From positions 1 through 55,181 of the forward strand of contig CAITND010000003.1 in NCBI GenBank assembly GCA_903893625.1: a stretch of DNA of 55,181 nucleotides, written 5' to 3'. The notes under the pieces were generated by a model. It was not told the DNA's origin, searched no databases, and worked only from the letters and a program-made list of their open reading frames with translations. Positions 1 to 55,181 of the stretch are shown piece by piece (position 1 is the first letter of the stretch; each line of letters starts with the position of its first letter). Source of the DNA: an uncultured Oscillatoriales cyanobacterium. GTDB lineage: Bacteria; Cyanobacteriota; Cyanobacteriia; Cyanobacteriales; Microcoleaceae. The position numbers were made by a program, and so were the translations under genes.

Positions 1-209
1 GGACTTGTGAACATTGTCAAACAACCCATGACCGAGATATTAACGCTTCAATTAATATCAAAAATGAAGCCTTGCGGATTTTGTCGTTAGGAACTAGCGA
101 CACTGCCAATCTGAGGGAATGTAAGTCGTCTGGTAAAACTTCTGTTCTATCAGATGCTATCCCCGTCGAAGTTGGAAGCCCACACTTACTCGTAGAGAAG
201 TGTGGGTAG
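1..209 (+). CDS. tnpB: TnpB (IS200/IS605-type), C-terminal end only
   Basis: The reading frame opens at base 3 and stops at 207-209. It begins with a Cys-x2-Cys half of the TnpB zinc ribbon (CEHC), followed by THDRDINASINI, which carries the last RuvC aspartate, and a typical variable tail. The upstream part lies outside the window, so I cannot tell whether the gene is intact. Known role of the family: RNA-guided nuclease that helps IS200/IS605 elements persist. A perfect 9-bp hairpin overlaps its last codons and is the likely right end of the element. Confidence 0.85.
   Translation, partial: TCEHCQTTHDRDINASINIKNEALRILSLGTSDTANLRECKSSGKTSVLSDAIPVEVGSPHLLVEKCG
179..206 (+). repeat. Right-end hairpin of the tnpB element
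   Basis: CCCACACTT (179-187) pairs perfectly with AAGTGTGGG (198-206) across a 10-base loop. It overlaps the tnpB stop region, where IS200/IS605 elements carry a subterminal hairpin; by family knowledge this would also be the 3' end of the guide-RNA scaffold. Confidence 0.6.
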
Positions 210-241
210 TTCACATATAGACAACTAGAGCAATATTGAAT

Positions 242-1852
242 ATGGCTAAGATGACATTCTTTTTCCCCACAAATGTACTGAGTATATTGTGCTTCTTGAT
301 CCTCTCTCCCCCTCCCGCTCTCGCCCAAGAACGAGAACCCCAATCTCAAAACCTCAACCCGACATTAAAAGTCGGTGTAGTACAACACTTTGGAGAAAAA
401 CCCAGCGATCAACTGATTCTCAAAGTCCAACCTGGAGATCACTTAACCCTGCGATTTCCTACTCCCCAAGGAGAAAAACAAATAGATACGGAGACGGTGA
501 TCCTGAAAATCGGAGTTGAACCCCTCCCAGAACCCGAAGTCGAGGAAAGAATCGTTCTCAGTACCCACCGCAGCTATGAAAATGCTGAAGAAGATGCTCA
601 AAAATGGCGATCTCTGGGTTTGGAAGTGGAACTGGCCCAACCTGATCGCTGGCAAGTTTGGGCCAAACGCAGCGTTTATAGTACCCCCCTGTTGCGGCGC
701 TGGCTAATCGATAGTTTACAAGCTCAAGGCCATAAACTGCCTAGCTTGGAAACCCAGGTTCTCACCCAAAACCTTACCCCCTATTGGACAGCGGCAGGAT
801 ATCGTTACAACCGCAACGAACTGGAGATCACCACTTCCGGGAATCTGATTCAAGTCAGTCAAACACCCAATGATCCCGAACCTCTGGTGTATGGGGGGAG
901 TTTGCGGCTACAACCCGATGCTTACGGAACTTACACCCTCGTTAATAATGTGCCCTTAGAGACCTATTTGCGGGGTGTTGTGCCTCATGAAATTGGGGCT
1001 TGGCCCCCGGATGCCTCCATCCAAGCCCAGGCGGTTTTAGCGCGAACCTATGCGTTACGAAATCTCCGACGGTTTGAAGCAGACAATTATCATCTTTGTG
1101 CAAATACGGACTGTCAAGTCTATAAAGGATTAACGGAAGTTTATTCGAGTACGGATCAAGCGATTGATGTGACTAGAGGTTTAGTTCTGACCTACAACAA
1201 TAACTTGACAGATGCGGTGTATTTTTCCACCAGTGGGGGAGTCACGGCCAATTATAATGATATTTGGAATGGGGAACCCCGTCCTTATTTGCCAGGGGTG
1301 ATTGATGCCCCGAATAAAATTTGGGATTTATCTCAACAAAATTTAGCTTTAGAACCTAATTTTCGACGGTTTATTAACTTAAAAACCGGATTTAATGAAA
1401 CTGGAGAACTTGATTTTCGCTGGCGAGAAGAAACAACCCTAGAAGCGATTGCAGAACAACTGCGGTATTACTTGAAACGGCGCAATCTTCCTTATCCTAA
1501 TTTTAAGACAATTCAAAAGATTGAGATTGTGGAGCGATCGCCAACGGGACGGATCTTAAAAATGAAGGTAACGACGGATCAAGGAGTGTTAGAAATTTCT
1601 AAAGATGAAATCCAAAGTGCTTTTTTACCCCCGATCAGCACTTTATTTTATATTGATCCTGTTTTTAACCCCAACAAAACCCTCAAAGGTTACGTCTTTG
1701 TTGGGGGAGGGTTTGGACATGGGGTAGGCATGAGCCAAACGGGATCATATCACCTGGCTAAGTTGGGATGGTCAAGCCAGCAAATTTTAAGCTTTTACTT
1801 CCCTGGAACCCAACTTAAACCGCTTAATTCCTCGATGCAGCTAGGGAATTAA
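242..1852 (+). CDS. SpoIID/LytB domain exported protein
   Basis: About 536 residues. The first ATG is at 242, two codons after an in-frame TTG; neither has a strong ribosome site. Residues 1-29 form a signal peptide (hydrophobic core ending PPPALAQ). The SpoIID/LytB domain spans roughly residues 220-510, with AVLARTYALRN near residue 263, STSGG near 330 and the C-terminal hallmark GHGVGMSQTG near 493. The family is related to SpoIID lytic transglycosylases and amidase enhancers, so a role in envelope or peptidoglycan remodelling is likely. The residues between the signal peptide and the domain resemble the N-terminal part of other cyanobacterial SpoIID proteins. It is transcribed towards the ferredoxin pair and ends 8 bases before a shared inverted repeat. 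Confidence 0.88.
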   Translation: MAKMTFFFPTNVLSILCFLILSPPPALAQEREPQSQNLNPTLKVGVVQHFGEKPSDQLILKVQPGDHLTLRFPTPQGEKQIDTETVILKIGVEPLPEPEVEERIVLSTHRSYENAEEDAQKWRSLGLEVELAQPDRWQVWAKRSVYSTPLLRRWLIDSLQAQGHKLPSLETQVLTQNLTPYWTAAGYRYNRNELEITTSGNLIQVSQTPNDPEPLVYGGSLRLQPDAYGTYTLVNNVPLETYLRGVVPHEIGAWPPDASIQAQAVLARTYALRNLRRFEADNYHLCANTDCQVYKGLTEVYSSTDQAIDVTRGLVLTYNNNLTDAVYFSTSGGVTANYNDIWNGEPRPYLPGVIDAPNKIWDLSQQNLALEPNFRRFINLKTGFNETGELDFRWREETTLEAIAEQLRYYLKRRNLPYPNFKTIQKIEIVERSPTGRILKMKVTTDQGVLEISKDEIQSAFLPPISTLFYIDPVFNPNKTLKGYVFVGGGFGHGVGMSQTGSYHLAKLGWSSQQILSFYFPGTQLKPLNSSMQLGN

Positions 1853-1860
1853 CCGCAACT

Positions 1861-1901
1861 CAAAGTCCAACGTTGTTGGTATCCCTTAACGTTGAACTTT
1901 G
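1861..1901. terminator. Inverted repeat between SpoIID gene and first ferredoxin
   Basis: CAAAGTCCAACGTT (1861-1874) pairs 13 of 14 with AACGTTGAACTTTG (1888-1901). It sits between two converging genes and could stop transcription from both sides, though no strong T run follows. A near copy follows the second ferredoxin gene. Confidence 0.55.
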
Positions 1902-1914
1902 AATCAAAAGCTAA

Positions 1915-2262
<348 letters not shown>

Positions 2263-2352
2263 TCATGAATTTCGATAAAATTTTAAAAATCTCTTAGGCT
2301 TCACCAAAGCGTTCACTCGCCTTTGTTGACAATTGTTGGCACTGGATAGGAA

Positions 2353-2397
2353 TTCAAAGTTTAACGCTGATAATACCCATCAACGTTAAACTTTGAA
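2353..2397. terminator. Inverted repeat after the second ferredoxin
   Basis: TTCAAAGTTTAACG (2353-2366) pairs perfectly over 14 bases with CGTTAAACTTTGAA (2384-2397), starting 14 bases past the ferredoxin stop. It is a near copy of the repeat at 1861-1901, in the same place relative to its gene. Confidence 0.6.
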
Positions 2398-2411
2398 CCC
2401 AAACCCAATGA

Positions 2412-2717
<306 letters not shown>

Positions 2718-2934
2718 TTAATTTCGATAAAAACTATCAAAATCCCTTATACAAAGCAAAAGCGTTAATTAGCCTTTGTTTGCATCACAGATTTTTTTCA
2801 CCTCTCGATATTAGGAGAAAAAGCGGAAGTTGTAAAACCTTGTCAACCTAGATTTAGAATGGGATTTATTATAAATTTTTCTAATTACATCTTGATTACT
2901 TATACCTAGTTTCCCTGTCCCTAACTCTGTTATC

Positions 2935-3945
2935 ATGACCCAATCTTTATTTTTTTCTGTGAGTACGGTTTCCCCTCCTCTGCGAGTAGGTATTGTTGGC
3001 ACTGGGTATGCGGCAAAAATGCGGGCGGCTGCCTTAAGCGCGGATCAGCGATCGCAGCTTGTCGCCATTGCAGGTTATACCCCGACCTCCACCATTGCCT
3101 TTAGTCAAGAATTTGATGTTACGGTATCTGCATCCTGGGTTGATTTAGTCGAACGGCCAGATATTGATTTAGTGATAATTTGTACGGTAAATCGAGATCA
3201 TGGCAAGATTGCCCGTTACGCCTTAGAACATGGTAAGCACGTCGTTGTCGAATATCCCCTGAGTTTAGATCCCCAGGAAGCAGAATCTCTAATTACCCTG
3301 GCGCAACGTCAAAATAAACTTCTCCACGTTGAACATATTGAACTATTGGGGGGACTGCACAATGCTATTAAAGCGTCCCTTGCTGCCATTGGTCAAGTGT
3401 TCTATGTTCGTTATGTCACCCTGAACCCCCAACATCCGGCCCCTGCTAAATGGACATATCAACCCTCGTTATTTGGTTTTCCCATGACTGGGGCGTTGTC
3501 CCGTTTGCATCGGTTTATCGATTTATTGGGAACTGTAGCTAGTGTCAATTGTCAAACTCAATATTGGGATATTGAACCCGATCTCTACAAAGCCTGTTTA
3601 TGTAATGCCCAGTTAACGTTTACAAATGGCATCCTGGGAGAATCTGTTTATGGAAAAGGGGACGTATTTTGGCAGTCGGACAATACGTTTACCCTCTACG
3701 GTGAACAGGGAACGTTAATATTTACTCCCGAAAAGGGTCAACTAATTCAAAACGATACTATTCAAAATATTGAGGTAGCTTCTCGTCGGGGATTATTTGT
3801 TAAAGATACCCAAATGGTTTTGGATTATCTCTATCACGGAACTCCCCTTTATGTTACGCCAGAAGCCAGTTTATATACCCTAAAAGTTGCTGATGCGGCG
3901 CGACAGTCGAGTTTATTGGGGGAAACAGTCAAGATTGATATTTAG
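2935..3945 (+). CDS. bvdR: Biliverdin reductase (Gfo/Idh/MocA family)
   Basis: 336 residues with an N-terminal Rossmann fold (GIVGTGYAAK near residues 20-29) and a Gfo/Idh/MocA C-terminal domain. It shares with remembered cyanobacterial BvdR the stretches LLHVEHIELLGG (near 132), FGFP, YGKG, SRRGLF and PLYV, which are not general features of the superfamily. The enzyme reduces biliverdin IXalpha to bilirubin with NAD(P)H and influences phycobilin metabolism. It begins at ATG 2935, divergent from the ferredoxin pair across about 230 bases. No partner in an operon is seen; the gene downstream is decayed. The assignment rests on remembered similarity, not a search. Confidence 0.85.
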   Translation: MTQSLFFSVSTVSPPLRVGIVGTGYAAKMRAAALSADQRSQLVAIAGYTPTSTIAFSQEFDVTVSASWVDLVERPDIDLVIICTVNRDHGKIARYALEHGKHVVVEYPLSLDPQEAESLITLAQRQNKLLHVEHIELLGGLHNAIKASLAAIGQVFYVRYVTLNPQHPAPAKWTYQPSLFGFPMTGALSRLHRFIDLLGTVASVNCQTQYWDIEPDLYKACLCNAQLTFTNGILGESVYGKGDVFWQSDNTFTLYGEQGTLIFTPEKGQLIQNDTIQNIEVASRRGLFVKDTQMVLDYLYHGTPLYVTPEASLYTLKVADAARQSSLLGETVKIDI

Positions 3946-3986
3946 ACGATTTTCTGATAGTGGGTTGGGTTGATTTACAACAAAAC

Positions 3987-4073
3987 CGATCACGGATTTA
4001 AGAGGATTTCACGGATTTCGCAGATTTTAATCTGTGTTAATTTGCGTAATCCGTCTAATCCGTGATCAAGTTT
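3987..4073. repeat. Dispersed imperfect palindrome (ATCACGGATTT family)
   Basis: A block with GATCACGGATTTA on the left and TAATCCGTGATC on the right plus internal ACGGATTTC copies. A diverged member of the same family lies at 10685-10775 and runs into def. Confidence 0.6.
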
Positions 4074-4080
4074 TATGGGA

Positions 4081-4692
4081 TTAAAGCTGACGATCATTCA
4101 ACCAATTTTCTAAATCTGTTGCTTCTGAAAAATCCAGAAGTGCTTCTCCTAAATTTTCTAATTCTTCTACAGATAGGGTCTGAATTTGTTCTTGTATTTC
4201 AGGCGCGATCGCACCGAGTCGTCGAGTCACTAAGCGAGTAACAAATGACATCGCCTCCCGTTGTCGTCCTTGTTGGAGACCTTGTTGTCGTCCTTGTTGA
4301 AGTCCTTCAAGAAGACCATCTTCACGAATTTCTTGGTAAATGACAGACTCGCGCATAGTTTCCTTCCTAAATAGTTGTCTGATTAAGTTTTTTTCAAACC
4401 TCAAACCCGCGAGAACTTGAGTACAAGCGAGTAGATCGGCTTGTTGATTGGCTTCTTCAATTGTAGCAATTTGATTCGCTATTTGCTCTAGCAATGTTCG
4501 GGGTGAGTTGGTTTGAGATAATGTCGCAAATGGTAGTAAAGCGGGGACGGATAGCAATAAATCGGGGTTTTGTTCCCAGAGGCGAATCACCCGGTAACGG
4601 TGTTGGGTGTTCGTGTCTGTATACTCAGATACAAAAGCCTGTTCTGAGGCGGTTTGCTGTAAAAAGAGTACAACGGAAGTTCGGTTAAGAAA
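4081..4692 (-). pseudogene. 5'-truncated Rpn/PD-(D/E)XK transposase-like gene
   Basis: An open frame can start at GTG 4590 (169 residues), but recognisable homology continues upstream: the same frame reads VVLFLQQTASEQAF, then HRYRVIRLWEQNP, back to a TAA just above 4692. Cyanobacterial Rpn-type proteins have roughly 80-100 more residues at the N terminus, including the nuclease core, so this is the C-terminal part only. Visible are RQLFRKETMRESVIYQ, a Gln/Gly/Arg-rich linker (QQGRQQGLQQGRQ) and the C-terminal LVTRRLGAI...LEALLDF type domain. It is flanked by dispersed repeats on both sides. Intact relatives are proposed recombination-promoting nucleases; this one is probably inactive. Confidence 0.7.
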
Positions 4693-4742
4693 TTAGGTGT
4701 GAATTGTGATGATATTAATATTATCAAAAACAGGACTAATAC

Positions 4743-4807
4743 AGAAACCGGGTTTCTGAAACAATATAGATTTTCTACCCTAAATAAAGGCTAGAAACCC
4801 GGTTTCT
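4743..4807. repeat. Paired AGAAACCSGGTTTCT palindromes
   Basis: AGAAACCGGGTTTCT (4743-4757) and AGAAACCCGGTTTCT (4793-4807) are near-perfect palindromes that are also reverse complements of each other, about 35 bases apart. The same paired unit occurs at 23324-23391 and 43509-43575, always between genes. Confidence 0.75.
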
Positions 4808-4811
4808 TGGG

Positions 4812-5336
4812 TTATTTGTGTTTTTCCAGGTATTTTTGTACTCCTTTCCCCATGTCTATTAAATTGGGTTCGAGTTTTTTTCCGAGAACTTCTTCAAACA
4901 CATTAGCTAATTGACTTCTGAGAAATACAGGAATTCCATCTAGTTGATCGGGGTTTAATTCGATTTCTCCTCGTGTTTGAATCAGGGTGTGATTTTTATC
5001 CTCTAAAAAGGTATTTTTCCCGGAACAATGGAAGGCTTCTGTAAACGCTTGGGTTTTAATTTGCCAATCTAGGGTAAAGTCTTGTTGATTCCAAGTGTCG
5101 GATTCTGTCCACCGGAGTTTATCGTATTTTAATATATCTTCAAACAGTGCCGGGACATCTTCTGATGATTCCCAGTCATAAACGGTATAAACCGTATCTG
5201 CTTCGACTCGACGAGAGACTAACTTAACGCCATTTTTAGGGGGTAATAAATTAACCACCTCAATTAATCGATCTCGATAGGTACTAAAGACTAGGGGACG
5301 GGGGAAAGGAATTTTGATGTCAGTGGAAAGCTTCAT
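4812..5336 (-). CDS. Conserved hypothetical protein (START/SRPBCC-like)
   Basis: 174 residues from ATG 5336; an in-frame TTG five codons upstream is less likely. The sequence opens with MKLSTDIKIPFPRPLVFSTY and later has DWESSEDVPALFEDILKYD and a C-terminal amphipathic helix (ANVFEEVLGKKLEPNLI). This order, with an initial strand, a YRDRL helix, antiparallel strands and a long last helix, resembles the SRPBCC/START ligand-binding fold, as in DUF2505-like proteins. No catalytic motif, signal peptide or membrane segment is seen. Stands alone between a repeat pair and the FHA-cyclase. Function unknown; fold assignment is tentative. Confidence 0.6.
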   Translation of the reverse strand: MKLSTDIKIPFPRPLVFSTYRDRLIEVVNLLPPKNGVKLVSRRVEADTVYTVYDWESSEDVPALFEDILKYDKLRWTESDTWNQQDFTLDWQIKTQAFTEAFHCSGKNTFLEDKNHTLIQTRGEIELNPDQLDGIPVFLRSQLANVFEEVLGKKLEPNLIDMGKGVQKYLEKHK

Positions 5337-5472
5337 AATCAATGGGGTCAAATGGTCTTAATATTATACGCTTTACTTCTGGAGCCACCCTAAATCCGTT
5401 ATAAAATGTTAGCAATTGGGGGGTAAAATAAATCAAAATATTACAATTATTAAAATCACAGTGTCTTCTTGT

Positions 5473-6447
5473 TTATTCTTCTGATTTCAGTTCCAAAAAC
5501 TCATCTAAATTATCAAAAGTTCCCCCATAAGTAATTGTAGGAGTATCGTACCCTTTCAGATTAACTGTGTATTGTTTAAACGTTTGTTGAGGACAAGCTT
5601 GTACTAGATATTGATAAGTAGTTTCTCCGAGTGCAATATCCATGCCAATTTCTTTGGTCGAAGACTCTAAACGAAATGCGGCATTTACCGTATCTCCCAA
5701 GGCCGTATAATCAGCAGTTCCCCCACTTCCAGTATTTCCCACCATTGCATATCCGGTATTAATTCCAGCACCCACTCGCAAGGGAAAAGGTAAAGGGTAA
5801 AGATGACTTAATTCTAGGGTTACTTTATGTAATTGACTTAATGCTGTAGCAATTTTGATCATTTCTTGGGAACTCACCCCTTGGGTTCCATGAAACCAAA
5901 CCGCCATAATTGCATCCCCAATATATTTATCAACCCAACTGCCATTTTCTCGAATAATTTGTCCGGCGTGGCGAAACCAACGTCCAATTACTTCTGATAA
6001 AATCCGTTCATCTAATTGTCGGGTTAATACGGTAAAATCCCGAATATCCATCACCATTACTGATATTAAGCGACGGACAGTTAATGTGGCGGTAAAATCC
6101 TCTGATTCGGGTTCAGAAAGGTCAGTCTCCTGAGTAATATCAGGACAATAAAATTCTAATTCCGTTTGTCCAAAAACAATATGATCTTCATTATGGAGTG
6201 TGACGGGAATTGTCACCCGACGACCATTGAGAAAAGAACCATTACGACTTCCTAAATCAATTAAAAAAAACTCGCCATTTTCCATGCGTTGTAACATCGC
6301 ATGATTACGAGAAATCCATCGGTCTTTAACGACAAAGGTATTGTCTTCACTGCGACCCAATGTCCAGTAATTTTTACCCATCAGTGGCAAATAGTGATTA
6401 CCACCTTCAGTATGTAAGACTAAGTGGGGGGTTGTTTGCAACGTCAC
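5473..6447 (-). CDS. FHA domain - class III nucleotide cyclase
   Basis: 324 residues. Residues about 26-85 form an FHA domain, with LGRSEDN, ISRNHAM and SRNGSFLNG contacts for phosphothreonine. Residues about 126-300 form a class III adenylate/guanylate cyclase: VMDIRDFT (first metal Asp near 132), DKYIGDAIMAVW (Lys of the purine pocket and second metal Asp) and ALGDTVNAAFRLE (purine-pocket Asp, transition-state Asn and Arg). All catalytic positions look present, and the Lys/Asp pair favours ATP as substrate. No membrane segment, so cytoplasmic. The FHA domain suggests control by Ser/Thr phosphorylation; a zinc-ribbon PP2C phosphatase is encoded at 52843 but the link is only speculative. Confidence 0.92.
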   Translation of the reverse strand: MTLQTTPHLVLHTEGGNHYLPLMGKNYWTLGRSEDNTFVVKDRWISRNHAMLQRMENGEFFLIDLGSRNGSFLNGRRVTIPVTLHNEDHIVFGQTELEFYCPDITQETDLSEPESEDFTATLTVRRLISVMVMDIRDFTVLTRQLDERILSEVIGRWFRHAGQIIRENGSWVDKYIGDAIMAVWFHGTQGVSSQEMIKIATALSQLHKVTLELSHLYPLPFPLRVGAGINTGYAMVGNTGSGGTADYTALGDTVNAAFRLESSTKEIGMDIALGETTYQYLVQACPQQTFKQYTVNLKGYDTPTITYGGTFDNLDEFLELKSEE

Positions 6448-6567
6448 AATCAGTTGATAGAGGACATTGGAAGATTAAAGTTTTGACTTTTTGAGTGCAG
6501 GCTGTTAAAAAGCCATGCCTAACATCATAAACATTTTTCTCTCTATGCACCCTCTTTTTGGTTCTGT

Positions 6568-7296
6568 TTAAGCCAGACAAGCTGCAATCAGAAATAAACT
6601 ATCTACCAAGATTGTACTCAATACTGCACCCCCAAACGCCCACCAATGTTGTTCCTTCGATTGTAAGGGAAAAACCCCAACTCCAAATAAAAATAGGGCA
6701 AATCCGACGGCCCAACTAATCCCCCAAGGGGTACTCACAATTTGTAGCGCATTTTGAAAAATGGGTAACGCTAAGGCGGGTTCAACATTCATCAGTTGTC
6801 GCCAACTGGGAATTAATCCGGTGATATAAAAATATCCATCTGTAACGGCTGTCCCAAATAGAGAACCCAGATAAAACCAGTTTCCGATTTTTCCCCAGCC
6901 TCGATATAAACACCACACCGCGAAGGGGACACCTAAAGCTTCTACAGGTAAATGTAACAGGGGTTCCCACCGTAACCAGCCCCAATAGATAGCCCCCGTT
7001 AGCCAACTCCAACTAAATCCTAATAATAAGTCTCCCCAAATCCAAGTGGCGGGTTGTCTGAGTAATCTCCAACTGATTCCTAGCCATCCCAATGTCAGAA
7101 TTAAGGTCAGTTCTGGCCATTGTCGCACTAGAGGTGCTTGGAAAAACACAGGAACAGAGACGAGAAACACCGAGGCTAAAAACACCAGCCCAGCCTGAGA
7201 TTGCCTAACTTTGGCTAGAACCGTCTGAAGAAACCGAGAGGTAGACTGAATCGGTTGAGTTGTAGTCAAGATAGAACCTAGTGGTATGTTAAGCAA
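6568..7296 (-). CDS. DUF3120 membrane protein
   Basis: About 242 residues; the only usable start in frame is TTG at 7296, as a stop lies just upstream and no ATG follows. Several hydrophobic segments are visible (FLASVFLVSVPVFF, LILTLGWLGIS, LLLGFSWSWLTG, SWAVGFALFLFGVG, ILVDSLFLIAACLA). The central WYLGSL-type sequence GNWFYLGSLFGTAVTDGYFY and LLHLPVEALGVP match the cyanobacterial DUF3120 family, a conserved membrane protein of unknown function found across oxygenic phototrophs. It follows the FHA-cyclase on the same strand but with 120 bases between them. Confidence 0.8.
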   Translation of the reverse strand: MLNIPLGSILTTTQPIQSTSRFLQTVLAKVRQSQAGLVFLASVFLVSVPVFFQAPLVRQWPELTLILTLGWLGISWRLLRQPATWIWGDLLLGFSWSWLTGAIYWGWLRWEPLLHLPVEALGVPFAVWCLYRGWGKIGNWFYLGSLFGTAVTDGYFYITGLIPSWRQLMNVEPALALPIFQNALQIVSTPWGISWAVGFALFLFGVGVFPLQSKEQHWWAFGGAVLSTILVDSLFLIAACLA

Positions 7297-7550
7297 GATG
7301 TTTAAGATTTATTAAGTAAATTATCATATTTAATCTATCATAACAATTATCCCCCCCCAGGGGATTTGATTTCTATTTTAGCAGAACCGCCAACGCTCAA
7401 CCGCCGACGGTGGGCATCCGATTTATCAAAAAATGTTAAATATTATTGCATTGATTCATAAAAATTGAGATGGAGTTGCCTTAATCCCCTAATCTGTAGG
7501 ATAGCCAACCATGTCGCTCTCAAGCTCTGAAGTGATCATGGTAAAGTAAT

Positions 7551-7781
7551 CAAAAATTGGGTTTCACGCTCCGTCCTTCTAGGATGGCTTCGTACTAAGA
7601 TCTAGAGGCAAAACTCAAAACCCAAGATTTTTTAGGGAGTCGCCGGAAGGCATTCGGAGACTTAAAACGGACGTGGAGAGAATATAAGACCTATTTTTTT
7701 AGGCAGTTCTTGATACGTCAACCCACCGAAAGGCTTTGCCTGGTAGGAATCCACTTGCCTTTAGGTAGTGGAGGATGTCAA
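7551..7781 (+). mobile_element. Decayed IS200/IS605-type TnpB element remnant
   Basis: The left end reads CAAAAATTGGGTTT then CCGTCCTTCTAGGATGG (7571-7587), closely matching the left end of the intact element at 40196-41666 read on its own strand (CAAAAAAAATGGGTTT, CCGTCCTTCTAGGACGG). Around 7650-7690 a tnpB C-terminal trace is readable as HSET-stop-N then RGENIRP, matching HAEIQACGEDVR of the intact gene. The right end has a hairpin (CCACTTGCC 7751-7759 with GGTAGTGG 7764-7771) and GTCAA, as in the intact elements. The remnant fills the leader of cpcG, ending 48 bases before its start. Confidence 0.72.
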
Positions 7782-7829
7782 CAGAAGATAACAAACGACC
7801 TTGAGTTCGAGATTTAAGGAGATATTAAG

Positions 7830-8591
7830 GTGGCGCTTCCTTTATTAAGCTATGGCCCGACCAGCCGCAATGTTCGCGTAGCTGGCTTTGAAGTATCCGG
7901 TGATGAACAACCCAGAATTTTCACGGCTGAAAATATGCCCTCTGGTACTGAGTGGAATGACATCATTTGGGCTGCTTATCGCCAAATTTACAGCGAACAT
8001 CAAATGCTCAAAAGCAACGTTCAAACTTGCTTAGAGTCTCAACTTAAGTTTGGTCAAATTAATGTGCGGGACTTTATTCGGGGTTTAGCGACTTCCGATC
8101 CCTTCCTGTCTCGTAATTACCAAACCAATAGCAACTACCGTTTTGCCGAGATGTGTGTCCAACGCATCCTGGGACGGGACGTTTATAGTGAGCGTGAAAA
8201 GATTGCATGGTCTATCGTCGTTGCTAACAAAGGCCCCAAAGGCTTTATTGATGAGTTACTTGATAGCGAGGAATACCTGGATAACTTCGGGTATGATACG
8301 GTTCCTTACCAACGCCGTCGGGTGCTGCTTCAGCGCAATGAAGGGGAAGTTCCTTTTAATCTCAGAACACCTCGCTATAACGAATACCACCGTAACCAGC
8401 TTGGTTTCCCTCAAATCGTCTGGCAAAACGAGGTTCGTCGCTTTATTCCTCAAGAAAAACAAGCCAAAGCTGGCGATCCGTCAAATTTCTTGGGTTTAGC
8501 ACGGGCCGTTTCTCCTGTGATTAATCCCACAACTCGCGTTGCGTTGGGCGATATCAATATTGATACAATGGTTCCCTACCGCAAACGCTAA
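7830..8591 (+). CDS. cpcG: Phycobilisome rod-core linker CpcG
   Basis: 253 residues from GTG 7830, with AAGGAGAT at 7816-7823 as ribosome site. The N-terminal MALPLLSY and the linker domain (about residues 15-160, with [37 protein letters not shown]) match CpcG, which attaches phycocyanin rods to the allophycocyanin core on the thylakoid surface. The C terminus is polar (DTMVPYRKR) and lacks the hydrophobic tail of CpcL, so it is the core-attaching CpcG1 type. It is not next to the cpcBA operon; it is solitary and its upstream region is a degraded mobile element, so its promoter may lie inside or upstream of that remnant. Confidence 0.95.
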
Positions 8592-8615
8592 TATTGGCGA
8601 TCGCAAGGCGAGCTA

Positions 8616-8653
8616 ATTTTCAACAAAAACGTTATTAAAATAGCGTTGAAAAT
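8616..8653 (+). terminator. Hairpin after cpcG
   Basis: ATTTTCAAC (8616-8624) pairs perfectly with GTTGAAAAT (8645-8653), 25 bases past the cpcG stop. The loop is long and no T tract follows, so it may stabilise the mRNA end rather than act as a classical terminator. Confidence 0.4.
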
Positions 8654-8664
8654 GGTGATCAGTT

Positions 8665-8736
8665 GTAGGGGCGAGGGATTCGGATAGGGAGTGATGAGCA
8701 TACCCATCATTCAATAACCGAATACTTCGCCCCTAC
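8665..8736. repeat. GTAGGGGCG dispersed inverted repeat
   Basis: GTAGGGGCG (8665-8673) is mirrored by CGCCCCTAC (8728-8736), with further pairing of ATTCGG and CCGAAT inside. GTAGGGGCG motifs also occur at 21113 and near 48527. Confidence 0.6.
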
Positions 8737-8755
8737 CTGTTATCGATGAATTCAA

Positions 8756-9352
8756 CTACAGAAATGAACGAATAACACCGTTTAAAGTCAAGTTTAATGG
8801 TGTTCCTAATGCTTTGAATTTCCATTGTCCGTTTTCTTGAGCTAGTTCTCCCAGTAACATAGAAATTTGACCTGAGTAAGCGGGTTCACCGGAGAGGCTG
8901 TAACGTGCAATTTCTTTACCCTTCGCATCAATTGCTCGCACAAAGGCATTATTAACCATTCCAAAGTGTTGTTCGCGTTCTTTTCCGTGATAAATATTAA
9001 CGCCTAAAATAATTCGATCATAGGCTTGGGGAAGATTTTTGAAATCAATAATAATGCTTTCATCATCTCCTGATCCTTGTCCTGTTAGATTATCTCCTGA
9101 ATGAATAACGGTATTATTTTTTGTGGCTAAATGCCCAAAATAAACAACATCTTCTTGCTGATTTTTTAATTTTCCTTGAGGATCTAATAACAAGGCAAAT
9201 CCATCTAAATCAAAATCGGCATTTCCGCTTAATAATCCTCCAAAAAGTCCTTTTTTAGCCACGTCCCATCCTAATCCCATCACCAATCTTGATAGGTCAT
9301 ATTCACTTTTATCAAGAATGATGCTTTGTCCTTTCTTTAAATTAATAGTCAT
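8756..9352 (-). CDS. TerD family protein (divergent copy)
   Basis: 198 residues from ATG 9352, preceded by GAGGA eight bases upstream; an in-frame TTG at 9367 is less likely. TerD-family features: MTINLKKGQSI start, GLGWDV, DFDLDGFAL, the calcium-binding loop GQGSGDDESI and HFGMVNNAFVRAID. It is more diverged than its two neighbours, with an extra KGLFGGLLSG insertion after GWDV, and is the last gene of a three-gene run on the minus strand. The family binds Ca2+ and is associated with tellurite, phage and stress resistance; the real substrate is unknown. Confidence 0.88.
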   Translation of the reverse strand: MTINLKKGQSIILDKSEYDLSRLVMGLGWDVAKKGLFGGLLSGNADFDLDGFALLLDPQGKLKNQQEDVVYFGHLATKNNTVIHSGDNLTGQGSGDDESIIIDFKNLPQAYDRIILGVNIYHGKEREQHFGMVNNAFVRAIDAKGKEIARYSLSGEPAYSGQISMLLGELAQENGQWKFKALGTPLNLTLNGVIRSFL

Positions 9353-9380
9353 GGTTGAAATCCTCAAAAAGAAATTAAAA

Positions 9381-9950
9381 TTAAACGTATTTGTCTACAA
9401 AACTCTGTAACCCGGCATTGTAACCTTGTCCGACGGCTTGAAATCGCCATTCGCCATTTTTTAGATATAATCTCCCAAATTCAACAGCCGTTTCCCGTGA
9501 GAAATCTTCTTCTAAATCATATTTTGTGACTTCGGCTTGAGTATCATCATCGTAAATTCTAATATAAGAATTCTTCACCTGTCCGAAGTTTTGTCGCCGT
9601 TGATCCGCATCATGAATCGTAACAACAAAGATTAATTCTTGAAGGTCAGGATTAATTTTTGTTAAATCTACAACGATGGTTTCATCATCCCCGCTTCCTT
9701 CTCCAGTGCGACTATCTCCTAAATGTTTCACGGATTGATCAGGAGAAATTAAGTTATTATAAAATACGAAATATTCATCGACTGGAATTTTACCATCTTC
9801 TGCCAATATAAATACAGAAGCATCTAAATCAAAGGCTGTTCCGGTATCACTGACATTCACATCCCATCCTAAACCAATAGATGCTCGTTTTAAACCCGGA
9901 GCTTCTTTCGATAAACTAATTCGTTCCCCTTTTTTAATATTAATTGACAT
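9381..9950 (-). CDS. terD: TerD family protein
   Basis: 189 residues, standard TerD length, with GAGGAG upstream of ATG 9950. Contains KGERISLSKEAPGLK, GLGWDVN, FDLDASVFIL, the calcium loop GEGSGDDETI and the C-terminal EWRFQAVGQGY. It is clearly paralogous to the protein encoded at 10039-10608. The three TerD-type genes are closely packed (28 and 88 bases between them) and probably co-transcribed. TerD proteins are cytoplasmic Ca2+-binding proteins thought to form membrane-associated stress complexes with TerC; no terC is visible in this window. Confidence 0.9.
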   Translation of the reverse strand: MSINIKKGERISLSKEAPGLKRASIGLGWDVNVSDTGTAFDLDASVFILAEDGKIPVDEYFVFYNNLISPDQSVKHLGDSRTGEGSGDDETIVVDLTKINPDLQELIFVVTIHDADQRRQNFGQVKNSYIRIYDDDTQAEVTKYDLEEDFSRETAVEFGRLYLKNGEWRFQAVGQGYNAGLQSFVDKYV

Positions 9951-10038
9951 GGGTGATCAACTCCTCAGATTGTAAATTATATTAGTATAATCGGCTGACT
10001 GTTAACAATCAACAGCCAACAGTCAACCATCAACCCTC

Positions 10039-10608
10039 TTAGGTATATTGTTGAACAAAGGTTTCTAAACCGGAATTATAGCCTTGTCCAACGGCTTGAA
10101 AGCGCCATTCGCCGTCTTTGCGATAGAGGCGACCCATTTCGATAGAAGTTTCTCTGGAAAAATCCTCTTCTAAATCATAGCGAGTGATCTCAGAGTCATT
10201 TTCATTGTTATAAATTCGGATGTAAGAATTGCGAACTTGTCCGAAATTTTGCCGTCTGGCTTCGGCTTCGTAAATGCTAACGACAAAGACAATTTCTTGA
10301 ATATTGGGATCAATGGTATTTAACTCAACGAGAATGGTTTCATCATCACCACCACCTTCTCCAGTGCGATCATCTCCCAAAGATTCAACAGAACCATCGG
10401 GAGATTTTAAGTTATTGTAAAATACGAAATATTGTTCGTTAGGAATTTTGCCATTACTTCCGATCATAAATACCGACACATCTAAGTCAAAAGCCGATCC
10501 AGTATCGGAAGCATTAAGATCCCATCCTAATCCAACTCCTGCTTTTTTTAAACCCGGTGCTTCTTTGGAGAGGCTAATCCGTTCACCTTTACTTAAATTA
10601 ATCGTCAT
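10039..10608 (-). CDS. terD: TerD family protein
   Basis: 189 residues, first gene of the TerD run. Motifs: KGERISLSKEAPGLKK, GLGWDLN, AFDLDVSVFM, GEGGGDDETI calcium loop and YNSGLETFVQQY at the end. It is the closest relative of the 9381-9950 product, indicating a recent tandem duplication. AGGAG lies 13 bases before the ATG. The segment between its stop and the next gene holds heptamer-like sequence (CAACAGCCAACAGTCAACC near 10007-10025). Family role as for its neighbours: Ca2+-dependent stress or tellurite resistance. Confidence 0.9.
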   Translation of the reverse strand: MTINLSKGERISLSKEAPGLKKAGVGLGWDLNASDTGSAFDLDVSVFMIGSNGKIPNEQYFVFYNNLKSPDGSVESLGDDRTGEGGGDDETILVELNTIDPNIQEIVFVVSIYEAEARRQNFGQVRNSYIRIYNNENDSEITRYDLEEDFSRETSIEMGRLYRKDGEWRFQAVGQGYNSGLETFVQQYT

Positions 10609-10684
10609 GGCTTTAATAAATTCTCCTGAAATTGACTTACAAATACTCTACAATAACGAGTGTAACTATTCCGCAGAATCACTA

Positions 10685-10775
10685 TCGCAAATTTAGATAG
10701 ATTGCACAGATTTCACAGATTAGATTTGTTCTAATCCGTGAAATCAGCGAAATCCATCTAAATCCGCGATCCGTT
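10685..10775. repeat. Dispersed imperfect palindrome overlapping def
   Basis: Same family as 3987-4073: GATTTCACAGATTAGA and CTAATCCGTGAAATC pair, with an outer arm ending ATCCGCGATCCG. The right arm lies inside the def coding region and supplies its last nine or so codons. Confidence 0.6.
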
Positions 10776-11286
10776 TTTGATATTCGGCTTCTGTGATTAG
10801 CTCCTGGGTACTTTCAACCCGATCTACAAATACAATTCCATCAAGATGATCGAGTTCATGTTGAAAAATCCGGGCCATAAAATCCGTTAATTCTTGATGA
10901 CAGAGTTTCCCTTCTCGACTGGTATATTCAACTTCTATGGCTGGATAACGGGGAACTAATCCGCGAATTCCAGGGACACTTAAACAGCCTTCCCAGTCTT
11001 TAACAGTTTCGTGAGAATGCTGAATAATTTTAGGATTAATCATCGCTGTCGGTTCCATAACAGGTGCGTTAGGATAGCGCAATGTAGGGCGAGAAGCCAT
11101 AATAAATAAGCGATCGCTAACCCCCACTTGAGGCGCGGCAATACCGACTCCATTGGCTTGAAAAGCCGTTGTAATTAAATTATCAATTAAGCTTTGAACT
11201 CGCTCCTCCCAAATATTTTGAATCGGATGAGCATAACCCCGTAAAACCGGATTTCCTAATTCCGAAATTGCTAAAATTTCACTCAT
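10744..11286 (-). CDS. def: Peptide deformylase
   Basis: 180 residues with all three deformylase motifs: GVGIAAPQVG (near residue 46), EGCLSVPG (near 99, Cys metal ligand) and QHELDHLDG (near 143, two His ligands and catalytic Glu). The enzyme removes the formyl group from new N termini at the ribosome exit. The start ATG 11286 follows a region of TGTTGAC heptamers. The last residues, RIADLDGFR, and the stop codon are supplied by the dispersed palindrome at 10685-10775, so the natural C terminus seems to have been replaced or extended by the repeat. The catalytic core is unaffected. Confidence 0.96.
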   Translation of the reverse strand: MSEILAISELGNPVLRGYAHPIQNIWEERVQSLIDNLITTAFQANGVGIAAPQVGVSDRLFIMASRPTLRYPNAPVMEPTAMINPKIIQHSHETVKDWEGCLSVPGIRGLVPRYPAIEVEYTSREGKLCHQELTDFMARIFQHELDHLDGIVFVDRVESTQELITEAEYQKRIADLDGFR

Positions 11287-11332
11287 TTGACTATTGTTGA
11301 CTGTTGACTGTTAGCTGTTAACTGTTGACCCA

Positions 11333-12622
11333 TTACCCCTGAATTTGTTCAGGCATATTGCCTGTTTTTACTTCTAAGGTAAGGGATTGTCCTTTGCGGT
11401 TTAACTCTACTTTCATCGGTGTTCCCACATTTTGATTTTGAACTAATTCTTGAACCGCATCGGATTTTGTAATGGGTTTATCATCAATTTTTACAATAAT
11501 ATCTCCGGGTTTTAATCCAGATTTCATTGCAGGAGAACTCGGAATAACATTAACAATTAAAACCCCGTTATCTTGAGTAATCGGGAATTCTAAATCAGGA
11601 GTTTCTTGCAATTCTTGACGCAATTCGGGGGTGAGTGTGACCATTTCAATCCCTAAATAGGCGTGTTCAGCACGTCCAGTTGTGGCTAATTGTTGGGCAA
11701 TTTGTTGAGCTTTATTAATCGGAATGGCAAACCCTAAACCTTGAGCGCCACTAATAATTGCGGTATTCATTCCAACAACTTCCCCTCTAGCATTGAGCAG
11801 TGGCCCCCCTGAATTTCCGGGATTAATTGCTGCATCGGTTTGAATAAAACCAATGCGTTTATCGGGAACCCCAACATCACTACTCGACCGTCCTGTGGCA
11901 CTAATAATTCCCACTGTCACCGAGTTATCTAATCCTAATGGATTGCCAATGGCGATCGCCCATTCTCCAGGAGATAATGCCTCAGAATTGCCAATTTTAA
12001 CACTGGGCAAATTATCAGCATTAATTTTAATCACAGCAACATCCGTCACTGAATCTGATCCTAAGACTTTTCCCTCAAATCGACGACCATCTCTTAAAAC
12101 AACTTGCACCCGATCAGTTCCCTCTACAACGTGAGAATTTGTCATAATCACGCCATCGGCCGAAAGAATAAAACCTGAACCCGTCCCCTGTTCAACGGGG
12201 CCATTAGAACGGCGTTTAGGGGGTTCAGCACCAAAAAATTCTTCTGGGAAGCCATCCCCAAACTGATCAAATCCTCGACGAGCCACTTGACGAGAGGCAT
12301 TGATCCGAACCACCGCCGGCCCGACTTGATTAACCGCATCAACAATAAAGTTAGAATCTACAGGCTTTAACGCTGCTGCTAAATTGGCTTTTTGACCTAA
12401 CCAGGTGGCTGGGTTGGGGGGAGAACTTCCCTTATTGTTTAAATTAGAAGCAGGAGAGGGAACTGTTTGGGAAAGGGCTTGAGGCGTTGACGGTGGAACC
12501 GTTGAAGCCATGCGGGTCGCTAACCAACGATCACCGAGTAAGGCAACCCCTCCTCCGATCAACAATAAGATCATGGTACGGAGAGGGTTTTGGCGAATTT
12601 CTTTGTCAGATGTACTCTTCAT
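11333..12622 (-). CDS. HtrA/Deg family serine protease with PDZ domain
   Basis: 429 residues. Residues 14-31 form a signal anchor (TMILLLIGGGVALLG). The trypsin-like domain has the full triad: His164 (TNSHVVEG), Asp194 (VTDVAVI) and Ser271 (GNSGGPLL). One PDZ domain follows at about 325-425 (SGLKPGDIIVKIDD). This is the cyanobacterial HhoA/HhoB/HtrA architecture; the exact paralogue cannot be fixed from sequence alone. Expected role: degradation of misfolded proteins in the periplasm or thylakoid lumen. It ends about 50 bases before def on the same strand, separated by heptamer-type sequence. The 12623-12856 stretch upstream is its promoter region shared divergently with the dnaA remnant. Confidence 0.94.
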   Translation of the reverse strand: MKSTSDKEIRQNPLRTMILLLIGGGVALLGDRWLATRMASTVPPSTPQALSQTVPSPASNLNNKGSSPPNPATWLGQKANLAAALKPVDSNFIVDAVNQVGPAVVRINASRQVARRGFDQFGDGFPEEFFGAEPPKRRSNGPVEQGTGSGFILSADGVIMTNSHVVEGTDRVQVVLRDGRRFEGKVLGSDSVTDVAVIKINADNLPSVKIGNSEALSPGEWAIAIGNPLGLDNSVTVGIISATGRSSSDVGVPDKRIGFIQTDAAINPGNSGGPLLNARGEVVGMNTAIISGAQGLGFAIPINKAQQIAQQLATTGRAEHAYLGIEMVTLTPELRQELQETPDLEFPITQDNGVLIVNVIPSSPAMKSGLKPGDIIVKIDDKPITKSDAVQELVQNQNVGTPMKVELNRKGQSLTLEVKTGNMPEQIQG

Positions 12623-12856
12623 CGACGGATTTTTAAGGTGTTTATAATATCAGTAATTTTGAACTATTTCCTAGAGTTCAGGGTTTTTCTTAGCCTCCCA
12701 TTGATTGGTGTTGACTCTAATTGGATTGTTCCTCTACTATTATCGCTTTTATTTTTCAAGGTTTGCGGAAGTTGAAAAATTTTAAATTTCCGTTGATCCG
12801 GTCTCAGGGAGGATAGAGAAACTGCTATCCTGTAGTTTTAACGCTTGGGTCTAGCT

Positions 12857-13103
12857 ATGGAACTCCCAATCGACCGTCTGTGGGATCAAGTTCTGGAACG
12901 TCTTCAGGTACAATTGGGACGTCCAACTTTTGATATAGCGCTACACACTAGGGAACAGGGAACAGGGAACAGGGAACAGTAAGCAGTGAGTGAGTTTCAG
13001 GATTTAAAAGTGTCCTAACTATAATGCGTAGCGCTATACCTGGATTAAAACCGCTTGGGCTGAACAACTAGACAACAATTGTTCACTCAACTGTCATGTA
13101 TAG
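12857..13103 (+). pseudogene. dnaA: dnaA remnant (N-terminal ~45 codons) interrupted by a MITE
   Basis: ATG 12857 opens MELPIDRLWDQVLERLQVQ then LGRPTFD, which is the conserved N-terminal domain I of cyanobacterial DnaA. After TTTGA a 101-bp element is inserted; removing it together with one TA restores GAT-ACC-TGG and the frame continues as TWIKTAWAEQLDNNC, again DnaA. A few codons later similarity stops and TAG follows at 13101. The rest of dnaA (domains II-IV, about 400 codons) is missing: only about 200 bases separate this point from dnaN. As it stands the ATG frame ends at TGA 12986-12988 after 43 codons. An intact dnaA could exist elsewhere in the genome; the window cannot tell. Confidence 0.85.
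12934..13038. mobile_element. 101-bp MITE with TA target duplication
   Basis: Terminal inverted repeats TAGCGCTACACA and TGCGTAGCGCTA flank 101 bp (12936-13036), bordered on each side by TA (12934-12935 and 13037-13038). TA duplication is typical of IS630/Tc1-mariner elements, so this is probably a non-autonomous derivative. It has no coding capacity and contains four GGGAACA heptamers. It disrupts the dnaA reading frame. Confidence 0.85.
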
Positions 13104-13310
13104 TTGTGAAAAAATTTCCCAGTTACGCCATCAAGATCGGGATTTAGGCCATGAATGGAGATTGATCAGGAGAATCATTCCTCCGCAGAGAGATTTTACC
13201 TGGTTCAAATCGAGGGTTTTGTGGGGTATAATCAAATGTTTGGTTCTCTCGTCAACGTTCCTGACGTTGGAGAGAATCCCTATGGTAATACATATCAATA
13301 GAGGCGAATT

Positions 13311-14471
13311 ATGAAATTTATTGTTGAGCAGGACAAATTAAGTTCTAATTTATCTTGGGTTTCTAGGGCGATTCCTTCCCGTCCCAATCATCCGATTTTA
13401 TCTAATATTTTAGTTGATGCAGATGCAGAAAATCAACGCTTAAATTTAACAGCATTTGATTTGAGTTTAGGCATTCGGGCGAGTATGCCGGCGACGGTTG
13501 AGGAGGGCGGAACTTTAACGGTACCTGCTAAATTATTTAATGATATTGTCTCGCGTTTACCGGGGGGAGAAATTACCCTAGACGATGAAATTGGAGAGGC
13601 AATTGTAACATTAACTTCCAGTTCAGGACAATATCAAATCCGAGGAATGGCGTCGGAAGAATATCCAGAATTACCGTCTATTCAAGCGGGAGATTCGATT
13701 CATTTAGCCGCAGACTCTTTAATTTCTGGATTAAAAGGCACGTTATTTGCCACCAGTCCCGATGAAACCAAACAAGTTTTAACGGGGGTGCATTTAAAGG
13801 TTCAAAATAATACGATAGAATTTGCTTCAACGGATGGTCATCGATTAGCCGTTGTGCAAACGGAAAATTTAAGCGAAACTGATCCCGATGAAGAATTAGA
13901 GGAGTTTGAAGTAACAGTTCCCGCACGCGCGTTAAGAGAAGTGGAGCGGATGGTCGCCATGCGAAGTGGTGAAAAAGACGATTCTCCGGTAATTATTACG
14001 TTGCGATTTGATGAAAGTCAAGTGATTTTTGAGTTGGGTGAACAACGGTTAAATACTCGCAAATTAGAAGGGGCTTATCCGGCTTATAATCAGTTAATTC
14101 CTCATCAATTTGTCAACCAAATTAATTTAGATCGCCGGGGATTTGTGGGAGCGTTAGAACGAATTGCGGTTTTAGCTTCCCAAAAAAATGATATTGTTAA
14201 ATGTACCGTTGATCATGTCAATCAACAAATTGCTTTATCTGTAGAAGCCGCCGATGTGGGCAATGCTTTAGAATCTCTCCCGGCTCAAATTTCTGGGGAT
14301 GAACCGAAGGAGTTGGCGTTTAATGTTAAATACTTATTAGAAGGATTAAAAGTATTTAATACTTCGGAAATTTCCCTCCAGTTAAATGCGGCTACTAGCC
14401 CCGTTATTGTTAATCCTTTGGGTGGGATTAAAATGATTTATTTAGTTATGCCTGTACAATTGAGAAATTAA
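13311..14471 (+). CDS. dnaN: DNA polymerase III beta subunit (sliding clamp)
   Basis: 386 residues, normal length, starting MKFIVEQDKLSSNLSWVSRAI. Three repeated clamp domains are recognisable: RPNHPILSNILVDA (domain 1), VLTGVHLKV and STDGHRLAVV (domain 2), and the C-terminal VIVNPLGGIKMIYLVMPVQLR with the usual MPVQLR ending. The clamp encircles DNA and tethers polymerase III. AGAGGCG lies upstream of the ATG at 13311. In most bacteria it follows dnaA; here only a broken dnaA start lies in front. No clear cluster of TTWTNCACA DnaA boxes was seen in 12623-13310. Confidence 0.97.
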   Translation: MKFIVEQDKLSSNLSWVSRAIPSRPNHPILSNILVDADAENQRLNLTAFDLSLGIRASMPATVEEGGTLTVPAKLFNDIVSRLPGGEITLDDEIGEAIVTLTSSSGQYQIRGMASEEYPELPSIQAGDSIHLAADSLISGLKGTLFATSPDETKQVLTGVHLKVQNNTIEFASTDGHRLAVVQTENLSETDPDEELEEFEVTVPARALREVERMVAMRSGEKDDSPVIITLRFDESQVIFELGEQRLNTRKLEGAYPAYNQLIPHQFVNQINLDRRGFVGALERIAVLASQKNDIVKCTVDHVNQQIALSVEAADVGNALESLPAQISGDEPKELAFNVKYLLEGLKVFNTSEISLQLNAATSPVIVNPLGGIKMIYLVMPVQLRN

Positions 14472-14740
14472 TCCTCAAGAAGCCGGGTTTCTGGAACAAT
14501 ACCTTTGCCAATTTTTGTCGCTGTTATTCTCGCGTGTATAGCAGGGAACAGGGAACAGCTTAACCCGAAGGTGGATGCAAATTTCACCGTCTGGTTTGCT
14601 GCATCAGTATCAAACAAGAATATTATTTAATTTTTATACAATTTTGATAGTTTGTAGTTGATTTAAAGGATTGACTTTTAAATCATTTTTATGATATAAT
14701 GAATAAATTAGAGTTTGCTTTTCAGGAGGCAATTCAGAAG

Positions 14741-15529
14741 ATGGCAAGTATAAATACAGGGATAGAATGGACAGATAGAACTTGGAATCCTACAACTGGC
14801 TGCAATAAAGTTAGCCCTGGCTGTACCCATTGCTATGCAGAAGCAATCACCAAGCGTTTTACTCAAAATTTTAATAATGGATTTGCTTTAACATTGCATC
14901 CAGAAAGGATAGAAGAACCATTGAAGTGGCGGAAACCCAGTCGAATTTTTGTTAACTCTATGAGTGACTTATTCCATGAAGATATCTCTGTAGAATTTCT
15001 TCAGAAAGTATTTGACGTTATTCATAAAACTCCTCATCATATTTATCAAATTTTAACCAAAAGGCATGAGCGATTACTGGAAGTTGCTCCTCAATTAGAA
15101 TGGTCAGATAATATTTGGATGGGAGTTTCTGTTGAAAATCAAAACTATGTTGATCGAATTGATTATTTAAGAAAAGTTCCAGCATCCGTTCGTTTTCTAT
15201 CCTGTGAACCTTTATTGGGGCCACTAAAACTTGATTTAAAAGGAATTGACTGGGTGATTGTTGGTGGAGAATCAGGAATCAAACATCGACCCATGCAGTT
15301 AGAATGGGCTGAAGATATTAGGCAACAATGTGAAGCCGAAAATGTGGCATTTTTCTTTAAACAAGTTGGAGGAAGAACACCAAAAGCAGGAGGAAGACTA
15401 TTAGAGGATAAAATTTGGGATGAAATGCCTGAAGCTTGGTATGAACATCAAAAAAAATGGCAAGGATATTCTGCTTCATCAACTCGTAAATCTAAAACAG
15501 AAAATTTTCCTATTTTGGTGGAAATGTAA
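14741..15529 (+). CDS. DUF5131 / phage Gp37-Gp68 family three-Cys protein
   Basis: 262 residues from ATG 14741, which has AGGAGG about ten bases upstream; an ATG at 14699 in frame lacks a ribosome site. Near the N terminus is TGIEWTDRTWNPTTG followed by the three-Cys motif Cys21-x6-Cys28-x2-Cys31 (CNKVSPGCTHCYAE). The arrangement recalls radical SAM cluster loops. Further conserved sections are FVNSMSDLFHEDI, ILTKRHERL, GVSVENQ and FLSCEPLLGPL, then VGGESG. The family occurs in phages and bacterial accessory regions; its activity is not established. It is encoded tail to tail with TcmP, the two coding regions overlapping by 20 bases. Confidence 0.88.
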   Translation: MASINTGIEWTDRTWNPTTGCNKVSPGCTHCYAEAITKRFTQNFNNGFALTLHPERIEEPLKWRKPSRIFVNSMSDLFHEDISVEFLQKVFDVIHKTPHHIYQILTKRHERLLEVAPQLEWSDNIWMGVSVENQNYVDRIDYLRKVPASVRFLSCEPLLGPLKLDLKGIDWVIVGGESGIKHRPMQLEWAEDIRQQCEAENVAFFFKQVGGRTPKAGGRLLEDKIWDEMPEAWYEHQKKWQGYSASSTRKSKTENFPILVEM

Positions 15530-16631
15530 CTTTGACTGTATCTGCAAATGTTTTTTCACCTTTAACTATTTTTCGTTTTGATGGTTCAGTTATAATCTTG
15601 TCTTGTTCTTCTAGTTTTAAAAGAGCATCTTTGTAATTCCTCTTAATATAAGGTTTGCCAACATTATGCTGTTCATAAACTTCGTTCATTGTTAATGTCT
15701 GACCCGAAAATTCATCCAGTAACATATTCTCTAAATCGTCAAGAGGTCGTGAAGGAAATATTAGAAGTTGTGAGCTTGTAGCTGGGTTATACTCAAATGA
15801 AGGTACACCTTGACTTTGTTCTGTACTAGAACTAGCTTTAGCCATAATCTCTTTCATAATTGAGTAACCTTTTATGTTTTTAGATACAAAAATTAAGTGA
15901 TGAGTTGTTCTTTTTCCTTGATCATTTTTAAAACCAAATGGCAATACATACTTACCACCTATTTCTTTTACAGCCTGAGAAATATACTCTATAATAATTA
16001 GTTCTCTTTCATCGGGAGTTTTTGTTTTGAGTTGTGATCGCAAATTCTCGGCTCTTTCTTTGCCAAATAAGGCATTCATGTGTTCTTTGACTAATTGATT
16101 ATTTAAGCCCGAATTAATACGGTTATAATTAAAGAAGAATATACAATCACAGCCCCAATCTTTAATCACTGATCCAATCAATTCTAGTGATAATCCTTTA
16201 TATCCCCAGGGATCAACAAACAAGAGAGCAGGAATTAAAGATTTCTCCTTGAATGTCCTTAAAATTTCCTCATCTACTTCACCGCTTCTGATCAGGGGTT
16301 CATTTTTTAATAAATTAATATCAGGAAGATAGTCAATAGCTTTTTTAAGGGATTCAGTATAATTGGGATCAAGATCATTAAAGAATGTGACAAGTAAATT
16401 TTGCATATCAGGATCATTAATTGCCTGCTCTAAAATTAGTATGGGAGTAGATTTAGAACCATCTTCATAATAACCTGGCCCACAAAACAGATCAATATAT
16501 GCAATTTTTGTCTTCCATTTTTTGGCTTGTGGGATGATCACTTGAGCCCATGCCCCAAAATATTTAGTTACAATTCCAGCTTTAACTAACGATTGTTTTT
16601 TTTGCTGCTCAAAGAAAGAATTATCTGCCAT
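15510..16631 (-). CDS. tcmP: Three-Cys-motif partner protein TcmP
   Basis: 373 residues. Near residues 45-53 is YIDLFCGPGYYEDG, a methyltransferase-like Rossmann motif, and near 138 LLFVDPWGYKG, resembling the DPPY-type catalytic motif. The C-terminal third (GQTLTMNEVYEQHNVG, YIKRNYKDALLKLEE) looks like a winged helix. These match the family named as partner of DUF5131 proteins, and that partner is directly convergent here. A modification role, perhaps on nucleic acid, is plausible but unproven. Codon use is AT-rich like much of the window. Its start ATG 16631 is followed upstream by a 107-base gap, with no other gene in the unit. Confidence 0.88.
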   Translation of the reverse strand: MADNSFFEQQKKQSLVKAGIVTKYFGAWAQVIIPQAKKWKTKIAYIDLFCGPGYYEDGSKSTPILILEQAINDPDMQNLLVTFFNDLDPNYTESLKKAIDYLPDINLLKNEPLIRSGEVDEEILRTFKEKSLIPALLFVDPWGYKGLSLELIGSVIKDWGCDCIFFFNYNRINSGLNNQLVKEHMNALFGKERAENLRSQLKTKTPDERELIIIEYISQAVKEIGGKYVLPFGFKNDQGKRTTHHLIFVSKNIKGYSIMKEIMAKASSSTEQSQGVPSFEYNPATSSQLLIFPSRPLDDLENMLLDEFSGQTLTMNEVYEQHNVGKPYIKRNYKDALLKLEEQDKIITEPSKRKIVKGEKTFADTVKVTFPPK

Positions 16632-16738
16632 AAGTTTAGAAAAATAATTTTTCTAATTATAACACCAAACAAAACCCGGATATCCTTGAGAGCATAAATC
16701 AAGAAAACCGGATTTAATTAATATTAACCTATTAACGA

Positions 16739-17338
16739 TTAATTAACAGGGGTTTGTTGTAACAATCTTGTCCATCGAGGATAACCATCTTCATCGCGTA
16801 ATTGCAAGGTTTGATTTCCTTTTTTAATCTCTCCAACAATTAAAATGGATTGTCGTCTCCTTTTGACTCGCATTCCCGTCACTTCTAAGCTGTCATTAAG
16901 TTGAATTTGAAAGTCGTGTTCCTCTAAATACCATAGGGGTGCAACATGAACTTCTAGGGTTTCTTTATTCGTTTTCATCAATAAATGAACATCTGGAGAT
17001 GTTGGATTTTCCTGATTTCCGGGTTGTATTTCTGTCACTGTTCCTTGAAAGGTTTTTACGCGACTCGGATCATATATCAATCCAGAATATTGTCTTTGTC
17101 TCAACAGAGCATTATTTCTCTCCAAATCTTGACGCATATGATAATCTCGCCATATCTGATTAATGCTCTGCTCCCTCCTCACTCCTTGAAGGATATCACG
17201 CAACATTTTAGGAGTAAGTTGTGGAGAGTTTGAGTTAGACTGTGCAAATAAAGGCGGGGAATAATTCAGGGAAATAAAAGCAATCCCTGTGGCAATCATA
17301 ACGCTTGTAACTAGAGTTTTAGATAAATTAATTTTCAT
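16739..17338 (-). CDS. Exported OB-fold-like protein
   Basis: 199 residues with a signal peptide (MKINLSKTLVTSVMIATGIA to about residue 32, LFAQ). The mature protein starts with a helical stretch (LRDILQGVRREQSIN). From about residue 95 there is a compact beta-rich module: VKTFQGTVTEI, VHLLMKTNKETLEVHVAP, WYLEEHDF, DSLEVTGMRVK, ILIVGEIKKG, LQLRDEDGYPRW. This is an OB-fold-like family seen in many periplasmic proteins, including magnetosome MamS/MamX-type relatives. No enzymatic residues are evident. It lies 131 bases downstream of rppB on the same strand and may be co-regulated with it. Ligand unknown. Confidence 0.7.
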   Translation of the reverse strand: MKINLSKTLVTSVMIATGIAFISLNYSPPLFAQSNSNSPQLTPKMLRDILQGVRREQSINQIWRDYHMRQDLERNNALLRQRQYSGLIYDPSRVKTFQGTVTEIQPGNQENPTSPDVHLLMKTNKETLEVHVAPLWYLEEHDFQIQLNDSLEVTGMRVKRRRQSILIVGEIKKGNQTLQLRDEDGYPRWTRLLQQTPVN

Positions 17339-17469
17339 GGTTCAGTCCTCCTGGTGAATTAACCAGTTTTGCTGATGGATATATTATAAAGTATCCTGCA
17401 AGTGAAGAGTCTAGTTAAGTTGATAAAACTTTATAAAAAATAGCAAATCTTCATCAAATTAAGAATAGA

Positions 17470-18888
17470 TTAGTTTGTTCTTTTCCCTTGAGAATAGGGC
17501 AGAAAAGTTGCGGTGGGTTTGATGGGAAATCGAACTGTAAAGGTACTACCTTTTCCGTGTTTACTTTCTACCTCAATACTACCACGATGGGCGATAACAA
17601 TTGCTTTAACAATTGCTAATCCTAAACCTGATCCTCCGGTTTTTCGAGAGCGATCGCTATGGACTCGATAAAACCGATCAAAGATTCGAGATTGTTCAGT
17701 TAAAGGAATACCAATTCCCGTATCTTTAACTTGAATAATCGCTTGTTGATGACTAGAATCTAAACCTAAAATAATATTACCTCCTGGGGGAGTATATTGG
17801 ATGGCATTAATCGCTAAATTGAAAATAACTCGATAAATTTGTTCTTCATTTCCTAGAATATAAATTTGTTCTTCTCCTCGAATATCTGTTGTTAAAAATA
17901 GTTCGGCATTTAATACCATTGCGGCGAGTTCTTCTTGAGCATCAATGATTACATCATTTAAACAGCATAATTTTTTAGACCGGGATACAGTGTCTTGATC
18001 CATGCGAGATAATAATAATAAATCCTTGACTAATTGGGAAAGTCGCTGATTTTGTCTGTCTACGGTTTTTAAGGTTTCTTTGGCTTCAGTTTCCGTTAAA
18101 GGTTCGAGTCTAATTGTGGATTCTACGGTGGCACGAATGGCGGCTAAAGGTGTTCTTAATTCATGGGCGGCATCGGCGGTAAATTGTTGTATTTGTTGAT
18201 AGGAATAATAAATCGGTTGCATAGCAATTCCCGATAATTTCCAACTAGCAAACCCTACTAAAATTAAAGCTAGAGGTAAACCGATAACCAGAATTAATGT
18301 TACAATAGCCATATATTGGTCAAAATCCTGTAGCGATCGCCCTAATTGTAAAGTTCCCCAATTCTGTTGATTTCGAGTATGTAAAACTAAAGCATATTGA
18401 CGATAGCGAATTCCATTTTTATCCCGGAAGGTTTGCCAAATTTCCCTACTAGAATGGGGGAATAAATCTTTTCCAGTAAAAGCGACTAACTGCCCTGAAT
18501 TATTGAATAAACGAATTAAATAAGAGTTATTATGATAGGGAGCTAAACGATGATTTTTTTTGCTTTTTTCATCGCTAGTTGGTAAACAATTTAATTCATA
18601 ATTAAAATGATTTAAAGGATTGTTTTTATCAGATTTAATCAAACATAAATCAGGAATAATTATTAAAACATCCGGTTCTAAATGTCCGGGTTGTTGTAGA
18701 ACAGTTTCCAAGCTATCATGTAATGTCTCAGCAACGGATTCTATTTCACGATCTAGGGTCATCCAATGGGCATGGGCGATCGCTTCATAAACCCCTAAAC
18801 CGCAAATACTTAGAATCACTCCCATCACCCCAGCATAGTAACAAGTTAAGCGTAATTTTGTGTTCTTAAATAGTAAATTTTTATTCAT
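17470..18888 (-). CDS. rppB: Sensor histidine kinase RppB-like
   Basis: 472 residues: first membrane helix about 13-35 (YYAGVMGVILSICGLGVY), an extracytoplasmic region with several Cys, second helix about 192-213 (ALILVGFASW), dimerisation domain with phospho-acceptor His in AAHELRTPLAA near 243, and ATPase domain with N box NLAINAIQYT, G1 DTGIGIP, F box IFDRFYR and G2 GGSGLGLAIVKAI. The start A of its ATG is the last base of the rppA TAA, so translation is coupled. It resembles RppB/NrsS, which in Synechocystis senses redox or nickel; the signal here is unknown. Confidence 0.88.
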   Translation of the reverse strand: MNKNLLFKNTKLRLTCYYAGVMGVILSICGLGVYEAIAHAHWMTLDREIESVAETLHDSLETVLQQPGHLEPDVLIIIPDLCLIKSDKNNPLNHFNYELNCLPTSDEKSKKNHRLAPYHNNSYLIRLFNNSGQLVAFTGKDLFPHSSREIWQTFRDKNGIRYRQYALVLHTRNQQNWGTLQLGRSLQDFDQYMAIVTLILVIGLPLALILVGFASWKLSGIAMQPIYYSYQQIQQFTADAAHELRTPLAAIRATVESTIRLEPLTETEAKETLKTVDRQNQRLSQLVKDLLLLSRMDQDTVSRSKKLCCLNDVIIDAQEELAAMVLNAELFLTTDIRGEEQIYILGNEEQIYRVIFNLAINAIQYTPPGGNIILGLDSSHQQAIIQVKDTGIGIPLTEQSRIFDRFYRVHSDRSRKTGGSGLGLAIVKAIVIAHRGSIEVESKHGKGSTFTVRFPIKPTATFLPYSQGKRTN

Positions 18889-19586
18889 TAATTATTATCT
18901 ATTATCAAACGATATCCTAACCCATAAACAGTTTCAATAAAATGATCACAACCAATTTCAGAAAGTTTCCGTCTTAGTAAGCGAATTTGAGCCGCCACCA
19001 CATTACTTTCCGGTTCCGATCCCAGTTCCCAAAGTTGACCCAATAGTTGATCACGATTGACAATTTGGTTAGGATGATGTAGAAAATAATCTAACAGTTG
19101 AAACTCTTTATTTGTTAAACTAATAGTCAAGGGTTTAATCAGAGATTTTTGATAGGAAAATGTATATAATTGATAATCTAAGATAAAATTTCCAACTTGT
19201 AATTTTTGGGGTTGTAATTGAGGAGAACGCCGTTGTAAAGCGCGTAAACGAGCTAATAATTCCCCCATCCCAAAAGGTTTAACTAAATAATCATCTGCCC
19301 CGGCATCTAACCCCATAATTTTATCCGCTTCGGTATCTTTTGCTGTTAAAATTAAAATAGGAATCAAACTGCCTTGGCGTCGTAGCTTTTGGCAGAGTTC
19401 AATTCCCGATAACCCTGGTAATAACCAATCGAAAATAACCAAAGTGTATTGTGTCCATTGATTGTCCAAATAATCCCAAGCTTCTATGCCATCCTGAACC
19501 CAGTCTACAATATATGCTTTTTGGGTTAATATACGTTTAATGGCTTCCCCTAAATCTGGTTCATCTTCCACTAACAAAATTCTCAT
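18888..19586 (-). CDS. rppA: OmpR-family response regulator RppA-like
   Basis: 232 residues: receiver domain 1-115 with acidic pair in VEDEPD, phospho-acceptor Asp53 (IFDWLLPGLSG), LTAKD and Lys in YLVKPFG; winged-helix DNA-binding domain about 130-228 (NKEFQLLDYFLHHPNQIV, VYGLGYRL). It is close in sequence to cyanobacterial RppA (NrsR). It is the first gene of the rppAB pair and faces away from the VKOR gene at 19647, with a 60-base shared promoter region. The regulator likely controls its own operon and perhaps the exported OB-fold protein downstream. Confidence 0.9.
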   Translation of the reverse strand: MRILLVEDEPDLGEAIKRILTQKAYIVDWVQDGIEAWDYLDNQWTQYTLVIFDWLLPGLSGIELCQKLRRQGSLIPILILTAKDTEADKIMGLDAGADDYLVKPFGMGELLARLRALQRRSPQLQPQKLQVGNFILDYQLYTFSYQKSLIKPLTISLTNKEFQLLDYFLHHPNQIVNRDQLLGQLWELGSEPESNVVAAQIRLLRRKLSEIGCDHFIETVYGLGYRLIIDNN

Positions 19587-19646
19587 GGTTTAAAATCCCT
19601 AAAAGGATATAAAATTTCTTCCAGTATAACCTACAAAAATATTGCT

Positions 19647-20549
19647 ATGATTCGCCGACGTTCAACTCCTTGGATTCATCAAAAATCAAGATTTATCATT
19701 GCCAGTGTAGCTGCTTTTGGTGCAGTGATTGCCGCCTATTTAACCGTTGTCAAACTGACAGGAGGAAGTGCGGCTTGTCCGACAACAGGTTGTGATCAAG
19801 TTCTGGCAAGTCCCTATGCCGTTGTTTTTGGTTTACCTCTGCCTTTGTTTGGGTTTGTGGCTTATATTATCATGGCAGGGATGGCAGTTTCTCCTTGGTT
19901 AATTAACGCTGAAACACAAAAAAGTTTAAGAACAAAAACAGAAGATTGGACATGGATATTGATGTTTGCTCAAGCATCTGCCATGATGATTTTCAGTTTT
20001 TATCTAATGTATATAATGGCATTTGTCATTAAATCTTTGTGTATTTATTGTACTGCTTCTGCAATTTGTTCCATTAGTTTATTCGTTTTAGCTTTATTAG
20101 GTAAAGATTGGGAAGATCGGGGTCAACTATTTTTTATTGCGGTTGTTGTAGCAATGATTACTTTAATTGGAACCTTAGCGGTATATGCTCCAATTAATAG
20201 CCCTCGTGCCGAAGAAAATACGTTTAAAATCACCACAATATCCGACCCTGCGAATATTGAACTGGCTGAATATTTAACCCAGTCTGGGGCAAAAATGTAT
20301 GGGGCTTTTTGGTGTGGTCACTGTCATGATCAAAAGCAATTATTTGGTCAACAAGCAGTAGATAAAATGCCTTATATTGAGTGTGACAAAGAAGGTAAAA
20401 ATCCTCAACTTGATTTGTGTAAAGCCAAGAATATTGAAGGTTATCCCACCTGGGAAGTTAAGGGTAAAATGTATACAGGGATTCAAAGTTTAGAAAAGTT
20501 ATCAGAGGTTTCAGGATATAAGGGATCTCGGGCTTTTGGCGCTCATTAA
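19647..20549 (+). CDS. VKOR-thioredoxin fusion (disulfide-forming)
   Basis: 300 residues. The N-terminal VKOR domain has four to five membrane helices, the loop cysteines Cys44 and Cys49 (SAACPTTGCDQV), the conserved GLPLPLFGF and the active CxxC at 132-135 (SLCIYCTA). A fused periplasmic or lumenal thioredoxin domain follows from about 190 with Cys223-x2-Cys226 (FWCGHCHDQK) and a further Cys pair. The protein oxidises substrate thiols and passes electrons to quinone, as in cyanobacterial VKOR and plant LTO1. It is single, divergent from rppA. Confidence 0.95.
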   Translation: MIRRRSTPWIHQKSRFIIASVAAFGAVIAAYLTVVKLTGGSAACPTTGCDQVLASPYAVVFGLPLPLFGFVAYIIMAGMAVSPWLINAETQKSLRTKTEDWTWILMFAQASAMMIFSFYLMYIMAFVIKSLCIYCTASAICSISLFVLALLGKDWEDRGQLFFIAVVVAMITLIGTLAVYAPINSPRAEENTFKITTISDPANIELAEYLTQSGAKMYGAFWCGHCHDQKQLFGQQAVDKMPYIECDKEGKNPQLDLCKAKNIEGYPTWEVKGKMYTGIQSLEKLSEVSGYKGSRAFGAH

Positions 20550-20650
20550 TATCAATCAAAACCCACAAACTTCGTTGTTGCACTTTAGTGCTAATTCCTA
20601 TGGGGATGTGCTAAAGCGCAACAACTTTTTATGAATTGATTTAACTTCTC

Positions 20651-20923
20651 CTATTTAACTGGTTTAGGATGATTTAAACCTGAATTACTAATATCCATAG
20701 TACGAATTAATCCAGAATTAACTGGCTTTTTACAACCACTTAACATTAAAATCAGAAAGAACAAACCCAAAACAAAAATCACTGCCCAAACTCCATCAAA
20801 ATCCCATTTTCCTTTTTTTACAAATCTATCTTTGCAGAAATTACAAAAACTTTCTTGATTTCGGTCGGGATGGTCTATAATTTCGCAACAAAGTTTTCCG
20901 TGTTTATCTCTTTGACAAGTCAT
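20651..20923 (-). CDS. Small Cys-rich single-pass membrane protein
   Basis: 90 residues from ATG 20923 with TAGGAGGTTAT just upstream, a strong ribosome site. The N terminus carries C3, C12-C13 and C27-x2-C30, an arrangement that could bind metal (CCEIIDHPDR, FCNFCKDRF). One membrane helix follows at about 45-63 (WAVIFVLGLFFLILMLSGC), then a basic tail. Not recognised as a known family. The ribosome site overlaps the stop of an upstream open frame (20932-21090), so it may once have been second in an operon. Confidence 0.6.
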   Translation of the reverse strand: MTCQRDKHGKLCCEIIDHPDRNQESFCNFCKDRFVKKGKWDFDGVWAVIFVLGLFFLILMLSGCKKPVNSGLIRTMDISNSGLNHPKPVK

Positions 20924-20931
20924 ATAACCTC

Positions 20932-21090
20932 CTATAATTCCTGAGAAAATGCAAACATATCTGTCGGTTTAGCGACTCGTAAATAATCTTTGGTTTGGGC
21001 TTCTACTTCAACGACTACGGCTTTCGGGTTTGTTGGGTTGTAGGTGCGTCGTTGGTTGGCGTGCAGGATTCTTAGCCCTGTTTTCTTTAG
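20932..21090 (-). pseudogene. C-terminal fragment of an unknown protein
   Basis: A frame open from an upstream TAG (21091-21093) to TAG 20932-20934 gives about 52 residues with no start codon: it includes RTYNPTNPKAVVVEVEAQT and YLRVAKPTDMFAF. The sequence looks like real protein rather than random translation, and it ends within the ribosome site of the next gene. I do not recognise the parent family. The missing 5' part was probably lost at the repeat region 21113-21275. Confidence 0.45.
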
Positions 21091-21112
21091 CTATTAATTT
21101 TGATTAAACCCC

Positions 21113-21275
21113 GTAGGGGCGGGTTCGCGTCAACCTAAAATTCCCACCCCAAAACGACCTAAACCCGCCCCGACCCCCGCAATAATTAACAAATAATCGG
21201 ATATTCTGGTGGGGTTGGGCGGGTTGATTGAGGTTATTTGTTAATATCAAAGATTGTTACAGAACCCGCCCCTAC
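21113..21275. repeat. Element bounded by GTAGGGGCGGGTTC inverted repeats
   Basis: GTAGGGGCGGGTTC (21113-21126) and its perfect complement GAACCCGCCCCTAC (21262-21275) flank about 135 bases with internal CCCGCCCC and GGGCGGG copies. The right repeat lies inside the hydrolase coding region. Confidence 0.6.
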
Positions 21276-22142
21276 AATCCAATCTAATAAAATAGGATTG
21301 ACTAATTCTGGGGCTTCATCTTGGGGACAATGACCGACTCCTTCTAATCTAATAAACTGTTTAACAGTTGAATATTGTTTAAATTGTTCTCCGAGTTCTA
21401 TCGGTTCCCAAGGGTCATCCGTTCCCCATAATATTATCGCTAAACAGGGTAATTTTGGCAATAAATCCTCTGGTAACGGCCCCTGAGAATAGCGAGTAAA
21501 CGCTGCAAAAACATCCACCGCCCCTTGATCTTGGGCAGGTGTTAATATGATTTCGATTAATTCATCCGTAACGGCTTCATCCCGTTTGTAGGCTTGTAAT
21601 AATACGTTTTTAACGGTTTTTGGGGTTGCCAAAAGGTTAAAAAATAATTGATTAAACCAGGAATATTTTAATAACTCTTGAACAAAACTGGCTCCATAAT
21701 TTCGATACCAAGGCATTTCCGAGCGTTTGCGATCGTGTAATAATCTTAAAGAACAGTTTAATAAAGCAACTTCTTGAACAATATCAGGATTATCAATAGC
21801 CGCCTGCATCACCGCAATACAACCAATAGAATTTCCGACTAAAAACGCAGATTCTTGAACAATTTCTCGACAAAAATCAGCGATTTGTTCTCCCCAAATT
21901 TCAAAAGTATAAGCAATTTCTGGACTCGGTTTCGGTTTCGCTGACCCCCCAAACCCAATTAAATCTAAAGCGAATACTCGACAATGTTTTGCTAATTCAG
22001 GGATATTATGACGCCAATGACCCCAAGAAGCCCCAAACCCGTGAACCAAAACCACCGCCGGGCCATTATTGCCCTCACTTACATAACAAATGGGGTATCC
22101 TTTCCAAATCCAAGTTTGCGGTATCGATGAAACAATCAACAT
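21234..22142 (-). CDS. Alpha/beta-fold hydrolase
   Basis: 302 residues from ATG 22142. Alpha/beta hydrolase features: oxyanion HGFGASWGHWRHN (near 34), nucleophile elbow VGNSIGC with Ser105, acid in LWGTDDPWEP and His in GVGHCPQDE. A cap region lies between. Similar proteins are common in cyanobacteria and plants and are often annotated as pheophytinase- or haloperoxidase-like, but substrate cannot be inferred. The last 15 or so residues (IVGAGSVTIFDINK) are encoded by the GTAGGGGCGGGTTC repeat and the bases after it, so the C terminus is likely acquired. Catalytic residues are all upstream of it. Confidence 0.88.
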   Translation of the reverse strand: MLIVSSIPQTWIWKGYPICYVSEGNNGPAVVLVHGFGASWGHWRHNIPELAKHCRVFALDLIGFGGSAKPKPSPEIAYTFEIWGEQIADFCREIVQESAFLVGNSIGCIAVMQAAIDNPDIVQEVALLNCSLRLLHDRKRSEMPWYRNYGASFVQELLKYSWFNQLFFNLLATPKTVKNVLLQAYKRDEAVTDELIEIILTPAQDQGAVDVFAAFTRYSQGPLPEDLLPKLPCLAIILWGTDDPWEPIELGEQFKQYSTVKQFIRLEGVGHCPQDEAPELVNPILLDWIVGAGSVTIFDINK

Positions 22143-22331
22143 AAGTCTAAGGTTAGAAGCAACAATAGGTAAATCTTTTGTAAAATTTTACCCAAAAATA
22201 AAAAATTCCGTAATTGCGCGGTTAACAATTGTCCCCCTTCTGTGTCAGAATTGAGAAGTATGATCAAATTTCATTGAACTTATAGTCAAATCTGATCAGA
22301 AATGGTAATGGTATCTAAATCCAATATAAAG

Positions 22332-22348
22332 CCTAACTAGAAGTTAGG
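22332..22348 (+). promoter_or_regulatory. Hairpin in the speB leader
   Basis: CCTAACT (22332-22338) pairs perfectly with AGTTAGG (22342-22348), 17 bases before the speB ATG, which has no evident ribosome site. It could affect ribosome access. Not recognised as a known riboswitch. Confidence 0.4.
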
Positions 22349-22365
22349 GGTTTCTACCCATTTTT

Positions 22366-23289
22366 ATGATGATATCAACTTTCCCTGCGACTGCTGCTGT
22401 AGATTTTTTAGGTTCAGAAATTGTCCCTGACTACGAAACGGCTAAAGTCGTGATTTTACCTATCCCCTATGAAGCCACTACCAGCTATCGTAAGGGATGT
22501 GAAAATGGCCCAGCCGCACTGTTAGAGGCTTCTCATCAGTTGGAATGTTATGATGAGGAATTAGATCGAGAAGTCTGTTTTGATGCCGGAATTTTTACCC
22601 ATTCTCCCATTGCAGATACTCGGAATGGGAAGACCGTTTCGGCGGAAAAAATGTTGAGTGTGACTCAAGAAACCCTCAAAACTTTAATTGAAGACCAAAA
22701 ATTCGTTATTTCTATTGGTGGAGAACATAGTATTACCGCCGGAGTCGTGCAAGGATATTGTCAGGTTTATCAAGAACCATTTACGGTGGTTCAAATTGAT
22801 GCTCATGGCGATTTAAGACATGAATATGAAGACACAATTCATAATCATGCTTGTGTGATGCGTCGGATTGTTAATATGGGATTACCTACCGTTCAAATAG
22901 GAATTAGAGCCATTTGTCAAGAGGAAGCCGATTTAATTAAACAGAAAAATTTAACGGTTTTTCGAGCGAGAGAAATGGCTTTTAATCTTGATTGGATTGA
23001 ACAAGCGATCGCCAGTATTACTACAGAAAAAGTCTTTTTAACTATTGATGTCGATGGCATTGATCCCAGTTTAATTCCTGGGGTGGGAACCCCCGAACCC
23101 GGTGGCTTAAATTGGTATTCTACCCTAACATTTTTGAGGCGTTTATTTGAGGCTAAAGATGTCATTGGCTGTGATGTGATGGAATTAGCTCCAGTGGTTG
23201 ATTCTGTTGTTTCTGAATTTACTGTTGCTAAATTAACCTATAAATTAATAGGGTATCAAGCTGCTTCCAAGGGCTGGATTAAGAATTAA
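22366..23289 (+). CDS. speB: Agmatinase/ureohydrolase
   Basis: 307 residues, typical length. Manganese ligands are all visible: His121 (GGEHSIT), Asp145, His147 and Asp149 (DAHGDLRHEYE), Asp228 and Asp230 (TIDVDGIDPS). GVGTPEPGG follows. The enzyme family hydrolyses agmatine to putrescine and urea. It resembles the shorter cyanobacterial ureohydrolase (about 306 residues) rather than the longer guanidine hydrolase with an extended N terminus, so guanidinase activity seems less likely. Flanked by repeats downstream (23324-23391) and standing alone. Substrate should be tested, as family members differ. Confidence 0.9.
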   Translation: MMISTFPATAAVDFLGSEIVPDYETAKVVILPIPYEATTSYRKGCENGPAALLEASHQLECYDEELDREVCFDAGIFTHSPIADTRNGKTVSAEKMLSVTQETLKTLIEDQKFVISIGGEHSITAGVVQGYCQVYQEPFTVVQIDAHGDLRHEYEDTIHNHACVMRRIVNMGLPTVQIGIRAICQEEADLIKQKNLTVFRAREMAFNLDWIEQAIASITTEKVFLTIDVDGIDPSLIPGVGTPEPGGLNWYSTLTFLRRLFEAKDVIGCDVMELAPVVDSVVSEFTVAKLTYKLIGYQAASKGWIKN

Positions 23290-23323
23290 TCATAGACCAT
23301 TCAGAACTTAAGCATCAAACCGA

Positions 23324-23391
23324 AGAAACCTGGTTTCTAGTTGTTGTCTCCGAGATAAAATCAAGATTTATTACTCAGAAACCCGGTTTCT
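23324..23391. repeat. Paired AGAAACCNGGTTTCT palindromes
   Basis: AGAAACCTGGTTTCT (23324-23338) and AGAAACCCGGTTTCT (23377-23391), same paired layout as 4743-4807 and 43509-43575. Confidence 0.7.
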
Positions 23392-23527
23392 GCATAAGTT
23401 CTGGTCATACAATTCGCTAAAATTTTGAATTAAAAGGCGTGCACCTAGATCAGAGGTTCAACTTTTGACCAAAATAGATTACATCTAAATACAATTGCAC
23501 TGTTTTGAGAAGGTGGGAAAACTAACT

Positions 23528-24067
23528 ATGCAGGGTACTTTAATTAATAGCTACGCTCCAGATTTTGAATTACCAGGAATTGATGATGAAGTCCATCATT
23601 TAGCTCGTTATTTAGAAAAATATCGAGCCGTTGTTGTGGTTTTCCTGTGTAACCACTGTCCCTATGTTCGTTTATATTTAAACCGTCTTAAACAGTTGCA
23701 ACAAGACTATCAAGAACAAGGGTTAATCTTTGTGGGAATTAATGCCAATGATTCTATTAAATACCCCAATGATAGTTTTGAGAATATGAAAATGTTTGCC
23801 CAAGAACAGGGGTTAAATTTTCCTTATATTCGAGATATTACCCAAGATGTCGCTCACTGTTTTGGGGTAAATAATACCCCAGAAGCATTTTTATTAGATC
23901 ATGAAGGAATTGTACGTTATCGAGGCTTAATTGATGATAATCCGACTTCTGCTGAAAATGTCACTGTCCCCTATTTAAAAAATGCGATCGCCCAACTTCT
24001 CAACAACGAACCCATTACTCCAGAACACACAGACTCCATTGGTTGTTCTATTAAGTGGAGACATTAA
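23528..24067 (+). CDS. Thioredoxin-fold redoxin (AhpC/TSA-like)
   Basis: 179 residues from ATG 23528, with AAGGTGG upstream; an in-frame TTG eleven codons earlier is less likely. The thioredoxin fold has a CxxC-type active site (FLCNHCPYVR near residue 42), APDFELPGIDD at the start and a cis-Pro in NNTPEAFLLD. This is the common cyanobacterial 'thioredoxin family protein' of peroxiredoxin/TlpA-like redoxins. No signal peptide, so it acts in the cytoplasm, probably as a thiol reductase or peroxidase. DUF3611 follows after 54 bases on the same strand and may share its transcript. Confidence 0.9.
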   Translation: MQGTLINSYAPDFELPGIDDEVHHLARYLEKYRAVVVVFLCNHCPYVRLYLNRLKQLQQDYQEQGLIFVGINANDSIKYPNDSFENMKMFAQEQGLNFPYIRDITQDVAHCFGVNNTPEAFLLDHEGIVRYRGLIDDNPTSAENVTVPYLKNAIAQLLNNEPITPEHTDSIGCSIKWRH

Positions 24068-24121
24068 CAGAGGGAGTAGGAGCACGAAACCCAAATTTTA
24101 TTTTAAATTAAGGAAAAAAAG

Positions 24122-24730
24122 ATGGTTGATTCCCAAGATAATTATGAATCGGGATCTCCGAATATTCGTGAAATTGCTCAAGATTTCCGGCGGTTGGGTT
24201 GGATTGGATTTTGGCTGCAATCTGTATTAGGAATTATTCCGATATTTCTGTTGATTTTTGTCCTGTTTTTAAGACCTTCTGTTCCTTCTAACGCTCAAAA
24301 TTCTGCCTTAGATATTATTTTAGGATATGCCTGTTTATTTGCTTTGATTTTTACGATGTATTGGTGTTTCCGATATACCCAAATCGGTCACAAGTTAGAT
24401 GACCCTAACCAACGACCTCCTAAAGCAGAAGTCATTCACGCCTTATGGCTGGGAATTGTGGTTAATTTAATTGGGATGAGTTGTATTATTTTAGTGGGTT
24501 TCTCGATTGTCGGAACCTTACTCTATAGACTACTTACCTTACCCCCAGGTGCGTCTAAAATGTTTAGTCCGATTGCAGGGACAACCGTTTTTGATCCGGG
24601 TTCCATTGTCACCCCGTTTAATATGGTTACTATCCAAGCAATGGTGAATGCAATGGGGGCAGAATTGGTGGGAATGGCGGTGAGTTTATGGTTGTTAAGT
24701 CGAGTTAGTTCCCATCAGTCCAAATCTTAG
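24122..24730 (+). CDS. DUF3611 membrane protein
   Basis: 202 residues. Four membrane helices are visible (WLQSVLGIIPIFLLIFVLFL, YACLFALIFTMYWCF, VVNLIGMSCIILVGFSIVG, MAVSLWLLSRV), preceded by the conserved IAQDFRRLGWIGF. This matches DUF3611, a family shared by cyanobacteria and chloroplasts and of unknown function. Starts ATG 24122 after an AAGGAAAAAAAG ribosome site. Follows the redoxin gene closely. Confidence 0.8.
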   Translation: MVDSQDNYESGSPNIREIAQDFRRLGWIGFWLQSVLGIIPIFLLIFVLFLRPSVPSNAQNSALDIILGYACLFALIFTMYWCFRYTQIGHKLDDPNQRPPKAEVIHALWLGIVVNLIGMSCIILVGFSIVGTLLYRLLTLPPGASKMFSPIAGTTVFDPGSIVTPFNMVTIQAMVNAMGAELVGMAVSLWLLSRVSSHQSKS

Positions 24731-24863
24731 AAAGAGCACTGAAAATGTCTCTATTTACCCGTTCCAAATTGCCTGTTAATTTGTCTATTTAGTTTTAATC
24801 CTCCTGTTAAACTCTGCCAGAGAATAAAGTGAAAGCGATCACACAATTGTTCCCCATTCCCCG

Positions 24864-24891
24864 TTCGTAATTCGTAATTCGTAATTCGTAA
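24864..24891 (+). repeat. TTCGTAA heptamer x4 next to a start codon
   Basis: Four exact TTCGTAA units (24864-24891) end five bases before ATG 24897 of the first glycosyltransferase and occupy the place of its ribosome site. Confidence 0.85.
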
Positions 24892-24896
24892 TTTCC

Positions 24897-25841
24897 ATGT
24901 CACAATCCCTGATTTCTGCGATTATTTGTACTCACAATCGAGAACAATATTTAGGTTTAGCGATTGATAGTTTACTGCAACAAGATTTTACTGATTTTGA
25001 AATTATTGTTGTTGATAATGCTTCAACGGATGGAACCCGTCAAGTCGTTGAAGCTCGTCTTCCCCATCCTAAACTGCAATATATTTATGAACCCGTAACG
25101 GGGTTATCTGTTGCTCGTAATACAGGGGCAAAAATATCCCAAAGTCCCATTATTGCCTATTTAGATGACGATGCCATTGCCACGTCTCAATGGTTAAGAG
25201 TGTTATATTCAGCTTATGAAAATCATCCGCAACTAGCGATCGCTGGAGGGAAAGTTACATTGATTTGGCCAGAGGGGATCACTCCCCCACCTTGGTTGTC
25301 TGATAATTTAGCCGGAAATCTGGGTGCATATAATTTGGGAGACCAGTGGGTTGAAATTAAAAATCCGGGTTTGACACCCAGAGGGTTAAATTATTCCATC
25401 CGTCGCAGTTTCTTAGATAAAATTGGCGGTTTTGATGTCAATTTAGGTCGGGTGGGAAAACGGTTATTATCTAACGAAGAATTACAGATGACTGAACTCG
25501 CCCTCAAACAAGGTTGGCAAGTCGCTTATCTTCCTGAAGCGTTAGTCGCCCACCATGTTGCACCAGAACGGATTAACCGAGCTTGGTTTATGGAGCGGGG
25601 ATGGTGGCAAGGGATTAGTGAATGTTATCGGGAACAGTTAGCTGGGCGGGATGGAATTGTGCAACTGGGACGAGGTGGGGAACGCATGATCCGAGGGTTG
25701 TACAAAACTATTAAATATTTTCGTAATCCTGCCTTACGATTTGATAATTTCGTGTATGCTTACGGTCAAATTGGCTATTTGGGTGCTGCAATTTCGGGTT
25801 TGGTTCATTCTGAATCTAAATCAGGAAATTGTCAAAAATAG
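24897..25841 (+). CDS. hpsE: GT2 glycosyltransferase, HpsE-like
   Basis: 314 residues. GT-A fold: SAIICTHNREQYL at the start, DFEIIVVDNASTDGT, then the metal-binding YLDDDAIA (DxD-type) near residue 96 and NYSIRRSFLDKIGGFD. The C-terminal GWWQGISECYREQLAG is typical of HpsE-like enzymes of hormogonium polysaccharide synthesis. The enzyme would transfer a sugar from a nucleotide donor in building an exported polysaccharide used for gliding. It is followed by a second GT2 (44 bases) and an acetyltransferase, as in hps loci. The start is directly after a heptamer tract. Confidence 0.8.
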   Translation: MSQSLISAIICTHNREQYLGLAIDSLLQQDFTDFEIIVVDNASTDGTRQVVEARLPHPKLQYIYEPVTGLSVARNTGAKISQSPIIAYLDDDAIATSQWLRVLYSAYENHPQLAIAGGKVTLIWPEGITPPPWLSDNLAGNLGAYNLGDQWVEIKNPGLTPRGLNYSIRRSFLDKIGGFDVNLGRVGKRLLSNEELQMTELALKQGWQVAYLPEALVAHHVAPERINRAWFMERGWWQGISECYREQLAGRDGIVQLGRGGERMIRGLYKTIKYFRNPALRFDNFVYAYGQIGYLGAAISGLVHSESKSGNCQK

Positions 25842-25885
25842 ATCTCTATTCCGGTCAATCCTTTTATCTATTATTAAGTTTAACC

Positions 25886-26827
25886 ATGAACTCTAACGCA
25901 TCCAAACTTCCCATTTCTGTGCTAATTCCTGCTAAGAATGAGCAATCTAATTTACCCGCCTGTTTATCCAGTGTAGCGAGAGCCGATGAGATTTTTGTTG
26001 TCGATTCCCAAAGTAGCGATCGCAGTGTGGAAATCGCTGAAGATTATGGTGCAAAAGTTATCCAATTTTATTTTAAAGGGGGATGGCCGAAAAAGAAAAA
26101 TTGGTCATTAGAAACTTTACCTTTTAGAAATGAATGGGTGTTAATTGTCGATTGTGATGAACGCATTACTCCTGAGTCTTGGGATGAAATTGCTGAAGTG
26201 ATCAAGAACCCGGAATATACGGGATATTATATTAATCGTCGGGTGTTCTTTTTGGGAACTTGGGTTCGTCACGGTGGCAAATATCCTGACTGGAATTTAC
26301 GTTTGTTTAAGCACAAATTTGGCCGTTATGAAAACTTACAAACAGAAGATGTTCCCAATACCGGAGATAATGAAGTTCACGAGCACGTTGTCATATCTTC
26401 GGGCCAAGTGGGATATCTCAAAAATGATATGCTCCATGAAGATTTTAGAGATTTATTCCATTGGATTGAACGTCATAACCGTTATTCTAACTGGGAAGCA
26501 CGGGTTTATTACAATATTTTAACAGGTGCAGATGATAGTAAAACGATTGGTGCTAATCTCTTTGGAGATGCTGTTAAACGCAAACGATTTTTAAAGAAAA
26601 TTTGGGTTCGCTTACCCTTTAAACCTCTGTTACGGTTTATTTTATTCTATATTATCCAATTAGGATTCTTAGATGGAAAAGCGGGATATATTTATGGTCG
26701 TCTTTTAAGCCAATATGAATACCAGATCGGTGTTAAATTGTTTGAATTGCGTAAATTTGGCGGACAATTAAATGTCACCCCTAAACCTGTTCAACCTTCT
26801 GTTTCCTCTTCTATAACACGAAATTAA
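25886..26827 (+). CDS. GT2 glycosyltransferase (WaaE/KdtX-like)
   Basis: 313 residues from ATG 25886; a frame extension to 25829 would overlap the preceding gene and lacks a ribosome site. N-terminal ISVLIPAKNEQSNLP, then DEIFVVDSQSSDRS, WPKKKNW, and WVLIVDCDERITPE, which carries the DxD-type metal site. Later YYINRRVFFLGTWVRHGG and WNLRLFKH, and a hydrophobic stretch near the C terminus (LRFILFYIIQLGF) suggesting membrane contact. Same family as LPS-core beta-1,4-glucosyltransferases. In context it probably adds another sugar to the hormogonium-type polysaccharide repeat. Confidence 0.85.
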   Translation: MNSNASKLPISVLIPAKNEQSNLPACLSSVARADEIFVVDSQSSDRSVEIAEDYGAKVIQFYFKGGWPKKKNWSLETLPFRNEWVLIVDCDERITPESWDEIAEVIKNPEYTGYYINRRVFFLGTWVRHGGKYPDWNLRLFKHKFGRYENLQTEDVPNTGDNEVHEHVVISSGQVGYLKNDMLHEDFRDLFHWIERHNRYSNWEARVYYNILTGADDSKTIGANLFGDAVKRKRFLKKIWVRLPFKPLLRFILFYIIQLGFLDGKAGYIYGRLLSQYEYQIGVKLFELRKFGGQLNVTPKPVQPSVSSSITRN

Positions 26828-26946
26828 GAGTGTCGGGTGTCCGATGTGGGGAAGGAGATAGGAGATAGAAGTTGGAGGAGAGAGGAATTTTAGTTTGTCG
26901 GTCAACAATCAACAGTCAATACCCCTCTATTCATCATTGATTTTTT

Positions 26947-27513
26947 ATGTTGCAAGAAAAAACAACCTTTGTAGATTTACGACAATATGATCAATCCAAT
27001 TTTGATCGAGGAAAACCTGGTTGGTTTGTGCTGTTGTGGTGGTTTGTTCAAGCGATCGCTTTTCCCTTAACGTTACATCCTTTTAATAGAATTCGCTGTC
27101 AATTATTACGATTATTTGGGGCTAAAGTTGGCGAAGGAGTTGTGCTGCGTCCCACAGCCCGATTTACCTATCCTTGGAAAGTAACCATTGGTGATTACAG
27201 TTGGATTGGAGATGATGTTGTATTTTATAGTTTAGATGAAATTATTGTGGGCGAACATTGTGTTATTTCCCAAAAAAGCTATTTATGCACCGGAGGTCAC
27301 GATATTAAAACGCCTGAGTTTAAATTAAAAACGGCTCCGATTGTGATTGAAGATGGTGCTTGGGTTGCTATGGATTGTTTTATCGGGCCAGGGGTGAAAA
27401 TTGGCGCTAATTCAGTAATTGGGGCGCGTAGTAGTGTGTTTAAAAGTATGCCTTCTGGACAAGTTTGTATTGGTTCGCCTTGTCGTCCCTGTTATCCTAG
27501 ACCAATGAATTAA
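26947..27513 (+). CDS. hpsU: Left-handed beta-helix acetyltransferase, HpsU/WcaF-like
   Basis: 188 residues. Hexapeptide-repeat protein: VGEGVVLRPTARFTYPWKV, IGDYSWIGDDVVFYSL, CVISQKSYLCTGGHDI with the catalytic His, IEDGAWVAMDCFIGPG and VKIGANSVIGARSSV. The N-terminal FVDLRQYDQSNFDRGKPGW matches the family annotated as HpsU in cyanobacteria (WcaF relatives). It would acetylate sugars of the polysaccharide made by the two preceding glycosyltransferases; 119 bases containing heptamer-like repeats separate it from them. A strong hairpin follows at 27549-27569. Confidence 0.8.
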   Translation: MLQEKTTFVDLRQYDQSNFDRGKPGWFVLLWWFVQAIAFPLTLHPFNRIRCQLLRLFGAKVGEGVVLRPTARFTYPWKVTIGDYSWIGDDVVFYSLDEIIVGEHCVISQKSYLCTGGHDIKTPEFKLKTAPIVIEDGAWVAMDCFIGPGVKIGANSVIGARSSVFKSMPSGQVCIGSPCRPCYPRPMN

Positions 27514-27548
27514 ACCCATTAAGTCTTGCTTCCTTGGGTTTAGGGGGG

Positions 27549-27596
27549 GTCGGAGGCATAGCCTCCGACGGGGGAGTTCCAATACAAGGTATTGGA
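27549..27596 (+). terminator. Two perfect hairpins after hpsU-like gene
   Basis: GTCGGAGGC (27549-27557) pairs with GCCTCCGAC (27561-27569) across ATA; nine bases later TCCAATAC (27578-27585) pairs with GTATTGGA (27589-27596). The first is strong and terminator-like although no long T run follows. Confidence 0.55.
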
Positions 27597-27738
27597 GCAA
27601 GGGAATAAAGGATGGGAAAAGGGAATCAGATTATTATAGACTCAAGTTCCCATTTATGCAACCCATATTTGTGATATTTCAGTTTTGAAGGTTTTCCAGG
27701 GGAAAACGGTGTTTATAATAATCGACAACTAGGACGGT

Positions 27739-28812
27739 TTAATCCCGTTTTGTTTCTGAATGCCGTTCTAAGGCAAATTGGATTAATTGATGGACTAATT
27801 CACCGAAGGAAACGCCTGTTGCAGCCCAAAGTTGGGGATACATACTCGTAGCCGTAAAACCAGGAAGGGTATTAATTTCATTAATTAAAATTTCTCCAGT
27901 TTGTTCTAAATAGAAAAAGTCAACCCGTCCTAACCCGGCGGCATCAACGGCTAAAAACGCTTGAACTGCCATTTCTTGAATTTTTTTTGCTATTTCATCA
28001 CTGACTTTTGCGGGAATAAATAAATCCGCTTTACCTTCAGTGTATTTAGTTTCATAATCGTAGAAATCACTCTTAAAGGTAATTTCTCCAACAACAGAAG
28101 CCTGGGGTTGATCGGTTCCTAATACAGCACATTCTAATTCTCTAGCAATGACTCCCGCTTCTACGATAATTCGTCGATCATAACTAGCTGCGTTATCTAA
28201 GGCGGTTTCTAATTCTTGACGGTTTCTAACTTTAGAAATCCCGACGGATGACCCTAAATTGGCAGGTTTAACAAAACAAGGATAACCTAATTCTGCTTCT
28301 AATTGATCACATAATTTGGGGAAAATACAGGGGTTTGAATAAATTTGCGATCGCGTCACCATTTTATATTTAACTTGGGGTAAACCCGCTTGAGAAAATG
28401 CCATTTTCATCGCAATTTTATCCATCCCAATAGCAGACCCCAAAACCCCAGAACCCACAAAGGGAACTTGCATTAAGGTTAATAATCCTTGGATCGTACC
28501 ATCTTCTCCGTTGGGGCCATGTAAAATCGGAAACCAAAGGTCAATTTCTGATAGATTAATCGTTTGGGGAAGGCGATCGGACGGTTGGACTTCATCGCTG
28601 CTCAATAGGGTTTTTCCCGACTCTAAAACCTGTTGGGCAATGTTGCTATCTTTCCAAACCCCATCTTTTTGAATATATACGGGTAGCAGTTCGTATCGAT
28701 TTGCATTCTCATCGGTTGTTAAGGCTTTTGCGATCGCTCTAGCGGAACTAATAGAAACTTCATGTTCGCCAGAACACCCACCAAATAGTAGTCCTACCCG
28801 TAATTTAGTCAT
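27739..28812 (-). CDS. ddl: D-alanine--D-alanine ligase
   Basis: 357 residues. [17 protein letters not shown] at the N terminus, [11 protein letters not shown], the ATP-grasp core ([24 protein letters not shown]-type), and [18 protein letters not shown] with the metal-binding Glu and Asn. The enzyme joins two D-alanines for peptidoglycan precursor synthesis. Standard length; starts ATG 28812. Upstream is a long tandem heptamer tract (28855-28987). No other cell-wall gene is adjacent. Confidence 0.96.
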
Positions 28813-28854
28813 ATTAATCTAAACGCAGTTTCAAATCTCTGGAAATACTATAGC

Positions 28855-28987
28855 AGGGAATAGGGAGCAGGGAGCAGGGGAGGCAGGGGAAGCAGGGGAA
28901 GCAGGGGAAGCAGGGGAAAGAAATTATATCTTCCCTATTACCTATTCCCTATTCCCTATTCCCTATTCCCTATTCCCTATTCCCTAT
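28855..28987. repeat. Heptamer tandem tracts, mutually complementary
   Basis: The left part has GGGAATA, GGGAGCA and GGGGAAGCA-type units (about 28855-28918), the right part about eight CCCTATT units (28930-28987). The two sides are complementary and could fold into one large hairpin. Confidence 0.8.
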
Positions 28988-28988
28988 T

Positions 28989-29393
28989 TCATATAATTTT
29001 TTGAATTTTCGGTAATTTTAAACCCTGGACGGTTTCTTGCGGCTGCATTAATGGTAGAAATTCCTCTACTTTTTCAGCACCTGCATTTTGTAAGGCTTTT
29101 AAAAGTTGAGTAGTTTCATCCATGAACTGCTCCACATTAATTCCACTATAATCAGGATAATAATAGTCTAAGCGTCCCAGTCCTTCCCCCATTAAAATAA
29201 CGGCTCCTTTCCAATTTTTTTGGCTTAAATGATACAGTCCGACTGCTATTTGTAAAATACCTTGATAAAACTTCTTTTCCGGTTCTGATGCTTCCATCCA
29301 CAACGCCTCTAGGGTGTCGTGACACTCATAAAATTCTTGTTGATTAAATTCTTCAACTCCTTGCCAAAATTCTGATGGAATTTCTGCTTTCAT
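28989..29393 (-). CDS. DUF309 protein
   Basis: 134 residues. Contains the DUF309 hallmark EFYECHDTLEALWMEA (near residue 22) with conserved His, then FYQGILQIAVGLYHL and GRLDYY. The family is all-helical and widespread in cyanobacteria; the function is not established. Starts ATG 29393. The stop TGA (28989-28991) directly abuts the heptamer tract. Confidence 0.85.
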   Translation of the reverse strand: MKAEIPSEFWQGVEEFNQQEFYECHDTLEALWMEASEPEKKFYQGILQIAVGLYHLSQKNWKGAVILMGEGLGRLDYYYPDYSGINVEQFMDETTQLLKALQNAGAEKVEEFLPLMQPQETVQGLKLPKIQKII

Positions 29394-29496
29394 GAATTTA
29401 AACTCTCACACTTAAATCAGGAATTAGCAACAATTTATTAACAATTTATCTTCCTAAAATTTAACACCTAATAACGACACCAACACCCGATAATTA

Positions 29497-29859
29497 TTAC
29501 ATTGTGGAGCGAACTTTTTCAATTTCTTCTAGGGAAATTTTTTGTTGATCTCCAGCAAAATCATTGTCATGGGTTAGGAATAACATACAATGACATTCTT
29601 TGCGTTCTCGCATGGGAACACAGGGACAATTCCAGAAAGTGTTTTTGACCTCAGCTTCTTTATCTTCATAATGACGACAAGGACAAAGGGGCGCTCCTAA
29701 CTCGTCTTTATGTTTAGCTAACCCTTCAATAACAACAGCAGTAACAGAGGGTTCAGCACAAAAATAAGTTCCCGTGCGTCTGGCATACTGTTCAGAGAAC
29801 TGCTTCATTGCCATTAAGCTCTTTTGGCTGGCTAATTTATCGTTAGTTTTTGGGGTCAT
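29497..29859 (-). CDS. ftrC: Ferredoxin-thioredoxin reductase catalytic chain
   Basis: 120 residues, typical length. Cluster and active-site cysteines are visible: YFCAEPS, LCPCRHYED, FWNCPCVPMRE and ECHCMLF. The beta subunit binds a [4Fe-4S] cluster next to a redox-active disulfide and passes electrons from photosynthetic ferredoxin to thioredoxin. The variable subunit gene (ftrV) is not seen in this window, as expected since it is usually unlinked. Plant-type ferredoxins at 1915-2702 could be its donors. Confidence 0.96.
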   Translation of the reverse strand: MTPKTNDKLASQKSLMAMKQFSEQYARRTGTYFCAEPSVTAVVIEGLAKHKDELGAPLCPCRHYEDKEAEVKNTFWNCPCVPMRERKECHCMLFLTHDNDFAGDQQKISLEEIEKVRSTM

Positions 29860-29931
29860 GGATCGGCGTGTAATTTTATAACAATATTATTGTGAATTGT
29901 ACCGCAACAGGTGTCAATTGAGAAATATTAC

Positions 29932-31113
29932 CTAAAGATTTGATATTCTTAAGGAAGATTGAAGTTGAGGTTGGAGAGCGTGATCAGGACGAATTTCTAA
30001 TCCTAAATGAGATAATTTTTGGGTTTGAGGATCGGTTTTATCCCTGGGGGATATGGGGAAAGAATAGGGCCATAGTAACCAACGACTTCCTAATGGTAAT
30101 GTTTTCAAGGATTCGGGATTTTGAGTTAACCAAATCATCGGAAAATCGGGAGGATTTGTGACTAACGCATCTTCCCCAGAGTTAACATCAGCTAGGGTAT
30201 GAAGTACCACTCGATTTCCATAGACTAATCCTGTTTTTGCTGTCCATAACTGAACATTTAATTGACAGTGAGAGGCATAAAAATATAAAGATGCAGCGGC
30301 GATTACAGCTTGTTCAAAATCATCGGGTTGCCAGAAAAACGTACTATCTAAACCAATAATAATCTCCTGACCTCCATTAGATGTTTCTAATTCTCGGACT
30401 CTTAATTCGCCATAACGCGCACTAGAACGCCAATGAATTAAACGAGTCGGATCACCATAACGATAGGGTCTTAAGGTGCGGGTAACGCCTTCTGTTGCCA
30501 TTTGAAACTGGCGCTGTTCATAGACATTGGGATTATAATTTTGCCCGATTTCATCAATTAAAGGACAGGTCGTTAAGGGTAAAACAAAGGGATAAACAAT
30601 GGCGATGGCGGGTGATTTTCGTTCTCGACTACACCAAAATAATCCTAAGGGTGTGGCGGTTCTTAATTTCACTCCCACCCAATGATAAATTCCTCGTTTT
30701 TGGGTGGGAATATAAGTTACCCATTGATGGGAGTGATGGGGCGGTAAAAGTTCAATAACGGTTGCTGATTTTCCTAAACTTGGGGGTAATAAGTCCTGAA
30801 CTTGAATCAGAATTTTAGCTTGATTGCTGGGATTTTCAATGGTTAATTCTAGGGTTAAATCATCTCCAACACTAACAGGATTAATAGTTTCTCGTCGAAC
30901 TTGCAAAGATACTAGAGAACGTTGGGGTAAAACCGCAGCAATTGCTAGTAAAGCGAAACTAATACCACTAATTACATATAACCATCCTGCCATTGTATTT
31001 GTTGCGGCTGCAAAGAAAAAGATGGAGAGTGCGATTAGTAATCCGCCTCCATAAGCAGGAGCTATCCAATGAGATTCTAACCAACGTTGTAGGGGAAACC
31101 GATTTTTTGTCAT
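29932..31113 (-). CDS. DUF58 domain protein
   Basis: 393 residues. Two hydrophobic segments near the N terminus (YGGGLLIALSIFFFAAATN, LYVISGISFALLAIAAVL), then a beta-rich domain, then the DUF58 core LRPYRYGDPTRLIHWRSSAR (near 215) and a region with IIGLDSTFF resembling a von Willebrand A fold. DUF58 proteins often accompany MoxR ATPases and transglutaminase proteins, but neither is adjacent here. It is divergent from pilT across about 140 bases. Function unknown. Confidence 0.88.
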   Translation of the reverse strand: MTKNRFPLQRWLESHWIAPAYGGGLLIALSIFFFAAATNTMAGWLYVISGISFALLAIAAVLPQRSLVSLQVRRETINPVSVGDDLTLELTIENPSNQAKILIQVQDLLPPSLGKSATVIELLPPHHSHQWVTYIPTQKRGIYHWVGVKLRTATPLGLFWCSRERKSPAIAIVYPFVLPLTTCPLIDEIGQNYNPNVYEQRQFQMATEGVTRTLRPYRYGDPTRLIHWRSSARYGELRVRELETSNGGQEIIIGLDSTFFWQPDDFEQAVIAAASLYFYASHCQLNVQLWTAKTGLVYGNRVVLHTLADVNSGEDALVTNPPDFPMIWLTQNPESLKTLPLGSRWLLWPYSFPISPRDKTDPQTQKLSHLGLEIRPDHALQPQLQSSLRISNL

Positions 31114-31252
31114 AACTAAATCCTGTATCCTTCCCTTCTTTAGCTTAATTGATGATTACAAAATTTGTACAAAGGCTACAGGGAAGGAATATATTGCCTA
31201 TAATTCAGTTAATCCCAACTGCGTTGAAGTCAGCTAAACAACCATACAGCTT

Positions 31253-32467
31253 ATGACCAACTCCGCCTCCCCCAAACCTATCCCCAAGATGCCTCCACCC
31301 CCTGCTCCTGTTTCAGTGGAGTCTGCATCGATGTCCATTGCCTCTGCTTCCTCGATTAAACTGATGGTGAAAGATGCTTATAGCAAAAAAGCATCAGATA
31401 TTCATATTCGAGTCGGACATACTCCTCGATTTAGAATTCAAGGACAAATGGCGCGGGCAAAGGATCATGTTAAAGTGACTCCTGAACTGTTTGAACATTA
31501 TTTAGATGAAATTCTGAATCCCCATCAACGCCAAATATTTGCGGAAACGAAAGAATTAGACACCGCCATATTTTATCCAGGGTTAGTGCGCTGTCGGGTG
31601 AATTGTTTTGATTCCCTGACTGGGGGGGCGATGGTTTTGCGTCTGATTCATTTGCAGATTCCCTCTATTGATGAGTTAGGATTGCCTGCTGTTCTCAAAA
31701 ATATTATTGGTTATCCCCAGGGTTTAATCTTAATTACAGGGCCAACGGGTTCCGGGAAGTCCTCGACCTTAGCGGCGATGATTCGTCATCTGAATGAAAC
31801 GGCTAAAAAACATATTGTCACCATTGAAGACCCGATTGAATTTGTTCACCCCTCGAAGATGTGTTTGATTAGTCAACGGGAAGTTGGCTTACATACGTTA
31901 GAATTCCATAACGCATTACGGGCGGTTTTGCGGGAAGATCCCGATGTGATTCTGATTGGGGAAATGCGCGATCGCACCACTGTTAACACGGCGTTACAAG
32001 CTTCACAAACGGGTCACTTAGTTTTAGGAACCCTCCACACCCGGAACGCTTTAAGCGCCTTGAATCGTCTGTTAAACCTGTTTAACGTAGATGAACAACC
32101 TGCGGTGCGGATTTCAATTTGTGATTCTTTAGTGGCGGTGATTGCTCAATTATTAGTTCCCACTGTGGATAATAAACGCACGGCGGTTCACGATGTTCTG
32201 GTTAACACTCCAGCCATGCGAGATTATCTGCTCAAAGGCGATGAGGAAAATGCTTTACAGTTAATGGAATCGGATACTTATGAAGGAATGCAATTGATTA
32301 ACCAAGCTCTATTTGAACAGGTGCTTGCCACACGGGTAACAATGGAAGAAGCGGAAAAAATCTCCCCCGATGCTACGGATTTAGACCGTCGTTTCCGCAC
32401 CGCCGGGATCGATTCTGCCGGGATGGCCCGCCAATTCAAAGGAGGTAAATCGCCCTTTAGTGCTTAA
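31253..32467 (+). CDS. pilT: Twitching motility ATPase PilT
   Basis: 404 residues. Pro-rich N-terminal tail (PKPIPKMPPPPAPV), then the PilT/PilB core: Walker A GPTGSGKSS near residue 163, Asp box (IVTIEDPIEF), Walker B-type LIGEMRD and His box (GTLHTRN). A retraction ATPase drives type IV pilus disassembly for gliding and phototaxis. The length and Pro-rich tail recall the PilT2-type paralogue of cyanobacteria more than the short PilT1, but this is uncertain. No other pilus gene is near. Starts ATG 31253. Confidence 0.93.
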   Translation: MTNSASPKPIPKMPPPPAPVSVESASMSIASASSIKLMVKDAYSKKASDIHIRVGHTPRFRIQGQMARAKDHVKVTPELFEHYLDEILNPHQRQIFAETKELDTAIFYPGLVRCRVNCFDSLTGGAMVLRLIHLQIPSIDELGLPAVLKNIIGYPQGLILITGPTGSGKSSTLAAMIRHLNETAKKHIVTIEDPIEFVHPSKMCLISQREVGLHTLEFHNALRAVLREDPDVILIGEMRDRTTVNTALQASQTGHLVLGTLHTRNALSALNRLLNLFNVDEQPAVRISICDSLVAVIAQLLVPTVDNKRTAVHDVLVNTPAMRDYLLKGDEENALQLMESDTYEGMQLINQALFEQVLATRVTMEEAEKISPDATDLDRRFRTAGIDSAGMARQFKGGKSPFSA

Positions 32468-32571
32468 TGTTGACGGTTGACGGTTGACCGCCAACAGACA
32501 ACAGACAATCGCCAACAGACAACACACTCTTCGTTCTATAATTTTGCAGTAACTTTAATCTTACCTCTATC

Positions 32572-33090
32572 GTGATCGCCCTTTATCCTGGTAGCTTTGA
32601 TCCAGTTACATTAGGACATTTAGATGTTATCGAGCGAGGTTGTAAACTGTTTGAACGGGTGATTGTGGCGGTCTTAGGAAATCCGAATAAAAAGCCTTTA
32701 TTTACCGTAGAGGAAAGGATTGAACAAATGCGCTACAGTACCCAACATCTGAACAATTTAGAAGTAGCCAGTTTTGATGGTCTAACGGTAGACTATGCAA
32801 AACTACGGAACGCTCAAGTTTTACTCCGAGGACTACGAGTTCTTTCAGATTTTGAATTAGAACTGCAAATGGCCCTGATCAATAAAACTCTGTCAACAGA
32901 AATTGAGACCGTGTTTTTGGCAACCTCAAAGGAATATAGTTTCCTTTCCAGTAGTGTTGTCAAAGAGATTGCCCGATTTGGGGGTTCCGTTGATCATCTT
33001 GTTCCTAATCACGTTGCTAAAGAAATCTATAAATGTTACGCCAGGAATCAAACCCAAGAACTGAACCCGAACCAAATGGACTCCGTGTAG
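32572..33090 (+). CDS. coaD: Pantetheine-phosphate adenylyltransferase
   Basis: 172 residues from GTG 32572. The nucleotidyltransferase motif [16 protein letters not shown] (near residue 5) has the TxGH signature; [28 protein letters not shown] and [13 protein letters not shown] are standard CoaD features. It catalyses the penultimate step of coenzyme A synthesis. The 3' end overlaps the next gene by 58 bases in another frame, a strong sign of linked expression. Upstream are TTGACGG and AACAGAC repeats. Confidence 0.95.
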
Positions 33091-33677
33091 AACCTGAAAC
33101 TCCGGTGAATAATTCCCCTGGAATTGATATCCAACGGGAACTAAACCGACTAGAGGAGATGATTCTCGATAGTCCTAGAATTCCCTTAACTCGACGTACT
33201 TTAGTCGATGAAGAACAGTTACTCGATCAATTAGATTTAATTCGATTGAATTTACCGAGTGCCTTTCAAGAGTCAGATATTATCGTCCGTCATAAGGATG
33301 AAATTCTTCAAGAAGCGGAAGAATATGCTCAGGAAATTATTGATGCGGCGGAACAAAGAGCCGCTCGAATATTAAATGAAATGGGTTTAATTCAACAAGC
33401 AAAATCTGAAGCTGATCAATTGCGTCAACAAGTTCAACATGAATGTGATACGCTTCAACAACAAACGTTGTCTGAAATTGAACAAATTCGTTATCGTCTT
33501 CAACAGGAATTAGAAGAAAAGCGATCGCGGACTATGGCGGAATGTGAAGAAATTCAAAACGGTGCAGATGACTATGCGGATCACGTTCTGGGTAGTATCG
33601 AACAACAGTTAAATGAAATGATGCGAGTGATTCGTAATGGCCGTCAACAAATCCAGGGAAATAACCCCACACGATAA
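33033..33677 (+). CDS. Coiled-coil protein (DivIVA-like), overlaps coaD
   Basis: 214 residues from ATG 33033, inside the coaD 3' end. The first 30 residues are polar ([18 protein letters not shown]). A conserved segment [20 protein letters not shown] leads into a long coiled coil (about 85-200) rich in Glu, Gln and Ala: [37 protein letters not shown]. It resembles the DivIVA-like or F-ATPase-b-like cyanobacterial hypothetical that usually follows coaD. No membrane segment. A structural or cell-division role is possible but unproven. Confidence 0.75.
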
Positions 33678-33817
33678 CTCCATTAATAGGGGGTTTCTAC
33701 TCGTTAGGATACGGGAAATCAGGAGATAGCCAAGGCGTTATTTACAGCGTCTATTCAGCCGTCTCCGATTTTCATGGACAGATTTTTCTGAGGATTTAAA
33801 ATTGCATTGAGAAACTT

Positions 33818-34663
33818 ATGTTAAATAATATTCGGCTATTACTTCAAGCTTGCCATAATCTCAATATTCCTTATGAAATTCTGCATAGTCATGAGAATTT
33901 AGTCAAAATTAAACTCGATAAGAATTATTATTTTTGTAATCATAGCACACCTTTAGTCGATCAATCTGTTTTCAAAATTCTCAAAGATAAAGAATATACT
34001 TACTCAATTTTACAGGAAAAAATTAAAATCCCGAAAACATCTGGCTTTCTTTCCCCATTCTGCGATGAAAAATATCAAGAGTATTTAAAGTTTAAAACTA
34101 TTCCTGATATTGCAACTGAAATCCAAAGAATTTTTCAATTTCCCGTGATTGTTAAACGCAATTCTGGTGCCAGTGGACACAATGTTTTTTTATGTCATAA
34201 TCTTGAACAAATTGAAACGGCATTAACCACAATTTTTAATATCCACGATAAAAGTTATGATTATATTGCTGTTGCTCAAGAATATATTTTAATTCAACGA
34301 GAATATCGAGCCATTTTTTTAAATCAAAAATTAATCTTACTGTATGAAAAAGATATTGGTCAGGCAAAATTTACCGGAAATTTAAGCCCTTTACATTGGG
34401 AAGGAGCGCAAGCCAAATATATTAATAATCATCAAATTATATCAGAGATTGAAACGTTTTGTCAACCTATTTTCCCAGAATTAAATTTAGACTATACTGG
34501 GTTAGATATTGCGGTAGATAAGCATGATCAATATTGGTTTATTGAGGCTAACTCCCATCCGAATTATGATATTTTTACTAGAGATAATGGGTCAGAACTC
34601 GCTATCCAAGTCTTTGAAAAAATGTTAACCTTTCTAGCGTCTAAAACAGGGAATAGGGAATAG
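33818..34663 (+). CDS. Orphan ATP-grasp ligase
   Basis: 281 residues from ATG 33818. ATP-grasp features: FPVIVKRNSGASGHNVFL (glycine-rich loop and ATP-binding Lys near 113), VAQEYILIQREYRAIFL, and DIAVDKHDQYWFIEANSHPN with the metal-binding Glu and Asn near 240. It resembles the RimK/cyanophycin-synthetase C-terminal ligases that join a carboxylate to an amine. No substrate domain and no peptide precursor gene were seen near it. The last residues, SKTGNRE, and the TAG stop are encoded by GGGAATA heptamers. Alternatively a peptide-modifying or D-Ala-ligase-like enzyme. Confidence 0.75.
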   Translation: MLNNIRLLLQACHNLNIPYEILHSHENLVKIKLDKNYYFCNHSTPLVDQSVFKILKDKEYTYSILQEKIKIPKTSGFLSPFCDEKYQEYLKFKTIPDIATEIQRIFQFPVIVKRNSGASGHNVFLCHNLEQIETALTTIFNIHDKSYDYIAVAQEYILIQREYRAIFLNQKLILLYEKDIGQAKFTGNLSPLHWEGAQAKYINNHQIISEIETFCQPIFPELNLDYTGLDIAVDKHDQYWFIEANSHPNYDIFTRDNGSELAIQVFEKMLTFLASKTGNRE

Positions 34664-34687
34664 GGAATAGGGAATAGGGAATAGGAA
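34648..34687 (+). repeat. GGGAATA heptamer tract
   Basis: About five GGGAATA units; the first ones overlap the end of the ATP-grasp gene and supply its stop codon. Confidence 0.85.
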
Positions 34688-34868
34688 TAACAAGATTTCA
34701 CCTTTCTGTGCAAGTTAACTATCTGTCACAACCCTTAACAATTAACCGCGATTTTCAATTACAACAAGAATTGTACTTTCCGAAGATCTAGGTTAGAACT
34801 AAAATACGATTCTATCCCTCGGTTCAATCAACCTCTGATTCCCCTAACATTGTTTCATATTACTTCAA

Positions 34869-36269
34869 ATGATCAACGAAAAATTCCGTCGTCAACTTCG
34901 CCAAGAAGCCAAACTCTGGCAGGAAGAACAGATTATTGATGATTCTGTTTATCAACAGTTAGCAATACGCTATCAATTTGATCATCTCGAAACCGCCGCC
35001 AGTAGTCGGTTTGTGATGATTTTAATCGGTTTAGGAAGCATTCTATTAGGTTTAGGTGTTATTACCTTTGTTGCAGCTAATTGGCAGGACTGGTCAAAAG
35101 AATTAAAAGTTATCCTACTTCTGAGTTTATTTATAGGAGTCAATACAACTGGCTTTTATTTATGGAAACAACCATCAGACACCTTAGAAATGGGAAGAAA
35201 ACAACGCTTAGGTCAAGGATTATTAATTTTAGGGGCATTAATTTTAGGGGCAAATATTGCCTTAATGGGACAAATTTTTCATCAAAGTGGTTCTGCTTAT
35301 GAACTATTTTTAGTATGGGGAATAGGAGTATTAGTAATGTCCTATAGTCTGCAATTGACTTCTTTAGGATTTTTAGGACTACTTTTGTATGGAATAGGAT
35401 ATTGGACAGGAACATCTAATTTATTCTCACTCCAAGAATTTTCTATCCTGCATTTAATCCTAGAACATACGCCGTTAATTGCCGGATTTATATTCATTCC
35501 CCTCGCCTATCGGTGTCAGTCCCGTGTTCTATTTATTATGACATTATTGATACTGATTCCAGGGTTACAGATTAGTATTTCACCTCTGGTTAATTCTAAT
35601 TTATCCGAAGGATTGATTTTTGCAATCTTCTCAATCTTTACTCCCGCTTTACTGTGGAGTTATGATGATAGTTTATGGCCGACTATTGACAGTAGACTCT
35701 TTCAACCTGCATCCCGAACCCTATCCATTATTCTGTTAGCAATTTTATTTTTTGCTTTCTCTTTTAATGGAATGTGGAATAATCCTTATTCAGAAAATTC
35801 CAGTTTAATACCTATTAGCAACTTTGTTTTAATTGATTTTGTCATCTTTTTGGGAATTCTCTTTTTACAATGGTTTCAACTGGTTAAACCCAGTGCTATT
35901 CATCCCAACAAATGGGGATTTGATTCTGTAACCAGTGTAATTGCAGGATTTTTGGGATTAACTGGATTAATCTGTTTCTGGCATTTGCAAATTCATCCCA
36001 TTCCTGAAATCGCAACATTTTTGTTTAATGTACAGATGTTTCTATTAGCAGCAGGATTAATTAGAATAGGACTCGCGCAAACTCAACGCTTTGCCTTTTG
36101 GGGAGGAATGATTTTATTAGTCTCCCAAATTATGAGTCGAACTTTTGAATACAATACCGAACTAATTCTCAAAGCATTTGTGTTTACCTTATGTGGCATC
36201 GGGGTGATTATAGCTGGGTTATGGTTTGAACGCCATTTATTAGCCGTTGCTAAAACACAAAATCGTTAA
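34869..36269 (+). CDS. DUF2157 membrane protein
   Basis: 466 residues. An N-terminal cytoplasmic segment with conserved EAKLWQEEQIIDDSVYQQLA is followed by 10-12 membrane helices (for example MILIGLGSILLGLGVITFVAANW, LLILGALILGANIALMGQIFH). The start MINEKFRRQLRQEA and VITFVAANWQ are the DUF2157 signature. It precedes a GDYXXLXY protein by 27 bases; such pairs are common and suggest a joint envelope function that is not yet known. Start ATG 34869. Confidence 0.85.
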   Translation: MINEKFRRQLRQEAKLWQEEQIIDDSVYQQLAIRYQFDHLETAASSRFVMILIGLGSILLGLGVITFVAANWQDWSKELKVILLLSLFIGVNTTGFYLWKQPSDTLEMGRKQRLGQGLLILGALILGANIALMGQIFHQSGSAYELFLVWGIGVLVMSYSLQLTSLGFLGLLLYGIGYWTGTSNLFSLQEFSILHLILEHTPLIAGFIFIPLAYRCQSRVLFIMTLLILIPGLQISISPLVNSNLSEGLIFAIFSIFTPALLWSYDDSLWPTIDSRLFQPASRTLSIILLAILFFAFSFNGMWNNPYSENSSLIPISNFVLIDFVIFLGILFLQWFQLVKPSAIHPNKWGFDSVTSVIAGFLGLTGLICFWHLQIHPIPEIATFLFNVQMFLLAAGLIRIGLAQTQRFAFWGGMILLVSQIMSRTFEYNTELILKAFVFTLCGIGVIIAGLWFERHLLAVAKTQNR

Positions 36270-36296
36270 ATTATCTATATTTTAGGAGTCAAAATC

Positions 36297-36947
36297 ATGA
36301 ATTCTTCTAACTCTAATGATACTCAATCTTCTGTTATTTCAACTCAGTCTCCTGTCGTTAAAAAACAGATTCCAGCTTGGAAATTTTGGACACCGTTATT
36401 ATTTCAGTTAATCCTAATTTTAGCCGTTCCTTCCCAAGCATTTTATACTCAGATTACAGGAAAAACAGTGGTGTTGCAAACCGCACCCGTTGACCCCTAT
36501 GACTTTTTTCGAGGATATTATCAAACCCTGAGTTATGATATTTCCAATACTAATACTCTGAAAGTGCTTCCTGGTTGGTCTGAAATTGCCAAAGGTGAGG
36601 AATATTTACCCACTGGAACCCTAATTTATGTCACCTTAGAACAACCCAAAGATTCATCTAAATCTCAACATCCCTCAGCTTGGAAACCGATAAAAGTCAG
36701 TGCTGAATATCCCCAGAATTTATCCAATAATCAAATTGCTTTACAGGGAAAATCAACGGGGTGGAATATTGAATATGGTTTAGAACGGTATTATATGCCG
36801 GAAAACCAACGGGAACAAATTAATAGTACAATTACAGAAGCTCAAATGAAAGATCAACAATCTTTTGTTGTGGAAGTGAAAGTTAATGCTCAAGGAAAAG
36901 CAATTCCGGTTAGTTTGTGGGTGCGCGGTCACAATTACAAATTTTAA
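36297..36947 (+). CDS. GDYXXLXY domain protein
   Basis: 216 residues. One membrane helix near the N terminus (FWTPLLFQLILILAVP, about 31-46), then a periplasmic domain with the signature DFFRGYYQTLSYDI, here with Arg-Gly-Tyr-Tyr in place of Gly-Asp-Tyr. Second half is beta-rich. Starts 27 bases after the DUF2157 stop, with TTTAGGAGTC as ribosome site, so an operon. Function unknown; it presumably works with the DUF2157 protein in the cytoplasmic membrane. Confidence 0.82.
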   Translation: MNSSNSNDTQSSVISTQSPVVKKQIPAWKFWTPLLFQLILILAVPSQAFYTQITGKTVVLQTAPVDPYDFFRGYYQTLSYDISNTNTLKVLPGWSEIAKGEEYLPTGTLIYVTLEQPKDSSKSQHPSAWKPIKVSAEYPQNLSNNQIALQGKSTGWNIEYGLERYYMPENQREQINSTITEAQMKDQQSFVVEVKVNAQGKAIPVSLWVRGHNYKF

Positions 36948-36996
36948 TTCCCGTGAAACCTAGAAATCGGGTTTCTCACAGTTATTTAGGGTAAGC

Positions 36997-37032
36997 TGTT
37001 CCCTGTTCCCTGTTCCCTGTTCCCTGTTCCCT
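36997..37032. repeat. CCCTGTT heptamer tract
   Basis: About five CCCTGTT units between converging genes (the GDYXXLXY gene and tgt). Confidence 0.85.
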
Positions 37033-37057
37033 TGCCATCTGTAGCAAAGAGGAAGTT

Positions 37058-38284
<1,227 letters not shown>

Positions 38285-38355
38285 CTATTCTAAACCTCTA
38301 ATGGATCAACCGAATTAAAATTTTCGGTTTGAGGAGATTCTCATCTCTTGATAGC

Positions 38356-38808
38356 TTAGAACGGGCAGTCATCATCATCAATTTGACTATCCCAATTAGA
38401 AGACAAAACTTGATCCATAACCGCATCTAAAGCCGCAGCATTAAAATTGCGATTAAATTGTTCTTGTAAGGGATTTGTTAAAGGAATTAATCTTAACAAA
38501 CGCCCCCCTTCTTGAACCAGATCAAAATAAGTTTCCTGTTCAGGAGACTGTTTGAGTTCTAAGTAATCAAAACTATAAACATTCAAATACAACGAATGAT
38601 TAGCAACTAAAGTTGCTTGTTGGGGATTCGCAAAAACTTCTAGGATGTATCCTTCTGCTTCTGTGCATATTTGTCCGTCCTGAATCTGTAAATAACGGAC
38701 ACGACCCAAATCAACAAGCAGTTTTTGCATATCCCGCTTGTTAACAACGATACCCGTATCGATAATGCAAGGAGCAGACACCCTGTAATCTATTTGGTCG
38801 TAACTCAT
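38356..38808 (-). CDS. Conserved cyanobacterial hypothetical protein
   Basis: 150 residues from ATG 38808. No signal peptide or membrane segment. Seen are APCIIDTGIVVNKRDMQ, LGRVRYLQIQDGQICTE, SLYLNVYSFDYLEL, and an acidic C terminus ending QIDDDDCPF. The protein appears compact and beta-rich in its first two thirds. I do not recognise a family with known role. It is upstream of tgt on the same strand (about 135 bases) and could be transcribed with it. Confidence 0.7.
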   Translation of the reverse strand: MSYDQIDYRVSAPCIIDTGIVVNKRDMQKLLVDLGRVRYLQIQDGQICTEAEGYILEVFANPQQATLVANHSLYLNVYSFDYLELKQSPEQETYFDLVQEGGRLLRLIPLTNPLQEQFNRNFNAAALDAVMDQVLSSNWDSQIDDDDCPF

Positions 38809-38899
38809 GGAGAAAAAGCCTCAGATGTAATCTGTGAATTACAGAATGGCAATGATTCTGTTGAATGAAATCCGTAGTGATAAAATTTTCCCATCCCCA

Positions 38900-39300
38900 G
38901 GTGTAGAGGAATTATGAACAAAGGTGTCTGGCTGTACAGGTAGCTAACTCCAATACGCTTTCCAAACTGGGAACCTTGGATATCTTATTCCTCTGCGTCA
39001 ATCTAATGGTTTTAATCCAAAAATTGTTGAGGGAATACCTAGACTGAAGCCGGAATTTTCTTCAAATTCCTCTACAAGACTTCGGCTATTCCTGGGGATG
39101 ATTAAAACCCTACTTTTCACTGAATGGTAGATGTGGTTATTGTAGCAAAACTACAACTGTCCAAGCGGACAGGCTGAGTTTATAAGTCACCTATTCCTTC
39201 TCTACATCCGAAATTATCGGAAGGAATTAAAAAGGATGGATTCGTTTTCGACTCGATATGTGATTTAACAACCCTGGAGTTGGTAAACTCCGATGATATG
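38900..39300 (+). ncRNA. Candidate structured RNA or leader with 9-codon ORF
   Basis: This gap (38809-39394) has no protein gene. ATG 38914 opens a 9-codon frame (MNKGVWLYR, stop 38941-38943) behind AGAGGAATT. Downstream are nested perfect stems: GGTTTTAATC (39008-39017) with GATTAAAACC (39100-39109), AGCCG (39048-39052) with CGGCT (39083-39087), GGAATTT (39052-39058) with AAATTCC (39064-39070), sharing one base. Then TGTAG/CTACA (39141-39155), CTGTCC/GGACAG (39157-39172) and GGAGTT/AACTCC (39276-39291). No cobalamin-riboswitch core was found despite cobS downstream. Confidence 0.4.
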
Positions 39301-39394
39301 CTTTGGCTTGAGTCAGGCAAAACATGAGTTGTTATTTCAATTCTGGCATAACCTAGAAAATATTTATAGATCTATGCAAATTTAATTTTTTGTC

Positions 39395-40192
39395 ATGTCA
39401 GATCATCAGATGATGCGATCAATCTCTCAATTTTTCCAGCAACAGGGTGCAGCGTTAGCGGCGGCGATCGCATTTTATACCTGTTTTCCTATCCCCCTAT
39501 CTTGGACGTTGGAGTTCCGAGGAATTGCCCGTTTTGCACCGCTAATTGGGGTGTTGATCGGCGGAATTTTAGGATTAATCGATGGCGGATTATCTCTATT
39601 AGGTTGTCCGGTGTTAACCCGTTCAGTATTAGTGATTGTTACAGGAATTGGAATCACCGGAGGATTACATTTAGATGGCGCAATGGATACAGCCGATGGT
39701 TTAGCCGTAACCGATCCGCATCGACGCCTAGAAGTCATGGCTGATAGTGTGACGGGAGCTTTTGGGGTGATGGCTGCGATCGCTATTATCTTGTTAAAAG
39801 TCGCTGCTTTACGGGATTTGAGCGCGGATCGAGGCTTAATTTTAATGGCCGTTGCGGGATGGGGACGTTGGGGACAATTAGTGGCGATCGCCCGCTATCC
39901 CTATTTGAAAGCGACCGGAAAAGGAGCGTTTCACAAAGATACCCCCTATTCGTCCTGGGATTTAATTCCCGGTGCACTATTGCTAATTATTTTCAGTGGG
40001 ATATTAATGATTTTACATCCCCAGCGTTGGTTAGTGGCCGTGGGTCTGGCATTAGGCGGCAGTTCAATCGCTATTTTAATCGGTGCTTGGTTCAACGCTC
40101 GTCTGGGAGGACACACCGGAGATACTTACGGCGCCGTTGTTGAATGGACAGAAGCGTTTCTTTTGGTGTTAGTTGTGGCATTACAAGGGTAG
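39395..40192 (+). CDS. cobS: Adenosylcobinamide-GDP ribazoletransferase
   Basis: 265 residues with five to six membrane helices. CobS features: FYTCFPIPL near the start, [30 protein letters not shown] (near 92, the conserved acidic motif) and [15 protein letters not shown], then [10 protein letters not shown] near the C terminus. The enzyme makes the last major step of cobalamin assembly in the membrane. Its stop is 3 bases before the right end of a TnpB element, so it has no native downstream terminator. The 586-base upstream gap is unexplained. Confidence 0.95.
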
Positions 40193-40195
40193 TTA

Positions 40196-41666
40196 TTGAC
40201 ACTCCCCCGTCACAGCGTAAGCTTGACGGGGGATTCTTGTTTCACAGAAGAATGCTTTTTAGTGCAAGCACCAACGAGTCTTACATCCTCTCCACAAGCT
40301 TGAATTTCTGCGTGTCCCGCAGTATTTGTTGACAGTATTCTGATCCCTTCTTCCCTAATGTTTTTGGCTGCGTTTTCATCTCTATCATGATGGGTTTGAC
40401 AATTTGGACAAACCCATTCACGAATACTTAAATTCAATGAATCATTTTTGAATTGGCAGCAATTACAAAGCTTTGTGCTAGGGAAAAATCTATCAACTTC
40501 AATTAACTTTCCTCCCTCTGTTTCCAGTTTGTAGCCCAGGAAGTTAATTAGCATCCCAAAACCAGCATCTAATACAGATTTTGCTAACTTGGTACGAGCT
40601 AATCCTTTGACACAAAGGTTTTCCACTACAATGACTTGGTTCTCGTCAACTAACTTTCGAGAGAGTTTGTGAAGAAAGTCTTGTCTAGTATTCGCTATCT
40701 TTTCATGAACTTTAGCAACTCTTTTAACTTGCTTTTTGCGATTGTTAGACCCCTTAGTCTTCCGAGACAACGCCTGTTGCCTTCTTTTTAGTCGTTTGGC
40801 GTATTTTCTGGTAGGTTTAATCGGGTCAACCTTGGTGCAGGTTTCACCGTCAAACACTGTCACCAAACTTGTTAACCCTAAGTCAATTCCTGAGATTTTC
40901 CCGGTTTTATTAAGGGTTAAATCGTCAGTTTCAAACAAAATAGCAGCAAAATATTTATCTGTGCTTGTCTTAGACACGGTAACAGATTTTATTTTGCTGC
41001 TAATTATTTTTGGAATTCTGGCTTTAACAACCCCTAACTTAGGAAGTTTTACGCCGTTCCCTTGAATTGAACAACTTTCAGGATAACGAATTGATTGTTT
41101 TTTGTGCTGGTTTTTGAATTTAGGGAATCTGGCTCTTTTTTGAAAAAAGTTTTTAAACGCTGATTCTAAATTCTTTAATGATTGTTGTAATGTGGCAGCA
41201 GTAGCTTCTTGTAGAAACAGATAATCCGGTTGTTTTTTGAGTTGGGTTAGATATGCAGCCATCTCGTTATAATTCAACCCTTTTCCTGTTTCATTGTACT
41301 GTACATTAGTTTTCTCCAGGTAATAATTCCAAACAAATCTGCAACAGCCAAAGTTTTTTGCTAAAGCTGTTTGTTGCTCCTTGTTTGGGTACAACCTTAC
41401 CTTGAGAACATCTAACATCGCTACCATGCTTTGAATAAATCTAGTTTCAAGATAACATTTAATTTCGTTTATTGCCACCTTGGTTACTATTAATGAAGTC
41501 GTATTCGCTACCGCTCATGTTTTTATTTTGTCGTGATTCACCTCTCCGCCAAGCTAAAGCTGTGGCGGGAGTCCTCTCACGACATTTAAGATAGTTGACC
41601 GTTAACGACCCATCTCCCAACAGTAAACCGTCCTAGAAGGACGGGGCTTTAAACCCATTTTTTTTG
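40196..41666 (-). mobile_element. TnpB-only IS200/IS605-type element (between cobS and gatA)
   Basis: Right end: TTGAC at 40196-40200 and a hairpin CCCCCGTCA (40204-40212) with TGACGGGGG (40224-40232). Left end: palindrome CCGTCCTAGAAGGACGG (41628-41644) and the A/T-run ending at 41666, plus an inner hairpin near 41547-41575 (TCCGCCA / TGGCGGGA). No tnpA is present. The left end matches the remnant upstream of cpcG. Exact edges are inferred by comparison, not from an empty site. Confidence 0.75.
40210..41427 (-). CDS. tnpB: TnpB RNA-guided nuclease (IS1341-type)
   Basis: About 405 residues from ATG 41427 (MVAMLDVLKVRLYP); a frame extension to 41478 is unlikely. RuvC catalytic residues are all present: Asp in GIDLGLTSL, Glu in VVENLCVKGLAR and Asp in HHDRDENAAKNI. 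The zinc ribbon is CNCC...CPNC. The gene appears intact. It lacks a TnpA transposase partner, so it cannot move alone but may still cut with a right-end RNA. The guide would come from flanking DNA at the right end, that is the antisense of the cobS 3' end. Confidence 0.92.
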   Translation of the reverse strand: MVAMLDVLKVRLYPNKEQQTALAKNFGCCRFVWNYYLEKTNVQYNETGKGLNYNEMAAYLTQLKKQPDYLFLQEATAATLQQSLKNLESAFKNFFQKRARFPKFKNQHKKQSIRYPESCSIQGNGVKLPKLGVVKARIPKIISSKIKSVTVSKTSTDKYFAAILFETDDLTLNKTGKISGIDLGLTSLVTVFDGETCTKVDPIKPTRKYAKRLKRRQQALSRKTKGSNNRKKQVKRVAKVHEKIANTRQDFLHKLSRKLVDENQVIVVENLCVKGLARTKLAKSVLDAGFGMLINFLGYKLETEGGKLIEVDRFFPSTKLCNCCQFKNDSLNLSIREWVCPNCQTHHDRDENAAKNIREEGIRILSTNTAGHAEIQACGEDVRLVGACTKKHSSVKQESPVKLTL

Positions 41667-41711
41667 GTAAACTCAGATCTGGGTATTTAAGAACATGAGG
41701 AATCATAGAGT

Positions 41712-43172
41712 ATGGCATCCATCCGTAAGTTGCACCGACAACTGATCAATAAAGAGTGCTCCGCCGTTGAGATCACGCAGGAGGCATTGGATCGGATTGC
41801 ACAACTCGAACCTAAATTAAAGAGTTTTCTCTGTGTGACGGCAGATCGAGCATTAGAACAGGCGCGTCAAGTCGATGCCAAAATTGCCGCAGGGGAAGAA
41901 ATCGGTCTGTTAGCGGGAATTCCGATCGCCATTAAAGATAATATGTGTACCGAGGGAATCCGTACCACCTGCGGTTCCAAAATTTTAGAGAATTTTATTC
42001 CCCCCTACGAATCCACCGTCACCCAGAAACTGGCCGCAGCCGGGGCGGTAATGGTGGGAAAAACCAACATGGATGAATTTGCCATGGGGAGTTCGACGGA
42101 AAACTCAGCCTATCAAGTCACAGCTAATCCTTGGGATTTAGAACGAGTTCCGGGGGGGTCTTCAGGAGGGTCTGCTGCGGCCGTTGCAGCCGGAGAAGCG
42201 GTGGTTTCCTTGGGTTCCGATACGGGGGGTTCCATTCGTCAACCTGCCTCCTTCTGTGGCGTCTTGGGACTTAAACCGACCTATGGCTTAGTCTCCCGTT
42301 ATGGGTTAGTCGCCTATGCGTCCTCATTGGATCAAATTGGGCCCTTTGGACGGTGTGTAGAAGATGTCGCTATTTTATTACAAGCGATCGCTGGTCATGA
42401 CCCGAAGGATGCCACCAGTTTAAACCTTCCTGTTCCCGATTATGTTTCAGCCCTTAAACCTTCCTTAAGAGCAAAAAGCGGGATTAAAATTGGGGTAATT
42501 AAAGAAACCTTTGGGGAAGGATTAGATCCGATTGTTGAACAAACGGTAACGAAAGCGATTAGTGTTTTACAGGAATTAGGAGCAGAAATTCAGATTGTTT
42601 CTTGTCCTCGATTCCGTTATGGTTTACCGACTTATTATGTAATTGCTCCTTCAGAAGCTTCTGCGAATTTAGCTCGTTATGATGGGGTGAAATATGGCTT
42701 TCGTCATCCCGATGCTGAGAATTTAATTGAAATGTATCAGAAAACCAGGGCGCAAGGATTTGGGGCGGAAGTTAAACGCCGGATTATGGTGGGAACCTAT
42801 GTCTTATCGGCGGGATATTATGACGCCTATTATTTGAAAGCGCAAAAGGTGAGAACGCTAATTAAGGAAGATTTTGATCGAGCGTTTAGTCAGGTGGAAG
42901 TGTTAGTTTGTCCGACCGCACCTTCAACGGCTTTTAAAGCAGGTGAAAAAACGGCTGACCCATTAAGTATGTATTTATCGGATTTAATGACAATTCCCGT
43001 GAATTTAGCGGGTTTACCAGGTATTAGTGTTCCCTGTGGGTTTGATGATCAAGGATTACCAATTGGGATGCAATTAATTGGTAAACCGTTAGGGGAATCT
43101 CGGTTATTAGAAGTTGCCCATGCCTATGAAAAAGCAACAGATTGGCATAATTATAAACCCAAAGGAATCTAA
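41712..43172 (+). CDS. gatA: Glu-tRNA(Gln) amidotransferase subunit A
   Basis: 486 residues. Amidase-signature Ser-cisSer-Lys triad is visible: Lys in GIPIAIKDN (near 79), cis-Ser in [11 protein letters not shown] and nucleophile-region [10 protein letters not shown] (near 150). With GatB and GatC it converts Glu-tRNA(Gln) to Gln-tRNA(Gln). The start is ATG 41712, only 46 bases from the end of the TnpB element, so its promoter may have been displaced. A strong terminator follows. gatB and gatC are not in the window. Confidence 0.97.
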
Positions 43173-43179
43173 ACTGTAG

Positions 43180-43200
43180 GGTGGGCAAAGCCCACCTTTT
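43180..43200 (+). terminator. Intrinsic terminator of gatA
   Basis: GGTGGGC (43180-43186) and GCCCACC (43190-43196) form a perfect 7-bp stem with AAA loop, followed by TTTT. It begins 8 bases after the gatA stop. Confidence 0.85.
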
Positions 43201-43229
43201 CAACCTTCCTTTAATTATTATATAAAGCA

Positions 43230-43505
43230 ATGTTGTCCTATAAAGTGAATATTTCTATCGAAAAAACGGATTCAGGATATTTAGCCTATTGTCCTGAACT
43301 CTCTGAACAAACCTTTCAAGGAGACTCACTAGATTTCATTTTTTCGGAATTAAAAACTGTTATTCAAGCCGATTATCAACATCAAGTTTCCTCTGAAACT
43401 AAAAGAAAACCCATTTGGGAAATTGCCCAGGATTTAACTCAAGATATAACTGAGGATGAACTTAAACTTCTTCCTAAAGAACATAGCGCGAGGACGGTTT
43501 CGTGA
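43230..43505 (+). CDS. HicB-like antitoxin-type protein, no HicA
   Basis: 91 residues from ATG 43230. The N-terminal half YKVNISIEKTDSGYLAYCPEL is the HicB-type partial RNase H fold, with QGDSLDFIFSELKTVI. The C terminus (AQDLTQDITEDELKLLP) looks like a short helix pair and lacks a typical HicB DNA-binding motif. No HicA toxin is encoded next to it. It ends about 4 bases before the paired AGAAACC repeats. It may be a solitary regulator or a relic. Confidence 0.6.
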   Translation: MLSYKVNISIEKTDSGYLAYCPELSEQTFQGDSLDFIFSELKTVIQADYQHQVSSETKRKPIWEIAQDLTQDITEDELKLLPKEHSARTVS

Positions 43506-43508
43506 GTC

Positions 43509-43575
43509 AGAAACCGGGTTTCTAGCTGTAGCCTTTTGGTTGTCATCTAAATTTTTAGGTAGAAACCCGGTTTCT
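43509..43575. repeat. Paired AGAAACCSGGTTTCT palindromes
   Basis: AGAAACCGGGTTTCT (43509-43523) and AGAAACCCGGTTTCT (43561-43575), between the converging HicB-like and NACHT genes. Confidence 0.75.
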
Positions 43576-43583
43576 TGAGTTGT

Positions 43584-46500
43584 CTAAAATGTTTCCTTAT
43601 AACTAATTTCAGTTAACCAATTTTGCAGAATATTAACTAAATTATTTTGCATCGGAAACCCTCTTAAATCAGGTTCAATCTGCTGATCGGTAATAAAAGC
43701 AATATGAAACTTACCCAACAGTTGACGGCAAACATTAATCAATTCTGGATAGGGTTCGATATTATAGATAATGAAGACTAAAGTTAATATGTTGAGTTGT
43801 CTTTTAAACTTGGGGAATAAACGTTTTAATTTCGGTGTATTTTTAACAGTTGGAATATCATCATCGGGAAAAATAGTGTAATAAATTTGGTTACAGAGTT
43901 CCTGCGCGATCGCACTCTCATCTGTTAAATTTTCTAAACCATATTTACCATCAATTAGAATCGGATAAACTTGATCAGTCGGTTGCAGTTGTTTGAGAAT
44001 TTCAGTTAGATCATTATAGGAGATTTCTAGTTGTTCTTTTGTTGTATCTGATTCATGCCATGCGTGATAAAATTCGGGATAACTCAAATTTTGGCTACAA
44101 TACCATAAAATAGAATAATAAGTATTAAAACGTAAAATATTTTGTTGTGAACTTTGTTGTTCAATTTTTATCTTAAAAATTTTAATAAGTTGCTTTAAAT
44201 CTTGAGATTTAACAATTTCAAACAAACTGAAAATAGCTCTATTAATATTATTTAAATTATCTGAATAATCTATAACATTAAATAAATTTTCCATAAATCG
44301 TAAATCGCCTGTTCCAATTATTCCTGTAGCATAAATAATATACTCATCCCAATTGATTTTGTTATGATTTATTAATGTTAACCAGTATTCTTTTATGTTT
44401 GTATCGTATTTTCTCAAATTCACAAAATAATTAATAGCAAATTGATAAGTCAATATATCACGTTTATTTGCTTCAAGAATAATATTAGTTAATATTGGTA
44501 GCAAATTTGAGTTTATATTACTTGTTTCTATGAAAGTATGTATGGCTTTTTGTATAATTGTCTGATCAGAAGAATTTTTAATTAAATTCGTTAAAATTTC
44601 TATAGCAAATAAATTATTTTCATCAAGACTAATTAAAGCACTCGCAGCTAGTAAATTAGTCAATTCATCTTCTGAATTTTGGAGTAATTCTTCTATTAAA
44701 TTAATAATTTTAGGTTTAAGAGGATGATTGATGTTGATTGCTTTTAAGCTCGACGCAGCTAATGCTTTTATATGGTTTTCAGCAATTTGCAAAAAATCAA
44801 ATAAAAAATGAATTGCAATTAAATTATTATGACCAATTTTAATTAATAATTCTGCTGCTTTACATTGATCTATCTCATCACAAATTGTATTTTGAATAAT
44901 ATTTAGTAAAGTTTCAATAGCTAGAGTTTTATCTAAATTAAATTGGTATAGATTTTGTGATGCTATAATTTTTATATCAGGATCTAAACTAGAATTAATT
45001 AGTTTAGTTAAAGTTTTTTTGAGATGAGTTTGAAGAAAATCATTTTTATCCTTGATTAATAAATGTTGTATTAGTAAATCCAAAGCATTTTTCTTAAAAT
45101 TTGTTATGTTTTTACAAAAAAAATTGGCAATCTTTCTTTTTACATCATCTTCTAACTGAGAATTATTAGCTAAATATTCAATCCCCTTTATGTAAAGTTC
45201 AACATCTTCAGATTTAATTATAGATTCTAAAATAATTTTAACTGCAAATAAGTTGTTTGGTTCAAGAGTTAATAACTCTTGAGCCGTTCTGAGACGTAAA
45301 GCTGGTTTTTTAGTGTTTTTAATGACATGGACTATAGTTTTAGTAGCAACAGGATTGCCGGGATCTATTTTATATAAACTAATTGCTGCACAACAATTTA
45401 TTGATTGATTTTTAATGTTATAAATTATTTTTAATAAAGCATTGATAACTTGCTTATTAGGCTTCTTAATATCACCTAAAAATCTAGCTGCTAGTAAACG
45501 TATTAGCTCTTCATCAGAAGAATTTTCAAGAATATCAACTAATATTTGAGATACTAAAGGATGCTCAATTTGACGAAGAGTCGTGAGAGCAAGATTAGAA
45601 ATTTGCTCAGTATTTTCATGAAAGTAATAATCAAAACTTAAATTAATTACTGTCTTGATAATTTCCTCAGTTTTTTTCAAATCATAAGCAAACTCATTAA
45701 TTGTTAAAGCTCCTAAAAAGTAAGCTTGATATGTGTAAATATCAAGACATCCATCATTAAAATTTATCAATTTATAAATAAGTTGTTTTTTTTGATTTAC
45801 ATCTTTGTCTTCACATCCTAACCATAAGAAAATTACTTCCCTCCAAATAAACTCGAAAATTCGGTAACGCTTCCCCGAAATAGGTCTATCCACATGATCA
45901 CGAGGTAAGAAAAAATCCCAATCTTCAACAGCTAAAGCTGCAAAATATTCCTGAAAGGTGGGATTATAGAAAGCATAAACCACTTCATCTGTTTTTTCTT
46001 CTCGATCAACTAAAGTTAACCAACCCAGAGCAAAAGCTAGTTTAAATAGCTTATCATCCATTTTTGTTGTAATTAAACTTAAAGGTAAACGATACCGATG
46101 ATCACTATCTAATCCTGCGATCGCTAATTTTCCTAATCCTTGATGCAGTTCGTTTTGTAATTGAGGTTGAGTTCCCCAATCTATTCCTGTGATCGCTGGT
46201 TTCCATTCATAGAAATAACGGACAAACTGCTCATAAAGTCCTGCTTTCGTTTCGGGTAACTCAGCATTTTTATCTTTATAAAATATTTGGCACAATAACG
46301 CTAAACGTAGCGGGTTAGTGACTAACTGGCAAATGCGATCGCGTTGAGGTTCTTTAAGCTCTTCTTGTAATTTTTTTCCTTTAGGTTCATCTTTTGCTTG
46401 AACAAACCACTTTTGAATAAACTCATCAATCTGTTCTGGTTTAAAATCCTGGGTTTTATAGGTTTTAAACCCCATCAAAGGATTATTAACATAAATATCC

Positions 46501-47474
46501 CAAACATTAGTTCTACAGGTTAATACAACCCTAATTTTTACGAAATTACTAAGCTCAGTTTGAATTTCTGCTAAAGAAAGTTTTCCCTCATCTGCACCAT
46601 CTAATAATAACCAAACTCCGCCTTTATTTAATCGCTGTTGGAAGGTTTTTTCTAATGATTCTGGATCAAGGTCAGGGTAAGAAAGAGCGATCGCTTTGGA
46701 TAGCCATTCTTTCAATATATAAGTTTTCAGGGGTCTACCTTGTAAATTCGCCAAGGGAATACAAATTAATAAATTCTGGGTATTATCTTTAATATAAGTC
46801 GCAATTCGATCTAATAACGTTGTTTTTCCGGCTCCCGGTTCCCCAATAATAGCAATATGTTGATCTTGATCTGTCGGTTTTTGTCCAATAATATCGTCTA
46901 AAAATTCCTCATGTTTATAAATTTTAGTAATGGCTTCTTGCTCTAATTGATGGATCTGTTCTGTCTCTATAATTCCACTCCGACGCTGTTGTTGTTTACG
47001 TTCTACCAGTCCTAAAGGTACATAAACTTTAACCTCAAAACCCATTTCTGTTGCTTTGCGTCTGATTTGTTGTTGCTTCTGTTGTCGAGCTAGTATTGCT
47101 TGACAAACGTTATACCAGTCAATATCAATAATTGTAGATAGTTTAATATTTTTTTTAAATTGTTTTAGTAGTTCAGGAAAATCTACTTTTTCCCAATCCC
47201 TTTTATCTTCACTTGGAAATAATACCTCCATTGTCCGATAAACCTGTTTAGTCAAAGATTGTCTAATACTACTTTCAGCATATCCTCCTTTATTAGCTAT
47301 TGTTTTTCGATCATAACGGCATAATCTCCCTAACAGTGCAAATTCTGACGAGGGTTCTAATTTAATCTTTTGAGTTTCCGCAGTTTCTTTAAATTTTGCA
47401 AAAAGTTCATCAATCTCGAAGTCTCTATAAGCTTCTGGAAATTGTTTTTTGAGGTTTTCCTGGTTAGATGTCAT
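43584..47474 (-). CDS. NACHT-domain ATPase with HEAT-like repeats
   Basis: 1296 residues from ATG 47474. Order: N-terminal effector or adaptor region of about 200 residues with a helix-turn-helix-like RKTIANKGGYAESSIRQSL; NACHT ATPase with Walker A GEPGAGKTTLLDR (near 211-222) and Walker B VWLLLDGADEG (near 287-297); a winged-helix-like section; then an array of HEAT-like repeats over about 620-1120; and a C-terminal domain (QVYPILIDGKYGLENL). No peptidase or nuclease motif is evident in the N terminus. Bacterial NACHT proteins (bNACHT) are NLR-like phage sensors. Its base composition is AT-rich, particularly over the repeats, unlike the neighbouring gatA. Divergent from the HTH and DUF2726 genes. 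Confidence 0.88.
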   Translation of the reverse strand: MTSNQENLKKQFPEAYRDFEIDELFAKFKETAETQKIKLEPSSEFALLGRLCRYDRKTIANKGGYAESSIRQSLTKQVYRTMEVLFPSEDKRDWEKVDFPELLKQFKKNIKLSTIIDIDWYNVCQAILARQQKQQQIRRKATEMGFEVKVYVPLGLVERKQQQRRSGIIETEQIHQLEQEAITKIYKHEEFLDDIIGQKPTDQDQHIAIIGEPGAGKTTLLDRIATYIKDNTQNLLICIPLANLQGRPLKTYILKEWLSKAIALSYPDLDPESLEKTFQQRLNKGGVWLLLDGADEGKLSLAEIQTELSNFVKIRVVLTCRTNVWDIYVNNPLMGFKTYKTQDFKPEQIDEFIQKWFVQAKDEPKGKKLQEELKEPQRDRICQLVTNPLRLALLCQIFYKDKNAELPETKAGLYEQFVRYFYEWKPAITGIDWGTQPQLQNELHQGLGKLAIAGLDSDHRYRLPLSLITTKMDDKLFKLAFALGWLTLVDREEKTDEVVYAFYNPTFQEYFAALAVEDWDFFLPRDHVDRPISGKRYRIFEFIWREVIFLWLGCEDKDVNQKKQLIYKLINFNDGCLDIYTYQAYFLGALTINEFAYDLKKTEEIIKTVINLSFDYYFHENTEQISNLALTTLRQIEHPLVSQILVDILENSSDEELIRLLAARFLGDIKKPNKQVINALLKIIYNIKNQSINCCAAISLYKIDPGNPVATKTIVHVIKNTKKPALRLRTAQELLTLEPNNLFAVKIILESIIKSEDVELYIKGIEYLANNSQLEDDVKRKIANFFCKNITNFKKNALDLLIQHLLIKDKNDFLQTHLKKTLTKLINSSLDPDIKIIASQNLYQFNLDKTLAIETLLNIIQNTICDEIDQCKAAELLIKIGHNNLIAIHFLFDFLQIAENHIKALAASSLKAININHPLKPKIINLIEELLQNSEDELTNLLAASALISLDENNLFAIEILTNLIKNSSDQTIIQKAIHTFIETSNINSNLLPILTNIILEANKRDILTYQFAINYFVNLRKYDTNIKEYWLTLINHNKINWDEYIIYATGIIGTGDLRFMENLFNVIDYSDNLNNINRAIFSLFEIVKSQDLKQLIKIFKIKIEQQSSQQNILRFNTYYSILWYCSQNLSYPEFYHAWHESDTTKEQLEISYNDLTEILKQLQPTDQVYPILIDGKYGLENLTDESAIAQELCNQIYYTIFPDDDIPTVKNTPKLKRLFPKFKRQLNILTLVFIIYNIEPYPELINVCRQLLGKFHIAFITDQQIEPDLRGFPMQNNLVNILQNWLTEISYKETF

Positions 47475-47553
47475 GGTAATCAACAGATGTTAAGTGACTC
47501 TACAACCTATTATAACTCTACTATTTACAGGACTTACAGCTTTACTAACCATT

Positions 47554-47592
47554 CCTCACAAACTTCCTAACATATCCTAACAAGTTGTGAGG
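47554..47592. promoter_or_regulatory. Operator-like dyad with direct repeats
   Basis: Between the divergent NACHT gene and the HTH gene, CCTCACAA (47554-47561) and TTGTGAGG (47585-47592) form an 8-bp dyad enclosing two direct CCTAACA repeats (47566-47572 and 47576-47582). A binding site for the small HTH protein is a natural guess. Confidence 0.45.
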
Positions 47593-47652
47593 AGACTTTT
47601 ACCTAAAAGGTTCGATACGCTGTGAATAGTTAAGAAAACGGAGTACAAACTT

Positions 47653-47913
47653 ATGACCGCCTACTATCAACTGAGTCTTTTTCCCAACGAACCCCCAACA
47701 CCTGTTGAATTTATCAATAAAAAACGACAACCTAAACCCCAAACAATGATGATCGAAAATTGCTGTACAACTCAACGCGCAGCAGAACTTTTAAAGGTTT
47801 CGACCACAACCCTTTATCGAGCGAGAAAAGCAGGTCAACCTTATCAAAAAGGCGGTTGGGTTGCTGAATCTATTGGTGATAATGCTTGGAAAGTTACATT
47901 TAATGCGGGTTAA
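47653..47913 (+). CDS. Small HTH-like protein
   Basis: 86 residues from ATG 47653. First part basic and Pro-rich (FINKKRQPKPQTM), then a helix-turn-helix-type section: CTTQRAAELLKVSTTTLYR, ARKAGQPYQKGGW. It resembles the DNA-binding part of excisionase or MerR-like proteins. No other domain. Divergent from the NACHT gene and 73 bases upstream of the DUF2726-like gene; the gap holds a GGTGCGT/ACGCACC hairpin. It could control the locus by binding the dyad at 47554-47592. Confidence 0.6.
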   Translation: MTAYYQLSLFPNEPPTPVEFINKKRQPKPQTMMIENCCTTQRAAELLKVSTTTLYRARKAGQPYQKGGWVAESIGDNAWKVTFNAG

Positions 47914-47986
47914 GTTTCATCGGTTTATTGATGGTGCGTGCGCTGTGCTTACGCACCCTACAAATAGTTTTTGGAGGAAATTACAA

Positions 47987-48514
47987 ATGAGTTACGCTTA
48001 CAATTCAGAAGAATTTGATTTTAATTCAGAGGATAATTTTATCCTTGATTTTGAAAATGGAGAGATTATCAACGAATTGGAAATGATCGTGATGGAAATT
48101 GTAGAAATGATTTTAGGCGATCGCTTTCGCTATTGTCCCCAGGTTCCATTAGGAGTGATTTGTTCCCATTCTGTGGGATGGCTACCGAATGAGATTTGGA
48201 AATTTTGGGTGAATTCCAGAGTCGATATTGCTTTAATAGAACGGGGATTTAAAGCCAGTCGTAACGCTAAATTAATCATAGAATGTCAATCCCATTATCA
48301 TGATAATTTAGAAGCACAGGTGCGCGATCGCAAAAAAGCAAAACTCTTAGAAAGGGTGGGAGTTCCCTTAATTTATGTGCGTTCAGTCGAAACCGATAGA
48401 CGGTTTTATCGGTTCTATACCCCGAATGAAAATACAGAGATTTTTTATAATATTATTAATCAGGAGGGACGAACGGAATTAGCAGAATTTTTAGATTGTA
48501 TTGTTATCCTTTAA
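47987..48514 (+). CDS. DUF2726-like predicted PD-(D/E)XK nuclease
   Basis: 175 residues from ATG 47987, which follows TTGGAGGAAATTAC; an upstream frame extension to 47861 overlaps the HTH gene and is unlikely. The C-terminal half carries a nuclease-like pattern: VDIALIERG (Asp), KLIIECQSHYH (Glu-x-Gln), RDRKKAKLLERVGVPLIYVR, as in DUF2726 and very-short-patch-like folds. The first 40 residues are acidic (EEFDFNSEDNFILD). Not a known housekeeping gene; its position beside a NACHT ATPase suggests a defence effector or an independent nuclease. Confidence 0.65.
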   Translation: MSYAYNSEEFDFNSEDNFILDFENGEIINELEMIVMEIVEMILGDRFRYCPQVPLGVICSHSVGWLPNEIWKFWVNSRVDIALIERGFKASRNAKLIIECQSHYHDNLEAQVRDRKKAKLLERVGVPLIYVRSVETDRRFYRFYTPNENTEIFYNIINQEGRTELAEFLDCIVIL

Positions 48515-48725
48515 TCTGATCATCCGTAGGGGCGAGGTTGTCTCGCCCACCACTCTTTTTTAGATTAAAATAAAGGTTTCTCCCTTAATAAAATCGGGAT
48601 TTCCTGAGTCAAAAAAAATGAACAGTTAACGGTTTACAATTAACTGCCCATCCCGAAAGGATTATTGATATGTTCAGAATAATATCCAAAATTGGAGGCT
48701 TTAGGTAGCGAGCTTGAACATCCCA

Positions 48726-49070
48726 CTAAGCGGACAGTAATTCTTCGGAACTTGAGAAAATCTCCTCGATATTTTCTATAATTTCAAACACTCGATCCAG
48801 TTGGGTAATTTCAAAAATAAGTCGGGCTGTAGCAGATGGCCTACAGATCAGCAAACGACATCCTTTACTCCGAGCAAATTTAACCGCCGTGACCACCGCA
48901 CCTAAACCCGAACTATCCATAAAGTCTACACTCGCCATATTCATTACCCAGATTTTGTGGGGTTCTATGGGAATATGAAGTAATTGTTCCTTAAGAAAAA
49001 GACCGCCGTGGGAGTCAAGACGAGTTTGGGGTTGAAGCCAAACGTACCCATTTAATTGTTGCCATTCCAT
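48726..49070 (-). CDS. STAS-domain anti-sigma factor antagonist
   Basis: 114 residues from ATG 49070, which has AGGAG nine bases upstream; longer starts at 49124 are possible but weaker. STAS fold with the phosphorylatable Ser in SVDFMDSSGLGAVV (near residue 54), plus VMNMAS and CRLLICRPSATAR. SpoIIAA-type proteins are switched by a kinase/phosphatase pair; no kinase is adjacent, although a PP2C phosphatase is encoded at 52843 further away. Also a possible HpsS/hmp-type motility regulator. Partners unknown. Confidence 0.87.
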   Translation of the reverse strand: MEWQQLNGYVWLQPQTRLDSHGGLFLKEQLLHIPIEPHKIWVMNMASVDFMDSSGLGAVVTAVKFARSKGCRLLICRPSATARLIFEITQLDRVFEIIENIEEIFSSSEELLSA

Positions 49071-49254
49071 TGTTATCACTCCTAGCTTGCTCATGGTGGA
49101 GATAGTCATTCTTTCACCCAACAACAGAATTATTCAGACCAACATTAAAGCGGTTGAAAAGCATCATCCTGAGAAAGTTAAGATGAAGTGCCTATCGTAA
49201 TTGAACTGTTGAGGGTTTTGGTCTGTCCAAAGATGGATTTATAGCAAATTTCAG

Positions 49255-49835
49255 ATGGAACCAACCTTAATCCATCATAACTTAGCTACAATTGAGGGGG
49301 CAAACCTATATCGACGTTCAATCAATGTGTACTGGGAATCACAGCCATTCTGGATTGGCTTAGGAAATCTTGACAGGAAAGTCCCAGTTCTAGAATTCAG
49401 GAAACGATCCACGGTTTTGCGGGGCGTCTGACTGAGGTTAGATTGACACCAAGGGAGGGCGGGAGTTTGGTAGCCTCGTATCTTCAGAGCAAGGCGGAAA
49501 AACGACTCGGCGGCTTTAGCCACTTTGCGTTAATCTTATAAGTTGACAGATTAGTAGGGCTAACCATCGGCGCGTTGACTTTTCCTAGTAGGGAGAAACC
49601 CCCGCAGCTTAGTAACCGGGCGCAATCAGCGCAACCGAACCAAAGGGCGAATAAAGGCAGGAAGATGAGCGTCCCGCAACTCTAGGCTTCGTGATGGTGA
49701 CTGCGAACGGTGTCAAAACCCAGCAAGTAAACTGAACTCTATTCTTGAGAACAGTCTAGGGGCGCATTGACTACGCCTTTAAGAGTTAATCAGTTAACTG
49801 CTTAAGAATCTGCGTCTCTTTAGAGCGCAGAGAGT
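49255..49835 (+). ncRNA. Candidate long structured RNA upstream of dedA
   Basis: The 49125-49908 gap has no convincing protein gene but many hairpins: ACTGGGA (49331-49337) with TCCCAGT (49382-49388) enclosing AGCCA (49343-49347) with TGGCT (49356-49360); GGCG (49761-49764) with CGCC (49774-49777); and CTGCG with CGCAG around TTTA (49810-49830). It is more G+C-rich than most gaps in the window and G/A-rich on the plus strand. I could not match it to RNase P RNA, tmRNA, SRP RNA or a group I intron by eye. Orientation is assumed from dedA. Confidence 0.4.
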
Positions 49836-49908
49836 CAAAACTCGGAAAAAAACGTCAAGATATATAGAGAAGTATAAAGCTTTGCAAAAAATATAAAGGC
49901 AGCATTGA

Positions 49909-50529
49909 ATGTCTTTTGAGTTTGTATCCTTAGAAACAATTCGAGAAATTGCTCATCAATACGGCTATTGGGCTGTGTTTGTCGGAATTGCCGTAGAAAA
50001 CGCTGGCATTCCTCTTCCTGGAGAAACTATTACCCTCGTGGGTGGGTTTCTGGCAGGGAGTGGTGAATTGAATTATTGGTTTGTCCTCGGTAGTGCCATT
50101 GCTGGGGCAATTTTAGGTGATAATTTTGGCTACTGGCTGGGAAAATGGGGCGGGTGGCCCTTACTACTGCGTCTAGGCCAGTTCTTTCGCATTGGGGAAG
50201 AACAACTGCATGAGGTGAAAGAACAATTCCGCAAAAATGCAGCCAGAGCCGTTTTTCTCGGTCGTTTTGTGGCCCTATTACGCATTTTTGCAGGCCCCTT
50301 AGCCGGAATTGCCCAAATGCCCTACTGGCAATTTTTTCTTTGCAATGCGGCGGGGGCCACCGTTTGGGCATCAGTGATGGTCAGTTTATCTTATTTTGTC
50401 GGAAATATTATCTCTTTGGAAAAATTAGTAGCTTGGGTAGCCCAATTTGCAATTCTTGCTCTAATTCTAGTGGTGGCTTGGTTAGTCATTCCAATTTGGT
50501 TGGAAACTCGCAAAGCTAGAAATCTTTAA
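49909..50529 (+). CDS. DedA family membrane protein
   Basis: 206 residues. VTT/DedA domain: ENAGIPLPGETITLVGGFLAG near residue 29, GAILGDNFGYWLGKWGG, FLGRFVALLRIFAGPLAG (conserved Arg) near 116, then two helices at the C terminus. Five or so membrane helices in total. DedA proteins are lipid scramblases or flippases linked to undecaprenyl-phosphate and proton-dependent envelope homeostasis. Start ATG 49909 within AAAGGCAGCATTGA context. A terminator follows. Confidence 0.94.
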   Translation: MSFEFVSLETIREIAHQYGYWAVFVGIAVENAGIPLPGETITLVGGFLAGSGELNYWFVLGSAIAGAILGDNFGYWLGKWGGWPLLLRLGQFFRIGEEQLHEVKEQFRKNAARAVFLGRFVALLRIFAGPLAGIAQMPYWQFFLCNAAGATVWASVMVSLSYFVGNIISLEKLVAWVAQFAILALILVVAWLVIPIWLETRKARNL

Positions 50530-50573
50530 TTCCTCGATTATAGCATCTGGGAAAAGATAATATTACAGTCATA

Positions 50574-50611
50574 AAGCTGGGGAGGCATAAGCCAATTCTC
50601 AGCTTTTTTTT
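50574..50611 (+). terminator. Intrinsic terminator of dedA
   Basis: AAGCTG (50574-50579) pairs with CAGCTT (50600-50605), followed by a run of Ts (50604-50611). Confidence 0.75.
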
Positions 50612-50706
50612 ATTGATAAGCTGTTAATTATCTAAATTTTCGAGGCGATCCAAGCCAGCAAGGGGTTTCAGCCTCTAAAATATGCAGTTTAAATGCTTAA
50701 CAGCTT

Positions 50707-50760
50707 AGTAGGGAGCAGGGAATAGGGAGCAGGGAATAGGGAATAGGGAATAGGGAATAG
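50707..50760 (+). repeat. GGGAATA/GGGAGCA heptamer tract
   Basis: About seven heptamers (GGGAGCA and GGGAATA) between dedA and the gamma carbonic anhydrase gene. Confidence 0.85.
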
Positions 50761-50818
50761 CAAGAAAAAGAGGGACACAAGACCTTCATAAATTAATTAA
50801 CGCCAACTTGCCCCTACC

Positions 50819-51358
50819 TTAACTGAATCCGGTTTCTGTGCCTTTTCCTGCATGGACTAAGGCTAATTTTTCATAGCGTTTAGCGTGTGCAATTAAATCC
50901 GCCACTTCCTCTGGGGAAACCTCCCGTACCCGTTTAGCGGGAACACCCACGACTAAGGAAAACGGAGGGACATCTTTCGTTACAATTGAACCCGCCCCAA
51001 TAATACTTCCGGTTCCCACTCGCACCCCGTCTAATATAACCGCCCCAATTCCAATTAAACTTCCCCGTTCAATATGAGCCGCATGAATTACCGCCCGATG
51101 GCCAACGGTAACAGAATCTTCTAATAGTGTCACTTGCCCCGGATCACCGTGTAAAATTGCCCCATCCTGAATATTAGTTCTTTCCCCAATCACAATCCGT
51201 TCTACATCTCCCCGAACAACGGCCCCATACCAAATACTCGCCCCAGCCCCAACTTCCACAAAACCCACCACCACCGCATTTGCAGCGACAAAGGCAGCCT
51301 GGGAGATGTCTACCGGGGGCCAATAGCTTACAGGGGTTAACAAAGGATGATCAGACAT
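50819..51358 (-). CDS. Gamma carbonic anhydrase family protein
   Basis: 179 residues forming a left-handed beta-helix: VGAGASIWYGAVVRGD, IGERTNIQDGAILHGDPG, DSVTVGHRAVIHAAHIE, IGIGAVILDG, GSIIGAGSIVTKDVPP. Three zinc-binding His are seen (HGD, VGHR, HAAHIE). Typical length for stand-alone gamma-CA relatives (YrdA/CaiE-type, CcmM N-terminal homologue). Bicarbonate activity is possible but not assured for this subgroup. Starts ATG 51358. Confidence 0.93.
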   Translation of the reverse strand: MSDHPLLTPVSYWPPVDISQAAFVAANAVVVGFVEVGAGASIWYGAVVRGDVERIVIGERTNIQDGAILHGDPGQVTLLEDSVTVGHRAVIHAAHIERGSLIGIGAVILDGVRVGTGSIIGAGSIVTKDVPPFSLVVGVPAKRVREVSPEEVADLIAHAKRYEKLALVHAGKGTETGFS

Positions 51359-51424
51359 GGGTGTAAGATTCCGTGAAAGACGAACAAACTAGAATGGAAA
51401 AGAAAGGGTAAAATGCCCATAGTT

Positions 51425-52757
51425 TTGACACTCTCAGGTCTGAAGACGCTGAGATTCTAACTTCAACCTGGACACTTGCTCGACCAGGGTTGCCCCAAGA
51501 GGAGTAGAGGTTTCCAGTCCATTAGCGTTACTTTGGGGATGCCCTCCCCTAGCTTGTTTGCCAAGATTTAGAATATTAATTGCAGCATTTGTATCTCTAT
51601 GCAATTCACATCCACAATTACAAACATGGGTGCGGGTTGATAGAGATTTTTTCACTATTACCCCACAATTACTACATTTTTGTGAACTGTAATAGGGTGG
51701 AACTGGACTTGCTAACTTATCAAATTTAGCCGCGAAATATTCTATCCATTGCCGAAACAAATACCAACTTGCATCGCTAATTGATTTAGCCAAACAATGG
51801 TTTTTAACTAAATTTCTAACACTTAAATCTTCGTAGACTACTACATCGTTTGATGTGCATACGTTACGCGCAATTCTCTTGGCGTGTTCATTCCGTTGTC
51901 TACTTACTTTCAAATGTTTTTTACTGTAAACTTTCCTAGCTTTCCGTCTCCCCGATGAACCCTTAACTTTTTTATAGATCCGTTTCTGAGACTTTTTAAT
52001 GGATTGCTCCGCTTTTCTCAAAAACTTAGGATTAACTTCTTGATATCCATTGGAGTCTGTATAGAAAGATTCTATTCCAACATCAAGTCCTATCTCTTTA
52101 CCAGTTTTAGGTTGAACATCGGTGACGGTAATGTTTAGACAGAACTGACAGTAATAGCCGTCAGCGCGACGAATTAAGCGTACCCGTTTTATGTCTTTTG
52201 TGTTGTAGGTGTGAATATCCCACTTCCCTAATAATTTAAGTTTACCAATTCCATTTTTATCGGTAAAGGTAATCTGTCTTTTAGTTAGGTGTAATTTCCA
52301 TCCCGATGTTTTATATTCAACGGAACGACAATCTTTTTGAAATCGGGGATATCCTTTTTTACCAGAAATCTTTTTCTTGCAATTGTCGTAAAAACGACTA
52401 ATGGCAGCCCATCCCCGTTCGGCTGCGGATTGGACTGCCATTGAATTTAAGTCGGCAACAAAGGGGAATTGATTCCTGAGAGTTGTGGAATATTTGTTGA
52501 GTGCAAATTTATCAATTTTTAATTCTTTTGAATTATCCATCCAATACTGAATTGCTTTATTGCGAATGAATTGGGTGGTGCGAATTGCTTCGTCAATCGC
52601 TTTGTATTGATTGGGTTTGCCTTTGCACTTGTATTCCAGAACTATCATAAAAATCTCCTTGTTTCGACCTAATACTATGTTAACATAAATCATGAGAATA
52701 TTCACGGGGAATAAATTCCCCTGAGTCGCTTTTCATCTCAGGGCTAAAGCCACTGAG
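51425..52757 (-). mobile_element. TnpB-only IS200/IS605-type element
   Basis: Right end at TTGAC (51425-51429) with a hairpin CTCAGGTCT/AGACGCTGAG (about 51433-51453) and left end with two hairpins: GGGGAA/TTCCCC (52706-52721) and CTCAG/CTGAG around 52737-52757. It lies between the gamma carbonic anhydrase and PP2C genes. No tnpA. The left boundary is approximate. Confidence 0.7.
51434..52648 (-). CDS. tnpB: TnpB RNA-guided nuclease
   Basis: 404 residues from ATG 52648, with AAGGAG six bases upstream; a frame extension upstream to 52705 is unlikely. RuvC residues: Asp in EIGLDVGIESF, Glu in VVVYEDLSVRNLV, Asp in ELHRDTNAAINIL. Zinc ribbon CSNCG...CNCG. It belongs to a different TnpB subgroup from the 40210-41427 gene (VLEYKCKGKPNQYKAIDEAI start). 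It seems intact. Any guide RNA from its right end would use flanking DNA between this element and the gamma carbonic anhydrase start. Confidence 0.93.
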   Translation of the reverse strand: MIVLEYKCKGKPNQYKAIDEAIRTTQFIRNKAIQYWMDNSKELKIDKFALNKYSTTLRNQFPFVADLNSMAVQSAAERGWAAISRFYDNCKKKISGKKGYPRFQKDCRSVEYKTSGWKLHLTKRQITFTDKNGIGKLKLLGKWDIHTYNTKDIKRVRLIRRADGYYCQFCLNITVTDVQPKTGKEIGLDVGIESFYTDSNGYQEVNPKFLRKAEQSIKKSQKRIYKKVKGSSGRRKARKVYSKKHLKVSRQRNEHAKRIARNVCTSNDVVVYEDLSVRNLVKNHCLAKSISDASWYLFRQWIEYFAAKFDKLASPVPPYYSSQKCSNCGVIVKKSLSTRTHVCNCGCELHRDTNAAINILNLGKQARGGHPQSNANGLETSTPLGATLVEQVSRLKLESQRLQT

Positions 52758-52842
52758 TTTTCAATCTCCCAGACTTTTCTTATAAAATGTTGTACTCTTA
52801 ATATATCCCTGTGTTATTCCTGAAACTACGCGGAATGTAACT

Positions 52843-54897
52843 ATGGTTGTTTGTCCCCAGTGTCAATTTGAAAACCCCAATCTCAACAAGTTTTGTCAAC
52901 GCTGTGGTACTTCTCTCACCCAGAAACCTTGTCCTGAATGTGGAACAACGGTTCCGTTGAATACGCTTCAATGTCACAACTGCGGGACATTAACCGGAAC
53001 GGTTTATCTAGCGGTGGTTCTCCCTTCGTCCTTAGCCACTTCTCAACCTGAACCCTCCGCAGAATCTTTAAATAATGACCATTTACAGGGAGCCAGCACA
53101 TCCTCTGACAATACCGCAGAATCAGTTTTAGATCGGATTGATACCGAACTCCCCGCCACCCTCCCAGACGCTCAGGAGTCAGACTCAACCCCATCCCCAG
53201 ATCAACAACCCGGAGAAGAATTTTTTTCCCCAACTGACCTGGAATCTATCACCATTCCGGCTCAGGATGCTCTGGATACGCCCCAAGAGCCACCGCCAGA
53301 TCCCCCCCGTATCGAACCTATTGAGCGACCCGTTGGGGCTTATTTAGACCCCCAGGAACGTTATCAACTCTTAGACCCCCTACCCCCCCTCAAACCCGGT
53401 GAAACTGTCACTGTCAAGGTTTTAGATACTCAACCGTTGCAGGTTTCGCCCTTAAAAGCCTTACAAGACCGAACTTCTACCCCCTCAAATCCAGAAATAG
53501 AGGCGTTTATTATTGCGGCGGCTAAACCCTATTTTTCCTTAACCTCTCAAACGCCTAACTATTTCCCTCGGTTACAAGATGCTTGGGAAAATCCGTCCTC
53601 CAGTGTGATTCTATTAGAAAATTTTACTGATTTTCCCCTATTATCTGACCTGTGGAGTAACAGAAAAACCACACCCCAACAAATTGTCTATTGGTTGGGG
53701 GATTTAGTCGAATTGTGGGTACTATTAGAACCTTGGGGATGTTGTCAAAGTATACGGTCAATCCCGAATTTACGAGTATTTTCTCAAAATTCTCAACAGT
53801 TGTGTTTACAACGACTTTATTTTGACAAGCCTGATTCTCCCCTGAATTTATCGGATTTAGGTCAATTGTGGCAAGAGTTATTTCAACAATCCCAACGGAC
53901 TTTGGTGGGTTCCTTAACAGAAGTATTACGGGATTTAATTGAAGGAAAAACTCAAACCGTTGAACAACTCCGAACAGCCTTAATGGTTGTTTTAGATGAA
54001 ATTAATTTTCCCTCTAGCTCAACTTGTCTACAAGCAGACAGTCAGGAACTCCCCAAACCCTCCTCAAATCAGGCTCCAACGGTGATTCCGGTTCAACAAC
54101 TCAGACATTTAGAAGCCATTGGACGCACGGATGTTGGACGTCAACGGGATCATAATGAAGACTGTTTTGGCATGGAAACCCAAATCAAGATTCAAGAAAC
54201 ACCCAGGGGACAAATGTGGTCAGCACGGGGTTTATATATTCTCTGTGATGGCATGGGAGGACACGCTGGAGGGGAAGTGGCGAGTCAAATGGCCGTTGAT
54301 ACCCTGAAGAACTATTTCCGAAATCAAGGCTTAGAAGCACTTCCGACGGAGGAAATCCTACAAGATGCCATTTTACAAGCCAATGAAGCGATTTATACGG
54401 AAAATCAACAAGGGGTGCGTTCCGGTAGTGGTCGCATGGGAACTACATTAGTGATAGCCATCGTGATCAATCATCAAGTCGTCGTTGCCCATGTTGGTGA
54501 TAGTCGATTATATCGTTTAACTCGTACACAAGGGTTACAACAAATTACCGTTGATCATGAAGTCGGACAACGAGAAATTCAACGGGGAATTGATCCCGAA
54601 CTCGCCTATTCCCGCCCCGATTCCTATCAATTAACACAAGCGTTAGGCCCTAGAGAGGAACAGTTTGTTCGTCCTGATATTCAATTTTTGGAAATCGAGG
54701 AAAATACGGTCTTAATATTAGCATCCGATGGCTTAACCGATCATAATCTCCTAGAAACATTCCGTGAAACTCAACTTGATCCCTTATTAAATCCTGAAAC
54801 AGATTTAGCCACAGGAGTAGACCATTTAATTGCTCTGGGTAATCAACATAATGGTCACGATAATATTACGGCTGTTGTGGTTCGAGCTTGGGTGTAG
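52843..54897 (+). CDS. Zinc-ribbon PP2C-type protein phosphatase
   Basis: 684 residues. The N terminus has two zinc ribbons (CPQCQFENPNLNKFCQRCG, CPECG...CHNCG) in residues 3-48. A long low-complexity, Pro- and acid-rich linker follows (about 60-180). A middle domain of about 200-400 looks like a degenerate kinase-type or scaffold region. The PP2C domain (about 425-680) contains GRTDVGRQRDHNEDCFG, CDGMGGHAGGEV, VAHVGDSRLYRL, ILASDGLTDH and GHDNITAVVV, so all metal-binding Asp are present. It dephosphorylates Ser/Thr in the cytoplasm. Possible link to the FHA-cyclase or STAS protein is speculative. Confidence 0.9.
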   Translation: MVVCPQCQFENPNLNKFCQRCGTSLTQKPCPECGTTVPLNTLQCHNCGTLTGTVYLAVVLPSSLATSQPEPSAESLNNDHLQGASTSSDNTAESVLDRIDTELPATLPDAQESDSTPSPDQQPGEEFFSPTDLESITIPAQDALDTPQEPPPDPPRIEPIERPVGAYLDPQERYQLLDPLPPLKPGETVTVKVLDTQPLQVSPLKALQDRTSTPSNPEIEAFIIAAAKPYFSLTSQTPNYFPRLQDAWENPSSSVILLENFTDFPLLSDLWSNRKTTPQQIVYWLGDLVELWVLLEPWGCCQSIRSIPNLRVFSQNSQQLCLQRLYFDKPDSPLNLSDLGQLWQELFQQSQRTLVGSLTEVLRDLIEGKTQTVEQLRTALMVVLDEINFPSSSTCLQADSQELPKPSSNQAPTVIPVQQLRHLEAIGRTDVGRQRDHNEDCFGMETQIKIQETPRGQMWSARGLYILCDGMGGHAGGEVASQMAVDTLKNYFRNQGLEALPTEEILQDAILQANEAIYTENQQGVRSGSGRMGTTLVIAIVINHQVVVAHVGDSRLYRLTRTQGLQQITVDHEVGQREIQRGIDPELAYSRPDSYQLTQALGPREEQFVRPDIQFLEIEENTVLILASDGLTDHNLLETFRETQLDPLLNPETDLATGVDHLIALGNQHNGHDNITAVVVRAWV

Positions 54898-55067
54898 TTG
54901 GGGGTCGGATGTCGGGTTTCAGGTGTCGGGTACGGGGGAAGAATACAGCCAACCTTCTGTCACTCCCCGAAAACTTTTGCCATTTCTGGATTTTAGAGCT
55001 TTTGCAGACGAGGAGATCGCCAGATTTCTTTCTAACAACAAATACAACAACCCAGTTTTTGTAATAG

Positions 55068-55181
55068 GATAGCTTGTGGTTAGCTAATTGTTACAGTCAG
55101 GTTTTACAAGCTACAACACTTAATTTAACCACTGCTTACAAAAACTTTTTTGAGCAACGTGCAGGCTTCCCTAAGTTTAAA
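55068..55181 (+). pseudogene. tnpB: tnpB fragment running off the window
   Basis: After TAG 55065-55067 the frame reads WLANCYSQVLQATTLNLTTA then YKNFFEQRAGFPKFK, the middle of the TnpB N-terminal domain. The usual first 60 or so residues are not in frame upstream, so the gene is likely broken at its 5' end; a TTG at 55074 is the only possible start. The rest is outside the window. Confidence 0.7.

Follow-up and report, generated by a model that had tools for sequence, protein, structure and literature searches.

DnaA starts chromosome copying and is nearly universal in free-living bacteria. The window analyzed here, a stretch of 55,181 nucleotides, belongs, as contig C3, to the 99.84% complete draft genome G000 (5,827,500 bases in 277 contigs) from the genus Planktothrix, whose members are free-living plankton. 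Only short pieces of dnaA are found upstream of dnaN in this window, which raises the question of whether the gene is dead and, if so, how the chromosome is copied. We conclude with high confidence that the locus represents a dead, recently deleted dnaA; this chromosome is probably copied without DnaA.

The G000 locus consists of htrA on the minus strand, 234 bp of upstream sequence, the dnaA remnants and dnaN. The divergent left neighbor encodes an HtrA/DegP-like serine protease with Trypsin_2 and PDZ domains (11333-12622, minus strand; assigned by Pfam and synteny) and is present in eight of the nine other Planktothrix contexts, the exception being G004. All features from here up to and including dnaN are given on the plus strand, apart from the insert, which is left unstranded. 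The former dnaA upstream region (12623-12856) is colinear with its counterparts in G008, G002 and G003, where the locus is intact, and, together with the first 79 bp of dnaA, shows 88-89% identity to them over 379 bp. On the right, dnaN (13311-14471) is intact, encoding a 386 aa protein with 92-97% amino acid identity to its counterparts in nine other Planktothrix genomes.

The intact locus of G008, the nearest sampled relative (DnaN 97% identical to G000), was used as the reference. Its DnaA protein aligned to three places in the G000 locus. The first match (12857-12949, codons 1-31, E 8.7e-9) bears out the original prediction that the start of DnaA is still readable. Codons 1-26 of this match are dnaA (remnant 1, 12857-12935, also recovered by nucleotide alignment), and what follows is insert sequence; the sequence read in frame from remnant 1 enters the insert and reaches a stop after about 41 codons. 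The second match (13038-13088, codons 27-43, E 0.002) covers remnant 2 (13037-13082), which holds codons 27-41 and the first base of codon 42. The third (13084-13161, codons 419-444, E 1.4e-6) covers remnant 3 (13083-13147; codons 419-439, the end of domain IV), which reads HSTVMYSCEKISQLRHQDRDL and is 91% identical to G008 over 65 bp. About 190 of the 1374 nt of dnaA are left in G000. The gene had been predicted to resume behind the insert and then vanish, with the remaining 400 or so codons gone. It does resume and its body is absent, but it does not vanish at that point: the C-terminal island of codons 419-439 at 13083-13147 had been overlooked.

At the nucleotide level G000 matches G008 without a break up to 12935 (89% over 379 bp, of which 300 bp lie upstream of dnaA), and the alignment resumes at 13036, behind the insert (96% over 54 bp). 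The coordinates of two G008 alignments place a first deletion at 13082/13083, where about 1130 bp of the dnaA body are absent relative to G008; this length is not a multiple of three and the deletion breaks the frame. A second deletion, which the original prediction did not contain, is located at the 5-mer TTTAG (13143-13147), where the ends of two G008 alignments overlap by five bases, representing microhomology, and the G008 coordinates jump by 424 bp; its true length may differ from this value because the G008 spacer has repeats of its own. The second deletion took away the final codons of dnaA as well as the cluster of DnaA boxes ahead of dnaN. Past it, G000 matches G008 to 13297 (79% over 158 bp), and a further match (98% over 64 bp) sets in shortly before the dnaN start. 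G008 itself carries an extra segment, roughly 400 bp long, inserted between its DnaA boxes and dnaN, with ends that we take to be IS200/IS605-like.

The insert at codon 26 is a miniature inverted-repeat element (MITE; 12936-13036). As originally described, 101 bp separate a TA at 12934-12935 from its duplicate at 13037-13038, and dnaA passes from codon 26 to codon 27 across the element. It is short and non-coding, possesses imperfect terminal inverted repeats of about 15 bp (TAGCGCTAC...) and contains GGGAACA heptanucleotide repeats; the two arms, TATAGCGCTACACACTA and TAATGCGTAGCGCTATA, are 88% complementary. The uninterrupted insertion site is found in G008, G002 and G003. The element is present in many copies: scoring 40 of 128 candidate stretches in G000 gave 44 matches, and 18 of 30 loci fetched contain the whole element with inverted ends much like these, the copy in the G000 dnaA being one of them. 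Matches are present in 10/10 Planktothrix genomes. No other terminal repeats at up to 2 mismatches occur in the 55-kb window. Mobilization may be of the IS630/mariner type, judging from the TA target. Comparison with G008 shows three lesions in G000 (the MITE at codon 26 and the two deletions) that all arose after the split from G008. These three cannot be placed in order, so the MITE, which may or may not have come first, is no more than a possible cause of the dnaA loss.

The deleted spacer is where an origin would be expected. TTTTCCACA is described as the cyanobacterial DnaA box, with oriC located between dnaA and dnaN, and Nostoc strains in which dnaA and dnaN lie apart are also mentioned (PMC5987646). 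The dnaA-dnaN spacers of G008, G002 and G003 each contain three exact TTTTCCACA boxes and two with one mismatch, against means of 0.13-0.23 expected by shuffling. In G000, no box at ≤1 mismatch is found in the spacer left before dnaN (13148-13310), and the whole interval 12623-13310 contains one single-mismatch match, so that the TTTTCCACA cluster adjoining dnaN that characterizes a cyanobacterial-type oriC is absent. Similarly, the 250 bp before dnaN contain no DnaA box in the six other dnaA-less genomes described below. We regard the cluster as a putative oriC that, judging from the alignments, was lost along with dnaA in G000. Genome-wide box loss as a trace of DnaA loss was rejected, since dnaA-less genomes are not depleted: the seven dnaA-less genomes have 20.3-25.0 boxes per Mb and the three bearers have 21.7-22.5, and each of the ten exceeds the reversed-pattern control by a factor of 1.8 to 3.7. 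Among the box places listed, a three-box cluster in G009 (C1:2702805-2703272) was rejected as a possible new origin because it lies inside a repeat-rich 555-aa open reading frame.

The G000 assembly contains no other DnaA, in agreement with the earlier suggestion that no functional copy exists elsewhere. Profile searches of the whole draft returned 0 matches each for PF00308 (Bac_DnaA) and PF08299 (Bac_DnaA_C), and searching with the full DnaA sequence at E<=10 recovered the three remnants only and no piece of the missing body. The same profiles matched 13/14 (PF00308) and 10/14 (PF08299) control genomes; PF00308 is lenient, also matching three archaeal controls, and may hide some losses. In this near-complete draft neither the AAA+ nor the DNA-binding domain of DnaA is encoded; dnaN, PriA and RNase HI are kept.

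To place this locus within its genus, we compared G000 with nine other Planktothrix genomes (G001-G009), among them P. rubescens PCC 7821 (G001), Planktothrix sp. PCC 11201 (G004), P. paucivesiculata PCC 9631 (G007) and the metagenome-assembled genomes Planktothrix sp. UBA8402 (G005) and Oscillatoriales CG2_30_40_61 (G006). An intact dnaA encoding 457 aa is present in G002, G003 and G008 and was not found in G000, G001, G004, G005, G006, G007 and G009 (7/10, with G005 being 73% complete). The six dnaA-less genomes other than G000, one of which is a chromosome-level record, contain no dnaA remnant at E<=10. In a tree of seven concatenated proteins (G004 represented by DnaN only, G005 by DnaN, HtrA and part of Def), G000 groups with G008 (support 0.94) and G002 with G003 (1.0), and these four are separated from the six dnaA-less genomes with a support of 1.0. 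Five of these six have a short spacer between htrA and dnaN; its similarity to the intact loci breaks off about 130 bp upstream of where dnaA used to begin and returns about 25 bp before the TATAAT hexamer of dnaN. G004 shares the right side of this junction and has other sequence on the left. The G000 junction ends differ from those of the sister clade. These alignments show that the sister clade, including P. rubescens PCC 7821, lost dnaA and the boxes through a deletion of its own with different ends. Given the tree grouping and the different breakpoints, dnaA and its boxes were lost at least twice in Planktothrix, whatever the position of the root.

Two rival explanations of this history were weighed. 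The stub could be an assembly artefact, in which the MITE repeat and mis-joined contigs simulate a broken gene while an intact dnaA went unassembled. The draft consists of 277 contigs, making a dnaA in an unassembled piece formally possible, and the MITE is a high-copy element whose length of about 101 bp is close to that of short reads. However, the three dnaA pieces keep the order they have in G008 and are colinear with it and with both neighboring genes; neither deletion junction falls within the repeat, and codons 26 and 27 are continuous across the MITE with its TA duplication. The missing body is nowhere in G000 at E<=10 and six sister genomes, one of them chromosome-level, likewise lack dnaA, five of them in the DnaA_C survey below as well, making an artefact very improbable. 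Alternatively, dnaA could have been lost once in the Planktothrix ancestor and regained by transfer in G008, G002 and G003, as might be suggested by the 7/10 genus members without a detected dnaA (including the 73% complete G005). We give this hardly any credence: the intact copies occupy the ancestral htrA-dnaN site together with the box cluster and with flanks that are 88-89% similar, the breakpoints of G000 and the sister clade are not the same, and DnaA_C is kept in 35/35 other family genomes.

The last number comes from a wider survey. PF00308 was matched in 25/26 family members of other genera, the one without a match being 55% complete. Among the 44 family genomes that are ≥95% complete, DnaA_C is absent in six, all of them Planktothrix (6/9), and kept in all 35 non-Planktothrix genomes. 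Across the phylum, 367/388 genomes that are ≥97% complete match PF00308 and 21 do not; the negative genomes listed (20 of 21) all belong to the order of G000 and represent 12 genera. Absence of dnaA is uncommon but repeated within this order. Near-complete PF00308-negative genomes are also found in another family of the order (f25, genera g39, g38 and g64), with both listed members of g39 lacking a match, and these genera possibly represent further dnaA losses. In another genus of the Planktothrix family, the DnaA AAA+ match is split into two pieces 4 bases apart (G011:C12:54253-54736; open frames of 195 and 289 aa), which could be a frameshifted dnaA or a sequencing error. Two other order members have matches that are possible dnaA remnants: a truncated PF00308 match with a stop inside (G052:C86:30085-30288, E 1.5e-12) and a weak PF00308 match in G421 (E 1e-4).

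The state of the remnants indicates that the loss in G000 is recent. Across the 62 remnant codons, changes private to G000 relative to the three intact genes comprise four synonymous and three non-synonymous ones, two of the latter lying at the deletion junction, in codons 42 and 420. For G008, the same stretch shows seven synonymous and three non-synonymous codon differences from both G002 and G003, a count that relies on fewer references and is not strictly comparable. The synonymous divergence (dS) between G000 and G008 is about 0.35 for dnaN and htrA. Although the numbers are small, the remnants look like a gene that was constrained until recently. The original prediction of an ongoing loss is better replaced by a recent and completed one, as the gene is dead and its pieces, with the same caution as to numbers, are little decayed. 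In the three bearers, dN/dS (three pairs each) is 0.065-0.092 for dnaA, 0.027-0.073 for dnaN and 0.063-0.084 for htrA, pointing to purifying selection on dnaA like that on its neighbors; dnaA is therefore not visibly dispensable in these genomes. Relaxed selection on dnaA in the bearers was considered and set aside since dN/dS resembles that of dnaN and htrA and no clear relaxation is seen; in the pair G002-G003, however, dnaA has the higher value (0.092, against 0.027 for dnaN).

The dnaN leader contains a TATAAT promoter-like hexamer (13227-13232) that alignment identifies in 10/10 Planktothrix genomes and that represents a putative promoter element. dnaN would have been spared because both losses ended upstream of this box, consistent with its continued expression. 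A hairpin is predicted at 13242-13278 (-21.5 kcal/mol, z -2.3) and survives the G000 deletions. Among the three sequences folded, the dnaA-bearing G002 has a counterpart (z -1.9) and P. rubescens has no such hairpin (z +0.5).

Two genes lie directly 3' of dnaN: 14699-15529 encodes a DUF5131 protein and the convergent 15510-16631 a protein with a GMT-like wHTH domain, presumably of the three-Cys-motif partner type. A search of the dnaN contexts of the nine other Planktothrix genomes, which extend 0.5 to 6 kb past dnaN, gave no match to either protein at E<=1e-20, and both genes may have been inserted here in G000. Extra, diverged DnaN-like proteins (37-44% identity) are encoded in G002, G003, G004 and G007, one or two in each; G000 and five other Planktothrix genomes do not encode them.

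With no DnaA encoded in G000, its chromosome would have to be copied without this protein. Initiation independent of DnaA and oriC, often at multiple sites as in other cyanobacteria that lack dnaA or can dispense with it, is the most likely mode, and the retained PriA/restart machinery might, at a guess, act as helicase loader. PriA and RNase HI are each encoded in 10/10 Planktothrix genomes, so PriA provides no contrast between dnaA-less genomes and bearers. DnaA-independent initiation may already have been established in the Planktothrix common ancestor, leaving dnaA and its boxes optional and then lost in parallel at least twice, with the window capturing one loss soon after it happened; we consider this scenario about as probable as its negation. 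GC skew was irregular in both the dnaA-less G001 (P 0.13) and the dnaA-bearing G018 (P 0.40), each represented by 40 samples of 20 kb that cover parts of the chromosome, and open reading frame strand bias in 40 such samples gave P 0.21 and P 0.50, respectively. GC skew was therefore discarded as a guide to replication mode, as the two genomes are not separable.

Other modes of DnaA-free replication have to be weighed against this one. In E. coli, loss of RNase HI is a route to growth without dnaA and oriC, and constitutive stable DNA replication of this type could in principle operate in Planktothrix. Since RNase HI is encoded in all ten genomes, dnaA-less or not, its loss was rejected as the enabling change and we consider this mode highly unlikely. 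A replicon takeover, in which a plasmid-type or phage-type initiator established a new fixed chromosomal origin, would account for the loss of both dnaA and oriC, and, according to Ohbayashi et al. 2020 (PMC7198777), Synechococcus PCC 7002 has one site of replication initiation that works without DnaA. Yet such an initiator is so far hypothetical in Planktothrix, and the G001 skew lacks a clear two-arc pattern (P 0.13, 40 samples), although this is equally so for the dnaA-bearing relative. We regard a takeover as unlikely.

Our literature search found no report of dnaA loss in Planktothrix, although a paper on the complete P. agardhii NIES-204 genome (2021, Harmful Algae) may mention it; a study of 13 completed Planktothrix genomes (PMC9366434) was not among the papers whose searchable text contains both 'Planktothrix' and 'dnaA'. 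What appears to be new is the recent remnant, the loss of the origin and the paired losses, while dnaA loss in free-living cyanobacteria as such is known. The Planktothrix case is unusually clear in that an intermediate state, origin loss and parallel loss are visible together. One genus with intact, freshly broken and fully erased dnaA-oriC allows replication before and after the loss to be compared in close relatives, and named dnaA-less strains such as P. rubescens PCC 7821 are available in collections. If our reading is correct, Planktothrix represents a natural series of these three states of the initiator in closely related free-living species. Such a series would help to identify the substitute for DnaA and the changes that have to come before its loss.

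The original prediction had pointed to the loss or dispensability of dnaA in some cyanobacteria, and both are documented by Ohbayashi et al. 2020 (PMC7198777). Cyanobacterium and Geminocystis form a free-living clade without dnaA, with multiple origins described for C. aponinum PCC 10605 and Geminocystis NIES-3708. Like G000, these cyanobacteria lack any dnaA and still replicate. Unlike in Planktothrix, their loss is placed in the common ancestor of the clade, and the words 'remnant', 'pseudogene' and 'Planktothrix' do not occur in the main text; in G000, pieces are readable and the boxes are gone, and the loss occurred twice within one genus. 'Nostoc azollae' 0708 similarly has a fragmented dnaA beside dnaN and involvement of mobile DNA, with a putative transposase between the two genes, but it is a plant symbiont with an eroding genome and 31% pseudogenes (PMC2900214), a comparison that for Planktothrix covers the dnaA locus alone. 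In Synechocystis PCC 6803, Nostoc PCC 7120 and Synechococcus PCC 7002, dnaA can be disrupted without a growth defect under optimal conditions (PMC7198777); in contrast to G000, these strains keep the gene. By analogy, such dnaA-bearing, DnaA-independent strains may resemble the Planktothrix ancestor just before the loss.
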